Part shown: positions 1 through 64,000 of the stretch, in pieces | How the letters are laid out: each line of letters starts with the position of its first letter | Position numbering within the stretch: the stretch's first letter is position 1 | Assembly (NCBI RefSeq): GCF_014279995.1 | Contig: NZ_CP047935.1 | Location: 2,563,494 to 2,627,493 of the forward strand | DNA length: 64,000 bases | Direction of reading: 5' to 3' | Source of the DNA: Synechococcus sp. BIOS-E4-1 | GTDB taxonomy: Bacteria > Cyanobacteriota > Cyanobacteriia > PCC-6307 > Cyanobiaceae | Notes under the pieces: generated by a model | Told to the model about the DNA's origin: nothing | Databases searched by the model: none | Seen by the model: only the letters and a program-made list of their open reading frames with translations | Made by a program: the position numbers and the translations under genes

Positions 1-278
1 GCGAGGCCATCGTGTTGGTGAAACCGCAGTTCGAGGTTGGACGGCAGAGAGTTGGAAAGGGTGGTGTGGTGCGTGACCCAGCTGCCCATATTGATGCCAT
101 TAATGCCGTGATCCAAGCGGCACAGCCGCTGGGCTGGAAGCCAACAGGGCTGGTGGCTTCTCCACTCACCGGTCCAGCCGGTAACCATGAATATCTGCTT
201 TGGTTGACCTCTCGTTTCAACCAAGAGGTCCCCGAAACTCTGGTCGAGAAAGTCGTCTCAGCAACCTTGAGCGAGTGA
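1..278 (+). CDS. tlyA: TlyA-family rRNA methyltransferase, C-terminal part
   Basis: This is the 3' end of a gene cut by the window start; the open frame runs from base 3 to the stop at 276-278. The visible part contains the VKPQFEVGR segment followed by a V-x-D-P-x-x-H block. These are the closing strands of the FtsJ-like Rossmann fold in TlyA, which 2'-O-methylates cytidines in 16S and 23S rRNA. The N-terminal S4 domain lies outside the window. The family call rests only on this C-terminal third. Confidence 0.8.
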   Translation, partial: EAIVLVKPQFEVGRQRVGKGGVVRDPAAHIDAINAVIQAAQPLGWKPTGLVASPLTGPAGNHEYLLWLTSRFNQEVPETLVEKVVSATLSE

Positions 279-296
279 AGAGAGGAAAACGGTTTT

Positions 297-659
<363 letters not shown>

Positions 660-667
660 CTAAGAGC

Positions 668-895
668 TCAGGCGTGTTGTGTCGGGGAGAGGGATGGAAG
701 AGGACTCACGTTCAGGCCGGCTTCGGAGGCGTCAAACATCAGTGTTTCCGCGTCTGACCGACTCACGATCACGTGACCTTCGGCGAGGAGCTCCCAGTGC
801 TCGGATTCGAAATGCGTCTGAAGCCAGAGGATTCCATGAACGCTGGCCGCGACCAACCGGAAGGAAGGGCCTTCAGCGAGCAAGCGGAGATCCAT
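668..895 (-). CDS. Small conserved hypothetical protein (75 aa)
   Basis: A 75-residue acidic protein of unknown function, starting at an ATG just upstream of glnB on the same strand with a 32-base gap, so the two may be co-transcribed. It has no signal peptide, membrane segment or cysteine. The composition (MDLRLLAEGPSFRLVAAS, then HWELLAEGHVIVSRSDAE) looks like real coding sequence, and I recall similar small proteins in marine Synechococcus. An overlapping plus-strand frame is much less protein-like. Confidence 0.6.
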   Translation of the reverse strand: MDLRLLAEGPSFRLVAASVHGILWLQTHFESEHWELLAEGHVIVSRSDAETLMFDASEAGLNVSPLPSLSPTQHA

Positions 896-965
896 GAAAA
901 GGGTTCACACGTCAACCCCATTACGACCCGCCGATCTTTTCGCGGATGTACGCGTTGATACCGAA

Positions 966-1181
966 TCAGGAGTTGACCGGCTTTCTGGCCTGTTCTCGGC
1001 GGTGCTGATAAACGCTGCCGCGGTAGTGGAGTTCCACAGTTGATTCAGTCGCCACGGAGTGGCTCAGAGGAGCGTCATAGTGCTGACCGCGATAGGTGTG
1101 GTCAACCTTGACCGGGCTCAGGCGCTCATGCTGCGCCGGGTCGTAGGGGATGCCGCGATAGGTGCGTTGTGTGGTGGTCAT
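966..1181 (-). CDS. DUF4278 domain small protein
   Basis: A 71-residue protein starting at the ATG at 1181; the open frame extends upstream but that part lacks family similarity. It carries three spaced repeats of the form YRG-x2-Y (YRGIPY, YRGQHY, YRGSVY), the hallmark of the cyanobacterial DUF4278 family. Its function is unknown. It is probably cytosolic, with a basic C-terminal tail. Confidence 0.72.
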   Translation of the reverse strand: MTTTQRTYRGIPYDPAQHERLSPVKVDHTYRGQHYDAPLSHSVATESTVELHYRGSVYQHRREQARKPVNS

Positions 1182-1350
1182 TGGCGTGGCCTCGAAGAGG
1201 ATGGTGAGTGCTCCGATCGTTGATCGGGACCGCTTCGTGGTAAGGAGCGTTGCTTCGCCACGCGGGTGACTACTTCCGGCTGAAGAGGCCTGTGAAAGCA
1301 GGCCCGAGCCCAACGGTTTGTCCTTCAATGCATTACTACCGCAAAAATGT

Positions 1351-1365
1351 TGTTCATGGTGAACA
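1351..1365. promoter_or_regulatory. Palindrome TGTTCATGGTGAACA upstream of queF
   Basis: A perfect 6-bp inverted repeat (TGTTCA/TGAACA) around a 3-base centre, in the 295-base gap between the divergent DUF4278 gene and queF, about 110 bases before the queF start. A sequence with the same outer arms and spacing occurs at 36501-36515, and both are followed by GTTT. It resembles a dimeric repressor operator, but no regulator can be named. Confidence 0.4.
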
Positions 1366-1476
1366 GTTTGAGGTGAATCAAGGGCTGAAACCGTTGTCTC
1401 TCAAGTCTTGTCCTGAGCTCGCGGCAGTCGTGTCGGGTTTTAAGGTCTTTACAAACCGTTGTGTCGCTTTTCGACC

Positions 1477-1887
1477 ATGAGTGCATCTTCCGCAGAGGTC
1501 ACCCGCACTCCCCTCTACGGGGAGAGGGCCATTGCCGATGCCGAGTTGATCTGTTTTGACAACCCTCGCCAGGGCCGCACCTATGAGGTCTCGATAGAGC
1601 TCCCGGAATTCACCTGCCTCTGTCCCTTCTCCGGTTATCCCGATTTCGCTGTGCTGCGACTTCTCTATCAACCGGGGCCTCGGGTTGTTGAGCTGAAGGC
1701 CATCAAGCTCTACGTGAACAGTTTCAGGAATCGCACGATCTCCCATGAAGAGGTTGCCAACCGCATCCTTGATGATCTGGTCGAGGCCTGTGATCCGGTC
1801 TGGATGCAGTTGGAGGCTGATTTCTATCCCCGAGGAAACGTGCACACCGTTGTGCGCGTCAGCCATGGAGAGCGTCAACCCTGTTGA
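1477..1887 (+). CDS. queF: NADPH-dependent preQ0 reductase QueF
   Basis: A 136-residue type I QueF, which reduces 7-cyano-7-deazaguanine to preQ1 in queuosine biosynthesis in the cytosol. The [13 protein letters not shown] stretch holds the catalytic Cys49, which forms the thioimide, and Asp56. The C-terminal [13 protein letters not shown] segment is also typical. I chose the ATG at 1477; an in-frame start 18 bases earlier is possible. The last 29 bases overlap the end of the convergent ccs1 gene. I do not recognise a preQ1 riboswitch in the leader. Confidence 0.95.
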
Positions 1888-3151
1888 TCAGCTGGGGGAG
1901 TTCCGAGGCAAAGCCCGCAAGGTTTCGGTTGCAAAGACCGCCAATGTGCAGTTTGGCCTGCTGGATTTCAGCAACAGCCCAGATCTGACGCGTGGCCACC
2001 ATGCTCAATCCACCCCCCAACAGGGTGATCGCGAAGCCTGCATAAACCAGTGGCACCCCGGGGTCACGTTTGAGCAACAATCCGCTGGCCGGCATGATCT
2101 CGACCACTCTCAGCGGCAGTCCCTGAACCTCAGCACCCTCTCCTCCAGGCCTGAGATTGGTGATCAGACCTCCGTCTGAATCAAACACCTGCACAGGGCC
2201 CTGTTCACTTCCGGTGCTGAGGAACACCGGTTCACTTCCGTCAGGACGGGTGGGAAGCACCAGTCCCCAGATCTGATCCCCGAGCTCGGGGAAGGTGCTC
2301 AGTGGCAGTTGCAGCAGGGGGCTGCGGCCAATCTGCACGGTGATCGTCGCCAGCGACCAGTCCGCCTGATACACAGTGATGCCCTGATAGCGCAAGGGAT
2401 GGTTGACGCTGATCCTGCGTTGCTCTTCAGGGTTGCCCTGGGGGCTGAGCAGCAGGGTGGAACTGAACTGTTCCGGTCGACCGGCTGGATCCCTTTCAAT
2501 CGTGAAATCCTGCAAGGTGAGGCTGAGCCTGTTTTCGCCGGCTGGACTGAGCAGATCAAGTGAGCGTCCAGGAGCGAGGAATCGCTCCAGCCGCTGGCCT
2601 GCCAGGGCACCCCAGGCAGCTCCGATCAGAAGCATCACCAGACCTGTGTGAACCAGCAGAGGCCCAACCCTGCCGACAACGCCCCGTCGGGCGGCGAGTC
2701 GACCGCTCTGTTGTTTGACGTTCCAGCCCTGCCCTCTGAGCTCCGAGGCCAGGTCATTCAGTGCGGTGCTGCTGTCATTGCAGGCGACGGTCTCTGCCAA
2801 GGCCAGTTTGCTCAGCTGGCGTGGGCGGGAATAATCGGTCCAGCGCAGAGCAGCCTTCAGCGTCGGCCACTGACGTCTCCAGCTGCACAAGGTGAGTGCC
2901 AGCCCGAGCAGTGCCAACAGCGAGAGAAACCAGATGCTTGAGTAAACGTGATTGAGCTGCATCTGCAGCATCAGGTTTCCGTTGATCAATCCCAGCCATG
3001 GGTCGGCATTGAAGCGTTCCAGGTAAAGCTCAGGCGCTTCCTGCTGAGGGATGATTGTGCCGACGGCACTGGCCAGTGCAATCATCAGCAGCAGCAGAAT
3101 GGCTAGGCGCAAGCTGGAGAGCAGTGCCAGCAATCGTTTCAACGCACGCAT
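1859..3151 (-). CDS. ccs1: Cytochrome c biogenesis protein Ccs1/ResB
   Basis: A 430-residue Ccs1 (ResB) protein, part of the system II haem delivery and ligation complex on the thylakoid lumen side, working with CcsA. Hydrophobic segments lie near residues 8-30, 68-88, 160-182 and 380-400. A long lumenal domain between the last two contains the family stretch [16 protein letters not shown]. The ATG at 3151 directly follows ccdA (3-base gap), so the two form one cytochrome c maturation unit. A longer upstream open frame is a shadow of ccdA. The product presumably serves psbV at 51.6 kb. Confidence 0.94.
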
Positions 3152-3153
3152 GC

Positions 3154-3765
3154 TCAGACCAGCCTCGTCAGCAGGGTGAGCGTGCCGATCGTGAGCAGAA
3201 CGACACCGCTGATGCTGGGGATCCAGCGGCTGATCGAGCGCATCGCCATCAGTTTGGGAAGGGATGCCGCCATGCTTCCGGCAAGCAGCAACGGCAGCAC
3301 CTGGCCGATTCCGAAGCTGCTGAGATAGATCAGCCCTGTGATTGCATTGCCACTGCTGGCGATCCAGCCCAGCAGAACTGCCAAAACAGGTGTGGTGCAG
3401 GGTGAAGCTGCAAGGCCAAACGCCAGACCAGCCGCAATCGGCGCCAGCGGTGCAGGCACCTTGCGACTCCATGCATTGGGATCCGGGCCTGCCGGTAGGG
3501 GCAGTCGTACAACTCCAAGCAGGTTGAGCCCCATCACCACGGCCAGCAAAGCCACCAGGGTGGGAATCAGTCCCGGTACCTGGCCGTAAATGCCCCCCAG
3601 CAATCCGCTCAGGCTGCCCAGCATCACCAGAGCTCCAACGATGCCTCCGCAGAAGGCAAGGCTGCGTTGCCAAGCAGGTTGTTCGCTTTCAAATCCGGCG
3701 AGGTAGGCCAGCGTCACCGGTAGCAGCGATAGTGAGCACGGTCCCAGACTGGTGAGGGCTCCCAC
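3154..3765 (-). CDS. ccdA: Cytochrome c biogenesis thiol transporter CcdA
   Basis: A multi-spanning CcdA/DsbD-type protein that carries reducing equivalents across the thylakoid membrane to keep apocytochrome c thiols reduced. The two conserved cysteine motifs are present: [10 protein letters not shown] near the N-terminus and [10 protein letters not shown] in the middle. Coordinates use the first standard start, GTG at 3765. The same frame stays open to 3885 and encodes the expected longer N-terminus (LSDLARSGEDLLNHALQQ then PGPLSLGAVL) but has no ATG, GTG or TTG. The true start may be a rare codon such as the ATC at 3873. Confidence 0.88.
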
Positions 3766-3907
3766 GACCAGTACGGCCCCAAGGCTGAGCGGGCCAGGCT
3801 GCTGAAGTGCATGGTTCAGCAGGTCTTCACCACTTCGGGCCAGATCGGACAGTGCCAGGTCGAGGAGGGCGATGGTGAAGCCGGTTCAGAAAAACTCGGA
3901 GTTCAGC

Positions 3908-5227
3908 CTATCGATCAGGACGTGGACGGCGTCGATCAGACACCAGTCGTTGAGCTTGACCGCGCCCACCGATCAATCCTGTGGATTCGAGAGAGCAGCG
4001 GATCAGAAGTCCCACGATCATCAGACTCGAGAGCAGTGAGTTGCCTCCGTAGCTCACCAGCGGCAGCGGCAGTCCGGTTGTTGGCATGGCTCCGGATGCC
4101 ACGGCCACGTTCATCACCGATTGGCCCACGAGCAGTGCTGCGCAACCAATGGCAACAAGCCTGGCCTGATTGCTTCGGCATCGGAGAGCAACGCGTAGTC
4201 CCAGATAGCCGATCAACATCAGGAACAGAAGCAGCAGCAAGGACCCCACCAGTCCAAATTCTTCGGCGTAGACCGCGAAGATGAAGTCGGTGCTCTGAAT
4301 CGGCAAATATTGCAGTTTCTGGGTGGAGAGACCGAATCCCTGGCCGAAAACCCCGCCCGAGCCGATCGCCAGCAGGCTTTGGATCAGTTGATATCCATCA
4401 CCCTGCGGATCCTTCCAGGGATTCAGAAAGGAAATCACGCGCAGACGCTGGTATTCGTTGATCAGGATGCTTGCGGTGCCAAGAAGCGCTCCTCCGATCG
4501 CTGTCCCGAACAGCTGAAAGAGCGGCAGTCCTGCTGAAAAGGCCATCAGCCAGATCAGCAGGCCGGTTAAAGCAGCGGTGCTCAGGTTGGGCTGCTTGAG
4601 AATCAGCAGCACCAGAATCCCGAAACTGCTCAGCCACAGAAGCTTTTGATCCAGCCCGTTCCGTTTCCAATGCGCGAAGAGGTTTGCCGCTTGCAGCACC
4701 ACAAACGGTTTCACGAGTTCGGAAGGCTGAATCTGAATCGGTCCGATCACCAGCCAGCGGCTGGCTCCATTCACGGTGGTTCCCATCACCAGGGTCGCTG
4801 CGATCAAGAGGCAGCCAATCCAGAGTGCGGGTCCGGCCAGTTTCAGCCAGCGCCGCAGATTGATCGATGCTGTGAATGACATCAGGCTCCAGCTGGCTGC
4901 CATCCACACCAATTGTCTTTTGACGTAATAAGCCCCCTCACCTTGTTCACGCGCAGCGACCCACCAGCTGGCAGAAGCGAGCACCAGCAGGCCTGCCAGG
5001 CTCCAGATCGCTGTGAGTGTGAGCAGCAGACGTGCTTCCGCAGGCCAGAGTGACCATTCGAGCGGCAGATAACGCTCCCATAGAGGCTTGGATTCAGCGG
5101 CAGCCTTTTGTCGTTCCCGCAGGGTGCCCTGACGTGAGGATCGACTCCTTCTGGAGATCACGGTGGGGCTGCTCAAAACGATCGTAGGTGTTGCATGTAT
5201 TGAGCCGTCCTTGAGACGGTTTGCCAA
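3908..5227 (-). CDS. ftsW: Lipid II polymerase FtsW (SEDS family)
   Basis: A SEDS-family peptidoglycan polymerase of up to 439 residues with about ten membrane segments. Diagnostic motifs include GASRWLVIGPIQIQPSELVK, the QSTDFIFAVYAEEFG loop and the C-terminal PTTGLPLPLVSYGGNSLL. FtsW makes septal glycan strands together with FtsI. A basic, disordered N-terminal tail of about 50 residues precedes the first membrane segment. The longest frame starts with TTG at 5227; GTG at 5161 or TTG at 5176 are alternatives. It is separated from the apc operon by that operon's terminator. Confidence 0.94.
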   Translation of the reverse strand: MANRLKDGSIHATPTIVLSSPTVISRRSRSSRQGTLRERQKAAAESKPLWERYLPLEWSLWPAEARLLLTLTAIWSLAGLLVLASASWWVAAREQGEGAYYVKRQLVWMAASWSLMSFTASINLRRWLKLAGPALWIGCLLIAATLVMGTTVNGASRWLVIGPIQIQPSELVKPFVVLQAANLFAHWKRNGLDQKLLWLSSFGILVLLILKQPNLSTAALTGLLIWLMAFSAGLPLFQLFGTAIGGALLGTASILINEYQRLRVISFLNPWKDPQGDGYQLIQSLLAIGSGGVFGQGFGLSTQKLQYLPIQSTDFIFAVYAEEFGLVGSLLLLLFLMLIGYLGLRVALRCRSNQARLVAIGCAALLVGQSVMNVAVASGAMPTTGLPLPLVSYGGNSLLSSLMIVGLLIRCSLESTGLIGGRGQAQRLVSDRRRPRPDR

Positions 5228-5234
5228 GGGAGCT

Positions 5235-5264
5235 CAACAAAAAACCCGACCAGAGGCCGGGTTT
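5235..5264 (-). terminator. Terminator of the apc operon
   Basis: Read on the minus strand this is a 7-bp stem AAACCCG/CGGGTTT with a 9-base loop, followed by TTTTTTGTTG. It lies 21 bases after the apcC stop and matches a Rho-independent terminator that also insulates ftsW. Confidence 0.85.
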
Positions 5265-5285
5265 CAACACACATTTGAATTCGAA

Positions 5286-5486
5286 TCAGTTACCAACGTT
5301 GACCTGTTGACCGCCGGTGCAGAGCTCCACCTTGATAATGCGTCCACCCTGTTTCTGAATCCGCTGTTGTTCAGCGAACCAGCTGTCGTAGGGAACCCAC
5401 TTGGTGAAGAAGGTGTTCTGCAATTCGCGCTGCGTCCGAACCTTCTCAGGGCTGGGGATGCAAGCGGTGACTTTGAACAACCGCAT
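5286..5486 (-). CDS. apcC: Phycobilisome core small linker ApcC (Lc7.8)
   Basis: A 66-residue linker that caps allophycocyanin trimers in the phycobilisome core. The start MRLFKVTACIPSPEKVRTQR and the segment NTFFTKWVPYDSWFAEQQRI are characteristic of the CpcD-like fold. It is the last gene of apcE-A-B-C, 5 bases after apcB and just before the terminator. Confidence 0.97.
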   Translation of the reverse strand: MRLFKVTACIPSPEKVRTQRELQNTFFTKWVPYDSWFAEQQRIQKQGGRIIKVELCTGGQQVNVGN

Positions 5487-5491
5487 GGGGC

Positions 5492-5980
5492 TCAGTTGCC
5501 GAGACCGGAACAGATGTAGTCGAAGTACACACCCATTTCCTTGCCTGCATCGGGTCCGACCAGGGAGGCGGTGACTTCCTTCATCGCCTGAATGGCCTGG
5601 ACCGTTGCTCCGATAGGTACTCCCAGGGAGTTGTAGGTCTCTTTGAGACCGTTCAGAACACGTTCGTCGAGAATGGAGGTGTCGCCGGCGAGCATGGCGT
5701 AGGTGGAATACCGCAGGTAGTAGTCCAGGTCACGGATGCAGGCTGCGTAGCGACGGGTGGTGTACATGTTGCCGCCAGGACGGGTGATGTCCGAGTACAG
5801 CAGCGCCTTGGCCACGGCGTCGCGGATGATGGCGGAAGCATTCGCACTGATGGTTGCGGCAGCCTTCACGCGCAGTTCACCACTGGCGAAGTAGCTCTCG
5901 AGGTTGCTCATGGATGCCGTATCCAGGTAGAGACCTTGGACGTCGGACTTGTTGATGACGTTGGTGATCGCGTCTTGCAT
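5492..5980 (-). CDS. apcB: Allophycocyanin beta subunit
   Basis: A 162-residue beta subunit of the core antenna biliprotein. Cys81 in [12 protein letters not shown] binds one phycocyanobilin through CpcS-type lyases. Asn71 in GGNMYTT is the site normally methylated by CpcM. The product pairs with ApcA into (alpha-beta)3 trimers on the thylakoid surface. It lies 39 bases downstream of apcA. One extra C-terminal residue (ending SGLGN) compared with the usual 161 is a minor oddity. Confidence 0.98.
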
Positions 5981-6019
5981 GGACTCAGGAGTGACGTGAA
6001 GGGGCGTTGGTTCCGGTGA

Positions 6020-6505
6020 TCAGGCGAGAGAGCCCACCACGTAGTCGAAGTAGAAGCCGGCTTCCTCGGCATCAGCACCACTAAGGATGCCCATTGCCAC
6101 GGTTTTCATCTCACGAACGGCTTCTGCCATGGCCTCGAGGGGGGTGCCGAGGGATCGGTAGAGCTCACGGGCTCCGATTACGCCGATCTCCTCGATCGGG
6201 GTCACGTCACCAGCGACGACGCCGTAGGTCACGAGGCGGAGGTAGTAATCCATGTCCCGCAGGCAGGTTGCGGTCATGGCTTCTCCGTAGGCATTGCCGC
6301 CAGGAGAGATGACATCAGGACGCTTCTGAAAGAGCTGTCCGCCTGCAGTCTTGACGATGCGCTCACGGCTCTCGCTGAGAACCTGAGCGACTCGCAGGCG
6401 ACGTTGGCCTCCGCTGACGAACGCCTTGATCTGGTCCAGTTCTCCTGGACTCAGATAGCGGGCTTCGGCGTCCGCGTTGATGATCGAGTTGGAGACGATG
6501 CTCAT
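6020..6505 (-). CDS. apcA: Allophycocyanin alpha subunit
   Basis: A 161-residue alpha subunit of allophycocyanin with the phycocyanobilin-binding Cys81 in the motif [14 protein letters not shown]. The globin-like fold residues and the SPGGNAYG segment are typical. It is the second gene of the core operon. A GAGG ribosome site lies about 9 bases before the ATG. The 414-base leader between apcE and apcA contains two inverted repeats, described separately. Confidence 0.98.
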
Positions 6506-6567
6506 GCAGTTCTACCTCGAAGCAAGCAGCCACCCGTAGGAGGCCGATATCCGGTGAGTGGTGTGGT

Positions 6568-6583
6568 GATCTCGATTGAGATC
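6568..6583 (-). other. Inverted repeat in apcA leader (GATCTC-GATT-GAGATC)
   Basis: A perfect 6-bp stem with a 4-base loop, 63 bases upstream of the apcA ATG. It has no T-run on the minus strand, so it is more likely an mRNA stability or processing hairpin than a terminator. Confidence 0.45.
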
Positions 6584-6609
6584 GTGAAGCAGCTTAAGGG
6601 CCGCAGTGC

Positions 6610-6630
6610 CTCGGATCACGGAGATCCGAG
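6610..6630 (-). other. Inverted repeat in apcA leader (CTCGGATC/GATCCGAG)
   Basis: A perfect 8-bp stem with a 5-base loop, 27 bases further upstream than the GATCTC hairpin. In RNA it would be a stable stem-loop. It lies between apcE and apcA and has no following T-run. Confidence 0.5.
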
Positions 6631-6919
6631 TCGGAAGGCCATCAGATGTTGTATCTGTTGATCTTCCGTTGTGGAATTCGCGCTCCTCGCAGGGCCAGGT
6701 GCGTATGAACCCCCTTAATTCTCAGGCAGCGTCCTGAAGAGTCTGTGTCCCGGTAACAGATCTTCATTGCCAGTGTGGGCCGCTCTATTTGAACTTCTCG
6801 CTGTTTTTTTGAAGTTCTTTTTTATAAACAGTCAGCAAAAAGTCGGAGGTCTTGATAACTCCGTCTCAAACGTTGATTGATGTTATTTTGCGGCAAAACT
6901 CTCTTCCTGAACGGCGTGT

Positions 6920-9835
6920 TCAGAGAGCTTCATCAGGTCGGGGGGTCAAACCAGCGTTGCCGCCGTACAGGCTTGCTGTTCGAGTGATGGTTGACTGGGG
7001 AACACCACTGCGTGAGCTCAGCGTGCTCAGCCCTGGTACATCCGAAGGTTCGGAGCCGATCTCGGCGCGGAGTTCCAGCAGATTGCGCACAGCCGTGGGT
7101 TGACCGGAGGCTGCTCTGACCTGCAGGAAACGGCTGGTCTCCGAAGGAGTTGAGGCTCTGCCGAGAAGAGCGATGCTCGCTGCAGTGGCAGCACGAAGTG
7201 GTGCCATCCGTGAGAGTCGATCCTGGAAAGGCTCGCTGAGTGCAACTGATTCGACGAAGCCATCGAGGTCAATTTGTCCATCTCTCAGCAGTGACTCCGC
7301 CGTGGTGAGGCGTTCTGTCTCGAGGGGGACGCGGTTGAGCAGTTGTCGGTAGGTCGCATCAAGGATCTCCCGCAGTTCGGATTCGTTGGAGACGCGTGCC
7401 AAAGAGGCCTGGGTGGGAAGCCCCTCGCGTCGCTTGTAACCACCGGCATCGCCGAGAGGAAGTGCCGCCTGAAGTCCAGTTTGTCCACGGTTGGACTGGG
7501 ATGTTTTGGACCACTGGTTGAGTGTTGCTGCGGAACGCGATGAGCGCTGAAGCATGAAAGCGGCCAGCTGTTCCGGGGGAGTAAAGCCCTTGATGTCGGT
7601 TGTCCACTTTCCACCGGAGATCCTGCTGCGACTCTGGTCAACAAGATTTCTCTTGGTGATGTCACCGGTCGTTCGCAATGCTTCGCGGCGGATTGCTTCT
7701 GGCCGTGGAGCCATCGACACGTTGACTCTGGCTCCGATTGAGGGATCCAGGGATCTGCGTAATCCAGGAGCTCGTCGAGTGGTCAGGTCCTTTGGAGTGA
7801 TGAAGCGTTCATAGGGCACGGTGTCTTCACCGAAGCAGTCGCTGTAGTCCTTGCTGTCGATCAGTGCATCGACCAAACCGTAAAAACCATGGCGAGCTGC
7901 CGTGTCGAAGAGAGCGTCGATTTCCCAGCGACCAAAGGTGGGCCTGCCAAGCAGACGTCGGTGCATCACTTCGATGGACTTGGCGATGTAGAGGCCTTCC
8001 CAGTAGCGACGGCGGAAGGCATCCGAGCGTGCCACGCTGCGAATGAAGTCCCGCAGGCTGATGTCTCCGTTTTCGAGACGTGCTTCCTGGGATTTGAGCA
8101 GTTCTCCTTCGTAGCCGCTGTTGCCCAGCACCTGGATGTAAACGGCTTTGATCACCGCCTGGGTGGAGGATTCGGTGTTGCGAACGCTTGGCTGACCGCC
8201 GCGGCGTGGAACCGCCGCACCGCCGGTGGCGATCTGTTGGAGTCGAATCACTCGCGGTCCCACCTTGCGCGGACGACTGCCCCGGAACTGAGGACTGTCC
8301 ATTTGTCCGGGTTGCGCCATGCCATTGCTCACCAGCAGGCGGCGGGTGTCATAGCTGAACGGTGCGGGACGCGTCGTCACAGAAGCGGTGTCCGAAGGGA
8401 AGATCGCTCCGTACTGATTGCCGACCGGATCATTGCCGCCGCCGTAAGCGTGCTGATCAGCGAGAGGTTGCCGGTAGGACGCATAGAGAGTCACGTATTG
8501 AGGTGCTCCCTCGAACGGCGCACTGAAGCGGAACAAACGACGGTTTGATCCCCAGCCTGCACTCTCTTGTGCCTCTTCACCCAGATCGCGCAGGTAAGGA
8601 ACAGTTTCCTCACCGAAGGTCTGCGCATATTCACTGCCGTTGACGATCACATCAACCAGACCATTCAGGCCCTGCTCGCTGACGATCGAAAATGCTTTGC
8701 GGAATTCCTCGAGAGAACTGACGCCACGTCCGAGAAAATGACGGTAAGCCAGTTCCACAACCCGACTGTTCACGAAGGGTCCGTAGAACTGATTCCGGTA
8801 CTCCTTGCTTCGTCCAAGGGCGCGGATGAATTCGCGCATGGAAATCTTGCCCTGCACCAGCTGGCTTGCTTCCGAACGGCAGGGGTTCTGGGAATAGCCC
8901 TTGGCGATGTCGCGCTCAAAGACCTGTCGATAAGCGGCTCGGATGACTTCAGCTTTCTCTGCTCCGGACAGGCCAGGGCGCATTTCAAAACGCTGTGCTG
9001 TTTCTGATGCCAGGGCATAGATCGCTGGAAGCTGAAGCCCCTGGCTGACGCGGCTGCCGAGCTTCTGTTTGGTGGAGGGCGTCGCAACGGCGAGCTCCTG
9101 CAGGAGCACGTTGAAGCAGTCGATGGTCAGACGGCGGGCTTCCGGTCGCTCCCGAAGCAGCTCCGCACAGGCTCCTCGCATCTCCTGAAGGGCCACGTTG
9201 GTGGCGGTCAGAGAACAGTTCTTGAGGAGGATGTCGCGCAGTCCGCGCGTGTTCACCGCAAGGATGCTGGGGTCACCGGCCACCAGTGCGTAGCCCACGT
9301 AGCGAAGAAACCAGCCCAGGTCGCGCACCGATTTGCGCATGAATGCTGGGCCGTACTTGGCCACGCTGATGGCGGTGAAGCCGGTGGGCAGGACGACTCG
9401 TACATCGGCATCACCGCCGGCGACATCGAACAGCCGCGTGAAGAAGTTGCCACGCTTGGTGATGCTGCTGTCGCCCGTGAAGGTGCGCACGGATTGTTCG
9501 AAAGCGGCCTGGTCAGCCGCAAGCGGGGCGGCATCGACAGCCTGGGCTTGGGACACCTCGCCTGTGCTGAGCGGCGCCTCGAGGAACGAAAGGGGAGTTC
9601 CTCCGACGAAAATCCTGTTCGCCGCGCGGGCAACGATCGCTTCCGCATTGCTGGCGATGATCTTTGACGCTTCCAGGCGGTCATTGCCGCTTCGGAAGAA
9701 CGTGATAAGCGTGTCGAGTTCGCCCCCGTCCGGGAAACGGTCCTGTTGTTCCGCCTGACGAACGCTGGAAAGCGGCAGGGTGTCGAACAGCTGGGGGGAG
9801 ACCCTTGGGCTGCCGCTGCTGGCGGTCACGGTCAT
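6920..9835 (-). CDS. apcE: Phycobilisome core-membrane linker ApcE (LCM)
   Basis: A 971-residue core-membrane linker and terminal emitter that organises allophycocyanin cylinders and passes energy to the photosystems. The N-terminal phycobilin domain (about 1-240) is split by the PB loop near 77-150 and contains KNCSL at about Cys207, in the position of the autocatalytic chromophore cysteine. Three Pfam00427-type linker (REP) domains follow at about 260-400, 520-660 and 760-900, joined by basic arms. Three repeats suggest a tricylindrical core. The ATG at 9835 begins MTVTASSGSPRVSPQLFDTL; the open frame extends further upstream without homology. Confidence 0.97.
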   Translation of the reverse strand: MTVTASSGSPRVSPQLFDTLPLSSVRQAEQQDRFPDGGELDTLITFFRSGNDRLEASKIIASNAEAIVARAANRIFVGGTPLSFLEAPLSTGEVSQAQAVDAAPLAADQAAFEQSVRTFTGDSSITKRGNFFTRLFDVAGGDADVRVVLPTGFTAISVAKYGPAFMRKSVRDLGWFLRYVGYALVAGDPSILAVNTRGLRDILLKNCSLTATNVALQEMRGACAELLRERPEARRLTIDCFNVLLQELAVATPSTKQKLGSRVSQGLQLPAIYALASETAQRFEMRPGLSGAEKAEVIRAAYRQVFERDIAKGYSQNPCRSEASQLVQGKISMREFIRALGRSKEYRNQFYGPFVNSRVVELAYRHFLGRGVSSLEEFRKAFSIVSEQGLNGLVDVIVNGSEYAQTFGEETVPYLRDLGEEAQESAGWGSNRRLFRFSAPFEGAPQYVTLYASYRQPLADQHAYGGGNDPVGNQYGAIFPSDTASVTTRPAPFSYDTRRLLVSNGMAQPGQMDSPQFRGSRPRKVGPRVIRLQQIATGGAAVPRRGGQPSVRNTESSTQAVIKAVYIQVLGNSGYEGELLKSQEARLENGDISLRDFIRSVARSDAFRRRYWEGLYIAKSIEVMHRRLLGRPTFGRWEIDALFDTAARHGFYGLVDALIDSKDYSDCFGEDTVPYERFITPKDLTTRRAPGLRRSLDPSIGARVNVSMAPRPEAIRREALRTTGDITKRNLVDQSRSRISGGKWTTDIKGFTPPEQLAAFMLQRSSRSAATLNQWSKTSQSNRGQTGLQAALPLGDAGGYKRREGLPTQASLARVSNESELREILDATYRQLLNRVPLETERLTTAESLLRDGQIDLDGFVESVALSEPFQDRLSRMAPLRAATAASIALLGRASTPSETSRFLQVRAASGQPTAVRNLLELRAEIGSEPSDVPGLSTLSSRSGVPQSTITRTASLYGGNAGLTPRPDEAL

Positions 9836-9970
9836 GAACGGGAGCAAGCCGGATTCGGCCACGTTACGGCTCGTTCTGAGGGCTCCCGAACAGGCATGAA
9901 CAAATGTTTGCAGGGGTGGGTCCTTCAGGCCTGTTCCCAATGCCCCCCCTGAAATGCTTCAGACCGAATA

Positions 9971-11197
9971 ATGAGACCGGAAACCGACGCGCCGATGAAC
10001 CCCAAGCCCTCGGATGCCGCCACCCCTGTGGTGAGTGACTTCTATGACCGGTTCCCATATCCGGGGGATCCTCTTCAGGACGGACCGCCTCCTGGCTACA
10101 ACTGGCGCTGGTGCCATGAAAGCGTTCTGGCAGCCGTGCACGGCGCCTTGCCATCGCACGCTGACGAAGCGGCTTCTCTGCGCATTCTTGATGCGGGTTG
10201 TGGAACAGGTGTCAGCACCGATTACCTCTGTCATCTCAATCCCGGATCCCAGGTTCTGGCGGTGGATATCAGTGCAGGAGCCCTTGAGGTGGCCCGTGAG
10301 CGATTGAAGCGATCCGGTGCCGCAGATCAGGTGGATGGTTTACGCCAGGAGCAGCGCAGTCTTCTCGATCTGGAGGGCGAGGGACCCTTCGACTTCATCA
10401 ATTCTGTGGGCGTTCTGCATCACCTGCGTGAGCCACTTGCGGGTCTGAAGGCCTTGGGTTCGCTGTTGTCGGACACGGGTTTGATCCATTTGTTCCTCTA
10501 CGCCGATGGGGGACGTTGGGAGATTCATCGAACCCAAAGCGCGCTGTTGCGATTGGGTGCTGGCAGCGGTGCTGAAGGTCTGCGGCTTGGCCGTCAACTT
10601 TTTCAGGTTTTGCCTGAGGGCAATCGTCTGCGCCAGAACCATGAGCAACGCTGGCTGATCGATACCGCTGCCGACTCGAATTTCGCTGATATGTATCTCC
10701 ATCCGCAGGAGACCAGCTACGACCTCGGTCGCTTGTTCAGCTTGATTAATGCCGCCGGACTGCAGTTCGCCGGCTTTTCGAATCCCTCCGTATGGGATCT
10801 GAACCGCTTGCTTTCAGGTGAACTGCTGGAGCGTGCAGCAATGCTTCCTGAGCTTGAACAATGGCTGCTCGTTGAAGACCTCGATCCCGAGATCAGTCAC
10901 TTCGAGTTTTTTGTGGCGAAACGACCTGTCCATCCCAACCGCTGGGAGGACGATTCAGCCTTGCTCCAGGCGATTGGTCGACGACAGTCGTGTCTATGGG
11001 GATGGCCTTCCTCCAGCCTTCTGGGCCCGGATCTGGAGCCGATCGCTCTTTCAGAATCCGAGCTGGCACTGCTGCAAGCTGTTGAGCACCATCCAGAAAC
11101 CCCTTTGGGTGACCTCAACCTCGGGCCTGAGACCGTCTCGGTTGCAAGAGGTCTCCTGTCGCGCCGGCTGCTGCTTCTGCAAGCTTGCAGAACCTGA
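9971..11197 (+). CDS. SAM-dependent methyltransferase, class I
   Basis: A 408-residue protein divergent from apcE. The Rossmann methyltransferase domain has motif I ILDAGCGTGVST at about residue 72, followed by an acidic VLAVDIS strand and a SVGVLHHL post-motif. The N-terminal FYDRFPYPGDP is typical of a cyanobacterial methyltransferase group. The C-terminal 150 residues form an extra domain. The substrate is unknown. An alternative ATG at 9995 fits the conserved start equally well. It ends inside the upstream open frame of atpI and could be co-transcribed with the ATP synthase genes. Confidence 0.85.
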   Translation: MRPETDAPMNPKPSDAATPVVSDFYDRFPYPGDPLQDGPPPGYNWRWCHESVLAAVHGALPSHADEAASLRILDAGCGTGVSTDYLCHLNPGSQVLAVDISAGALEVARERLKRSGAADQVDGLRQEQRSLLDLEGEGPFDFINSVGVLHHLREPLAGLKALGSLLSDTGLIHLFLYADGGRWEIHRTQSALLRLGAGSGAEGLRLGRQLFQVLPEGNRLRQNHEQRWLIDTAADSNFADMYLHPQETSYDLGRLFSLINAAGLQFAGFSNPSVWDLNRLLSGELLERAAMLPELEQWLLVEDLDPEISHFEFFVAKRPVHPNRWEDDSALLQAIGRRQSCLWGWPSSSLLGPDLEPIALSESELALLQAVEHHPETPLGDLNLGPETVSVARGLLSRRLLLLQACRT

Positions 11198-11301
11198 GCC
11201 TGAGAAAACGCGTGATAGATTCCGCGCGCCTCCTCAGGCAATGTTTGCTGGCTAACGACCCCACCGAATCATCCGCGGCATCCGTTGCGATCGATTCTGG
11301 A

Positions 11302-11637
11302 ATGGCCGACTACGCCAGACTTCAACAACGCCTGATGCTGGCCACTCTGGCGGTTTCACTGGTTGCGGTTCTCGTCGCACTGGTTGGTTTTGACGCCATG
11401 GTTGCCCGCAGCCTGTTGGTGGGTTCCTGCGCTGGTGTTCTCTACCTGCGCCTCCTCGCCCGCAGCGTGGCTCGGCTCGGCGGAGGTTCCCGTCAAGTGG
11501 GTCGTTTTCAGCTGGTTGTCCCTGTGCTGCTCGTTGTTGCAGCGGCCAAGTTCCCCCAGCTCGAGATCCTTCCTGCTTTCATCGGCTTCCTTCTCTATAA
11601 ACCCGCCTTGATTCTTCAGACCGTCATTGACGGCTGA
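11302..11637 (+). CDS. atpI: ATP synthase protein I (AtpI-like assembly factor)
   Basis: A small membrane protein of 111 residues from the ATG at 11302, with hydrophobic segments near residues 10-35, 38-55 and 70-105. It is the first gene of the F0F1 cluster, where cyanobacteria encode the poorly conserved AtpI/Atp1 protein implicated in c-ring assembly or Mg2+ supply. The frame is open upstream to a TTG at 11185, giving a 150-residue version, so the start is uncertain. The stop lies 25 bases before atpB. Confidence 0.82.
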
Positions 11638-11662
11638 GCTCGCGCATCCCCTTCTGCATTCA

Positions 11663-12388
11663 ATGGCTTTGCTGCCTTTCACACTGCCTTTCGCCGAACT
11701 GGAGGTTGGAAACCATCTGTATTGGCAGATCGGCAACCTCAATCTGCACGGCCAGGTTTTTCTGAGTTCCTGGATCCTGATCGGCGCACTTCTTGCTGTC
11801 GTCCTTGTTGGTACTCGCAAGCTGGATCGCGACCCCAGAGGCGTCCAGAACCTGCTCGAATTTCTCTGGGATTATCTGCGTGATCTCGCTCGTGACCAGA
11901 TCGGAGAAAAATATTATCGAGAGTGGCTTCCTTTCATCGGAACCCTGTTCCTGTTCATTTTTGTGAGCAACTGGGGTGGTGCTCTGATCCCTTGGAAAGT
12001 ATTTGAACTTCCTGAAGGCGAGCTGGGTGCCCCTACGGCAGACATCAACACCACAGTGGCGATGGCTCTGCTCGTTTCCCTTGCTTATTTCTATGCCGGT
12101 CTAAGCAAAAAAGGTCTGAGGTTTTTTGAGCTCTATGTAGAGCCAACTCCGATCATGCTTCCTTTCAAGATCATTGAAGAATTTACAAAACCTCTTTCAC
12201 TGTCATTCCGTCTTTTCGGAAACATCCTGGCAGATGAACTTGCGGTTGGAGTTCTTGTTTATCTGGTTCCTTTGATCGTTCCTCTGCCTGTGATGTTGCT
12301 TGGACTTTTCACCAGTGCGATCCAGGCCTTGATCTTTGCAACACTTGCTGCCTTCTATATCGGTGAAGGTTTGCATGAACACCACTAG
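11663..12388 (+). CDS. atpB: ATP synthase subunit a
   Basis: A 241-residue F0 subunit a that forms the proton half-channels against the c-ring in the thylakoid membrane. It has five to six hydrophobic helices. The conserved helix [18 protein letters not shown] contains the essential Arg, and the C-terminal [20 protein letters not shown] is typical. The start [16 protein letters not shown] at 11663 matches picocyanobacterial homologues. The longer open frame from TTG 11627 overlaps atpI and is not needed. Confidence 0.97.
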
Positions 12389-12807
<419 letters not shown>

Positions 12808-12896
12808 TCCATCTTCAGGGAGCTCCCTCGTATGAAGGCAGCTCCCCGGTGTGATCACTCTTCTCTTCATCAGCTTTTCCTCAGCGCTCCTTTTTC

Positions 12897-13364
12897 ATGA
12901 CCTGGCTTCTGCTTGCTGAAGCAGCGGTGCCGGAGGGAGGTCTTTTTGACCTCGATGCCACCTTGCCTGTAATGGCTGTTCAGGTGGTTCTCCTGACCTT
13001 CCTGCTCAATTCCCTCTTCTTCCGTCCGGTCGGCAAGGTCGTGGAAGATCGTGAGGGTTACATCTCCACAAGCCTTGCTGATGCCAAGCAGAAGCTTGAG
13101 CAGGTCCAGCGTTTAGAGGCTGAACTCACTGAACAACTCCGCGGTGCTCGCCAGGCCGCTCAGGCCGCGATTCTCGAAGCTGAGCAGGAGGTCGACAATC
13201 TGTATCGCGAAGCCATCGCGACAACCGAAGCCGATGCCAATCGCACAAGGGAAAAAGCCCGCCGTGAGATTGAGACACAGCGAGAGCAGGCTCAGTCGCA
13301 GCTCATGAGCAAAGTCGATGAGTTCAGCGCAAAGATCATTCAACGTCTGCTGGCCGTTTCATGA
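12897..13364 (+). CDS. atpF2: ATP synthase subunit b' (second stator b)
   Basis: A 155-residue b' subunit, the diverged partner of b found in photosynthetic organisms. One hydrophobic segment lies at about residues 24-44, followed by a long charged helix rich in Glu, Gln, Arg and Ala that forms a coiled-coil peripheral stalk with b. The stop overlaps the atpF start by 4 bases, implying translational coupling. Confidence 0.96.
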
Positions 13365-13882
13365 TGTCTCTTGTCACCTTGTTTGCAGCAGAGGGTGGTT
13401 TCGCAATCAACCTCAATCCCCTTGACACGAACCTGATCAATCTGGTCATTGTCATTGGGTTGCTGGTTTATTTCCTCAAGGGATTGCTGGGCGGCATCCT
13501 TGAGCGTCGCCGGGAGTCAATTCTCAAGGAATTGAACGATGCGGAAACCCGACTCAAAACTGCCACCACAGAGCTGAGTAAGGCGCAGGCCGATCTCGGT
13601 TCTGCCAAAGAAAAAGCTGAGAAGATCCGCGCCGATGGCAAAGCCAGGGCACAGGCCATCCGTGTGGATGGTGAGCAGCGCACCATCGAGGCAATGGCTG
13701 CCCTGAAGCAGGATGCTCTTGCCGATCTGAACGCCGAAGGTGCACGTCTCACAGAGCAGCTACGGCGCGAAGCTGCCCTGGCTGCCATCGACAAGGTGAT
13801 GGCGGATCTGCCCGGACGTCTTGATGCTTCAGCTCAAGCCCGTCTGATCGACGCCTCCATCAACAATCTGGAGGACGCCTGA
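13361..13882 (+). CDS. atpF: ATP synthase subunit b
   Basis: A 173-residue stator subunit b with an N-terminal membrane anchor at about residues 24-46 and a long amphipathic helix. The start is ATGATG at 13361, so either the first or second Met could be used; both couple to the b' stop. The stop shares one base with atpH. Confidence 0.96.
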
Positions 13883-14430
13883 TGCCTCTTCTCAACACCC
13901 TGGCCACCCCTTACGCCGAAGCGTTGCTGCAGGTGACCAACGCTCGCAATGAGTCAGAGGACGTGGCAGCCCAGTGCAAGGAGCTCATTGCTCTTTGGGA
14001 CAGCAGCGAGTCACTGCGTGATGCCATGACCTCACCAGTGCTTGAGCCGATGGCCAAGAAGAAAGCCCTGGAGCAACTTCTGAGCCAGCAGATTCAGCCT
14101 TCCTTGTTGAATCTGCTCAAGGTTCTGGCCGATCGTTATCGCCTCACCGCTTTTGATGCCGTCCTGGGTCGGTATCTCGAGCTCTACCGCGAATCCCGCA
14201 AGATCTCGCTGGCGCATGTCCGCTCGGCTCAGGCACTGACTGACACTCAAAAGGCATCACTGACCGCCAAGATTGAGTCCATGGTCGGCAGCGGGTCCGT
14301 TGAGATTGACCTCACCATCGATCCGAGCCTGATTGGCGGCTTCGTCATCAATGTGGGATCTCAGGTCATCGACGCTAGTCTTTCCGGCCAAGTAAGGCGA
14401 CTCGGTCTTTCGCTTGCTAAGGCGAGCTGA
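13882..14430 (+). CDS. atpH: ATP synthase subunit delta
   Basis: A 182-residue delta subunit (OSCP homologue) that joins the peripheral stalk to the top of F1. The N-terminal LATPYAEALLQV helix and the C-terminal IDPSLIGGFVINVGSQVIDAS signature are clear. It overlaps atpF by one base (TGATG). A 57-base spacer, including a T-rich stretch, separates it from atpA. Confidence 0.96.
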   Translation: MPLLNTLATPYAEALLQVTNARNESEDVAAQCKELIALWDSSESLRDAMTSPVLEPMAKKKALEQLLSQQIQPSLLNLLKVLADRYRLTAFDAVLGRYLELYRESRKISLAHVRSAQALTDTQKASLTAKIESMVGSGSVEIDLTIDPSLIGGFVINVGSQVIDASLSGQVRRLGLSLAKAS

Positions 14431-16008
<1,578 letters not shown>

Positions 16009-16019
16009 GGCCCTGAGAT

Positions 16020-16970
16020 ATGGCAAATCTGAAGGAGATCCGAGATCGGATCAAATCTGTCAAGAACACCCGCAAGATCACCGAGGCCATGCGCCTCGTG
16101 GCTGCGGCCAAGGTTCGGCGTGCCCAGGAGCAGGTGTTGCGAAGTCGCCCCTTCGCGGATCGTCTCGCTCGACTGCTTGAAAACCTCCAGGCACGCATGC
16201 GTTTCGAGGATGCCGATGCTCCCTTGCTTGAGCAGCGCAACGTCGAGACCATCACCCTTGTGGCTGTCACCGGTGACCGTGGTCTCTGTGGTGGCTACAA
16301 CGCCAACATCATCAAACGCACTGAGACGCGTTTCGCTGAGCTTCAGGGCAAGGGATACAAGGTCGATCTGGTTCTGATCGGTCGCAAAGCCATCAGCTAT
16401 TTCACCAATCGGAGCTACCCGATCCAGGCCACCTTCACTGGTCTTGAGCAGGTTCCGACAGCGGATGAAGCAGGATCGATCGCCAACGAAGTGTTCGCGG
16501 AGTTTCTATCCGAGAGCACCGATCGTGTTGAGATCATCTACACCAAGTTCATCAACCTGGTGAGCTGCAACCCTGTTGTTCAGACTTTGCTTCCCCTTGA
16601 TCCTCAAGGTATTGCTGAGGCTGATGACGAGATCTTCCGTCTCACGACAAAAGACGGCGAGCTGCGGGTTGAATCTGGTGCAGGGCCGGCCAATACTCAG
16701 CCTCAGCTGCCTTCGGACATTGTCTTTGAGCAGAGCCCTGACCAATTGCTCAATGCCCTTCTGCCCCTTTACCTGCAGAATCAGCTGCTGAGATCGCTCC
16801 AGGAGGCCGCGGCGTCTGAGCTGGCAAGCCGAATGATGGCGATGAACAATGCCAGCGACAACGCCAAGGCGCTCGCCAAGACACTCACCCTTGACTACAA
16901 CAAGGCCCGTCAGGCGGCCATTACTCAGGAAATTCTTGAGGTTGTGGGTGGCGCCGCCGCAATGGTCTGA
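16020..16970 (+). CDS. atpG: ATP synthase subunit gamma
   Basis: A 316-residue central rotor shaft subunit. N- and C-terminal helices ([40 protein letters not shown]) form the coiled coil. The insertion typical of cyanobacterial and plastid gamma lies at about residues 196-232, but it lacks the redox cysteines of plant chloroplasts, as expected for a cyanobacterium. It is the last gene before a strong terminator, so beta and epsilon are encoded elsewhere, at 31.8-33.7 kb. Confidence 0.98.
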
Positions 16971-17009
16971 TCCGCTTTCAAACTGATTGCCAATCTGTAT
17001 GGGTTAGTC

Positions 17010-17035
17010 AGCCGGCCATGGGGCCGGCTTTTTTT
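17010..17035 (+). terminator. Rho-independent terminator of the atp cluster
   Basis: An 8-bp GC stem AGCCGGCC/GGCCGGCT closes a short loop and runs into a stretch of T. It lies 40 bases after the atpG stop. Confidence 0.92.
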
Positions 17036-17121
17036 GTGCGGTGCTGACGGTGTGTGGCTGGGGTGGATTCAGGCGGGCTCTACGCTGAGACGAGGCCATC
17101 GACGGGAGCATTCCAGGACAG

Positions 17122-17457
17122 ATGAGCGACAACACTCCAGCGGTTTATGCCGTCACCATTGAGCTTGATGGCCAGCAGCATCATTTTCAGTGCCACGACA
17201 ATCAGATCGTTTTGTCGGCTGCGGAAGAGGCCGGAGTGCCACTACCCAGCTCCTGCTGCGCAGGAGTTTGCACCACCTGTGCCGCACGCATCCAAGAGGG
17301 TGAGGTGCACCAGCCTGACGCGATGGGTGTCAAGGAGGATCTGCGCAAAAAGGGCTTCGCTCTCCTTTGTGTTTCCTTCCCACGTTCTGATCTCATCGCG
17401 GCTGCAGGTCAGGAGGATGCGCTTTATCAGGCTCAGTTCGGCCAGTACCAGAGCTGA
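17122..17457 (+). CDS. [2Fe-2S] ferredoxin, plant type
   Basis: A 111-residue soluble electron carrier. The cluster ligands are Cys45, Cys50, Cys53 and Cys83 in the C-x4-C-x2-C-x29-C spacing. Unlike PetF at 50.75 kb it has an extra Cys46 directly after the first ligand (PSSCCAGVCTTC), a basic central loop (VKEDLRKKG) and a longer C-terminal tail. It is thus a second, diverged ferredoxin, perhaps for a dedicated partner that the context does not reveal. It is monocistronic, with a weak hairpin CTGATG/CATCAG overlapping its stop. Confidence 0.92.
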   Translation: MSDNTPAVYAVTIELDGQQHHFQCHDNQIVLSAAEEAGVPLPSSCCAGVCTTCAARIQEGEVHQPDAMGVKEDLRKKGFALLCVSFPRSDLIAAAGQEDALYQAQFGQYQS

Positions 17458-17498
17458 TGTTCTCATCAGGGTTTGTTGCTTTTCGTCCAGAGATGCGT

Positions 17499-20039
17499 TC
17501 AGGCTTCAGCGCTCAACAGCTCAATGAAGCTGTAGTAATCCATGTCACGCATCTCTGTCCCGATGCTCAGAAGGGATCGCAGCGCAGCTCCGCTGCCGGA
17601 CTGGACGAAGTCCAGAGCCTGCGCCACATCTGCATCTCTGAATGAATTGGAGTTGAGGTTGCCTATGGCTTCAAATTCCTTGGCAAGATTGATCACGGCA
17701 CTCTTGTATTTGTCCAGCTTGTTGACATCAGGAAGGTCATGCCCATTGATGTTTTGCCAAAGACCAGTCAGCGCTCGACCTATCGCTCGATTGAGGATTG
17801 CCTGGCTTTTGGCGACATCCTGAGCCTCGCGGAAGGAACTGCGAATGACTTGATGAGGCGCGGTGTGCGTCACCGCATTCAGCCCCTTCGCGTGCTCATT
17901 CATCATTGTGCCGCTGAGACCTTCATAGGCTGCATTCACGATTCCATCGATAATCTGATCTCGGCTCTGCTCAGAGTGTCCGTTGCGCTGGAGTGCCCAG
18001 TCGATGGTCGTGAGTGGTGAAATCACATTCGATTCCGCATCAGCCAGCAGCAAGCCTTCATAAGGCTGGCCGGTGAGGATATCTGTCCCGCCGTGAAACA
18101 CCAAGGTTCCCTCTCCCGCAAAGGATGACTGCGCGTACTGCCCGTTTTCGTCAGTGATCACTGTGTCCAGTTCGGACCAATCATGAACCCGTTCTCCCTT
18201 GTCAAGATGTATACGACCGAACTGCAGCGGGCCGTTGGTCGTGGTGCCAAGCTTCTTGATGAAGGGAGGCGTCCAGCGCTGATCGGAATCCTGACTGAAA
18301 ATTGATGCATCTTTGTCCCCATTGGCGCGAGTTGGAGTTGGGTTGTACAGCCTGAGGATCACATTGAACTGGTCATTTCTGCTGCCTTCAGCAGGGGTCG
18401 GCAGCCAGTATTGTCCGGTGCTGTTTGAGCCTGGTGATGTGGAGGCGAGAGTGATGGAGAGATCGACCTCCCCGTAATTCTCCGCGTAGTCAAATTGATT
18501 GGATCCCAGCGAATAAACTCCTGTCGTGGGATCGAATTCGTTTTTCAGGTAAAAATTGTTGAGATTGTCTTTGTCTGTTCCAACAAGAAAATTGTCGTTT
18601 TCGTAAACGGTGACTGACCAGAAACCTGGTTGATTGATTGGTGCAAGCTTGCTGTTTTCAGGCGTGAAAGTGATGCTGTAATCGTGTTGGGAGGATAAAT
18701 CCTCTGGGTGTTTGCGGCTCTTGCCAATTCCCTTGCTCGTCTGTGGATAGGTGCCGTCCGATGCCAGGTTTGCCCCAAGCCCAACATCCGCAACGGCGGC
18801 GGCGGTTATCCAGCCTGCGTAGTTCGGTTCGTATTGGCCCAGTGTGGTGTTGATGGTCCAGTAATGATCCTCTTCTGTGGGATTTGTGGAGCTGCTGATC
18901 AGGTCAATCGCTCTGAGGGCGTCTTCATGCCCTTTGTTGATGATCTCAGGGTTGCTGCCTTCCGGGAAGGAATATTGATTGCTGTTGCTCCGGGCTGTCA
19001 GTCCGATCGAATAGGTGCCGGCCCCGAAGGCGTTGAAGAGTTCTTGCTGATCGTAAAGCGTTCCTGTTGGTTTTAGCTCGCCATTGATGTTGGTTCCAGA
19101 GTAGAAAACAAGCGGTTGACCTTTGTAGCTGTTGTTGTAGACGGCATTTGAGAGTTGTGTGAAAAAATCAACGGTTGTGGTTGTTTCGTTTTTTGTGACG
19201 TCAGAGGTTGAGTAGTCCCTGGTCGGTGTGATGTCGCCGGTGTAGTTGACCTTTGCTTTGAATTCATGGTTCAATCGTCGGATCTTGTCGATTGCCAGTG
19301 CCTGTGACTGGCTCTGCATCAACTTCTGATAGGGGGTTGGATCGCTGTCGGTCTTGCTGTTGCTGCTCAGATAGGGGTCGACATTGATGCGACCGAGAAC
19401 CCAGGCCTGTGGACTGGTGAGGGCGATGGCGTCAGGATCTTTGGCTAGTGCCTGATTGATGACATGGCTAGATGCGCCGGCCCAGTAAAAAGTTCTTTTT
19501 GCAATGCCCTGGCTGTTGTTGTCCTGCTTGATTTGATTCGCTGAACCATCGCTGAACTGGACGTTGGTGTAAGGGTCAATCACCTGAATGCCTGTATAAA
19601 CCCCTTCGTTAATTTCTGGTGTTGGATATCTAATAGTGACAACCTTGTTTGAAAGGTCGAGGAAAGCATTGGAGTAAAGAACCTCTGTATTTGGCGATAC
19701 AATGGTGTCGCCATCATCAATATCCAGGGCGTTGTAAAAGCTGTTCGGAGAGCTCCCGCCGTCTTCGACGTTGTTGATGTACAGCCCTTGCTTTTGCCAA
19801 AACTGCTGGATCGGTAGTCCCCAAACAGTCGCGATGACGGCACCGATGTAGGTGCCGCTGCTTTCGATCATCGCTAATTCGCGTGGACTGATGAGTGGAT
19901 TTTTTGTTTCCTCTGATGCGCTGTTTTTGGCTGCGGACTTGGCCTTCTCGTATAACAACCCATAGAAGAACAACAAGCTGTCGGGTGAATCGGTTGTGGT
20001 GGCACCTGACAGAGGGCTTGGGCAGGAGCTTGCAGGCAT
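17499..20039 (-). CDS. DUF1254/DUF1214 protein with C-terminal surface-protein-like module
   Basis: An 846-residue protein from the ATG at 20039. Residues about 105-210 match DUF1254 (DGDTIVSPNTEVLYSNAFLD; then IDPYTNVQF). Residues about 400-570 match DUF1214 (GFWSVTVYENDNFLV; YWLPTP; RLYNPTPT). The segment 625-720 has TDENGQY, GGTDILTGQPYEG and VISPLTTIDWALQ, a pattern I recall from large secreted marine proteins. The last 150 residues are not recognised. It has no signal peptide and no cysteine-rich region. It is visibly richer in A/T than its neighbours, which suggests transfer. The frame is open upstream to a TTG at 20117. Confidence 0.75.
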   Translation of the reverse strand: MPASSCPSPLSGATTTDSPDSLLFFYGLLYEKAKSAAKNSASEETKNPLISPRELAMIESSGTYIGAVIATVWGLPIQQFWQKQGLYINNVEDGGSSPNSFYNALDIDDGDTIVSPNTEVLYSNAFLDLSNKVVTIRYPTPEINEGVYTGIQVIDPYTNVQFSDGSANQIKQDNNSQGIAKRTFYWAGASSHVINQALAKDPDAIALTSPQAWVLGRINVDPYLSSNSKTDSDPTPYQKLMQSQSQALAIDKIRRLNHEFKAKVNYTGDITPTRDYSTSDVTKNETTTTVDFFTQLSNAVYNNSYKGQPLVFYSGTNINGELKPTGTLYDQQELFNAFGAGTYSIGLTARSNSNQYSFPEGSNPEIINKGHEDALRAIDLISSSTNPTEEDHYWTINTTLGQYEPNYAGWITAAAVADVGLGANLASDGTYPQTSKGIGKSRKHPEDLSSQHDYSITFTPENSKLAPINQPGFWSVTVYENDNFLVGTDKDNLNNFYLKNEFDPTTGVYSLGSNQFDYAENYGEVDLSITLASTSPGSNSTGQYWLPTPAEGSRNDQFNVILRLYNPTPTRANGDKDASIFSQDSDQRWTPPFIKKLGTTTNGPLQFGRIHLDKGERVHDWSELDTVITDENGQYAQSSFAGEGTLVFHGGTDILTGQPYEGLLLADAESNVISPLTTIDWALQRNGHSEQSRDQIIDGIVNAAYEGLSGTMMNEHAKGLNAVTHTAPHQVIRSSFREAQDVAKSQAILNRAIGRALTGLWQNINGHDLPDVNKLDKYKSAVINLAKEFEAIGNLNSNSFRDADVAQALDFVQSGSGAALRSLLSIGTEMRDMDYYSFIELLSAEA

Positions 20040-20191
20040 GTCAGCTCGTGTCGACTTTCTTCCGTTGTAGTGATGGTTTTCGTGCTTGTGACGGTTCGTG
20101 GCGCACCGCATCCACAAAGAGTCCGGTGTATTGATCCGCGAAAATCAGCTTGGCGTCTCCTGATTTGTTTCCTGCTCTTTGCCTGTTGGTC

Positions 20192-20383
20192 ATGAAGCTC
20201 ACTTTCAGGCGGTTGTCGCTGACCAGTTCCGAACCGCTTGCCACTCATGGCTTGCGTTCCTGGGTTCTCCAGCAGCTTCAACGGGAGGGCGAACCGCTGC
20301 GCTGGGCCATCACCTCCATCGATCGTTCCTCTGAGACAGCCCAAACTGCGGTTGAGGTCGAAGCGGTGCTGATTCACTCATGA
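20192..20383 (+). CDS. Small conserved hypothetical protein (63 aa)
   Basis: A 63-residue protein starting MKLTFRRLSLTSSEPLATHG at the ATG at 20192. Its stop overlaps the next gene start by 4 bases (ATGA), which supports real coding and coupling with the DUF3326 gene. No domain is recognised; it is soluble with no cysteines. The C-terminal half (LRWAITSIDRS then VEVEAVLIHS) looks like a beta-strand-rich small fold. Confidence 0.62.
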   Translation: MKLTFRRLSLTSSEPLATHGLRSWVLQQLQREGEPLRWAITSIDRSSETAQTAVEVEAVLIHS

Positions 20384-21450
20384 CGCTGACCACGGCACCG
20401 CTGCCCACGCTGATGGTCGTGCCGACCGGTATCGGCTGTGAGATTGGGGGGTTCGCAGGTGATGCCCTGCCCAGTGCCCGTCTGCTGGCAGCGGCCAGCG
20501 GTTGCCTGATTACCCATCCCAATGTGATCAACGGCGCCTCGCTGTACTGGCGTGATCCGCGCATTCACTACGTCGAGGGTTACGCCCTCGATCGTTTTGC
20601 CTCAGCTGCCTGGGGGCTGCGCCCCAGGCGCAGTCAGCGCATCGGCCTGTTGCTGGATGCCGGCATCGAATCGGATCTGCTGCTGCGACATCGTCAGGTC
20701 GCAGAGGGCTGCAGGGCCAGTCTTGGCCTTGACGTCAACGCTGTGGTGAGCACCGATGAGCCTCTGGGTGTGCATCTGGCTGCTGGCCCTAGCGGCACCA
20801 GCTGGGGCACCTTGGATCGACCCGACGCGCTTCTGAGAGCGGCAGAGCGCCTCAAGGCAGCAGGGTCAACCGCTATCGCTGTGGTGGCGCGTTTCCCCGA
20901 CGATCACACAAGTGAGGCTTTGACTGCCTACCGCCACGGGAGTGGAGTGGATGTTCTCGCCGGAGCTGAAGCCGTGATCAGTCATCTGCTGGTTCGGCAT
21001 CTGAAGATGCCCTGCGCCCATGCTCCAGCGCTTGCGGCTCTGCCCCTCGACATTGACCTTGACCCACGCGCTGCCGGCGAGGAGCTTGGTTACACATTTC
21101 TCGCCTGTGTGCTGGTGGGTCTGAGCAGGGCGCCGGACCTGCTGGATCTCTCTTCTGGCTGTTCGATCGCGCCCGATGATCTTGTCGCCGAGCAGTTGGG
21201 GGCCGTTGTGGTGCCGGATGGTGCGCTTGGGGGGGAGGCTGTGCTTGCTTGTCTGGAACGGGATGTTCCAGTGATAGCCGTCAGCAACCCAGGCATGTTG
21301 TCGGTGACTGCGGAGGCCCTCGATGTGGGGCCTCAGGTGCTGAAGGCGAGCTCTTATGCCGAAGCTGCCGGTTTGTTGGTCGCCCTGCGCGAGGGCCTCG
21401 CCATCGCATCTCTTGTCCGTCCTCTGCCCTCTCTGCGGGAGCTGAAGTAA
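20380..21450 (+). CDS. DUF3326 family protein
   Basis: A 356-residue protein of the DUF3326 family, common in cyanobacteria and of unknown function. It starts with a Gly-rich nucleotide-loop-like stretch VVPTGIGCEIGGFAGDA. Conserved blocks include THPNVINGASLYW, VARFPDD and VVPDGALGGEAVLACLERDVPVIAV. It is predicted cytosolic. It is coupled to the small upstream gene and overlaps the YchJ gene by one base (TAATG), so the three form a tight operon. Confidence 0.87.
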   Translation: MTLTTAPLPTLMVVPTGIGCEIGGFAGDALPSARLLAAASGCLITHPNVINGASLYWRDPRIHYVEGYALDRFASAAWGLRPRRSQRIGLLLDAGIESDLLLRHRQVAEGCRASLGLDVNAVVSTDEPLGVHLAAGPSGTSWGTLDRPDALLRAAERLKAAGSTAIAVVARFPDDHTSEALTAYRHGSGVDVLAGAEAVISHLLVRHLKMPCAHAPALAALPLDIDLDPRAAGEELGYTFLACVLVGLSRAPDLLDLSSGCSIAPDDLVAEQLGAVVVPDGALGGEAVLACLERDVPVIAVSNPGMLSVTAEALDVGPQVLKASSYAEAAGLLVALREGLAIASLVRPLPSLRELK

Positions 21451-21881
21451 TGGCAATGGGCTTTGCCAAGGTCCCAACGCGACCCTGTCCCTGTGGAAGC
21501 GGCTTCACTCTGGACCAGTGCTGCGGTCCACTGCACAGGGGCAGGCTGCAGGCGGTGACTGCGGAACAGTTGATGCGATCTCGCTACTCCGCATACGCGC
21601 TCGCGCAGGTGGAGTATCTGATCGCCACCCATCCCGGTGCCGTCGGGACACCTGTTGAGCGGCGGCGTGAGCTGCGTGCCAGCTGCCGGCAGACCCGATG
21701 GCATGGCCTCACGGTGTTGGACACCACGGCCGGTCAATCGGATGATCTGGAAGGGTCCGTGAGTTTCGAGGCCGTCTTCAGCGTCGGTGGAGCACGGCAG
21801 GTGTTGAGCGAACACTCGCTGTTCCGCAGGCGTGATGGCGAACCGACAGGCCCATGGCTTTACATCGGTCCGCTGGATTGA
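21450..21881 (+). CDS. YchJ-family protein with SEC-C zinc motif (UPF0225)
   Basis: A 143-residue protein. The N-terminal CPCGSGFTLDQCCGPLH is a SEC-C zinc-binding motif. It is followed by the YchJ M-domain with AEQLMRSRYSAYALAQVEYLIATHP and WHGLTVL. Function is unsettled; the domain often accompanies SecA or protein quality-control factors. The ATG at 21450 shares a base with the DUF3326 stop. Its end is 4 bases from the convergent ald gene. Confidence 0.9.
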   Translation: MAMGFAKVPTRPCPCGSGFTLDQCCGPLHRGRLQAVTAEQLMRSRYSAYALAQVEYLIATHPGAVGTPVERRRELRASCRQTRWHGLTVLDTTAGQSDDLEGSVSFEAVFSVGGARQVLSEHSLFRRRDGEPTGPWLYIGPLD

Positions 21882-21885
21882 CCTG

Positions 21886-22998
21886 TCAGCGCAGGCAGGC
21901 CATCGGGTGCCGCGGTGGTACTCCAAGAGCTTTCGCGACTCCTGGATGACAGACCGCACCCTGCACGGTGTTCAGCCCTGAAAGCAGCTCCGGACGTTCG
22001 GTCACGGCCTCTTCCAGGCCGCGTCCAGCGATGCCGAGGATGTAGGGCAAGGTCACGCTCACCAGGGCTTCCGTGGAGGTGAAGGGCACGGCGCCGGGCA
22101 TATTGCCAACGGCATAGTGCTGCACGCCATGGATGAACACCGTTGGATCCGTATGAGTTGTCTCACGGCTTGTGGCAATACAGCCCCCCTGGTCAACAGC
22201 GACGTCGACGATCGCTGATCCCGGCATCATCTGCTTCACCATCTCCTCATCCACCAATGTCGGCGCCCGCCCTCCTGGGGTCAGCACGGCGCCGATCAGC
22301 AGATCCGCGGTTGGAACCAGGCGCTCCAGCAGTCCGCGACTGCTCACCATGCTGATCAGGCGCCCACGCCGGTCTGCTTCAAGGCTGCGCAACCGCTCGG
22401 GGGAGCGATCGAGGAGCAGCACCTCGGCATCCATAGCCGCAGCGAGTCGTGCTGCATTCCAGCCCACCGTGCCGGCTCCCAGCACCACAACGCGGGCTGG
22501 ACGCACGCCGGTGCACCCACCAATCAAGACCCCACGCCCGCCATTGGGCCGTTCCAGAAGCCTGGCACCGACCTGCGCTGCAAGTCGGCCTGCGATTTCG
22601 CTCATCGGGGCCAGCAGCGGCAGGCTTCCGTTCTCCAATTGCACCGTTTCGTAGGCCACCCCTGTGGTGCCTGCATCCAGGAGGGCCTCTCCCACCTGGC
22701 TGTAAGCCGCCAGATGCAGGTAGGTGAACAGCACCATGTCGTCGCGCAGAAGACTGAACTCCTCCGGCTGCGGCTCCTTCACCTTCACCACCAAGTGTGC
22801 AGCCCAGGCCTCCTCGCGGTTCACAAGCCTGGCTCCTGCCGCTGCGAAGGCGTCGTCGCTGATGCCTGCTCCGGCCCCGGCTCCGTTCTGGATCCGTACC
22901 TCAAGGCCCTGGGTCACCAGTTCACGGACCGCATCCGGGGTGAGCGCCACACGCTGTTCATCGGCCTTGATCTCAGTTGGGACCCCGATACTGGCCAT
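21886..22998 (-). CDS. ald: Alanine dehydrogenase
   Basis: A 370-residue NAD-dependent alanine dehydrogenase that interconverts alanine with pyruvate and ammonium. The N-terminal IGVPTEIKADEQRVALTP and FTYLHLAAY (catalytic His) and the Rossmann motif VVLGAGTVGWNAARLA are intact. The ATG at 22998 (MASIGVPTEIK) matches the family; a second ATG 27 bases upstream is in frame. It is monocistronic or loosely linked to nadE, 57 bases away. Confidence 0.96.
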   Translation of the reverse strand: MASIGVPTEIKADEQRVALTPDAVRELVTQGLEVRIQNGAGAGAGISDDAFAAAGARLVNREEAWAAHLVVKVKEPQPEEFSLLRDDMVLFTYLHLAAYSQVGEALLDAGTTGVAYETVQLENGSLPLLAPMSEIAGRLAAQVGARLLERPNGGRGVLIGGCTGVRPARVVVLGAGTVGWNAARLAAAMDAEVLLLDRSPERLRSLEADRRGRLISMVSSRGLLERLVPTADLLIGAVLTPGGRAPTLVDEEMVKQMMPGSAIVDVAVDQGGCIATSRETTHTDPTVFIHGVQHYAVGNMPGAVPFTSTEALVSVTLPYILGIAGRGLEEAVTERPELLSGLNTVQGAVCHPGVAKALGVPPRHPMACLR

Positions 22999-23054
22999 CG
23001 GGGCCGTCAGAACGGAATGGGCCATGGAGGACGGAGTCGTGTCTTCAATGTGGC

Positions 23055-24788
23055 TCAGACGGCGGCGATCGGCAGCCGCCAGCCACTGCCGAACGCCTGA
23101 GCACTCACCTTCAGCAACGGCGCTGCCTGTCTCCGTTTGAACTCAGCCCTCCTGAATAGGTTCTCGATCCGTTGCACCTCCTCAGGATCGTGGCCAGCAG
23201 CCGTCAGCTCCTGCCCGCTGAGGCGGTGTTCGATCATGTCGATCAGCAGGGGGTCAAGCCGGTCGTAGTCGGGGAGTGAGTCACTGTCTTTCTGGTCTGG
23301 ACGCAGTTCGGCACTGGGAGGTTTCTCGAGGATTGCGCTGCCGATCAGCTCTCCCTCGGCCGGTAGGGCCAGTTCCTTGCGGCACAAGCTTGCCTCGCTG
23401 CTGTCGATCCAATGGCACAACGCAAACACGGTTGATTTGTACAGATCACCGATCACGGCCAGGCCGCCGTTCATGTCGCCATAGAGGGTGCAGTAGCCCA
23501 CCGCGAGTTCTGATTTGTTCCCCGTGGTCAGCAGCAGCTGTCCCTGCTGATTGGCCATGGCCATCAGCAGAGTGCCGCGGATGCGTGACTGCAGATTTTC
23601 GGCTGTCACCCCTGATGGAAGGCTCTCCAGGGCAGGGGTCAAGGTCGCCTGGAAGCCGTCCATCAGGTTTTCGATGGGAACAATGGTGTGGGCGATTCCC
23701 AGTCGATCCGCAAGCTTGAGAGCATCTCTGAGTGAGCCGTCCGAACTCCAGGGGGACGGCATCAGCAGGGTTTGCACCTGATCGGATCCGAGGGCCGCGG
23801 CAGCGATCACAGCCACCAGCGCTGAGTCGATGCCTCCGCTCAGGCCAAGCAGGACTCTCTGGAAGCCACATTTGCCGGCATAGTCCTTCACACCAGTCAC
23901 CAGAGTGCGGAACAGCGCTTCCATCTCCTGCTGTTCAGTCTGGGTTCGCTGCGTCGTGGCTGATTCAGTGATTGTCGATGGGGCCCTGTCTGCGGCATTC
24001 CAGATCTGTATCGCTTCACGGCAGTCCGGAAGCTGCAGAAGCGGCGTCTCGTCGTTGTTGCCCATCACGAAGCTGGCACCGTCGAACACCAGTTCGTCAT
24101 TGCCTCCCACCTGATTGACGTATACCACCGGGCAGCCGAGGCGCTGCGCCGCCCGTGCCGCCAACTGGCGCCGCAGAGCAGCCTTTCGGCGGCCAAAGGG
24201 TGAGGCTGAGCAGTTGATCAGCGCATCGATCCTTGAGGGGATCAGATCGGCCACAGGGTCTGGTCCCACCAGACGACGGCCATGCAGTTCTTGGTCGACC
24301 CACAGGTCTTCGCAGATGGTGATCCCCAGTCGCCAGTTGCGGTCTCCGCTGCTGAGTGTGATCTGCCCAGCTCCATGGCTCGGCCTGAAATAACGCGTTT
24401 CGTCAAAGACGTCGTAGCTGGGAAGAAGTTGCTTACGGGCCACCACGTGATCGCCACCGACTTGCACGAGGGTGATGGCGTTGAACAGCGCAGGATGCAA
24501 GGCGTCGTCTGCTGGATCAGCGATTCCCACCAGCAGAGCGATGTCTGACTGACGGTCGGCAAGACCACTGCGGAGAGCGTCGAGGGCCTCCCGTTGCCGT
24601 TGCAGGTGAGTGGGGCTGAACAGCAGATCTCTTGGTGGGTAACCCCAGAGCGACAGCTCGGGCGTGACCAGCAGGTCCGGTTGGCTGCCCGTGGTCTCGA
24701 TCAGGCTGTCGAGACTTTTCAGAATGCGGGTGGCATTGCCCAGCAAGTCGCCCACAACAGGATTGATCTGGGCCAGGGCAACGCGCAT
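23055..24788 (-). CDS. nadE: Glutamine-dependent NAD+ synthetase
   Basis: A 577-residue two-domain enzyme for the last step of NAD synthesis, nicotinate adenine dinucleotide to NAD. The N-terminal carbon-nitrogen hydrolase (about 1-270) contains LGITICEDLW with the nucleophilic Cys and releases ammonia from glutamine. The C-terminal NAD synthase has the ATP pyrophosphatase loop LLGLSGGIDSALV. The ATG at 24788 is used; a GTG two codons earlier is possible. It follows nadD by 6 bases, giving a nadD-nadE unit for consecutive steps. Confidence 0.97.
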   Translation of the reverse strand: MRVALAQINPVVGDLLGNATRILKSLDSLIETTGSQPDLLVTPELSLWGYPPRDLLFSPTHLQRQREALDALRSGLADRQSDIALLVGIADPADDALHPALFNAITLVQVGGDHVVARKQLLPSYDVFDETRYFRPSHGAGQITLSSGDRNWRLGITICEDLWVDQELHGRRLVGPDPVADLIPSRIDALINCSASPFGRRKAALRRQLAARAAQRLGCPVVYVNQVGGNDELVFDGASFVMGNNDETPLLQLPDCREAIQIWNAADRAPSTITESATTQRTQTEQQEMEALFRTLVTGVKDYAGKCGFQRVLLGLSGGIDSALVAVIAAAALGSDQVQTLLMPSPWSSDGSLRDALKLADRLGIAHTIVPIENLMDGFQATLTPALESLPSGVTAENLQSRIRGTLLMAMANQQGQLLLTTGNKSELAVGYCTLYGDMNGGLAVIGDLYKSTVFALCHWIDSSEASLCRKELALPAEGELIGSAILEKPPSAELRPDQKDSDSLPDYDRLDPLLIDMIEHRLSGQELTAAGHDPEEVQRIENLFRRAEFKRRQAAPLLKVSAQAFGSGWRLPIAAV

Positions 24789-24794
24789 CGGCAC

Positions 24795-25385
24795 TCAGGA
24801 GTTGGCGGCATTGAATCCATAAAGATTGTGCTTCAGCAGCAGCGGCCAGAGGCATTCCGGCACCTGCTGTCGTTTCTGCTTTTGTTTCACCTGTGAACTG
24901 GCAGCAGCGGGAATGCCCAGAGGCAGCACCCTTGCAGCGGCTCCCATCTGGCGAAGGGTCTGCAGAGTGCACAGCTCCAGGGGCCATCCCTCACGGGGCA
25001 CGATGCTGAGATTGCATTGCTGCAACATGCGCTGAGACTCTTTCCATGATGGGATCTGTTGAGCGAGATCGCTTCCCACGACAAAACAGAGGCGGTGGTC
25101 AGGCCAACGTTCGCTAGCCCGTTCCAGTGTGGTGACGGCAAAGGGGCTGCTCAGCTCCTGGGCCAGTTGCAGCCTGGGACTGGCGATCGATTCAACCAGG
25201 GTTTTCAGCAGGTCACAACGCTGCTCAAGATCGGCGTCATGGTGTTTCATCGGGTTGTCACTGGCCCATGTGGCGACTCGGTCAAACTGGGTTAACAGTC
25301 CTTCCAGCAGTGCCTGATGGCCCACGGTCGGAGGGTCGGCACTGGTCCCGAGCAAGGCAATCTCAGCTCTGGCTTTTGTCGCCAT
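24795..25385 (-). CDS. nadD: Nicotinate-nucleotide adenylyltransferase
   Basis: A 196-residue nucleotidyltransferase that makes deamido-NAD from NaMN and ATP. The N-terminal LLGTSADPPTVGHQALLEG carries the HxGH-like motif in the GxxxPPxxGH form. The usual C-terminal ISSTxIR motif appears only as SSQVKQKQ, a divergent version seen in cyanobacterial-type NadD. It lies 6 bases upstream of nadE and 2 bases downstream of the GTPase gene, so all belong to one transcript. Confidence 0.93.
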   Translation of the reverse strand: MATKARAEIALLGTSADPPTVGHQALLEGLLTQFDRVATWASDNPMKHHDADLEQRCDLLKTLVESIASPRLQLAQELSSPFAVTTLERASERWPDHRLCFVVGSDLAQQIPSWKESQRMLQQCNLSIVPREGWPLELCTLQTLRQMGAAARVLPLGIPAAASSQVKQKQKRQQVPECLWPLLLKHNLYGFNAANS

Positions 25386-25387
25386 GG

Positions 25388-26698
25388 TCAGGGCAACAGT
25401 GATGGCAGAGGCGGGCGCGACTGCGGCTGGGGCCACTCCTGCATCAGCTCGACGATGCCACGATCCGACTGGGCCAGCCGCCGCATCAGAGTGGCTGGCC
25501 CTGGCTGAAGTCGACGCCCCCGGCCCCGTTCCTCCAGCAGCCAGCGTGCCGTCATCCGACCGGTGCGTCGTGTCGTGTGCACGGCCAGTGCCGCCTGGGC
25601 CAGGGCCACTGGTGCGGCAGGGGCCAGTGTCAGGCCAGCACTGAAGGGTGCGGCCAGCAGCAACAGCTGCCGCAACGAGCCCAAGGCGACCTGTAGCCCC
25701 AGCTGTGCACCCCCCAGCAGAGCGTTCTGCCCACTCAGCTGGCGGATCAATTTGCGAGCCGCCGGTCCCCCGAGAGGAAGGCCATAGAGAGAGCACAGCT
25801 GGCGGACAAGGGCCGCATCACAGGCGAATCCCCCAGCCAGATCCAGAAGCAGCAGCGGGTTGGCGGCGACGCCGGTGGCCTTGAGTGCGGCGTAGCGCCC
25901 GATCAGCCCCTGGGCTTCCCTCCGGCGTCGCTGCAATCTTCCTGTCTCCAGCTGTTGCTGAATTCGTGTGGCCTGCCTGAGGCTGTTGAGCAACAGCAGG
26001 CTCTGGCCATGTTGTTCGAGCAGACGGCTGAGACCGCTCGCCAGTGCTTCCACGTCGGCTGGTTGCTCACGGCTGCGGATGCGGCCATCGCTCAGTTGAA
26101 CCGCCTTGCGCGGTGCGGCGGACACCGCCAGCGGAGCCGGCAGCCCTGCTGGAAGTCGGCTGTGGATCTTGCGCAGCAGATCCGGCAGTTGATCCTCTGG
26201 CCAGCAGTCGCTGCGGTTCAGCACCGTCAACACCGGCTTGCCCATGGTCTGGAGCGTATCCAGGGCCTCCAGTTCCACCCGCGTGATGTCGCCGTCCAGC
26301 ACAAGAAGCACCAGATCGGCATGCAGGGCCACCCTGGCCGCCAGTCGTGCTCGAGCCGGACCATCCACCTCGTCGATGCCAGGGGTGTCGACCAGTTGGA
26401 CGTTCTGCAGTCCTGAAATGGTTCTTGGCCAGGCCACGGCCTGCTGCTGACGCGTGCAGCCGTGGGCCACATCCGTGGCCATCAGCTGCTGACCGACCAG
26501 GGCATTCACCAGGCTGGACTTGCCGACGCCCACTCGGCCGAACACCGAGATCCGCAGCCTGCTTCGCTCCAGGCGTTCAAGCTGGTGATCCAGAAGCCGA
26601 AGCGCACCGGCCAGAAGTCCCTGTTCACGGCCATTCAGTTCCAGCCTGTCTCGCCAGCCCTGCAGCAGATCTCTGCAGCGATCCTCCAGGGCACTCAT
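25388..26698 (-). CDS. Era/Dynamin-like GTPase with hydrophobic C-terminal domain
   Basis: A 436-residue protein with a P-loop GTPase domain: G1 GRVGVGKSSLVNALVG near residue 55, G3 DTPGIDE, and G4 NRSD in place of the classical NKxD. The C-terminal 200 residues are Leu/Ala-rich with hydrophobic stretches (LLLLAAPFSAGLTLAPAAPV), reminiscent of DUF697-type membrane-associated GTPases. The role is unknown, possibly membrane or translation related. The start MSALEDRC overlaps the upstream CNNM gene by 4 bases. Confidence 0.86.
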   Translation of the reverse strand: MSALEDRCRDLLQGWRDRLELNGREQGLLAGALRLLDHQLERLERSRLRISVFGRVGVGKSSLVNALVGQQLMATDVAHGCTRQQQAVAWPRTISGLQNVQLVDTPGIDEVDGPARARLAARVALHADLVLLVLDGDITRVELEALDTLQTMGKPVLTVLNRSDCWPEDQLPDLLRKIHSRLPAGLPAPLAVSAAPRKAVQLSDGRIRSREQPADVEALASGLSRLLEQHGQSLLLLNSLRQATRIQQQLETGRLQRRRREAQGLIGRYAALKATGVAANPLLLLDLAGGFACDAALVRQLCSLYGLPLGGPAARKLIRQLSGQNALLGGAQLGLQVALGSLRQLLLLAAPFSAGLTLAPAAPVALAQAALAVHTTRRTGRMTARWLLEERGRGRRLQPGPATLMRRLAQSDRGIVELMQEWPQPQSRPPLPSLLP

Positions 26699-27708
26699 GG
26701 AGCGGCCTCGCCTGAGGTGTTTCTCCACCAGCCGGCCAGCACGGCCAGCACGGCCTCTGGGCCAATCACGCCCACAAAGCCACCGAATTCATCCACCACG
26801 ACCCGCACACCGCTGTTATCGCGGTGGAAGCCGGTCAGCAGGCGGTCGGCTCGGATCATTTCGGGAACAAACTCAGCCGGTTCACTGAGGTCGGCTGGTG
26901 TCAGATGTCCCTTGTTGCGCACCAGGGCGCTCAGCAGACGGTCACGGTTGGCGACGCCGAGCACCTTGTCCACCGCATCGCCGAGCACCACCCACCACTG
27001 GGCTTCGTTGTCGAGCAGTTCGACTCGCAACTTCTCGATGTTGCAGGCGCCATCAAGTGTTGGAGCTGCCACCCGCGGTGTCATCAGATCACGAGCGGTG
27101 AGGTCATTGAGCTGAAACACCTTGGAGATCATGGCGGCTTCATCGGCTTCGATCTGCCCTTTCTGAGATCCGAGCTTCGCCAGCAGCCGGATCTCTTCCT
27201 CATCCGTGCTGATCTCACTCTCTTCCGTGATCGCAGGAAGGAGTCGCTCCAGCAGCAGCACCAGCGGTCGCATGAAAACGCCAAGCCAGTGAAGAACCGG
27301 AGCGCTTGCTAGCGAGACCGGCAATGCCAGGCGGCTTCCGATCGCCTTGGGCAGGATCTCCCCGAGCAGAATCACCAGAACCGTGAGGCTGACAGAGAAC
27401 AGGGCCAGAGCACCATTTCCCGCGTCCATCTTTTCCGTGAACACCCAGGAGGCATAGCCGCCGAGCATCAGGCTTCCGAAGATGTTGAAGCCGTTATTGG
27501 TGATCGCTAGCACCGACAGGGTTCGACCCAGGCGCAGCCGCAGCTGCGCCAGCCTGCGGGCTCCGGCCACAGGTTTCGGCCGGGCTGCCAGTTCATGCAC
27601 TCGCACCGGATTCACGGTCAGCAGCGCTGCTTCCACCCCGGAGCAGAGGGCGGATCCGGTCAGCACCACCACCACCAACAAGAGAAGGATCAGCAGGTCG
27701 GAGGTCAT
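26695..27708 (-). CDS. CNNM/CorC-family membrane protein (DUF21 + CBS)
   Basis: A 337-residue protein with an N-terminal DUF21/CNNM membrane domain of about three to four helices (LILLLLVVVVLTGSALCSG; LGEILPKAIG). A cytosolic CBS pair (about 205-330) follows, with DLMTPRVAAPTLD and VVDEFGGFVGVIG. The family is linked to Mg2+ or Co2+ transport. The C-terminal CorC_HlyC domain seems short or missing. It is the first gene of a run CNNM-GTPase-nadD-nadE. Confidence 0.92.
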   Translation of the reverse strand: MTSDLLILLLLVVVVLTGSALCSGVEAALLTVNPVRVHELAARPKPVAGARRLAQLRLRLGRTLSVLAITNNGFNIFGSLMLGGYASWVFTEKMDAGNGALALFSVSLTVLVILLGEILPKAIGSRLALPVSLASAPVLHWLGVFMRPLVLLLERLLPAITEESEISTDEEEIRLLAKLGSQKGQIEADEAAMISKVFQLNDLTARDLMTPRVAAPTLDGACNIEKLRVELLDNEAQWWVVLGDAVDKVLGVANRDRLLSALVRNKGHLTPADLSEPAEFVPEMIRADRLLTGFHRDNSGVRVVVDEFGGFVGVIGPEAVLAVLAGWWRNTSGEAAP

Positions 27709-27761
27709 GCGCGGACGCTTTGACTGCCATCCTGACGTTTCTCCGGTGCCCTGTCTCTGTC

Positions 27762-29114
27762 GTGGCTGATCTCGCCCCTGTTTTTGATGCTCAGCTGTTC
27801 GCGGATCGCCGTGAGCGGTTCATGGCAGAACTGGGTGAGGCCGCTGCAGTGATTCCAGCGTCGACCCTGGTCACTCACCACGCCGATACGGAGTGGCCCT
27901 TCCGCCAGAACAGTGATTTCTGGTACCTGACCGGGTTTGATGAGCCCGATGCCGTGGCCCTTTTCCTGCCACATCGCCCCGAGGGTGAGCGGTTTGTGCT
28001 CTTTGTGAATCCCCGTGAGCCAGCTGCTGAGGTCTGGACCGGTCGACGTTGGGGGTGTGAGGGTGCAGTGGAGCGCTTCGGTGCTGATCTCTCGCATCCG
28101 CGCCAGGAGCTCGATGCCCTGCTGCCGCAATACCTGGACGGTGCGGAGGGCATCGCTTTCCGTGTCGGCAGCCATCCATCGATCGAACCCCTGGTGTTGC
28201 GTTCGTGGGGTGCGCAACTGGATCGGGCATCGCGTACCGGCAGGGCTGCACTGGCGCTGCTTGCACCCTGCCCGCTGCTGCATCGGATGCGCTTGCGCAA
28301 GCAACCCGCTGAACTGGAACGTCTGCGTGAAGCCGGGCGGATCTCTGCTTCCGCCCATGAGCTGGCTAGAGCTGCCGTGCGCCCTGGGATGAACGAGCGA
28401 CAGATTCAGGCTCTGATCGAACAGCATTTCCTTGAGTCAGGGGCCCGTGGAGCCGCCTACGGCTCGATCGTCGCCGGCGGAGACAATGCCTGTGTTCTGC
28501 ATTACATCGACAACAGCGCAGTCCTTCAAGACGGAGATCTGCTGCTGATCGATGCGGGTTGCTCACTTCGCGATTACTACAACGGGGACATCACGCGGAC
28601 GTTCCCGGTGAGCGGTCGCTTCAGTGGCGAGCAGCGGGAGCTTTATTGCCTGGTGTTGGCGGCACAGGAAGCGGCGATTCGCCGGGTTAAGCCAGGGCAT
28701 ACCGCCGAGGACGTTCATGACGCGGCTGTGCGTGTTCTGGTGGAGGGTCTTGTGGATCTGGGCCTTCTGGAGGGAGAGGTGGATGGTCTGATTGAGCAGG
28801 GCTGCTATCGCCATCTGTACATGCACCGAACCGGGCACTGGCTGGGGTTGGACGTACATGACGTCGGCGCCTATCGGCTCGGGGAGCATCACGTGGAGCT
28901 GGAACCCGGCATGGTGCTGACGGTGGAACCTGGTCTTTACGTCAGTGACCGGCTTGCGGTTCCCGAGGGACAGCCTGCGATTGACGAGCGCTGGAAGGGC
29001 ATCGGTATTCGCATCGAGGACGATGTTGCGGTCAGGGACCTTGGCGAAGTCCCCTGCGGTCATGAAGTGCTCACTTCCGCAGCTCTCAAAGCCGTGGAAG
29101 ACATGGAGCGCTAG
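27762..29114 (+). CDS. pepP: Xaa-Pro aminopeptidase (PepP-like)
   Basis: A metallopeptidase of the M24B family that removes N-terminal residues before proline. An aminopeptidase P N-domain (about 1-160) precedes the pita-bread catalytic domain. The metal ligands sit in LLIDAGCSLRDYYNGDITR, HRTGHWLGLDVHD, LTVEPGLY and IRIEDDV. The start is uncertain: GTG at 27762 gives MADLAPVFDAQLFADRRERF (450 aa), while the open frame reaches TTG at 27720. It is divergent from the CNNM gene. Confidence 0.94.
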   Translation: MADLAPVFDAQLFADRRERFMAELGEAAAVIPASTLVTHHADTEWPFRQNSDFWYLTGFDEPDAVALFLPHRPEGERFVLFVNPREPAAEVWTGRRWGCEGAVERFGADLSHPRQELDALLPQYLDGAEGIAFRVGSHPSIEPLVLRSWGAQLDRASRTGRAALALLAPCPLLHRMRLRKQPAELERLREAGRISASAHELARAAVRPGMNERQIQALIEQHFLESGARGAAYGSIVAGGDNACVLHYIDNSAVLQDGDLLLIDAGCSLRDYYNGDITRTFPVSGRFSGEQRELYCLVLAAQEAAIRRVKPGHTAEDVHDAAVRVLVEGLVDLGLLEGEVDGLIEQGCYRHLYMHRTGHWLGLDVHDVGAYRLGEHHVELEPGMVLTVEPGLYVSDRLAVPEGQPAIDERWKGIGIRIEDDVAVRDLGEVPCGHEVLTSAALKAVEDMER

Positions 29115-29128
29115 GAGGCCCAGCAGCG

Positions 29129-29932
29129 TCAGCGATCGGATGTTGAGTGGCCCAGAAGTTCAGAGCCGTTGCTGCCCATCGACCATTGAATGGCTGCTTC
29201 AGTACTGGAGAGGACCAGATCCGCGCCGGCGGCGATCAGTTGCCGTTCATAGACGCTTCTCTCCTTGCTGCCGGGCAGAAGATGCGGTGGCGACACCGCG
29301 AGACTGATCCATTGACGATCGGGGCGTTGGACCCTGGCATTGAGAACAGTCTTGACATCGGCAACCGTGTCACCCAGATAGGCGACGACCCCCCCGCTGC
29401 GATGGGGCAAGAGACTGTCGCTGAGCTGCAAAAGACCACCGGGTTCAGGCTTGTCAGGGGCATCGCCCATGGCGACCAGAGGGGGATTGACCAGTCCCAG
29501 TCGCTGCTGCAGCACGAAACGTGCGGATGGAGGCTCCGCGCCACTCACAAATCCCCAACGCCAACCGTTTTGATCCAGCGTGGCAAAGAAGTCCCGTCGC
29601 ACCAGCAAGGGTTCATCACTGATGTATCCCGTCCAGGCGCTTGGATCGCCATCGGGATCGCCACCGAAGTAGAAATCGCTGAAGACATCGATCAGGTCCC
29701 GTCTGGAGGGCAGGGATGCGCCATGCCGGCGCAGCAGCTCGAGGCTTGCGTCCCAGTCGTTGTTCCAGCGTCCTTCGCCCTTGAGGGCGTCGATGCAGGA
29801 CGGTGCTGGCAGCCAGCCGCTGTAGTGCTCCACAGTTGCCTGGAGGGCTCTGCGGTAACTGCCTGACACGTCGCGGATCACTCCGTCGATATCGAACAGC
29901 AGAAGCTGGCTGGTGGATGGATGCCGGTCCAG
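29129..29932 (-). CDS. HAD-superfamily hydrolase (subfamily IA), start unclear
   Basis: A haloacid dehalogenase-like phosphatase with motif I LLLFDIDGVIRD near the N-terminus and motif IV YLGDTVADVKTV. It resembles the cyanobacterial HAD-IA group of unknown substrate often annotated near histidinol-phosphate-type enzymes. Motif I begins soon after the likely start, yet there is no ATG, GTG or TTG between 29920 and the ycf65 start on the other strand. The coordinates use a CTG at 29932. The next ATG upstream (30145) would overlap ycf65 antisense. Confidence 0.78.
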   Translation of the reverse strand: MDRHPSTSQLLLFDIDGVIRDVSGSYRRALQATVEHYSGWLPAPSCIDALKGEGRWNNDWDASLELLRRHGASLPSRRDLIDVFSDFYFGGDPDGDPSAWTGYISDEPLLVRRDFFATLDQNGWRWGFVSGAEPPSARFVLQQRLGLVNPPLVAMGDAPDKPEPGGLLQLSDSLLPHRSGGVVAYLGDTVADVKTVLNARVQRPDRQWISLAVSPPHLLPGSKERSVYERQLIAAGADLVLSSTEAAIQWSMGSNGSELLGHSTSDR

Positions 29933-29976
29933 GGGGATGGGTTTTGGCGGCTGGTAGATTAGTTCTTTGTCCTTGA

Positions 29977-30498
<522 letters not shown>

Positions 30499-30528
30499 TT
30501 GACATTGAGCAGAATTTTGTTCGTTTCT

Positions 30529-30554
30529 AGCAGGCAATTCATTGCCTGCTTTTT
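30529..30554 (+). terminator. Rho-independent terminator after ycf65
   Basis: A perfect 10-bp stem AGCAGGCAAT/ATTGCCTGCT with a 2-base centre, followed by TTTT. It starts 31 bases after the ycf65 stop. The symmetry lets it work on both strands. Confidence 0.9.
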
Positions 30555-30886
30555 AATGTCGAGAGAGCAGTTTTCTTGCAAGCTGCCGCAGCCTTTGTCC
30601 CGATGATCGGATTGTTTTCAGAATGTTTACTTGGTGCAGTTGTGAATTGATGGCGTAGATCTTCTCTGGCTGATTGAAGGCAGCATTTAATGGTGTTCGG
30701 GTCAAGGCTGGTTTGCCTTGAGTGCTGCTGTTGATGCGGCCATGCATCAGAATTATCATTTGATTCATTGAGAGTGATACTGATCGCCAATCCCAGCGAA
30801 TATGGCTATCTGGGGTCCGCAATAGTCTGTTACAGTCTTACGGAATATTTTTGATGGGTTGATTTCCTTCTCCTCCTTGTTCGCAC
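30555..30886. other. A/T-rich gap without a recognised gene
   Basis: About 330 bases, clearly poorer in G and C than the surroundings. Two short minus-strand frames here have unlikely composition and no recognisable domain. Near the right end TTG 30859 opens a short hydrophobic frame, discussed with the M23 gene. Nothing else is recognised. Base composition suggests a small island that includes the peptidase gene. Confidence 0.5.
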
Positions 30887-31612
30887 TTGGCCTGTTCCTC
30901 TGCAACCTTTGCAGCCACATCGAGCCTGGAAATCTTGAATGACGTTGGTCAATTCAAGTTTCAGGAATCTGAGATGTCTGGCCTTAGCGGAAAGCGTGGA
31001 AAAAATGTTTTTCAGGCTTCTCAGCAACTGTTGAACAAGCGATCCATGATTGCTTTGTTTGAGCAATATTGTTTGCAGGAATCTCCCGTTGTTGTCGGTG
31101 ATTCTGTATTGCTTCCTCAAGTGGCGTGGTCTGTCGAGAGCTATGAAACGGAATCCGATTCTCTTGCTCAGGTTTGTTCGTTCGCATCCTTCGCCGATTA
31201 TCTGAACGAGTTGTTGCTGAAAGCTTATTCTTTGCCAGCTTCAGGTGTTTTCACTTCGGGCTTTGGGCCGCGCTGGTCACGGCATCATTCAGGCATTGAT
31301 ATTGCCAATCACGTTGGAACATCCATTCGTGCTTCGCGCTCTGGACGAGTGATTTTCGCAGACTCTTTAGGTGCTTATGGACTGATGGTCGAAATTTTGC
31401 ATCCTGATGGTTACAAGACGCGCTACGCGCATTGCAATGAGATTCTTGCTCGGGTTGGTGAGAGTGTCAGTCGCGGTGATCTGATCGCCAGGATGGGCAA
31501 TACAGGTCGCAGCACTGGACCTCATCTCCATTTTGAGATCAGATCACCAGAAGATATCGCAATTGATCCCGCTTCATTCTTGAAGGGAATCACAATCGAA
31601 GAAAAGGTATGA
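30887..31612 (+). CDS. M23-family metallopeptidase (LytM/peptidoglycan hydrolase)
   Basis: A 241-residue open frame with a C-terminal M23 domain. The zinc ligands are His134 and Asp138 in RHHSGIDIA and His213/His215 in GPHLHFEI; GFGPRWS and YAHCNEI are typical too. Such enzymes cut peptidoglycan cross-links or act as division factors after export. No signal peptide is encoded in this frame, which opens with TTG. A hydrophobic leader lies just upstream in another frame (30859-30942), so the true gene may be frame-shifted. Codon use is A/T-rich. Confidence 0.82.
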   Translation: MACSSATFAATSSLEILNDVGQFKFQESEMSGLSGKRGKNVFQASQQLLNKRSMIALFEQYCLQESPVVVGDSVLLPQVAWSVESYETESDSLAQVCSFASFADYLNELLLKAYSLPASGVFTSGFGPRWSRHHSGIDIANHVGTSIRASRSGRVIFADSLGAYGLMVEILHPDGYKTRYAHCNEILARVGESVSRGDLIARMGNTGRSTGPHLHFEIRSPEDIAIDPASFLKGITIEEKV

Positions 31613-31638
31613 ACCTTGGGATTAATGACTGGTTGTTA

Positions 31639-31690
31639 ACAGGCTTGAGCTGCATCGATTCTTTTGTAGATTGATATGAGCTGAGCCTGT
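31639..31690. other. Long inverted repeat ACAGGCT/AGCCTGT
   Basis: Arms at 31639-31645 and 31684-31690, with an inner AGCT/AGCT pairing, form a bulged stem around a 27-base loop. It lies in the convergent gap between the M23 gene and atpC. It could be a bidirectional termination or processing structure, or a small RNA. Confidence 0.4.
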
Positions 31691-31734
31691 AAGGGGCTAC
31701 GCCAAGATTAAAAATTGATGTTGTCTTAATGTCT

Positions 31735-31761
31735 TGCCCCGAATGTGAAACTGCTGGGGCA
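31735..31761. other. Hairpin TGCCCC/GGGGCA downstream of atpC
   Basis: A 6-bp GC stem with a 15-base loop, 18 bases beyond the atpC stop when read on the minus strand. The only T-rich stretch follows at a distance, so it is at best a weak terminator of atpD-atpC. Confidence 0.35.
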
Positions 31762-31778
31762 GTTGCATTGATAATCAA

Positions 31779-32189
31779 TCAGCTTTGATTGATCGCTGCC
31801 TGTGCGCGGGCTCTTGCGCGATTAAGGCTTTGTTGGGCTTTGACTTTCTCAGGAGAGGTCGGCTGTCCTTCCAATTTATTGACGGCGTTGCGTGCAGCCT
31901 GCAATTCGCTTTCAGCAGAATTGCCGTCAATCGAGCTTCCTAATTCAGCTGAGTTGACGAGCACGGTGACATCGTCGGCCTCCACTTCTGCAAACCCACC
32001 CATCAGGGCGATGGATTTCCAACTTCCATCAGCACGAACACGCAGGACTCCCACATCAAGTGCGGCCAGTAAAGAGACGTGGCCGGGGAGAATGCCCAGC
32101 TGCCCAGTAGTGCTGGGGAGGATCACCTCATCAGCAGAGCCATCGAAGACGCTCTGGTCGGGTGCCAGCACACGGAGGGTGAGGGACAT
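31779..32189 (-). CDS. atpC: ATP synthase subunit epsilon
   Basis: A 136-residue F1 epsilon subunit, which joins gamma to the c-ring and inhibits ATP hydrolysis in the dark. The N-terminal beta-sandwich (MSLTLRVLAPDQSVFDGSAD; LPSTTGQLGILPGH) and the C-terminal two-helix domain with Ala/Arg-rich end are intact. The ATG at 32189 gives the standard length. It lies 79 bases downstream of atpD on the same strand. Confidence 0.97.
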   Translation of the reverse strand: MSLTLRVLAPDQSVFDGSADEVILPSTTGQLGILPGHVSLLAALDVGVLRVRADGSWKSIALMGGFAEVEADDVTVLVNSAELGSSIDGNSAESELQAARNAVNKLEGQPTSPEKVKAQQSLNRARARAQAAINQS

Positions 32190-32268
32190 GGATATGAAGT
32201 GTTTTGGTGAAAAGCGTGGTGGCGAAGTGAAAAGAGCAGAGGGCATGTATTGATGCCCTCTGTTGGCA

Positions 32269-33759
<1,491 letters not shown>

Positions 33760-33873
33760 CTAGGGCTATCCCTTCCTGAGCGGGGCAACGATACCACCGT
33801 CGCGAGAGTGGGGGGAGTGGTTCGGTCACCCGCACGCTTGTCCCGTGGCCGAAGTGCAGAACCCGGACATATG

Positions 33874-33900
33874 TTGGCACTCGACGACCTTGAGTGCCAG
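33874..33900 (+). promoter_or_regulatory. CIRCE operator upstream of groES
   Basis: TTGGCACTC-N9-GAGTGCCAG, with 8-bp perfect inner arms (TGGCACTC/GAGTGCCA) and the exact 9-base spacing of the CIRCE consensus TTAGCACTC-N9-GAGTGCTAA. It lies 51 bases before the groES ATG and is the expected binding site of the heat-shock repressor HrcA, which is not in this window. Confidence 0.9.
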
Positions 33901-33951
33901 CTCGAGTCGCATCGGCGCTTCGGCGCACTGTCCCTGCTCCTGCAAGAACCC

Positions 33952-34263
33952 ATGGCAGCTGTTTCTCTCAGCGTCTCCACTGTTAAGCCCCTCGGCGATC
34001 GCGTTTTCGTCAAGGTTTCAGAATCCGAGGAGAAAACCTCCGGCGGCATCCTGCTCCCCGACACCGCCAAGGAAAAGCCTCAGGTGGGCGAAGTCGTTCA
34101 AGTTGGCCCTGGTAAGCGCAACGACGACGGTTCCCGCCAGTCTCCTGAAGTGGGCGTTGGCGACAAGGTCCTCTACAGCAAGTACGCAGGCACCGACATC
34201 AAGCTCGGAAGCGATGAGTTCGTGCTCCTGTCCGAGAAGGACATTCTCGCCATCGTCAACTGA
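33952..34263 (+). CDS. groS: Co-chaperonin GroES
   Basis: A 103-residue co-chaperonin that caps the GroEL barrel. [21 protein letters not shown] opens the beta-barrel and the mobile loop [18 protein letters not shown] follows. The ATG at 33952 ([17 protein letters not shown]) is the typical cyanobacterial start; the longer frame upstream covers the CIRCE site. It is followed by groL after 74 bases. Confidence 0.98.
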
Positions 34264-34289
34264 CCGGCCCCTGACTGCCACGAGCTTGA

Positions 34290-35972
<1,683 letters not shown>

Positions 35973-36014
35973 TTCGCTGCTTCTCAACCAGAGCCGCCTC
36001 GGCGGCCGATCAAG

Positions 36015-36038
36015 CCCCGCTTTTGCGGGGTTTTTTTT
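36015..36038 (+). terminator. Rho-independent terminator of groESL
   Basis: The stem CCCCGC/GCGGGG closes a TTTT loop and is followed by eight T. It starts 42 bases after the groL stop. Confidence 0.95.
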
Positions 36039-36057
36039 GTGCCCGGCTCAGGATTGA

Positions 36058-36444
36058 ATGAAGTATCTCCCAGGTCCTGTGATGTTTTTTCGTCGTTGGT
36101 TGCGCGAGTTCAAGGAGTTCTTCTTCCAGAAGGGCAATGCTCTGAATCTTGCCATTGCAGTGGTGGTCGGCACGCAGTTTCAGCAGATCGTTGACGCGAT
36201 CAGCAAAGATCTCCTCATGCCTCTGCTGAACCCTCTCGTGCGTGGTGGTGGCTGGCAGAGCCTGGCGATTCCCTATTTCGACGGGGAGCTTGCAATTGGC
36301 CGAATTCTCGATGTTGTACTCAATTCTCTTCTCGTGGGCTGGGCCCTGTTTCTGATCATCAAGGTGATCAATCGCTCTGAGCGGTTGGCCACCTCAGGCG
36401 TGGAGAAACTGCGCGGTCTGGAGTCTCCTGAAAGCGACGCTTAG
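36058..36444 (+). CDS. mscL: Large-conductance mechanosensitive channel MscL
   Basis: A 128-residue MscL channel that releases solutes during osmotic down-shock. The amphipathic N-terminal helix (FFRRWLREFKEFFFQKGNAL) is followed by TM1 (NLAIAVVVGTQFQQIVDAI) and TM2 (VLNSLLVGWALFLIIKVIN). The start at 36058 includes eight residues before the ATG at 36082, either of which may be used. It begins just after the groL terminator, so it has its own promoter. Confidence 0.93.
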   Translation: MKYLPGPVMFFRRWLREFKEFFFQKGNALNLAIAVVVGTQFQQIVDAISKDLLMPLLNPLVRGGGWQSLAIPYFDGELAIGRILDVVLNSLLVGWALFLIIKVINRSERLATSGVEKLRGLESPESDA

Positions 36445-36929
36445 CCTTCAGGGCGTTGCTGTCGAACCGTCGATCTCGGAGTGCCGCGAGCTTCGCCAAA
36501 TGTTCTTAATGAACAGTTTTTGGCTCAGAGGTGCTGAAGTGGTATCGATGGTTACGCTCAATACGTGCCAGCCCCGACTGAGGCGATTTTTGATCGCTCT
36601 CCTGGTCGCTCCAGGATTTCAGCTGCTGAGTTCCGCGCTGCAACATGCTGCTGCGAATGTTGCGGCTCTCGGGGGCGAAAACAGGCTGGAATTGATCGGC
36701 GCCAGTTTCAGGCCGTGCTGGTGGCTTATGGATCGGCGACGTTAGGGACGCTGCTCATCGCAGGACTGTTGCGAGGCCCTGGTCTGACGTTCCGCGTGTC
36801 GGAAGAGGTTGAAAACCGCGGAGTCGACGGGAATGAGCACGGTGAGGAGGCTTATCCGCAAAGAATTGGTTTTCCCCGGTTTCATTGGGTCCCGATTGGG
36901 TGGGGCCTGTTGTTGTCGGCTCTGCTGAT
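36445..36929. other. Unassigned 485-base gap with several inverted repeats
   Basis: This gap lies between the convergent mscL and secG genes. It holds TGTTCTTAATGAACA (36501-36515), GCGAT/ATCGC (36583-36597) and TCCTGG/CCAGGA (36600-36616). A plus-strand frame at 36500-36745 could encode an 81-residue protein with a leader-like hydrophobic stretch (RRFLIALLVAPGFQLLSSA), but the rest is unconvincing. I see no tRNA or known RNA. It may contain a small RNA gene or a decayed gene. Confidence 0.5.
36501..36515. promoter_or_regulatory. Palindrome TGTTCTTAATGAACA
   Basis: A 5-bp inverted repeat TGTTC/GAACA around TTAAT, with the same arms, spacing and following GTTT as the site at 1351-1365 upstream of queF. 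It is a possible operator of the same unknown regulator. Confidence 0.38.
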
Positions 36930-37160
36930 TCAGTTCAGCCAGCCGGCACTGAGGATCACAGCCAGCGTGAGAAAGATGGCCAGGGTGGTCCAGGTGATTC
37001 GGTTGAGGGTTGCTTCCGCGCTGCTGGCACTTGTAAAGGAAGTGCTTCCGCTAGCGGCGAGCCCACCCATGCCATCGCCTTTGGGGCTGTGCAGCAGGAC
37101 AAACAGGATCAGCAAGAGGCCGCTGCCGATCCAGATCCAGGAGAGAACAGTGATAACCAT
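36930..37160 (-). CDS. secG: Preprotein translocase subunit SecG
   Basis: A 76-residue SecG with two membrane helices (VLSWIWIGSGLLLILFVLLH and ITWTTLAIFLTLAVILSAGW) linked by a Gly/Ser-rich loop containing SPKGDGMGGL. It assists SecYE in protein export. It lies 24 bases downstream of gpmI on the same strand, a pairing common in bacteria. Confidence 0.95.
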   Translation of the reverse strand: MVITVLSWIWIGSGLLLILFVLLHSPKGDGMGGLAASGSTSFTSASSAEATLNRITWTTLAIFLTLAVILSAGWLN

Positions 37161-37184
37161 GGGCAGATTTTATGCCCGAGCCGA

Positions 37185-38816
37185 TCAGACCGGTTGAGGC
37201 AGGCGCGCTGTGGAGGGCACGGGTGTCTCAATCGGTTCGATCAGGGTGCTTCCGGTCATGGCCTCGGGTTTCTCGAGATTGAGCAGCTGCAGAAGAGTGG
37301 GTGCGATGTCTGCCAGCCCGCCGTTGTCGCGCAGGCGAATTGCGTTACCCATGCCACGGAGCTTCCTGCGCTCCCCTTCCACGAGGATCAATGGCACCGG
37401 ATTGGTGGTGTGGGCCGTCCAGGCCTGACCATCGTCGCCTTGCATCCGCTCGGCGTTGCCGTGATCGGCCGTGATGATCATCGTGCCACCCATGCGACCC
37501 ACGGCATCGAGCAGGCGTCCAACGCATTCGTCGACCTTCTCGATGGCCTCCGTAGCGGCCTCCATCACGCCGGTATGTCCCACCATGTCCGGATTGGCGT
37601 AGTTGATCACCACCAGGGAATAAACCCCCTTCTCGATGGCTTCGATACAGCTCACGGTGAGGGTTTCGGCGTTCATGGCCGGAGCCTGGTCATAGGTGGC
37701 AACGCGGGGAGAGGGCACCAGATGACGGTCTTCTCCTTCCAGCGGCTGCTCCACACCACCGTTCATGAAGTAGGTCACATGGGGATATTTCTCAGTCTCA
37801 GCCGTTCGGTACTGGCGCAGTCCACTCGATGCCACAACCTGACCCAGCAGGTCATCCAGGGACTCGGGTGGAAAAGCAACCTCCACAGGTAGACCGGCTT
37901 CGTACTGCGTGAACGTGACGACGTCCAGCTGAGGCTTTTGGGGCCGTTCGAAGTCGGCGAAATCCTCTTTCGCCAGGCACTGAATGATCTGGCGCGCCCT
38001 GTCAGGTCTGAAATTGAACATCAGCAGGGCATCGCCATCCTTCAGACGGGTGGCACGCAGACGTGTCGGTTCCATGAATTCATCGGTGGTGCCGCCGTCG
38101 TAGCTGGCTTGTAGCACTTCAGCCGCCGACAGCTGACTCACCGGAACCTCAGGGGAAGTGAGCAGTTCATAGGCACGTGAGGTTCTCTCCCAGCGGCGGT
38201 CGCGGTCCATAGCCCAGTAACGACCACAGATGCTGGCGATTTCACCTACGCCACAGGACTGGCTGGTGTCCTCAACCTGCTTCAAGTAGATCGGAGCACT
38301 CTGCGTGGGGGTGTCCCGTCCATCGGTGATCGCATGGATTGAAACGTGTTTCAGGCCTTCGTCGGCTGCCCAGCGCAGCAGTCCGCACAGGTGATCCACG
38401 TGGCTGTGCACACCACCGTCTGAGCAGAGGCCCAGCAGGTGAAGAGTGCCGTTGCTGGCACGCAGACGTTCGGCCAGTTCACGGAGTTTTGGGACGGCTC
38501 TCAACTGGTTTTCGCGCACCGTGTCGCCGATCCGCACCAGTTCCTGACGAATGATTCTGCCCGCGCCGATGGTGAGATGCCCGACTTCGGAATTGCCCAT
38601 CTGTCCATCGGGCAATCCCACATAGGAGCCGCTGGCCTGGATCAAGGTCTGGGGGTAGGCGTGACGCAGAGCATCGATGACGGGAGTGCTGGCGGCTCGG
38701 ATGGCGTTGTGGTCGGCGTCGCTGCGCTCGCCCCACCCGTCCAGGATCGCCAGAACAACAGGAGCAATGGATCGCTCCCTGCTTGGTCGTCCCGTATGGC
38801 GATCAGCAACGTTCAC
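37185..38816 (-). CDS. gpmI: 2,3-bisphosphoglycerate-independent phosphoglycerate mutase
   Basis: A 543-residue di-manganese glycolytic enzyme that interconverts 3- and 2-phosphoglycerate. [14 protein letters not shown] provides a metal ligand, and [17 protein letters not shown] contains the phosphorylated Ser. DGRDTP and TADHGNAE near the C-terminus complete the alkaline-phosphatase-like site. The start is GTG at 38816. It leads the gpmI-secG operon. Confidence 0.97.
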
Positions 38817-38891
38817 TCAGCTCTATCCGTTCTTAAGGTCTTCTCTAGATTCATAAGTTACCCCCGGATCCCGCCCATGGTGAACTCTTGC

Positions 38892-38907
38892 GCTGACGAT
38901 GGTCAGC
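38892..38907 (+). other. Small hairpin in the pyrR leader
   Basis: GCTGAC-GATG-GTCAGC, a perfect 6-bp stem followed by TTTTG, ends 58 bases before the pyrR ATG. It could be an attenuator-like element, but the T-run is short and no alternative pairing is obvious. Confidence 0.3.
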
Positions 38908-38965
38908 TTTTGCGGATCTTGAAGGTGATATCCGACATACAGTCGCCTGTCCCACTGCATCGGTC

Positions 38966-39526
38966 ATGGTGACGTCTGGGAACAGTGAGCGAATCGAGAT
39001 CCTTTCGGCCGAGGACGTCGGCAGAACACTGTCGCGGCTGGCCTCCCAGGTTCTTGAATGCGTGGGAGAGGTCGAGACGTTGATGCTGCTGGGAATTCCC
39101 ACCAGGGGTGTTCAGTTGTCAGCTGTGCTGGCGCGCTTCCTCCAGGAGCAGAGCGGTCAGACGATTGCCCAGGGCACACTCGATCCGACTTTCCATCGCG
39201 ATGATCTCGAGCGAGTGGCCATGAGGCCTGTGCAGGCGACTGAGCTGCCGGTGAGTGTCGAAGGACGTGATGTGCTGCTGGTCGATGACGTGATTTTTAC
39301 CGGCCGCACGGTGCGTGCCGCTCTGGAAGCGATCCAGGCCTGGGGAAGGCCACGCCGCGTGATGTTGTTGGTGATGGTGGACCGCGGCCATCGGGAACTG
39401 CCGATTCAGCCTGATTTCTGCGGTCGGTCGGTTCCCACTCGGCGGACCGAAACCATTGAGCTCAGATTGATGGATGTGGATGGGGAAGAAGGGGTCTTTC
39501 TGAGGAGTCTTCAGGCGGAGAACTGA
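38966..39526 (+). CDS. pyrR: PyrR: pyrimidine operon regulator / uracil phosphoribosyltransferase
   Basis: A 186-residue type I phosphoribosyltransferase. The PRPP motif is VLLVDDVIFTGRTVRAAL, and LGIPTRGVQL and RPVQATELPVS are family blocks. In Gram-positive bacteria PyrR binds pyr mRNA; in cyanobacteria a uracil phosphoribosyltransferase role is more certain. It is not linked to pyr genes here. Its last 16 bases overlap the convergent ftrV. Confidence 0.93.
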   Translation: MVTSGNSERIEILSAEDVGRTLSRLASQVLECVGEVETLMLLGIPTRGVQLSAVLARFLQEQSGQTIAQGTLDPTFHRDDLERVAMRPVQATELPVSVEGRDVLLVDDVIFTGRTVRAALEAIQAWGRPRRVMLLVMVDRGHRELPIQPDFCGRSVPTRRTETIELRLMDVDGEEGVFLRSLQAEN

Positions 39527-39732
39527 ATCTCCTCACCGCGGAAATGGGCCTTGTAGCGACCGAAGGCCACGAGCACCGGCAGGGTGGGGCTTATCGGGCG
39601 CCCCTTCCATTCCGTCAGGACATTGACCACATCCCCCTCGCTGCACTTCATATCGAAGGCTTCACCACGGTGTTGGGGGTGGTTGTAGACCACCACCGAT
39701 GAGGTCACAACGACCTTGTCGCCAGGCTGCAT
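39511..39732 (-). CDS. ftrV: Ferredoxin-thioredoxin reductase variable chain
   Basis: A 73-residue SH3-like beta-barrel subunit of ferredoxin-thioredoxin reductase, the light-linked switch for thioredoxin targets. VVTSSVVVYNHPQHRGEAFD and LTEWKGRPISPTLPVLVAF match FtrV closely. It has one Cys that is not catalytic; the catalytic chain ftrC is elsewhere. Its end overlaps pyrR by 16 bases. Confidence 0.93.
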   Translation of the reverse strand: MQPGDKVVVTSSVVVYNHPQHRGEAFDMKCSEGDVVNVLTEWKGRPISPTLPVLVAFGRYKAHFRGEEIQFSA

Positions 39733-39771
39733 GAGTGGACGATCTCATTGAGAATCATCTTGTCACGGACT

Positions 39772-40617
39772 TCACGGTCTCTTCGACTTGCAGAGACTCT
39801 CGGGCCCTTCCTCCACCAGTTCTCCGCCCAGATCAGCACAACCGGCGACGAAGGCACTCCATGGATCCATACCGCTGGACAGTCGCTCTTCCACAGCCGT
39901 GTTGAGACGTTCAGGATCGACCGTATGAGCAGGTAAGGCCCCATGGCTGTGGTGCTCCTGCCGGTCACGCAGATTCTGAATGGCTTCCTCCACTTGCCTG
40001 CGGAGAGGCAGGGCATGGGTCTGCCACCAGGGGTGGTCCAGTTGATTGAGCACACTCAGGGCTTCCCACCATTGCTGTCGCTGAACTTTGTCCTTGAGCC
40101 GTTCGTGATCGACCTTGTTGCGGTTCCAGGTCTCTCGCAGGCTGTCGCTGAGCTGTGTTCCCGGCCTCTGTCCCTTTTGTTCCAGGGGGCTGAGAGTGAT
40201 GAGGGCTTGTTCGAGATCACCCGCTCGGAACTGATCAAGTGCCCGCTCGCGCAGTGCCTGGCGCCACTGGAGCAATCTGGAACGATCACTTCTTCGCTGC
40301 TCTTCACTGCCAACATTCGAATTGACAAGCTGTGATTGCAGGTTGAGTGCCTGGGTGCTGTCGCCTCCCTCCCAGGCGAGTTCAGCCTGACGACGACGGC
40401 AGACTGCCTGCTCGCTGGGGGCTTCCCGGTCCAGCCATCGGAGTGCCGCCAGCTGTTCGCCGTAGCGCAGGCAGGCTTCGAGATCTCCCTGTGAAGCGGC
40501 TTCACGCAGGCGTCCAGGCAACTGCTGTTCCCACCAGTACGCATAACCGCAAAGGGATGCAACACCACCCAGTGTGGCGATCAGCCAAAAACTCGGGAGA
40601 TGGCGACGCAGCGCCAA
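39772..40617 (-). CDS. Membrane-anchored hypothetical protein with helical repeats
   Basis: A 281-residue protein with a single N-terminal membrane anchor (FWLIATLGGVASLCGYAYWW). A long charged alpha-helical region follows whose Leu/Ala/Trp pattern (EGGDSTQALNLQSQL; AGDLEQALITLSPLEQ) suggests degenerate TPR-type repeats. No catalytic motif is seen. It starts with TTG. It lies 73 bases downstream of the Hsp70-like gene, and I recall the pairing from picocyanobacteria, so it may be a chaperone-related scaffold; this is inference. Confidence 0.75.
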   Translation of the reverse strand: MALRRHLPSFWLIATLGGVASLCGYAYWWEQQLPGRLREAASQGDLEACLRYGEQLAALRWLDREAPSEQAVCRRRQAELAWEGGDSTQALNLQSQLVNSNVGSEEQRRSDRSRLLQWRQALRERALDQFRAGDLEQALITLSPLEQKGQRPGTQLSDSLRETWNRNKVDHERLKDKVQRQQWWEALSVLNQLDHPWWQTHALPLRRQVEEAIQNLRDRQEHHSHGALPAHTVDPERLNTAVEERLSSGMDPWSAFVAGCADLGGELVEEGPESLCKSKRP

Positions 40618-40690
40618 TGGTGGTCAGGGAACGACAGACACCTTTCTATGGATGTTGCCGCCAACACACACGCCATTGTGGACGGCGCGA

Positions 40691-42328
40691 TCACCGCACG
40701 GTCCCAAGTGGTCTCGGCTCAAGGCTTTCGCCGGTGCGCAGATCCTCTCCCTCCAGGATCAGTTCCGCCTGATCATTGAGATGGAAACGCAGTTTTAGAC
40801 AATCTTCTCCAGGCTGTCCGGGAGGGTCCAGAGCGAGCTCACAGGCGGTGTCGGGCCGCCTTGTGACGTCATCCCAACCATCGGTTTTTTCCAGCACCCG
40901 GGGCAGACCATTGACCATCACGACTTCATGTCTTGTCTCCCCCCTGGACTCTCCAAGCACCAGCTCGAGCGACTGCTGGTCGGGACCGCTGGCGCTCAAT
41001 ATCAGCTCCAGCGGCTTGCTGGATGGCCAGGGCTGACCCGGTAAGAACAGAGGATGCCAGTGGTGGCTGTTGCTGCGCTGGTTCCAGCAGCGCAGTGAGA
41101 TTCCCCGTTGCAGCAGGTCCTGCATGCGAACTCCGGGAGTGAGGCTCAGGGCACCGCAGGCCACCGCCTCCATCGGCGGGGGTGTCAGCAGTGGTGTGGG
41201 TGAAAGCTTCTCTGTCAGCCAATCGCGCAGCTGGGGCAGATGGGCGCCTCCCCCAACCACCACCACAGCATCAAGATCCACGGCCGGACAGCCGTTGAGT
41301 TCGGCATCGCGCAAGGTCTTGCTGAGCAGTCCTTCAAGGGCATCAAACAGCCCTCGCTCCTGCAGCAGGCGACTGAACTTGTGTCGATCCATCGACAGGT
41401 TGCTCGGCGCATCGAATTCCGGGCCATTGGCTATTTCCGAGAGGCGCTCCCGATTCGGGATATCGGGATCGCTGAGACGACATTTGAGACGTTCCGCCGC
41501 ATTCAGCAGAGCCATCAGCCCATCACCCTCCTCCGGCAGGCCGCCTGGACAGAGTTCGTCGAGAATCCAGCGATCAAGATCCCTGCCACCCAGGTTGATG
41601 CCCGCTTTGCCGAGGACCTTGGCCTGACGTAGCGCCTGACGGCTGTTGGTGAGGTCCTGGCCGCGGAAGCGAAGCAGCTGGGCCACTGGAGCAGCACGAC
41701 CTTCACCCCCTTCGAGGGCGACAAGGGATAGATCCAGAGTTCCTCCGCCAAGATCGACGACGAGAAGCTTGGAGCCGGCTTCTAGTCCAGCCCCGAGGGC
41801 AGCAGCTGTTGGTTCGTCCACCAAGGCGATCTCTGCGACCTGCATCGGTTCGCAGGCTTTGAGAAGCCAGTCGCGATAGCCGGAGCCCTGATCCACCGGG
41901 GCTGTCAGCACGAGTCGCTCGATGCTGAGTTCCGGGGGCATCCGCTTCCAGATTTCCGTGAGAAGCCGAGCACCGGCCTGTTCCGGGCTGAGTCGTCTTT
42001 CGGCACTCTGTGGATCTGATGGCATGCCGATCCAACGCTTGAAGTCGCGATGCAGCTGAGGAGCATCGCGTTCGTGTAAACCGTTTTCCAGCACCTCAAG
42101 CCCAACCAGCGCTGGCCCTGAGACCGCGTCCTCGGCCCAGATGAGCGATGGGATCGCTCCCTGCTCACGGGTGATCAGAGGTAGATCGAGCAGATCCACC
42201 TCTGATCGCTCAGCAGACTGAAAAGCAACCACTGTGGTGGTGCTTCCCAGGTCGATCGCCAGGGTGCCGACGTTGTAAGACGCGCCGGAAAGATGAAGGT
42301 TTTGTTCGGCAGCGAGGGGCTGAACCAC
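40691..42328 (-). CDS. Hsp70-family protein, truncated substrate domain
   Basis: A 545-residue DnaK-like protein. The actin-fold ATPase motifs are phosphate-1 LAIDLGSTTTVVAF, phosphate-2 LVDEPTAAALGAG and LLVVDLGGGTLDLSL, and adenosine VVVVGGGAHLPQL. A beta-type substrate domain follows, but the alpha-helical lid of true DnaK (usually over 600 residues) is missing. It is thus a divergent paralogue, perhaps dedicated to a few clients. The start is GTG at 42328, within bases overlapping the upstream region of the divergent gene. Confidence 0.9.
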   Translation of the reverse strand: MVQPLAAEQNLHLSGASYNVGTLAIDLGSTTTVVAFQSAERSEVDLLDLPLITREQGAIPSLIWAEDAVSGPALVGLEVLENGLHERDAPQLHRDFKRWIGMPSDPQSAERRLSPEQAGARLLTEIWKRMPPELSIERLVLTAPVDQGSGYRDWLLKACEPMQVAEIALVDEPTAAALGAGLEAGSKLLVVDLGGGTLDLSLVALEGGEGRAAPVAQLLRFRGQDLTNSRQALRQAKVLGKAGINLGGRDLDRWILDELCPGGLPEEGDGLMALLNAAERLKCRLSDPDIPNRERLSEIANGPEFDAPSNLSMDRHKFSRLLQERGLFDALEGLLSKTLRDAELNGCPAVDLDAVVVVGGGAHLPQLRDWLTEKLSPTPLLTPPPMEAVACGALSLTPGVRMQDLLQRGISLRCWNQRSNSHHWHPLFLPGQPWPSSKPLELILSASGPDQQSLELVLGESRGETRHEVVMVNGLPRVLEKTDGWDDVTRRPDTACELALDPPGQPGEDCLKLRFHLNDQAELILEGEDLRTGESLEPRPLGTVR

Positions 42329-42373
42329 CGCTATGGGCAGGTTGGAGTCAGGTCGAGGCTACGGGGAGCAACG

Positions 42374-42658
42374 ATGGATCGCTTAAGAAGGCTGGTCTTT
42401 TCCTTTTATCGGGAGGATCCGCAGATCGAGGCAGAGCTGGAACCGCTGCGAGACTGCAGGATGTCACGCAGCTGGGGCAGCATCCGTATTGAGTGCGTGG
42501 ATGCGCAGCATCTCGAGGAAGTGAGTGCATTGCTCAGTCATTTACGCAGACCGCTGGTGGCGATGGGGCTGGGTCGACAGATTGTTCTGAGGGTCCCGGG
42601 CCGCCCGCAACGCAGCTACCCCATGCATGTTCCTTTCCACAGTGATCTCTTCACCTAG
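42374..42658 (+). CDS. Small conserved hypothetical protein (94 aa)
   Basis: A 94-residue protein starting MDRLRRLVFSFYREDPQIEAELE at 42374 with a GGAG ribosome site 7 bases before the ATG. It ends in a basic, Pro-rich tail (VPGRPQRSYPMHVPFHSD). No domain is recognised. It is divergent from the Hsp70 gene and 25 bases before rpoZ, possibly the first gene of the rpoZ operon. Confidence 0.7.
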   Translation: MDRLRRLVFSFYREDPQIEAELEPLRDCRMSRSWGSIRIECVDAQHLEEVSALLSHLRRPLVAMGLGRQIVLRVPGRPQRSYPMHVPFHSDLFT

Positions 42659-42683
42659 GATTAGTTATTCATGAGTTGTTGGC

Positions 42684-42911
42684 ATGCTCTCTGCCGGAGT
42701 CGATCATCAGGATCTCGCCAAGCGCGGTGAAAGCCTGATCCGTCAGGCCAGCAATCGCTATCTGACCACGGTTCGGATTGCTTTCCGTGCCAAACAGCGT
42801 CGCTTTGACGATTTCGATGGTCTGCTTGAAGAATCCAGCGTCAAGCCTGTGCAGCGCGCCATCGTTGAGCTGAGCGATGAACAGGATCAGCCCGATCTTC
42901 TTCCTGGATGA
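42684..42911 (+). CDS. rpoZ: RNA polymerase omega subunit
   Basis: A 75-residue omega subunit that helps assemble RNA polymerase around beta'. The segment [20 protein letters not shown] followed by [17 protein letters not shown] is typical of cyanobacterial omega. Its stop overlaps the DUF1818 gene by 4 bases (ATGA), giving translational coupling. Confidence 0.95.
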
Positions 42912-43288
42912 TTCAAGAGGAGGGCTCCGGCTGGAGATTATCCAGGGATCCTTCCCGCCCGGTATTTTCCGTCCTGATCGGTGGAGAACACTGGGCCCTC
43001 GAACTCAAGGAGAGTGAAGCCTGCGAGCTGGCTTCACTGTTCGCTGATCTGACAGATCAACATCGATCCATCTGTGCCCAGCTTATGGCGGAGGAATCCA
43101 TCAGCATCGAGCTGGAGCGTGGCAGTTGGTGGGTCTGCCTCGAAGGTGATCGATCACGCTGGACGCTTCGGGGCATCTGCAGCGGTGATGGTGACCAGGC
43201 TCGTGGCTTTGAAGTCTGCTGGCCTGACCCTGCTGCGCAGGCCATCGCGGAGGCGATGAGAACGTTGTGGGACAACAGTAATGATTAG
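42908..43288 (+). CDS. DUF1818 family protein
   Basis: A 126-residue protein of the DUF1818 family, found almost only in cyanobacteria. [28 protein letters not shown] and [17 protein letters not shown] are characteristic blocks. Function is unknown; it is soluble with a Whirly-like beta-rich fold in known family structures. Coupled to rpoZ. Confidence 0.9.
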
Positions 43289-43595
43289 AGCAGCTGATCA
43301 TTGCCTCTTCATTGATTTTCCCCCAGCATTCCCCACGGACAAAACAATGTTTTCCACAGGCTTCACCGCGTTTCGGCTTGTATGGCGGACTTCTGTGGAA
43401 AACCTGATTTCGGGGGACTGTTGTGGTTGACGAATCACAGCTGTGACTCTTTCGGCTCTGGTGAAGCAGATCGCTCGCTGTAAAGGGCTCCGGCGGCTGA
43501 AGTCTCATTGGGAGAATCAGTGGGAATGCCTCCTTGGCCGCTTCTTGACGCAAGTCAGTATTTGTGGAGAACTAGTTGGCATTCGAGGCGTTTGC
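43289..43595. other. Intergenic region with inverted DnaA-box-like sites
   Basis: A 307-base gap. It contains the inverted 11-mers GTTTTCCACAG (43349-43359) and CTGTGGAAAAC (43393-43403) and a 12-bp palindrome TCACAGCTGTGA (43435-43446). The rest is plain, with no further gene. It probably includes the promoter of the DUF2811 gene. Confidence 0.55.
43349..43403. promoter_or_regulatory. Pair of inverted TTTTCCACA sites (DnaA-box-like)
   Basis: A perfect 11-bp inverted repeat GTTTTCCACAG/CTGTGGAAAAC with a 33-base spacer. Each arm contains TTTTCCACA, the DnaA-box form of cyanobacterial origins. There is no dnaN or dnaA nearby, so this is more likely a DnaA-titrating or regulatory site than oriC itself. 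Confidence 0.5.
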
Positions 43596-43919
43596 ATGCA
43601 GTTGGCCGATCCGTTAGAGCAGGCTTCAGTTTCAGATCCGCTGCTGGAGGTTGCTAAGGCTTCTGCTTCAGCCTCTGCTGCTCGACAGGCGACCGCCGAT
43701 TCTTGTGAGTCAGCAGTGAGCTTTCATTCCGAGCTCCCCCAACCCTTGCAGCAAGCCATGGTTGCGTTCATTGAGCGCTGCCCGAACTGGGATCAGTACC
43801 GTCTTATTCAGGCTGCTCTGGCTGGATTCCTGATTCAGCACGGCGTGGAGTCGAGAGAAATCACTCGCCTTTATGTGGGCAACATGTTCCGTCGAGAATC
43901 CTTGACCCAGGGCGTTTGA
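43596..43919 (+). CDS. DUF2811 domain protein
   Basis: A 107-residue protein. After a low-complexity Ala/Ser-rich N-terminus, residues about 45-105 match DUF2811: FHSELPQPLQQAMVAFIE, PNWDQYRLIQAALAGFLIQ and the ending RLYVGNMF. The small helical domain is confined to cyanobacteria and of unknown function. The ATG at 43596 is chosen. The frame is open upstream through the DnaA-box area. The last 49 bases overlap the convergent membrane protein gene. Confidence 0.82.
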   Translation: MQLADPLEQASVSDPLLEVAKASASASAARQATADSCESAVSFHSELPQPLQQAMVAFIERCPNWDQYRLIQAALAGFLIQHGVESREITRLYVGNMFRRESLTQGV

Positions 43920-44677
43920 GTTCGACAACTGGCCATCAGCAGCAAGGCGCTGAACGGAATACTGAGGAGCAGGCCGATGAAGGCTCCCATCAGGCCAATC
44001 AGGTTCACGCCGATGAGCAGGCCAAGCAGAGCGAGAACCTTCAGTCGATTGTTCTGAACCAGCCTTCGACTGTGCTCCATCGCCGCAAGTGGGCGATGGC
44101 CGTGATGGACCAGAAGTGGAAGGGCCAGGGTCTGACTCAACGTCCAGAGGATCAATACCAGTCCTCCCGCAAGCAGAACCACTGTGGAGATCACTCCGCT
44201 CTGCCTGGCAATCAGTGCTCCGATGATCCTGATCATGTTCAGGCCTCCGATCAGGATGACCCCTTCCAGCAGCACCAGGGATGTGGTCTGTCTAAAGATC
44301 CACCGAAGTCGTTGCCGCTCCTGCACAGGTTCGTTCTGTGCTGTGGATTGGATTGAAGGAAGGAGCTGATCGGCCAGATGCAGCAAGGCCACAATCGGCA
44401 GAAGAGTTGTGGGGATGGTTGCAACAAAGAGCACATCGCTGAGGGCTGACTGCCACCAGCCCTCCCCTTGCTGAAGATCTTTTGAGATCAAACTCAGGCC
44501 AGTGACGGTGATCAGCATCAGAGCTGTCAGGCCCACAAAGCGCCAGGGAGCCTGACTGAAACCAATCCAGGCTCTGGGGATGATTGTTGTGAGAGGTATT
44601 CGCTCTGTCGGGCGACGGTCCCTCGATTCACTGAATTGAGCCAAGTCGATTGAGGAGATCCTGAGCGATTCGGTCAT
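43871..44677 (-). CDS. Hypothetical multi-spanning membrane protein
   Basis: A protein of 268 residues from the ATG at 44677, with about five to six membrane helices (for example FVGLTALMLITVTGLSLIS, TLLPIVALLHLADQLL, LLAGGLVLILWTLSQTLAL and VLALLGLLIGVNLIGLMGAF). The pattern resembles glycerophosphodiester phosphodiesterase membrane-domain or DUF975-type proteins, but no active site is visible. The TTG at 44644 would reduce the 50-base overlap with the EVE gene. Its end overlaps DUF2811 by 49 bases. Confidence 0.75.
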   Translation of the reverse strand: MTESLRISSIDLAQFSESRDRRPTERIPLTTIIPRAWIGFSQAPWRFVGLTALMLITVTGLSLISKDLQQGEGWWQSALSDVLFVATIPTTLLPIVALLHLADQLLPSIQSTAQNEPVQERQRLRWIFRQTTSLVLLEGVILIGGLNMIRIIGALIARQSGVISTVVLLAGGLVLILWTLSQTLALPLLVHHGHRPLAAMEHSRRLVQNNRLKVLALLGLLIGVNLIGLMGAFIGLLLSIPFSALLLMASCRTQTPWVKDSRRNMLPT

Positions 44678-45089
44678 CGACAGGAAGAATGGAGAGTCGA
44701 TTACCGCGTCGAACGACGGCCAGTTCCTCAGGTTGGTAGGACTGACGCAGGTCCTCAAGACTCAAGATGTCCCGAAATCGGCCTCGATAGGCCAGACGCA
44801 CGCAGTGCCAGCGTGGTGATTCCGCTTTCGACGCAGGGTCGTGATATTTCGAGGATGGATCGAACTGTGTGGGATCCACAAGTCCTGTTTCGATCACTTC
44901 CATCAGTCCAATGATCCCAGGAGGCTTGCAATTGGAGTGATAAAAGAAGGCCTGATCGCCAACGGCCATCGTGCGCATGAAATTCCGCGCCTGATAATTG
45001 CGAATACCGTCCCAGAGCGTTGTCTGCTCCTGCTCAAGATGATGAATCCCGTAAACATCGGGTTCACTTTTCATCAGCCAGTAGGCCAC
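44628..45089 (-). CDS. EVE domain protein
   Basis: A 153-residue EVE/PUA-like domain protein. AYWLMKSEPDVYGI, WDGIRNYQARNFMR and FFYHSNCKPPGIIGLMEV are the classical signature. EVE domains bind modified bases in DNA or RNA; this stand-alone form has an unknown target. It starts with GTG at 45089. It lies downstream of murD by 24 bases on the same strand. Confidence 0.94.
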   Translation of the reverse strand: MAYWLMKSEPDVYGIHHLEQEQTTLWDGIRNYQARNFMRTMAVGDQAFFYHSNCKPPGIIGLMEVIETGLVDPTQFDPSSKYHDPASKAESPRWHCVRLAYRGRFRDILSLEDLRQSYQPEELAVVRRGNRLSILPVDDRIAQDLLNRLGSIQ

Positions 45090-45113
45090 GCGTTCTACGA
45101 AATTTTCTCCAGA

Positions 45114-46502
45114 CTAGTTTGATTGGCTCGCTTGGATCAGCTCACGGAAGTGATTGCCACGAGCTTCAAAATCGGTGTATTGATCGAAGCTGGCGCATGC
45201 CGGTGACAACAGCAGGCTCGCAGCTTTGTGGTGTCGGGCCAGTTCAAGAGCATGGGGAACAGCATCATCCAGGCCTCTGTGGATGGACACGGCTCCGGGG
45301 AAGGCAGACGCTTCGATCAAGCCAAGCAGTTCTTTAGCCCCTGAACCAAACAGCACAACGGCGCTGCTGCGCTCTTTCAGCAGCTGCAGCCAGGGCTGAG
45401 CGTCGCCCTGTTTGGTTTGACCGCCTGCAAGCAGCACCACCGGACTGGGTACGGACTGCAAACCCACGGCAGCTGCGTCGTAGTTGGTTGCCTTGCTGTC
45501 ATTGAAAACGGCAATGCCCTTAACGGTTCCTAGCGATTCGAGTCGATGGGGGACCCCATCGAAGCAGCGCAATGCTGATTCAATGGTTTCCGGAGCTAAT
45601 CCAGCTTCGAGAGCCGCTGCAGTGACCAGGAGCATGTTCTGCTGATTGTGCTCTCCGGGCATGGCGAGGGCCTCAGCGCAGAACAGTCTTCGCTCTCCTT
45701 CGCAGACCCAGCCGTCGTCACTCACACTCAACCGAGCGCTCGAGCTGTTTGAACACTCCCTGCTGGCGCTGACCCAGTTCACCCTGGTCTCTCCCCAGCT
45801 GCAGCGAGTTCGGCTGATGTCTGGGTCATCGCCATTGAGAATCGCCAGCTGGGACCGTTCAAGCAGTCCGCGCTTGATTGCTCTGTAAGCGTCTAGTGAC
45901 CCATGTCGCTCCAGGTGATCAGGTGTCAGCGTCGTCCAGATCCCGATGCGCGGGGCCACTTCGGTAGCCGCTTCGATCTGGTAGCTGCTCATCTCCATGA
46001 CGACCCAGTCGGGCGGAGGGCTGGAGCCCTCTAAACATCCCAGGGCCAGTTCTGCGGCGGAATATCCCACATTGCCGGCCATCGGAGCCTTCAATCCGCC
46101 ATGGCTGAGCACGTGGTGGAGAAGATGGGTCACGGTGGTTTTCCCATTGGTGCCAGTGATGCCAATCCATGGACGTTGCCTCAGGGTCTCCCAGGCCAGA
46201 GCCATCTCTCCCTTCACCCGAACTCCCCGCGTTCGTAATGCCTCAAGGGTTGGATGCGTCCAGGCAATTCCCGGACTGATCACCACCTGATCGAGCTCAT
46301 CGAGCCAGGGCTCGAAACTGGATATCTCCAGGGGTTGTCCGAGCTGGACATCAATGCCCTGCTGTCTCAGCCCGGCTGACTTTCGCCTGCAGGCATCGTT
46401 CTCAGCCTTCTCGAGAACCACCACCTCTGATCCCTGGGCCTTGAGCAGACGGGCTGCCCCGATCCCAGAGCGTCCGAGTCCGACCACGACACTCAGGGTC
46501 AT
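45114..46502 (-). CDS. murD: UDP-N-acetylmuramoylalanine-D-glutamate ligase
   Basis: A 462-residue Mur ligase that adds D-Glu to UDP-MurNAc-L-Ala in peptidoglycan precursor synthesis. The N-terminal Rossmann-like domain begins VVGLGRSGIGAARLL. The ATP loop is GITGTNGKTTVTHLL, and NGDDPDISR and FNDSKATNYDAA are further Mur motifs. All three domains are present. The ATG at 46502 lies 28 bases downstream of the tRNA-Val gene. Confidence 0.97.
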   Translation of the reverse strand: MTLSVVVGLGRSGIGAARLLKAQGSEVVVLEKAENDACRRKSAGLRQQGIDVQLGQPLEISSFEPWLDELDQVVISPGIAWTHPTLEALRTRGVRVKGEMALAWETLRQRPWIGITGTNGKTTVTHLLHHVLSHGGLKAPMAGNVGYSAAELALGCLEGSSPPPDWVVMEMSSYQIEAATEVAPRIGIWTTLTPDHLERHGSLDAYRAIKRGLLERSQLAILNGDDPDISRTRCSWGETRVNWVSASRECSNSSSARLSVSDDGWVCEGERRLFCAEALAMPGEHNQQNMLLVTAAALEAGLAPETIESALRCFDGVPHRLESLGTVKGIAVFNDSKATNYDAAAVGLQSVPSPVVLLAGGQTKQGDAQPWLQLLKERSSAVVLFGSGAKELLGLIEASAFPGAVSIHRGLDDAVPHALELARHHKAASLLLSPACASFDQYTDFEARGNHFRELIQASQSN

Positions 46503-46530
46503 GCTTTTCGTTCTCTACTCACGAGGGAAG

Positions 46531-46602
46531 TGGGCGATACTGGAATCGAACCAGTGACTCCTACCGTGTCAAGGTAGTGCTCTACCTCTGAGCTAATCGC
46601 CC
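46531..46602 (-). tRNA. tRNA-Val (anticodon GAC)
   Basis: A 72-base cloverleaf read on the minus strand. The acceptor stem is GGGCGAT/ATCGCCC, the D-arm GCTC-AGAGGTA-GAGC, the anticodon arm CTACC-TTGACAC-GGTAG, and the T-arm ACTGG-TTCGATT-CCAGT. Anticodon GAC reads Val GUC/GUU codons. No CCA is encoded, as is usual in cyanobacteria. It lies just upstream of murD. Confidence 0.97.
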
Positions 46603-46675
46603 GCATTTTCACCCTTCAGAGGATCTGCGGTGACGGTTGAGCGCTTGCCCACCGGATGCGACTGAAGTTAGCAGC

Positions 46676-47455
46676 TCACCGGCGCAGGATCTCCACTCTC
46701 CAGCGATCTCGTTTTGTGATTTCGAGATTCAGTACTTCCACGCTTCCCCGGTCCTGAAGCTGGAGGCGGTCGCCGATTTTCAGTTCCCGACTCGCCTGGC
46801 GGACTGGATACCAGTTGAGCCGCAGTCTTCCATCCCGGATCTGACGAATCACTTTGGAGCGGGACAGTCCGAAACCCGCTGAGGCGATGGCATCGAGTCG
46901 GCAGGATGCTTCCACGCTGGTGAACCGCTTCGGCAGTCTCTGGGCTGGCCACTGCAAGCAGTCGATGCTCACTGCCTCCACGGACAGCGTTACGTCACGC
47001 ACTTGTCCGGTCAGGCCGTTGAGATGGTTCGCGGCCTCCGGTGTGCAGACGGCCTGGGCTCCACGATCACCCCGAAGCCAGAGATCGCCAAGCCCATCAG
47101 GTTTCACGCCAAGGTCAATCAGCGCCTGGCGCATGTCTTGCGGTTCAGCACGGTCGAACAGGAAATTGCCCTCGAGCCTCAATCCCGAGATTGGAGCCGG
47201 CTCAGGTTGCGGTTCCTGATCGCTGCGACTGAGCTGGAGACGACAGCGTTCGGTGTCTGGTCTCCCACCGTCTCGGACCAAACGCAGTTCAGTCAGTGCC
47301 TCGAGACGGCGTGAGTCTTCCAGTTCAGGTCCGCTCAAAAAACTGCTCCAGCTCGGCTGCCAGGTGCGCAGCACCGTTTCCGCCTGCTCGATCAGGCGGT
47401 GCATTGCCTCGGGCTCAGCGAGCCCTTCGATCAACGACTCACGGGGAAGACTCAC
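46676..47455 (-). CDS. Photosystem II S4 domain protein
   Basis: A 259-residue protein of the cyanobacterial/plant PSII S4 family (YlmH-like). The C-terminal S4 RNA-binding domain (about 180-245) has RLDAIASAGFGLSRSKV and GRLRLNWYPVRQASRELKIGD. The N-terminal part folds like YlmH, with LGVKPDGLGDLWL. It may act on ribosomes or PSII mRNA, not shown here. The GTG start at 47455 overlaps the upstream gene by 4 bases. Confidence 0.9.
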   Translation of the reverse strand: MSLPRESLIEGLAEPEAMHRLIEQAETVLRTWQPSWSSFLSGPELEDSRRLEALTELRLVRDGGRPDTERCRLQLSRSDQEPQPEPAPISGLRLEGNFLFDRAEPQDMRQALIDLGVKPDGLGDLWLRGDRGAQAVCTPEAANHLNGLTGQVRDVTLSVEAVSIDCLQWPAQRLPKRFTSVEASCRLDAIASAGFGLSRSKVIRQIRDGRLRLNWYPVRQASRELKIGDRLQLQDRGSVEVLNLEITKRDRWRVEILRR

Positions 47456-48060
47456 AGTTCACTCAGGCGAACCACCTGCTGAGGACGTACTTTCTGAACC
47501 AGTTGCCAGGGCACTTCCAGACCTGCTCGGGTTTCCAGCAGTAGCAACCAAAACTGCTCGTTGTGCCGATTGCGCAGAATACGGACTCCGTCCTCGTTGT
47601 CGGAGGGGACACTTGCTGCTGCGGCGTAGCTCCCCATTAACCCTGAGCCGAGTCCGAGCAGCCCGCCAATCAGTGCTTCTCCGATATCACCGAAGCGCGC
47701 AAAGGTGTCGAGTGTGGTGATTTGGGTGAAGGTGAGCCCTGCTATGAAGCCGAAGGGCATCAGCCAGCGAGACATGGATCGCTGGCGGCGGCTGCGGGCC
47801 ATGTTCGGATTGAGCAGATCGACGTTCTCGATCTGCTCTGCCTTGAGGCCACCTTCAGCGTCTCCAGATTGTTCAGGAGCGACCAGCACAACGCGCATGA
47901 GGGGTGTGCCTGAATCCTGCAGGTCCTGGACCAGAGTTTCTGCAGAGGCGCGTTCTTTGAGCACCAGGACGCAGACGGGCATGGGGCGATTCGGTGCGGG
48001 CTGCCATTCTCCATGGAAGGCCAATAATTCAGCGGGAAGCCTGAATTTGGAGGAGGTCAA
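47452..48060 (-). CDS. Hypothetical membrane protein (202 aa)
   Basis: A 202-residue protein. A soluble N-terminal half is followed by a Gly/Ala-rich hairpin of two membrane helices (about 95-150; WLMPFGFIAGLTFTQI then EALIGGLLGLGSGLMGSYAAAA). A soluble C-terminus with WLLLLETRAGLEVPWQLV follows. The helix hairpin recalls proteins that change membrane shape or regulate transporters, but no family is named. The start is TTG at 48060. It is coupled to the S4 gene. Confidence 0.72.
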   Translation of the reverse strand: MTSSKFRLPAELLAFHGEWQPAPNRPMPVCVLVLKERASAETLVQDLQDSGTPLMRVVLVAPEQSGDAEGGLKAEQIENVDLLNPNMARSRRQRSMSRWLMPFGFIAGLTFTQITTLDTFARFGDIGEALIGGLLGLGSGLMGSYAAAASVPSDNEDGVRILRNRHNEQFWLLLLETRAGLEVPWQLVQKVRPQQVVRLSEL

Positions 48061-48128
48061 TCTCCCTGCTCAACAGTGATGTTCGGACCGATCTCTAAAC
48101 TTCTAAATGGCTTTCTCTCCGCCGCTGG

Positions 48129-49715
48129 ATGACCAAAGTTCTTGTTTCAGACCCCATTGATCAGGCTGGGATTGACATTCTTGGGCAGGTGGCCCAAGTG
48201 GACCAGCGGACAGGCCTGTCTCAGGACGAGCTCAAGTCGATCATCGGTGACTATGACGCTCTGATGATCCGCTCTGGCACTCAGGTCACCGCTGATGTGA
48301 TCGAGGCTGCGGATCGTCTGCGCATCATCGGTCGGGCTGGAGTGGGGGTCGACAACGTTGACGTTCCTGCCGCCACCCAGAGAGGTGTGTTGGTCGTGAA
48401 TTCGCCCGAGGGCAACACGATCGCTGCTGCAGAGCATGCGCTGGCCTTGTTGTTGTCTCTGTCCCGCCATGTGCCTCAGGCGCACGCATCGATGCGTACC
48501 GGTTCCTGGGATCGCAAGAAATACGTGGGTAATGAGCTCTATAAAAAAGTGCTCGGGGTTGTGGGACTGGGAAAAATCGGCTCACACGTGGCCAAGGTTG
48601 CCAAAGCGATGGGCATGGAGGTGATCGCGTTCGATCCCTTCATCTCGGTTGACCGGGCTCAGCAGATGCAGGTCCGGCTTACGACCCTGGAGGATCTGTT
48701 CCGTCAGGCCGACTACATCACGCTGCATATCCCCAGAACGCCCGATACCGAGAATCTCGTGAACGCCGAGCTTCTCCGCTCGATGAAATCTACGGCCAGG
48801 ATCGTGAACTGCGCTCGCGGGGGCATCGTTGATGAAGCTGCCATCGCCGAAGCCATTGACAACGGTGTGATTGCCGGGGCTGGTCTGGATGTGTTCGCAT
48901 CTGAACCTCTGGGCCAGGACTCTCCACTGCGTGCAGTCGAGCGCGGGCTTGTTTTGACTCCTCACCTCGGAGCCTCCACCGAAGAAGCCCAGGAAAATGT
49001 GGCGACCGATGTGGCTGAGCAAATCCGCGATGTCCTGCTTGGACTCCCCGCTCGCAGTGCCGTCAACATCCCCGGTCTCAGCGCAGAAATCATGGAGCGT
49101 CTCAAGCCCCACCTGCAGCTCGCCGAGACCCTTGGTCTGCTAGTGAGTCAGCTGAGCGGTGGCCAGGTGCAGGAACTGGAGGTTCGTCTTCAGGGTGAGT
49201 TCGCCAATCACCCCTCTCAGCCCCTTGTGGTGGCAGCGCTCAAGGGACTGCTCACCAGCGCTCTCGGAGAACGCATTAACTATGTCAATGCCTCTCTTGA
49301 AGCCAAAGGGCGAGGAATTCATGTACTGGAGGTCAAGGACGATGCCAGCCGCGATTTCGCCGGGGGATCCTTGCAGCTCACCACCCGCGGTGGCCAGGGT
49401 GGACACAGTGTGACGGGTGCGGTGTTCGCGGATGGTGAACTGCGGGTCACGACCATCGACGAATTTCCGGTGAATGTGCCGCCGAGTCGTCACATGCTCT
49501 TTACCCGTCATCGGGATATGCCAGGAATCATCGGCCATCTCGGCTCTCTGCTGGGCGAGCACAACGTCAACATCGCCTCGATGCAGGTGGGCCGCAGGAT
49601 CGTGCGCGGAGATGCCGTGATGGTTCTCAGTATTGATGATCCGATTCCACCTGCGCTTCTGGCCACCATCAACGGCATTAACGGGATTCAGGAAGCCCAT
49701 CCCGTCACGCTGTGA
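48129..49715 (+). CDS. serA: D-3-phosphoglycerate dehydrogenase
   Basis: A 528-residue first enzyme of serine synthesis, the long form with an ASB domain and a C-terminal ACT domain (RHRDMPGIIGHLGSLLGEHN) that senses serine. The NAD-binding motif is GVVGLGKIGSHVAKVAK and the catalytic His lies in LTPHLGASTEEAQ. NCARGGIVDE is also present. It is coupled to prmA by a TGATG junction. Confidence 0.98.
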   Translation: MTKVLVSDPIDQAGIDILGQVAQVDQRTGLSQDELKSIIGDYDALMIRSGTQVTADVIEAADRLRIIGRAGVGVDNVDVPAATQRGVLVVNSPEGNTIAAAEHALALLLSLSRHVPQAHASMRTGSWDRKKYVGNELYKKVLGVVGLGKIGSHVAKVAKAMGMEVIAFDPFISVDRAQQMQVRLTTLEDLFRQADYITLHIPRTPDTENLVNAELLRSMKSTARIVNCARGGIVDEAAIAEAIDNGVIAGAGLDVFASEPLGQDSPLRAVERGLVLTPHLGASTEEAQENVATDVAEQIRDVLLGLPARSAVNIPGLSAEIMERLKPHLQLAETLGLLVSQLSGGQVQELEVRLQGEFANHPSQPLVVAALKGLLTSALGERINYVNASLEAKGRGIHVLEVKDDASRDFAGGSLQLTTRGGQGGHSVTGAVFADGELRVTTIDEFPVNVPPSRHMLFTRHRDMPGIIGHLGSLLGEHNVNIASMQVGRRIVRGDAVMVLSIDDPIPPALLATINGINGIQEAHPVTL

Positions 49716-50599
49716 TGTGGTGGCGCTTGTCTTTGCCGGTTCAGCCTGAGCTGGAGGAATCGCTGTTCTGGAAGCTGAATGTTCTCGGTCTGCACCGGGT
49801 CGCTGTTCAGCATGCACCTGAGACACCCGATCAGCGCACCCTTCTGGCCTGGTTGCCAGCCCACGAATGGCCTGAGGATCAGCGCTCAGAGCTGTTCAGC
49901 AGCCTCATGCCCCTGGCTGACACCTTCGGCCTCGCTCTGGCTCAGCCGGTGTGGGATGAACTGGCCGATGAAGACTGGAGCCTCAGCTGGAAACAGCACT
50001 GGCAGCCAGACCCTGTAGGGCAGAGTCTGCTGATCCTGCCCGCCTGGCTTGATGTGCCTGAAGAGCACGCTCACAGGCTTGTCCTGAAAATGGATCCAGG
50101 CAGTGCATTCGGAACCGGCAGCCATCCCACCACCCGTCTATGCCTTGAAGCACTTGAGCAAGAGCCTCCCTCAGGTTTGCGGGTCGCGGATTTGGGTTGC
50201 GGCAGTGGAGTGCTCGGGCTTGCGGCACTCGGGCTTGGGGCTCGCCAGGTGCTGTCCGTCGACACCGATTCCTTGGCTGTAAGAGCAACGACCGATAACG
50301 CTGTTCTGAATGGCCTCTCCGTTGATGCGCTCAGGGTCACCCAGGGGTCGGTGGACGTGCTGGCGAAGCTGCTTGATGATCAGCCTGCAGATCTCCTGCT
50401 CTGCAACATCTTGGCTCCGGTGATCGAAGCGCTTGCGCCCCACTTTGAATCTGTTCTTCGTCCTGGCGGGCGGGGTTTGCTTAGTGGCCTGCTGGTCGAA
50501 CAGGCACCAAAGCTCACACAAGCGCTGGAGAGCCTGGGCTGGATGGTCGAGCCGCTTGCTGCACAAGGTCGATGGGGTTTGCTCGAGATTCGGCGCTAG
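49715..50599 (+). CDS. prmA: Ribosomal protein L11 methyltransferase
   Basis: A 294-residue enzyme that trimethylates ribosomal protein L11. An N-terminal substrate domain precedes the SAM domain with DPGSAFGTGSHPTTRLCLE, VADLGCGSGVLGLAALGLG and the N-I-L-A-P active-site loop in LLLCNILAPVIEAL. The ATG at 49715 overlaps the serA stop by one base; a GTG one codon earlier also exists. The pairing with serA is common in cyanobacteria. Confidence 0.95.
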   Translation: MWWRLSLPVQPELEESLFWKLNVLGLHRVAVQHAPETPDQRTLLAWLPAHEWPEDQRSELFSSLMPLADTFGLALAQPVWDELADEDWSLSWKQHWQPDPVGQSLLILPAWLDVPEEHAHRLVLKMDPGSAFGTGSHPTTRLCLEALEQEPPSGLRVADLGCGSGVLGLAALGLGARQVLSVDTDSLAVRATTDNAVLNGLSVDALRVTQGSVDVLAKLLDDQPADLLLCNILAPVIEALAPHFESVLRPGGRGLLSGLLVEQAPKLTQALESLGWMVEPLAAQGRWGLLEIRR

Positions 50600-50749
50600 C
50601 CTTGATAAGTGGCCCTTATAAATGTTTCTGTTTTGATTGGGCTTACGCCGAAATAGTCGCTAAAGCGTGTGCCTTGACGCCTGGGCGATGTAGAAATGAT
50701 CAGTCCGGCAGGCTCGTTTGTTACGAGCCTCTGCAAATTCACTCCATCC

Positions 50750-51049
50750 ATGGCTTCTTACAAGGTCACCCTGGTCTCCGAAAGCGAGGGCCTCAACAAG
50801 ACCATTGAGGTTCCTGACGATCAGTACATCCTCGATGCTGCTGAAGAGCAAGGCATTGACCTGCCTTATTCGTGCCGTGCGGGTGCCTGTTCCACCTGTG
50901 CCGGAAAAATCACATCTGGAACGGTTGACCAATCCGACCAGAGCTTCCTGGATGATGATCAGATCGAAGCCGGATTTGTGCTGACCTGCGTGGCCTACCC
51001 CACCTCCGACTGCACCATCAAGACCCACGCTGAAGAGGAGCTCTACTGA
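50750..51049 (+). CDS. petF: Ferredoxin I (photosynthetic)
   Basis: A 99-residue plant-type [2Fe-2S] ferredoxin, the main electron acceptor of photosystem I. The cluster ligands are Cys42, Cys47, Cys50 and Cys80. [39 protein letters not shown] and the C-terminal AEEELY are all standard. The ATG at 50750 gives the family length. It is monocistronic and closed by a terminator. Confidence 0.98.
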
Positions 51050-51091
51050 ACTCCGGACTCTTGATCCGAAAATCTGGAAGAAGGATCGATT

Positions 51092-51118
51092 GCCACCTCC
51101 ACGCGGGGGTGGCTTTTT
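51092..51118 (+). terminator. Rho-independent terminator of petF
   Basis: The 9-bp stem GCCACCTCC/GGGGGTGGC (one G-U pair) has a 4-base loop and is followed by TTTTT. It begins 43 bases after the petF stop. It also lies in the region where a longer open frame of the next gene would begin. Confidence 0.9.
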
Positions 51119-51125
51119 GCTGTCA

Positions 51126-51542
51126 GTGTGGTGTCACGTGGCTCTCTTCCTGTCGATGACCGCCGTTCCCGCTGCACCGCTGAGACCTGAAGTGGAAGGG
51201 CTGCTTGACCATGGTTCGGTTCACACCAGTTCTGGAGGCCAGTACAGCTTTCGGGTGATCGGGCCCTGCTGCCGCCTGTATGACCGCGAAGAACTTCCCT
51301 GGCCCTGTTGTCGCCTGGCTTGGCGCAGTAAGGAACCAAGTTGGCGACGTGTCGGTCGTCGCTTTGTCGCTGATCTCGGGTCGCGTCGTTGCCCGTCCTA
51401 TTCAGTTGAACTGCTTCAACCTGGATCCAGACCTACGAACACAGTGCTTACGCTCTTCCCGATGCGCTTCACCGCTGAAATGCAGGAGTGGTGGTACAGC
51501 CGTCGGCCCAGATCACTCGATCCAAGCAATCTTGCGCCCTGA
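51126..51542 (+). CDS. Putative secreted Cys-rich protein (138 aa)
   Basis: A 138-residue frame from GTG at 51126. The N-terminus is leader-like (WCHVALFLSMTAVPA, likely cleaved before APLRPEV). The mature part contains two Cys pairs in GPCCRLYDREELPWPCC plus a later Cys, and Trp/Arg-rich stretches. No family is recognised. The ATG at 51156 would remove the leader. Coding is supported by protein-like composition and the position after the petF terminator. Confidence 0.55.
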   Translation: MWCHVALFLSMTAVPAAPLRPEVEGLLDHGSVHTSSGGQYSFRVIGPCCRLYDREELPWPCCRLAWRSKEPSWRRVGRRFVADLGSRRCPSYSVELLQPGSRPTNTVLTLFPMRFTAEMQEWWYSRRPRSLDPSNLAP

Positions 51543-51613
51543 AGGGAAAGCTCGACGACTGGGCCATTAGCTCACTGGATCGATCCAGCATTCACCAGAT
51601 CGTCCCCTGTTGC

Positions 51614-52126
51614 TCAGAAATAAATTTTGCCGCCGCCCCATTCCTGGCCGAGAACCTTCGGAGCCACGAGGATATAGGCCGACATCAACTGCAGATCTTC
51701 ATCGGTGAGATCTCGCATCGCTGGATACAGATCACGGCTGCGCATGCTGGGGTGAAGATCGGCAATGCTGTACTCGCCGTCATAGGAGGTGGGATCCTGC
51801 ATGTAGTCCACCAGCGCGGCGATGTTGTCGCGCGACGGTGTGGCCAGTGCCAGGGTTTCCGGGTCGAGACCAACGTTGTGGTTGGTTTTGGTGATGCCGC
51901 CGGCATGGCAGGTGCCGCAGCTGGTGTTGAAAACTTTTCGACCCGCTTTGACCTGCTGTTCGCTGAAGGTCACCGCTGTGCCTTCAGGGTCGGAAGGCAC
52001 GGTGAGTGTCTCCGTATCCCAGAGGGCGGCATGAACGGGTGAGCTGATCGACAAGACAGCCAGCACCGGCAGGACGATCAGCAGTCGAATCAGCGACTTT
52101 CGCAGGTTGAAGAGAAGAGGAACCAT
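51614..52126 (-). CDS. psbV: Cytochrome c550 of photosystem II
   Basis: A 170-residue extrinsic PSII protein on the lumen side that stabilises the oxygen-evolving complex. A signal peptide (RKSLIRLLIVLPVLAVLSIS ... PVHA) is cleaved before ALWDTETLTV. The haem motif is CGTCH at residues 70-74, and the second axial His lies in IADLHPSMRS. It needs the Ccs1/CcdA system found at 1.9-3.8 kb. The ATG at 52126 is the typical start. Confidence 0.97.
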   Translation of the reverse strand: MVPLLFNLRKSLIRLLIVLPVLAVLSISSPVHAALWDTETLTVPSDPEGTAVTFSEQQVKAGRKVFNTSCGTCHAGGITKTNHNVGLDPETLALATPSRDNIAALVDYMQDPTSYDGEYSIADLHPSMRSRDLYPAMRDLTDEDLQLMSAYILVAPKVLGQEWGGGKIYF

Positions 52127-52213
52127 GAAGGATGCCAGAGACTGATGGATACAGCGCACCAAGCTCTTGTATCACGCTGAGGTATCAAAGTGACGCCGTT
52201 CAGGGTGCACCGA

Positions 52214-53185
52214 TCACGAACTGTTGCAGCATGCGGTCCTTGATGAAGCGGTCACCTCGAGGCAGAGGAAGTCCTTCGCCAGGATCGTGTTCGGGAAAAT
52301 CGCTCTGGCTTCCGCAAGCAGATCGTCTGCAGTCACAGCGTTGCCAGGTGCATAACGGGGGCTGAGATGGGTGAGGACAAGTTGTCCGACACCCGCTTCA
52401 GCTGCGGTCTGGGCCGCCATCGTGCTTGTGGAGTGCTGTCGCTGAAAGGCCATGTCGGCCTCGGCGTGGGAAAAGGTGGATTCGTGAATGAGCAGGTCTG
52501 CACCCTTGGCCAAGGCCACGGCTGCTTCGCAGAACACAGTGTCCGTGCAATAGATGAGACTCGCCCCGGCTTGTTCTGGCCCGCTGAGCGTTTTGCCGTC
52601 AATTCGCCGTCCATCTTCAAGGGTGACCGTTTCGCCTCGCTTGAGAGAGGCATAGACAGGTCCGGGGGGGATCGCCATCTCCCGAGCCTTGTTGATGTCG
52701 AAGCGACCCGGCTTCGGCTTTTCCTCAACGCGATAGGCATAGGCAGGGACTCGATGGTGCAGTGGTGTGGCCCGCACGGTCAGATCTGCATCTTCAAAAA
52801 CGATGCGACCTGCTTCAGCGGCACTGCGGACTTTGTGCACCTTGAGTGGATAGCCGATTCTTGTTGAGCTGGTTCGCAGCACCCCCTCCAGATAGCTTTC
52901 GAGGGGATCAGGGCCATACAGATCCACACCACCACTGCTGCCGCTCAGCCCGAGGCTGGCCAGCAGGCCTGGAAGACCGAAAACGTGGTCACCATGCATG
53001 TGCGTGATGAAAATCCTGCGCAGCTGGGACAGCCTCAGATCACTGCGCAGGAACTGGTGCTGGGTTCCTTCTCCACAATCGAAAAGCCACAGTTCCGAAC
53101 GCTGAGTCAGTCGCACGGCCACCGCTGAAACGTTGCGGGCTCGGGTTGGGACTCCAGAACTGGTGCCGAGAAAGGTGACCTGCAC
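52214..53185 (-). CDS. rnz: Ribonuclease Z
   Basis: A 323-residue metallo-beta-lactamase-fold endonuclease that removes tRNA 3' trailers. [20 protein letters not shown] and the zinc motif [16 protein letters not shown] are diagnostic, and LIHESTF and [10 protein letters not shown] supply further ligands. It starts with GTG at 53185. As tRNAs here lack encoded CCA, this enzyme is expected to mature them. Confidence 0.96.
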
Positions 53186-53273
53186 GGCATGGTGGGCTCA
53201 ATGGTCAATCTGCCATGAAGGCCTGGCTGCAGTCCGCAGGGCGGGGCACACTGAGCAACCATTGGCCTGATGA

Positions 53274-54689
53274 GTGGTTCTGCACATTTCCATCGGTCGT
53301 GCTGCTGCTGGAGCAGCCCTGACGCTGCCACTGGCTGTGATTGCCCTGGCCGCTGAAGCCAGGACTGCGGTCACTGCCCAGGAGCCGCAGATGCGTGTTT
53401 TGGTGGCAGAAGGCTCGGAGTTGATCCTGCGCTCCGATGGCGATCAGCCCCTGCTCGTGCATGGCATCGCCCGTCACGAACGCCGCCTGGAGCGTCTGCA
53501 GGTTCGCTTGCGGGGGGGGCGCCTGACTCTTGCGGATGCCAGTGCAGATGGCCTCGCCTCGATTCGGATCAGCACGACTGACCCCCGTGGGATCTGGCTC
53601 GGGCGCCGGCGCTATCGCGGAGATCTGGTACTCCTGGTCCGCAACGGCAGGATCCAGGCCATTAATCAGCTGGGCATTGAGACCTATCTCCCCAGTGTCG
53701 TTGGCAGTGAGATGCCTGCCAAGTGGCCGCTGGCAGCCTTGCAGGCCCAGGCCGTCGCTGCCCGGACCTACGCCCTTCGCCAACGGGGACGCAAGCCGGA
53801 TTTCGATGTGAAGGCCACGGTGAGCAGCCAGGTTTACAAAGGCATCGAATCGGAGACGCCAAGCACCCGCAGCGCGGTCGCCACAACCCGCTCTCTTGTT
53901 CTGGTGCATAACGGCCGCTTGATCAATGCTGTTTTTCACAGCAGTTCCGGGGGGTCTACTGAGCCCAGCGGAGAGGTCTGGCAAAACCAGCTGCCCTATC
54001 TCGTGAGCGTTCAAGATCATGACCAGCACAGTCCTGTGCATCGCTGGAACCAACGTTTCGATGAAGGCGATCTGCGCCGCCGCTTTGAAGAGACCGGTGG
54101 AGTGGAGCGGTTGAGTGTGCTCAGCACCAGCTCAACCGGCAGGGTCCGTTCAGCTCGGATTCAAGGCCCGCTTGGGTCCCTCGTACTCACAGGTCGTCAA
54201 CTGCGTCAGCGTCTGGGCTTGAAGAGCACGATGGTGCGTTTCTCTTTGCTGGAGGCAGAGCTGGAAGATGCTGGCGGGTCCATTGATCCCGCCGATCATG
54301 GATCAGAGTCAGCGCCGCAGCTGATCGGACTCTGGCGTGATTCCGCCAGCGGTACTGGCGGAGCGGCTGATCCGGCTTCAACAGCGCCCGTCAAAACAGC
54401 GGCTCCCTTGCCCCCACCTCCGCCCAGAGCGGGCTTGACCGCATCGACTCGCGCTGGAAGTATTTCAGTGACTTCCCGCGGCACGATTGTGCTGGAAGCA
54501 GCAGGCCAGGGTTATGGCCACGGAGTGGGCATGAGCCAGTGGGGAGCCCACGGACTGGCCAGTCAGGGCGCTGATTTCCGTGAAATTCTCCATCACTACT
54601 ACCGCGGAGCAACGATCAGGCCGTACCGACCGGCTGATGACCCATCAGTGGCATTCAGCACTGGTTCGGAGCCAGCCTTGATGGGTTGA
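53274..54689 (+). CDS. SpoIID/LytB domain protein
   Basis: A 471-residue protein with an N-terminal hydrophobic leader (AAAGAALTLPLAVIALAAEA) and a SpoIID-like lytic transglycosylase domain (INQLGIETYLPSVVGSEMPA; ALQAQAVAARTYAL; FHSSSGG). The end holds GQGYGHGVGMSQWGAHGLA. A Pro-rich linker lies near 380-395. In sporulators SpoIID cuts denuded glycan; here a cell-wall role is likely. The start is GTG at 53274. Its stop overlaps nagB (TTGA). Confidence 0.91.
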   Translation: MVLHISIGRAAAGAALTLPLAVIALAAEARTAVTAQEPQMRVLVAEGSELILRSDGDQPLLVHGIARHERRLERLQVRLRGGRLTLADASADGLASIRISTTDPRGIWLGRRRYRGDLVLLVRNGRIQAINQLGIETYLPSVVGSEMPAKWPLAALQAQAVAARTYALRQRGRKPDFDVKATVSSQVYKGIESETPSTRSAVATTRSLVLVHNGRLINAVFHSSSGGSTEPSGEVWQNQLPYLVSVQDHDQHSPVHRWNQRFDEGDLRRRFEETGGVERLSVLSTSSTGRVRSARIQGPLGSLVLTGRQLRQRLGLKSTMVRFSLLEAELEDAGGSIDPADHGSESAPQLIGLWRDSASGTGGAADPASTAPVKTAAPLPPPPPRAGLTASTRAGSISVTSRGTIVLEAAGQGYGHGVGMSQWGAHGLASQGADFREILHHYYRGATIRPYRPADDPSVAFSTGSEPALMG

Positions 54690-55495
54690 CCTGCCGCGAT
54701 CGTTGCGTGCCCCAGTTTCTGTCCAGACTTGCGCTGCATCGCCGCCCGGAGCCGCTCGCGCTGATGGAGGCAATCGTGGATCACGTGGCGGCCCATCTCA
54801 CCCAGGCCCTTGAAGGGGAGCGCTTCAAGCCGCTGGGAATGGCGACGGGAAGGACCATGGAACCGTTCTACGAGGCTTTGATTCAGCGTCTGGTGGCATG
54901 GCCAACACCACAGCTCGAACAGTTGAAACGCTGCTGGCTGAGTTTCAACCTTGATGAATACGTGGGCTTGTCGTCCGGAGACAACCGCAGCTTCGCCGCC
55001 TATATGGATGCCCAACTGGGTTGTCATCTCGATCTCTCTCCCTGCCAGTTGCAGCTGCCGGATGGAACGGCCAAGGATCCAGCCGAAGAGGCCCGACGCT
55101 ATGGATCTGCGTTGCAGAAGGCAGGCGGTATCGGTCTTCAGCTGCTGGGTCTTGGTGGCAATGGTCACGTGGGTTTCAACGAGCCACCGTCACAACCCGG
55201 CAGTCGCTGCCGCGTCGTGACGTTGCAGCGAGCCACGCGGATTCAGAATGCCAGTGCTTTCGGCGGAAGCCCCGATAGGGTCCCTGAGCAGGCCATCACC
55301 CTTGGTCTTGATGAGATTCTTGCTGCTGAGGAGATCCATCTGATCGTTACCGGAGCCGCCAAAGCAGAGATTCTGCGGACAGCTTTGCTGGACCCCTGCA
55401 GTGCCGAAGTACCTGCCAGCTGGCTGCAGCGCCATTCAAGAGTGCATGTCTGGGTGGATGATGCGGCCTGTGCTCACCTGCCGCTGTTGTCTTGA
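54686..55495 (+). CDS. nagB: Glucosamine-6-phosphate deaminase-like protein
   Basis: A 269-residue NagB/RpiA-fold protein. FNLDEYVGL holds the catalytic Asp, and LLGLGGNGHVGFNEP the His and Glu of the NagB active site; TATTGR-like ATGRTMEPFYEAL is at the N-terminus. It would convert GlcN6P to Fru6P and ammonia, fitting amino-sugar recycling after the SpoIID gene. The start is TTG at 54686, overlapping the previous stop. Confidence 0.9.
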   Translation: MTCRDRCVPQFLSRLALHRRPEPLALMEAIVDHVAAHLTQALEGERFKPLGMATGRTMEPFYEALIQRLVAWPTPQLEQLKRCWLSFNLDEYVGLSSGDNRSFAAYMDAQLGCHLDLSPCQLQLPDGTAKDPAEEARRYGSALQKAGGIGLQLLGLGGNGHVGFNEPPSQPGSRCRVVTLQRATRIQNASAFGGSPDRVPEQAITLGLDEILAAEEIHLIVTGAAKAEILRTALLDPCSAEVPASWLQRHSRVHVWVDDAACAHLPLLS

Positions 55496-58400
55496 ACAGC
55501 TGGCAGTTCTGGATTGACCGTGGAGGCACCTTCACCGATCTGGTGGCACGCAATCCATCCGGCCGGTTGTTGGTGCGCAAAGTGCTTTCTGAACAGCCGG
55601 ATGTTCCCGGGGATCCGGCTGTTGCCGCCATGCGCGAGTTGATGCAGCTCACTCCCGAGCAGCAGATTGATCCTGGATTGATCGAGGAACTGCGGCTGGG
55701 CACCACCGTTGCCACCAATGCACTGCTTGAGGGGGCGGGAGAGCCTGTGCTGCTGGTCACCAATCGAGGCCTGGCTGACCTGTTGCTGATCGGTGACCAG
55801 CACCGTCAGGACCTCTTTGCTCTGGCCATTGCCAAGCCACCAACGTTGCTGGCCGCCGTTGAAGAGGTTCCCGGTCGCCTGGATGCGGATGGACGGGAGT
55901 TGGAAGCACTGCTGCTCGAGGACGAGTTCATGCAGAGGCTTGAGCGTCATCACCAGAACGGCATCCGCTGTTGCGCCATTGCGCTGATGCATGCATGGCG
56001 TGATCCCATACATGAAAAGGCGCTGGCGCAGCTAGTTCGTAGCGCTGGGTTCAGAACAGTGGTCTGTTCCCATGAGGCCAGCCCACTGCCGCGCCTGGTT
56101 CCAAGAGGACAAACCACGGTGGTGGAGGCTGCCGTCAGGCCTGTGCTTTCCGCCTACCTGGATCAGGTTCAAGCTGCTTTGGGTGATCAGGCCCGATTGC
56201 GGGTGATGACCTCCAGTGGAGCTCTGCAACATCCAGATTCACTGCTCGCCAAAGACACAATCCTTTCGGGCCCTGCCGGCGGCATGATCGGAGCTGTTGC
56301 CGCCGCTCAACAAGCGGGCCTTGGAGCCTCGGCCCTCGTGGGTGTGGATATGGGGGGCACGAGCACGGATGTGTTCTGTCTGCCTTCGGGCGCGGCTGAC
56401 CGGGAGTGGGAACGCAATGCTGAAACCGAGATTGCCGGATTTCAGCTCACAGCGTCGCGGCTGCCGATCCATACCGTGGCGGCAGGAGGGGGATCGATCA
56501 TCAGTGCTCATGGTGGTCGCCTGACGGTGGGTCCACGCTCGGCTGGAGCTGAACCAGGGCCTGCCTGCTATCGCCGAGGTGGCCCTCTGGCCATCACGGA
56601 TGCCCATCTGCTGCTGGGCCGACTGCAGGTAGATGCCTTCCCGGCAGTTTTCGGGCCTGATCGCGATCAGCCTCCTGATCTACAGGCGACCCGTCAACAG
56701 TTTCAGGCGCTTTCCTCTCTACTGGGCCAGGCCCCCGAGCAGCTGGCCGAAGGTGCTCTTGACCTCGCTGTCGAGGCGATGGCCGGAGCGATCCGCCATG
56801 TCTCCCTCTTCCGTGGCCATGACATCCGTGGAGGAGTGCTGGTTGCTTATGGCGGTGCTGCAGGGCAGCTGGCCTGTCGACTGGCCGAGTCTCTAGGTCT
56901 CAGGCAGGTGCTGCTCCACCCTCTGGCTGGGGTGCTCTCGGCCTATGGCCTTGGCCAGGCCCGTCAGCGCCAGCTGCATCAGCGTTCCATCCGTCGTCCA
57001 CTTGACGCGACATTGCTGACTCAGTTGCCGGCCATGGTCAGGTCTGACCTGAGCACAGCACTCGTGGGACTGCAGCAGCTCTCCGCAGGGTCTTCGGCAG
57101 CAGCGGAGCGTCAGATCAGGATCGAGCTGCGCGATGCCTCTGGCGAACAAGGTCTGATGCTCCTACTGGCATCAGGTGTTGAAGACCTGGATCTGCATCA
57201 ACTTGAAACCAGGTTTGACCAGGCTCATCGGCTTCGGTTTGGCTACACGCCGCCTCGCACGGCCCCTCTGATCGCCGAACGCCTCGAGGTGGAGGTGCTT
57301 GATGCGAGGGCGGAGAGCTCCCTTCAATCCAATGCTGAAGGCCATGGCGCCGAAGCCCACTCATCAGTGAGGGTTCAGCGGGCTCAGGTTCATTGGAGAG
57401 AGCAGGGCTGGTGTGATGTGCCTGTGCTGGAGAGCTGGCAGTTGAAGTGCGATCAGCAGCTGTCGGGGCCCGCGCTCATCCTGGACCCCACGGCGAGCAT
57501 CGTTCTGGAGCCAGGGTGGAAGGCCCGGCTGCTGGATGACGACAGTGTGCTGCTCGAGGGGACATCCAGGGCTGCCTCTTCGAGGTCTTATGCCAGGACG
57601 GACGCCAGTGGAGCGACTGACGAGCAGGACAAGGTCCCGGATCCTGTGGATCTCAGCCTCTTTCATCACCGTTTCATGCAAATTGCTGAGCGCATGGGAG
57701 AACGGCTGCGTCAGACCAGTCGATCCGTGAACATGAGGGAGCGGCTGGATTTTTCCTGTGCGCTGTTCGATTCGCAAGGGGCGCTCGTGGCCAATGCGCC
57801 TCACATCCCTGTGCACCTGGGTTCGATGAGTGATGCGGTCGTGGATCTGCTGGAGCAGATCCAACGAGGTGAGAGGCCTGCGCTGGCGGCCGGAGACACC
57901 GTGATCAGCAACGATCCATTCCACGGTGGCACCCACTTGCCTGATATCACGGCGATCACACCTTGTTTTGTGGAGGGAGGTCACGATCCCTTCGCCTTTG
58001 TGGCCTGTCGCGGGCACCACGCCGATGTGGGTGGTCTAACACCAGGTTCGATGCCTCCCTTCAGCTCCAGTATTGAGGAGGAAGGTCTGCTGGTGCGCAA
58101 CCACTGGTTGTCCGCCAGGGGAACGCCGGATCGGCAAGGTTGGAATCAGTTTCTGCAGGGGCTCAGCTCACCCCCAAGAGACCCCGAACTTCTCTGGGCA
58201 GATCTTCAGGCCCAGGCAGCGGCCAATCATCTGGGCACTGAATTGTTCGATCAGCTGCTGCAGCTGGAGGGCTGCCAGCGTGTTCGGCGCTATCTGCAGC
58301 ATGTTCAGGACCATGCTGCAGCCACTGTTCGGCGCCTGATCGACCGTTTTCAGGACAGCACCTTCGAGGTTGATCTCGACAACGGTGCAAGGCTCAAGCT

Positions 58401-59196
58401 GGCCTTGAAGGTCGATCGGAAACGGCAAGAGGCTTTGCTCAATTTCTGTGGGACCAGTCCCCAGGGCAAGCACAATTTTCACGCTCCACTGGCGGTGACC
58501 AAGGCTGCCGTCCTTTATGTGATTCGCTGTCTGGTTGAGGAGCCGATTCCCCTCAATGCCGGATGTTTCCAGCCGTTGACCCTGATCGTCCCGGAGGGCT
58601 CTCTGCTCAACCCCAGCTCGCCGGCTGCAGTCGTCGGCGGCAATGTGGAAACATCGCAGGCGCTCTGCAATCTGCTGTTTGCTTCTCTAGGGGTGATGGC
58701 CGCGGCCCAGGGAACGATGAACAACCTCACCTTCGGTGACGGGCGCAGGCAGTATTACGAGACCATCGCCGGTGGCGGAGGAGCAGGCCAGGGCTTCGCT
58801 GGATCAAGCGGAGTGCAGACCCATATGACCAACTCCAGGCTCACTGACCCTGAGATTCTCGAGCAGAGATTTCCAGTGAGGCTTGAACGCTTCGGCTTCC
58901 GTCGAGGTAGCGGCGGAGTCGGTCGTTGGCCTGGAGGCGACGGGTTGGAGAGGGAGTTCCGCTTTCTGGAACCAATGACGGCAGCGCTCTTGTCTGGTTC
59001 CAGGATTGTTGCCCCTTTCGGCCTGGCCGGGGGAGAACCGGGCGAAGCGGGAACGGCGCTGCTGACCCGGGCCGATGGAACGGTACAGGAGCTGGATGGT
59101 TGCGTGCAGCTTCAGGTCAATCCAGGGGATCGACTGCTGATCGGCACTCCCGGTGGTGGTGGCTTTGAGCCACTTATGCGGTCAGGTCATCGCTGA
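55492..59196 (+). CDS. 5-oxoprolinase / hydantoinase (HyuA-HyuB fusion)
   Basis: A 1234-residue ATP-dependent 5-oxoprolinase-like protein. The N-terminal HyuA half (about 1-690) starts [12 protein letters not shown] and contains [15 protein letters not shown] and [11 protein letters not shown]. The HyuB half (about 700-1225) has [40 protein letters not shown] and [14 protein letters not shown]. It would open 5-oxoproline to glutamate. TTG start overlapping nagB. The last 23 bases overlap the convergent YebC gene. Confidence 0.94.
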
Positions 59197-59917
59197 GTTC
59201 GAGGTTCGCGCTGACACTGCAGATGTCGTCGAGTTCCTTTAAGGCGTCCAGCAACTTCAGACACTGTTGGGTGCTCTCTTCGTTGTCCGGTCTCACCTGG
59301 GTAAGGGGGTGCCAGCAGTGACCCCATTCCGAGACCCCCCAGCCTTGATCGCGCAGTCCTTTCTGCAGGGATTCGAGCGCTTCGAAGGGACCATGCACCA
59401 GGGCTTCCTCGGGACTTCTGAGCTGATAACCATCGGCCTCCAGATTGAGCAGGCATTCCAGCAGTGCCTCCTCATTGATCGCCGGGCTCCTGAGGCTCAC
59501 TTCACTGCGGTGCTGGAAGAGATAGCTCACGCATCCGCTTTCGCCGAGGTTGCCGCCGTGTTTGCTGAAGGCCAGCCGTACAGCGGCAGCGGTGCGGTTG
59601 CGGTTGTCGCTCAGTGCTTCCACCAGAACAGCCACTCCTCCGGGGCCATAACCCTCGTAGCGGATTGATTCAAGCTGTTCCGTGTCACCAGCCTTTCCGG
59701 AGCCTTTGGCGATGGCTCTTTCGATGTTGCTTGCTGGTACACCAGCGGCCTTGGCCTTAACAATCGCCGTGCGCAGTTGGAAATTGCCATCAGGGTCACT
59801 GCCCTGGCGTGCAGCCACGCTGATTTCGCGTCCGATCCTGGTGAATACAGCTCCTCGCTTGGCATCCACCACGGCCTTGGTGCGTTTGATCTGGGACCAT
59901 TTGCTGTGGCCTGCCAT
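59174..59917 (-). CDS. YebC/PmpR family protein
   Basis: A 247-residue YebC-family protein, recently linked to translation of proline-rich stretches and earlier to transcription. [32 protein letters not shown] and [26 protein letters not shown] are the family signature. The ATG at 59917 is the typical start; the open frame upstream lies in the truB end. It is 50 bases downstream of truB. Confidence 0.97.
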
Positions 59918-59967
59918 CGGATGCTTCGGCGTCCGTTTGCTTACTGCAAAGTACTGAGCTCGCAGCA

Positions 59968-60870
59968 TCACCCCCGCGCTTCAAACACCACCTTCGGTTT
60001 CAGACCATCCTCTCCATCGGGAACACCGAGGCCGAGCATGCGCCCTCCGTCACTGAGAACGACCACAGCATCAGCTGCGCCGCTGATGCCGGGGGCGATC
60101 CGGCGCCCACAGCTCCAGTCCAGTTGTTCGCTGGCACTGAGCAGGCGCTTCGGCAGATGAGGCAAGGCCAGCTCGGGGCGCATCAAGGTCATTTCCCCCT
60201 TGCCGACCTCGTCCGCCGCGGCAGGCAGAGCCACCGCTTGGTTGTCATGGAAGCCGAGGGCCTGGGTTCGCCGCAGGCTGGCCAGACAACCTCCACATCC
60301 GAGTGCTGCACCCAGATCTCTGGCAAGTGAACGGATGTAGGTGCCTGCTGAGCAATGCACCTCCACGCTCAAACGGGCTTGCGCTGCACTCCACCCCAGC
60401 AGTCGCAGTTGATGAATGGTCACAGGCCGTGCCGCAAGCTCCATCTGCTCGCCGCGACGGGCCCTGGCGTAAGCACGCTCACCATCCACGTGCACGGCTG
60501 AGACCTGAGGGGGCTGTTGGCTAATCGCGCCGAGGAACCGACTCAGTGCCTGGTCCAGCGTTTCTGAGCTCAGGTCTGGGACTGATTGTCTGGACAGTTC
60601 ATCCCCCTGCAGGTCGTCGGTGTTGGTGGTGATCCCCAGCTGGATCACGCCTCGATAGGTTTTCTCACCAGGCAGGTAAGGCAACAACCTCGTCGCCTGT
60701 CCCACTGCGATCGGCAGGACACCGGTCACCGCGGGATCCAGAGTGCCGCCATGTCCAACTCTGCGGATGCCCAGCACTCGCCTGATGCGAGCGACGCAAG
60801 TGTGGGAGGTGATTCCAGCCGGCTTGTCGATCACGGCGAAGCCGATGGGCGCAGTCAATGTGCAAGCCAT
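59968..60870 (-). CDS. truB: tRNA pseudouridine-55 synthase
   Basis: A 300-residue TruB, which forms pseudouridine 55 in the T-loop of tRNAs. [22 protein letters not shown] and [21 protein letters not shown] (catalytic Asp) are diagnostic, as is [14 protein letters not shown]. The ATG at 60870 ([11 protein letters not shown]) is preferred to the TTG-led longer frame. It precedes the YebC gene on the same strand. Confidence 0.96.
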
Positions 60871-60951
60871 GTCCAGCTGTCGACTGTGGCACCCTGCCTT
60901 TGGCACCAGTGGGCTCGCACGTAGGTTTGCCCGATCGCGTCCTGATGGTCC

Positions 60952-61713
60952 ATGCAGTCACTCAATGCCTCCGCTGGTGTGGACATTCAAGAGTTTCTCA
61001 ACAGCGGCTTCTCAGTGAAGGAGCATCTCGCGTCTTACCTATCGCTCTCAGCAGCGGAAGTCGCCGAGCGACTGCCTCAGAGCACTGAGGATCTGGCAGC
61101 GATGCATCCGGGTGCTTTCGATCCTGAGCGAGCGGCTGATTTCTATGAGGACACGGTTGGCACGGGCCATCTGTTCGAATTGGCAGCCTGGCATCTCAGC
61201 AGTGCCGACTACATCGCAGACACTCTGCGGCTGCAGAAGCTTTTTGCTCATGGCGATGTGCTCGATTTCGGAGGCGGTATTGGAACGCATGCTCTGGCTG
61301 CAGCGGGTCTGGAGAGCGTTCGGCATGTCTGGTTTGTGGATCTCAATCCTCAGAACCGTGGATTTGTCCAGGACCGTGCTAATCGTCTGGGACTTGAGAA
61401 GCGTGTGAGTGTCCACCGCGATCTCGACAGTCTTCCCCGTCGGCGTTTCGACACGGTGGTGTGTCTTGATGTGCTTGAGCACCTTCCTGATCCCTCGAGG
61501 CAGTTGATGGAGTTTCACCAACGCCTCAATCCCGGCGGTCGGGCTCTACTCAACTGGTATTTCTTCAAGGGGCATGACGGTGAGTACCCCTTTCACTTCG
61601 ATGACCCGCGGCTGGTGGAAGACTTTTTTCGCTGCTTGCAGAGCCGCTTCCTGGAGTTGTTTCATCCACTGCTGATCACAACCAGGGTCTACCGTCCGAT
61701 TGAGGACAGCTGA
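60952..61713 (+). CDS. SAM-dependent methyltransferase (class I)
   Basis: A 253-residue protein divergent from truB. An N-terminal helical part with HPGAFDPERAADFYEDTVG precedes the SAM domain: motif I VLDFGGGIGTHALAA, a VWFVDLNP strand, and CLDVLEHLPDPSRQLMEF. The substrate is unknown; similarity to small-molecule or lipid methyltransferases is general. The downstream DUF2127 gene starts 12 bases later, suggesting co-transcription. Confidence 0.85.
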   Translation: MQSLNASAGVDIQEFLNSGFSVKEHLASYLSLSAAEVAERLPQSTEDLAAMHPGAFDPERAADFYEDTVGTGHLFELAAWHLSSADYIADTLRLQKLFAHGDVLDFGGGIGTHALAAAGLESVRHVWFVDLNPQNRGFVQDRANRLGLEKRVSVHRDLDSLPRRRFDTVVCLDVLEHLPDPSRQLMEFHQRLNPGGRALLNWYFFKGHDGEYPFHFDDPRLVEDFFRCLQSRFLELFHPLLITTRVYRPIEDS

Positions 61714-61725
61714 GCTGAACGATCG

Positions 61726-62187
61726 ATGGCCCAGATCTCAGGACAGGGTCGCTGGCTGATTCGTCTGATTGTGGTTAAGAAGCTCCTTCTGGCCGGAGTT
61801 CTCCTTGCGATCAGCCTGGCCGCTGTATTTGGGGATGTTCACTATGCCGAGCTGTCGGATTTCGCCGAAACCTGGGGGAAGGCGGACCGTCAATTTCTTT
61901 CTTCGCTGGCAGTGAAGGGAACTCTTTTGGGCCCGACACGTCTGATGCGTCTGGCTTTTGTTTCGGGGCTCTATGCCGCCTTGATCCTTGTGGCGGCCTG
62001 GGCCACATGGGTGGGTCGCCGCTGGGGCGAGTGGTTGCTTGTCGGAGTCCTCGGCCTCGCTCTGCCTCTGGAAGTCGTCGATGCCTTGCATGAACAAAGC
62101 CCCAGAACATGGATTGTTCTGGGGCTCACCGTGATTGGCCTTGTGTTGACAACCCGTATGGCACTGAGCTCAGAGCGGCGTCCTTGA
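61726..62187 (+). CDS. DUF2127 membrane protein
   Basis: A 153-residue protein with about four helices: LLLAGVLLAISLAAVFG, AFVSGLYAALILVAAWAT, WLLVGVLGLALPLEVVDAL and WIVLGLTVIGLVLTTRMAL. The start GRWLIRLIVVKKLLLAG resembles the DUF2127 pattern of an Arg/Lys-rich first helix. Function is unknown. It may work with the methyltransferase upstream. Confidence 0.78.
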   Translation: MAQISGQGRWLIRLIVVKKLLLAGVLLAISLAAVFGDVHYAELSDFAETWGKADRQFLSSLAVKGTLLGPTRLMRLAFVSGLYAALILVAAWATWVGRRWGEWLLVGVLGLALPLEVVDALHEQSPRTWIVLGLTVIGLVLTTRMALSSERRP

Positions 62188-62206
62188 TCAGGAGACGTCG
62201 TGATGG

Positions 62207-62473
62207 TCAAACAGCAGCGGTGATGTTGATGCGCTTGCGATTGCGCAGTCCGCGTCGGATCGTCTCGAACTTCACCACGCCATCAGTCAGTGCAAAGAGA
62301 GTGTCGTCCTTGCCGTGACCAACATTGACTCCGGGCAGAACTGAAGTGCCGCGCTGACGGATCAGGATGGAGCCGGCGGTGACGGATTCTCCGCCGTAAG
62401 CCTTCACTCCGAGACGCTTGGAATTGGAGTCGCGGCCGTTACGGGTTGAACCTGTGCCTTTCTTATGAGCCAT
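62207..62473 (-). CDS. rpmA: 50S ribosomal protein L27
   Basis: An 88-residue L27 near the peptidyl transferase centre. [20 protein letters not shown] and [22 protein letters not shown] are invariant features. It begins directly with MAHKKG, so no cleaved N-terminal extension as in Firmicutes. It is 51 bases downstream of rplU. Confidence 0.98.
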
Positions 62474-62524
62474 GGGGAGGGATGGAAGAGGAGGGAGAAT
62501 GTTGGTTGAAATTGATCCGGATGA

Positions 62525-62899
62525 TCAGCTGATGGGTTTGCCAGCGACGGAAATCGACTGAACCATGACTCTGGTCAGCTCCTGACGATGACCATTCTTG
62601 CGACGGGTCTTCTTTTTGGGGCGCATTTTGTAAACGATCACCTTGGGGCCGCGGCGGTGCGCCATCACCTTCAGCTCCACACTGGCGTCCTTCACATAAG
62701 GCTTGCCAAGAGTTGTGCCCTTGGAATCCTTCACGAGGAGAACGTTGTCGAGAGTTACGGTCGCGTCGACCTCAGCGTTCAGTCGGTCGAGGTCGTAGTA
62801 ACGATTGGCCTGCAGCCAGAACTGCTGACCGGATGCCTCGACGATCGCGTAGGTGCCCGTTTCTTGAGCTGCAGAGGTTGTTGAGCTGGATTCGGCCAT
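62525..62899 (-). CDS. rplU: 50S ribosomal protein L21
   Basis: A 124-residue L21. After a short Ser/Thr-rich N-terminal extension, TYAIVEASGQQFWLQANRYYDLDRL opens the conserved domain. VIVYKMRPKKKTRRKNGHRQ is the RNA-binding stretch. The ATG at 62899 is chosen. It is the first gene of rplU-rpmA and divergent from kaiA, with 123 bases between the starts. Confidence 0.97.
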   Translation of the reverse strand: MAESSSTTSAAQETGTYAIVEASGQQFWLQANRYYDLDRLNAEVDATVTLDNVLLVKDSKGTTLGKPYVKDASVELKVMAHRRGPKVIVYKMRPKKKTRRKNGHRQELTRVMVQSISVAGKPIS

Positions 62900-63022
62900 G
62901 TGCTGAGGGACGCGGTCAGGCTCGGACAAGCCGATTTGGCCTGAGCCGCAATCGAAAGACAAACAAAGATCCTCGGTCTTCCTGGCCCCTTTCGTCAAGA
63001 TTCAGCTCAGGATCCTGTCGCG

Positions 63023-63916
63023 GTGATGGCTCGTCCGGCACTTACGATCGCTTTGCTGCTCAAGACGAGAGATCTCGTTGAGATCTGCTGCCAATGGCTG
63101 CCGGTGAATCGCTATGCACCCGTTGATCTCGGTGCCGTCGAGTCGGGTCAGGGTGTTGTTGAACTGCTCTCCCGCCAGCGTGAAGCGGTGGATGCCGTCG
63201 TGATTGAGCAGTGCCTGCTGGATGACAAGACCCGTGAAGCTCTCGGCAGTGAGGGTTTGTTGTTCCCCGCTGTGGTGGTGGGTGAGTTGATGGGGCGTGT
63301 GGATTACCACCCTGAAGAGGTCCATCTGCCTGGAGATCAGCTGGAGCAGCTGGGCTACAACGTTGATGCCTCCATTTCTCGCTTCCTGCGCCAGGGGCAG
63401 AAGGATGCCAGACCCGAAGACGGCGCTGAACAGAACGCCATGCCTTCCATGGATGGCAGTGCCTGGAAGCTGTCTAGTCGCCTGCAGGAGCGACTCGGGT
63501 ATCTGGGCGTTTTCTACAAGCGAGACCCCTCCCGCTTTCTGGCCAACCTGCCTCCTGATGAGCAGCGGGACCTCGTTCAGTCACTTCAGCGCACCTATCG
63601 GGATCTGTTGATCAGCTACTTCAGGGATCCGGCTGCGGCTAACCAGGCACTGGAGAGTTTCGTGAACACAGCCTTCTTCGGGGATCTGCCGATCACCCGA
63701 GCTGTGGAGATCCACATGAATCTCATTGACGACTTCTGGAAGCAGCTCAGACTTGAAGGGCATAAAAACGATTTTCTTCAGGACTATCGCCTCGCTCTGC
63801 TCGATGTCATGGCTCACCTCTGCGAGATGTATCGACGTTCGATACCTGCTGAGGTCTCTCTGACACCCGCGGCCGGGGAACGTCGCGTTCTCACCGATCC
63901 GGAGGTGGCCCCATGA
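63023..63916 (+). CDS. kaiA: Circadian clock protein KaiA
   Basis: A 297-residue KaiA, slightly longer than the S. elongatus protein. It stimulates KaiC autophosphorylation. The N-terminal pseudo-receiver domain (about 1-135) lacks the phosphorylated Asp pocket. A linker with Gln/Asp/Met precedes the C-terminal four-helix domain (about 150-285), with [20 protein letters not shown] and [23 protein letters not shown] at 63023 or ATG at 63026. It overlaps kaiB by 4 bases. Confidence 0.97.
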
Positions 63917-64000
63917 GCCCACGCAAGACTTACATCCTCAAGCTCTACGTGGCCGGCAACACGCCGAACTCCATGAGGGCGCTCAAGACTCTGCGCAACA
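63913..64000 (+). CDS. kaiB: Circadian clock protein KaiB, N-terminal part
   Basis: The first 29 codons of KaiB are visible before the window ends. [20 protein letters not shown] then MRALKTLRN matches the start of the thioredoxin-like fold-switching protein that binds KaiC and sequesters KaiA. The ATGA overlap with kaiA shows they are in one operon. kaiC is expected just beyond the window. Confidence 0.95.

Follow-up and report, generated by a model that had tools for sequence, protein, structure and literature searches.

Proteins that combine a DUF1254 and a DUF1214 domain are known from diverse bacteria and fungi (PMC4634964). We recognised no study in the literature on the protein described here or on the biochemistry of the two domains, and of the papers found only one discusses a function, namely for a secreted PF06742 protein of Malassezia, for which homology modelling predicts a jelly-roll glycosyl hydrolase (PMC4634964). 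Two proteins in the PDB contain a similar region, VPA0106 (3u07) and VPA0735 (2p3y, 3vb9); they have 443–491 aa and were deposited as uncharacterised or hypothetical. Exported proteins of marine picocyanobacteria have been described as more specific to lineages and less well characterised than the rest of the proteome (PMC4949707). The same article reports exo-chitinases of Synechococcus that have no signal peptide, are predicted to undergo non-classical secretion and have been detected in exoproteomes (PMC4949707).

Here we describe a gene of Synechococcus sp. BIOS-E4-1 that joins the known DUF1254/DUF1214 pair to an end module that is also found in giant proteins. The gene lies in the window, by which we mean the whole stretch of 64,000 nucleotides that was analysed (Table 1). 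Its ORF is intact, and two close relatives have the identical start and the full length. Both domains score above the Pfam cut-offs (DUF1254: 47.4 bits vs 22.2; DUF1214: 39.3 bits vs 25) and the protein contains the stretch TDENGQY...GGTDILTGQPYEG...VISPLTTI, which agrees with a preliminary description of this DNA as encoding an 846-residue protein with these two domains and a C-terminal module. Pfam matched nothing C-terminal of DUF1214 and NCBIfam gave no match to the protein. The gene was also described as standing alone between its neighbours, and the ORF list indeed shows only the ferredoxin-like ORF and the 356-aa ORF flanking it. No promoter-like pattern was found near the gene. The small 63-aa ORF (Table 1) was found by exact string search in five of the eight slots of the clade described below (G000, G001, G002, G003 and G024).

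Table 1. Features of the locus, with positions counted in the window.
Feature	Position	Strand	Basis
846-aa gene with DUF1254, DUF1214 and C-terminal module	17499..20039	-	ORF call, ATG start, residues counted down from 20039
DUF1254 domain, residues 99-221	19377..19745	-	Pfam PF06863, E 2.9e-12
DUF1214 domain, residues 446-568	18336..18704	-	Pfam PF06742, E 1.1e-9
Predicted beta-sandwich half of C-terminal module, about residues 593-672	18024..18263	-	hhalign and AlphaFold2 strands
Predicted helical half of C-terminal module, about residues 673-846	17502..18023	-	AlphaFold2 model of residues 593-846; stumps in relatives
Ferredoxin-like gene flanking one side of the slot	17122..17457	+	2Fe-2S, named by eye from cysteine motif
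Conserved 356-aa gene flanking the other side of the slot	20380..21450	+	ORF; kept across genus and family
63-aa small ORF	20192..20383	+	Stop overlaps start of 356-aa gene by 4 bases

When the DUF1254/DUF1214 part is compared to proteins in the PDB, a profile of five relatives matches VPA0106 with E 7e-11 and VPA0735 with E 0.0013–0.0014. This likeness is confined to the DUF region, whereas the C-terminal profile does not match these proteins. An alignment of 12 proteins, which includes four paralogues from the same genome, has 12 invariant columns, one of which is the start Met, and all of these residues are kept in the 846-aa protein (e.g. Y122, D155, S475, Y479, R563 and Y565); R217 is nearly invariant. 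The full-length AlphaFold2 model (12 rows) has a mean pLDDT of 48.5, and its DUF part is too unreliable to reveal an active site. With the Malassezia protein, the 846-aa protein has the DUF1214 domain in common; the former is fungal, has a signal peptide and is predicted by modelling to be a jelly-roll glycosyl hydrolase, and the section that describes it does not mention the module (PMC4634964). By analogy, the DUF1254/DUF1214 part might have a carbohydrate target, which we consider possible but doubtful. The more general role of a cell-surface enzyme, as put forward in the preliminary description, is plausible.

Related proteins occur both within and outside this genome. The genome (G000; one contig, 3.31 Mb) contains five DUF1254 matches over the cut-off, i.e. 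the 846-aa gene, three paralogues at 871–874 kb and one at 1308 kb. The three tandem genes (L113:4764-9303) adjoin an ORF that resembles an FAD-dependent amine oxidase (named by eye). A 1016-aa protein of Synechococcus WH7803 (L004/L111/L117) has DUF1254, DUF1214 and the same C-terminal module and, like the 846-aa protein, no signal-peptide-like stretch. It is 47% identical over residues 2–762, but it is encoded at another genome location, at 827,442–830,489 of CT971583, and its C-terminus is extended by a part that matches DUF4114 below the cut-off.

To search for the C-terminal module, we used profiles of four and then five rows. The module was found in five of the 31 genus genomes, which comprise four full-length carriers (G000 included) and one genome (G020) with a module in an RTX protein (E 5e-7). 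Across the phylum, the profile search detected the module at 47 places in 30 of 386 genomes, in open frames of 568–8675 aa. G000 and G113 aside, there were 45 places, and 20 of these loci were fetched. At least three GGxGxDxxx (RTX) motifs are present in 15 of these 20 module frames and fewer than three in the other five, compared to none of the 54 other frames of at least 300 aa from the same loci, which are mechanical stop-to-stop frames with only 12 reaching 500 aa. The weakest module match, in L108 with E 2e-6, could have arisen by chance. The module ends 291–843 residues before the C-terminus in 19 of the frames and 1305 residues before it in L100. Seven frames were scanned with Pfam; HemolysinCabind was found in five of them, and the other domains were FG-GAP, cadherin, He_PIG, Calx-beta, VWA, SdrD_B and DUF4347.

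Aligning the C-terminus of the 846-aa family with the giant-protein modules by hhalign resulted in a probability of 98.5 and an E-value of 2.2e-15 over 100 columns, a span that includes the beta half but reaches no further than the first helix. Judged by profile similarity in its beta half, the C-terminal module is homologous to the module of very large RTX-type proteins. The statement in the preliminary description that this module belongs to giant extracellular proteins is thus supported by both profile searches and hhalign, and similarity to proteins of secreted type was found, as the RTX motifs in most module frames show. The giants also extend past the VISPLTTL motif in the alignment, which is only suggestive of homology between the helical half and their continuation. 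The cyanobacterial RTX giants that carry the module (for example, the one with 2154 aa in G020, L109) differ from the 846-aa protein in several ways. Most of them have RTX repeats and adhesin-type domains, whereas the 846-aa protein has no RTX repeats; conversely, no match to DUF1254 or DUF1214 was found in the frames of the 20 fetched loci, whereas the 846-aa protein has both. Furthermore, most beta halves of the giants contain two DxNxNG-type loops; in the 846-aa protein, the first is degenerate and the extra loop of the DxNxNGxxDxxEG type is missing. One giant-protein module used as a protein query matched 13 of 72,556 plasmid records, including Azospirillum, Niveispirillum and Thalassospira, and two 255-kb Vibrio phages over about half its length (E 7e-6). 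Thus, the module is not only cyanobacterial.

The AlphaFold2 model of residues 593–846 (22 rows) has a mean pLDDT of 86.7 and a pTM of 0.89; in it, the chain folds first into a beta sandwich and then into a helical bundle. The preliminary description had set apart an unrecognised tail of 150 residues; because of the succession of sandwich and bundle in the model, this tail is best seen as the predicted helical half of one compact beta+alpha module rather than as a separate part. Searching the PDB by sequence with the C-terminal profile gave a best E of 0.34, and Foldseek returned 344 matches of the model with E ≤ 10 and none with E ≤ 0.001. With VIA-align 2 over 999 Foldseek chains, 37 reached Z ≥ 2 and none Z ≥ 5. 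The beta half has a weak likeness to transthyretin-like domains (5aq0_B: Z 2.8, rmsd 2.9, 69 aligned), with 2xet_A (Z 2.2, rmsd 2.9, 66 aligned) and 8bdw_A (Z 2.0, rmsd 3.6, 75 aligned) as further matches; the domains compared were transthyretin/prealbumin-like beta domains (CarboxypepD_reg, CnaB and the like). The absence of strong fold matches in the PDB does not show that the fold is new. The N-domain of RsaA (6t72) was rejected as a fold match, as its Foldseek E of 0.44 is not significant. Only one predicted viral protein was matched with E ≤ 0.001; it has 955 residues and comes from Aureococcus anophagefferens virus, whose host is a marine alga, and the module model matches part of it (E 5.7e-5, TM 0.51 by query length, rmsd 6.5).

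We then compared the N-termini using a simple hydropathy test. The 846-aa protein and its four full-length relatives have no hydrophobic leader (top 12-residue mean 0.50–1.03), whereas three of the four paralogues in the same genome have a hydrophobic, signal-peptide-like one (2.05–2.07). The fourth paralogue (L114) has no clear leader with the start used, and that start is uncertain. Neither HemolysinCabind nor RTX repeats were found in the 846-aa protein by Pfam, and no HlyB/HlyD or other secretion genes were seen by eye among the ORFs at 13000–25000 of the window. For the module-bearing RTX protein of 2154 aa in G020 (HemolysinCabind E 4.9e-10), the gene comes immediately after ABC_membrane, ABC_tran and HlyD genes (HlyD: 279.6 bits vs the TIGR01843 cut-off of 208.65). 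A candidate exporter in the BIOS-E4-1 genome is an HlyB-like and HlyD-like pair at 3,222,872–3,227,087, where both matches are below the cut-off (712.9 vs 725.55 bits and 152.9 vs 208.65 bits, respectively) and such low HlyD matches are unspecific, being found also in 13 of 14 control genomes. HlyD over the cut-off is present in eight of the 31 genus genomes and in none of the four full-length carriers, two of which (G002 and G022) are just 70–80% complete. Given the exo-chitinases without signal peptide in Synechococcus exoproteomes (PMC4949707), a route that does not involve Sec would not be odd for this group.

The gene is far from universal. Full-length carriers are four of the 31 genus genomes (G000, G002, G022 and G010, which is WH7803) and, with G113 added, at least five of 400 family genomes; the latter is a lower bound because no more than two candidates were scored in each genome. 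A scan of viral contigs with the whole protein resulted in four pattern matches, none of which is a relative. None of 50,697 phage records matched the 846-aa protein, and PHROGs yielded nothing below E 0.18. Of 72,556 plasmid records, 53 match the protein, none covering 80% of it, and the named features among the plasmid matches listed are DUF1254 proteins.

In contrast to the 846-aa gene, the flanking 356-aa gene is present in all 31 genus genomes and in all 121 family genomes. The ferredoxin-like gene was matched beside it in 26 of 30 genus loci; in the other four, the intact gene fills the locus (L030, L036 and L037) or the contig ends (L053). We compared the slot between the two neighbours in a clade of eight genomes, which are the closest by the 356-aa gene (86–100% identity). 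The 846-aa gene is intact in G000, G002 and G022, and a C-terminal stump with about the last 75 residues survives in G003, G024 and G001 (L033, L034 and L035), while G016 and G011 contain about 390–430 bases unlike the gene. Compared with G002, G003 has a gap of 2376 bases, the ends of which share GGATCGAT, an 8-base direct repeat; to either side of this gap the two genomes are 96–97% identical. The breaks in G024 and G001 are at almost the same position (L033, L034 and L035 vs L002). In the tree of the 356-aa gene, G002 and G003 are sisters (100/99) and form a group of four with the adjoining G024 and G001 (100/99); G022 branches outermost, apart from a group of the seven others (94/96). The tree of the ferredoxin-like gene, which is short (333 columns), conflicts with it in part, as it groups G024 with G000 (89/87) and G001 with G003 (89/93), with G002 beside them (99/97). 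From the slot contents and the clade trees it follows, most simply, that the gene already occupied the slot when the clade began to diverge and that the deletions came later. As non-sister genomes share a breakpoint and the trees conflict, either the deletion probably recurred at the short repeat or alleles were exchanged.

Outside the clade, the slot measures about 190–240 bases in 21 of 23 genus genomes, the other two being G026, where the contig ends, and G010. The relative in G113, which belongs to another genus, is located between the 356-aa gene and atpG, i.e. in the same variable slot, with the relative orientation likewise the same. We saw no ferredoxin-like gene at this locus. On either side of the relative is a 695-base stretch with a 2OG-Fe(II) oxygenase gene; the two copies are identical and in direct orientation (L027:652-1346 and 4068-4762; L110 wider), which is a sign of a recent duplication or insertion. 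After the relative comes an ORF in which RTX-like motifs can be seen by eye and which has no Pfam match. The interval from atpG to the 356-aa gene varies across the 121 family genomes (positions compared by eye). Nine enlarged intervals (L124-L132) contain other genes, and the ORFs picked there have no match to the DUF or module profiles. By eye, these ORFs were named as, for example, dehydrogenase-like, alkyltransferase-like, PIN-domain-like and sulfotransferase-like.

The preliminary description had concluded from the A/T-richness of the gene that it was acquired. The lower GC content is real: it is 0.517 compared to a mean of 0.597 (sd 0.034), which is 2.4 sd below, where the mean is based on 33 mechanically picked window ORFs of at least 250 aa, the 846-aa gene included. 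However, GC3 is 0.604 compared to a mean of 0.653 (sd 0.041), which is 1.2 sd below, and the codon-usage distance of 0.25 is at the low end of the typical range (0.21–0.60 for all 62 ORFs). GC at the three codon positions is 0.521/0.426/0.602, Ser, Thr, Asn and Asp are abundant in the protein, and the A/T-richness is mostly an amino-acid effect. As GC3 and codon use are near normal, the argument from composition mostly fails; the same slot and orientation in another genus and the deletion stumps, which show loss, also speak against it. An older acquisition into a variable slot may nevertheless have taken place, given the family-wide variation of the interval.

Three pairs among G000, G002 and G022 have a dN/dS of 0.21–0.22 (0.190/0.920, 0.198/0.955 and 0.117/0.541), compared to 0.10–0.12 for the 356-aa gene; these ratios are rough because dS is high and saturated in some segments. 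The 846-aa gene is thus under purifying selection and evolves faster than its 356-aa neighbour. Between G002 and G022, dS is 0.22–0.32 in the C-terminal module and 0.61–0.99 in the rest (L002, L003), and the values at the C-terminal end, which are two to four times lower, may reflect recombination.

How could these observations be explained? The reading that we prefer, and to which we give about an even chance, is that the gene encodes a DUF1254/DUF1214 protein without signal peptide that is exported or retained via the end module of giant proteins, probably by a type I system, and acts on surface material. The signal-peptide-like start that is usual for family members in this genome is absent, and the beta+alpha C-terminal module of RTX-type giants is found instead. 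The protein would most likely be exported without Sec, and the exporter would probably be of type I (HlyB/HlyD-type). It would then stay near or on the cell surface, where its DUF1254/DUF1214 part would act on extracellular or surface material, perhaps polysaccharide. A further-reaching suggestion, which we put forward tentatively and hold to be rather doubtful, is that the beta+alpha module is a self-sufficient C-terminal unit for export or surface retention. Attached to a DUF pair that is normally exported by Sec, it might reroute this pair to a non-Sec path in a few marine Synechococcus.

Alternatively, rather than serving export or anchoring, the module could be a domain with a structural or partner-binding role that has spread among large proteins, and the 846-aa protein could be cytoplasmic. 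The lack of a signal-peptide-like stretch, of RTX repeats and of adjoining secretion genes would fit a cytoplasmic protein; however, the other module carriers examined are large multidomain proteins, mostly with RTX motifs, adhesin-type domains occur in those that were scanned, and one carrier is part of a type I secretion gene cluster. We therefore regard a cytoplasmic location as unlikely. The patchy presence, the lower GC content, the slot that varies in the family and the exact repeats around the G113 relative could instead mean that the gene is recently acquired cargo, possibly with a role in interactions with grazers or phages or in self/non-self recognition, the last of which had also been suggested in the preliminary description. 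We saw no sign of a self/non-self role. Such a recent arrival is hard to reconcile with near-normal GC3 and codon use, with the same slot and orientation in another genus and with an intact gene in G022, the outermost branch of the clade in the 356-aa gene tree. Phage records without a match and plasmid records that all fall short of 80% of the protein also argue against it, and we judge it to be quite improbable. Finally, the stumps in three of the eight clade genomes and the lack of any part of the gene in two could indicate a decaying gene on its way out, which we consider very improbable, as three clade genomes retain it intact and its dN/dS is low.

The 846-aa protein offers a way to study the module, as a protein of ordinary size makes its job testable without a protein of 2000–8000 residues. 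It also provides a handle on the poorly understood DUF1254/DUF1214 pair. Lastly, a 901-aa DUF1254/DUF1214 protein of G018 (L112:7943-10645) has a different C-terminal end with a DUF4114 match below the cut-off; it is possibly a separate fusion of the DUF pair to a secreted-type end.
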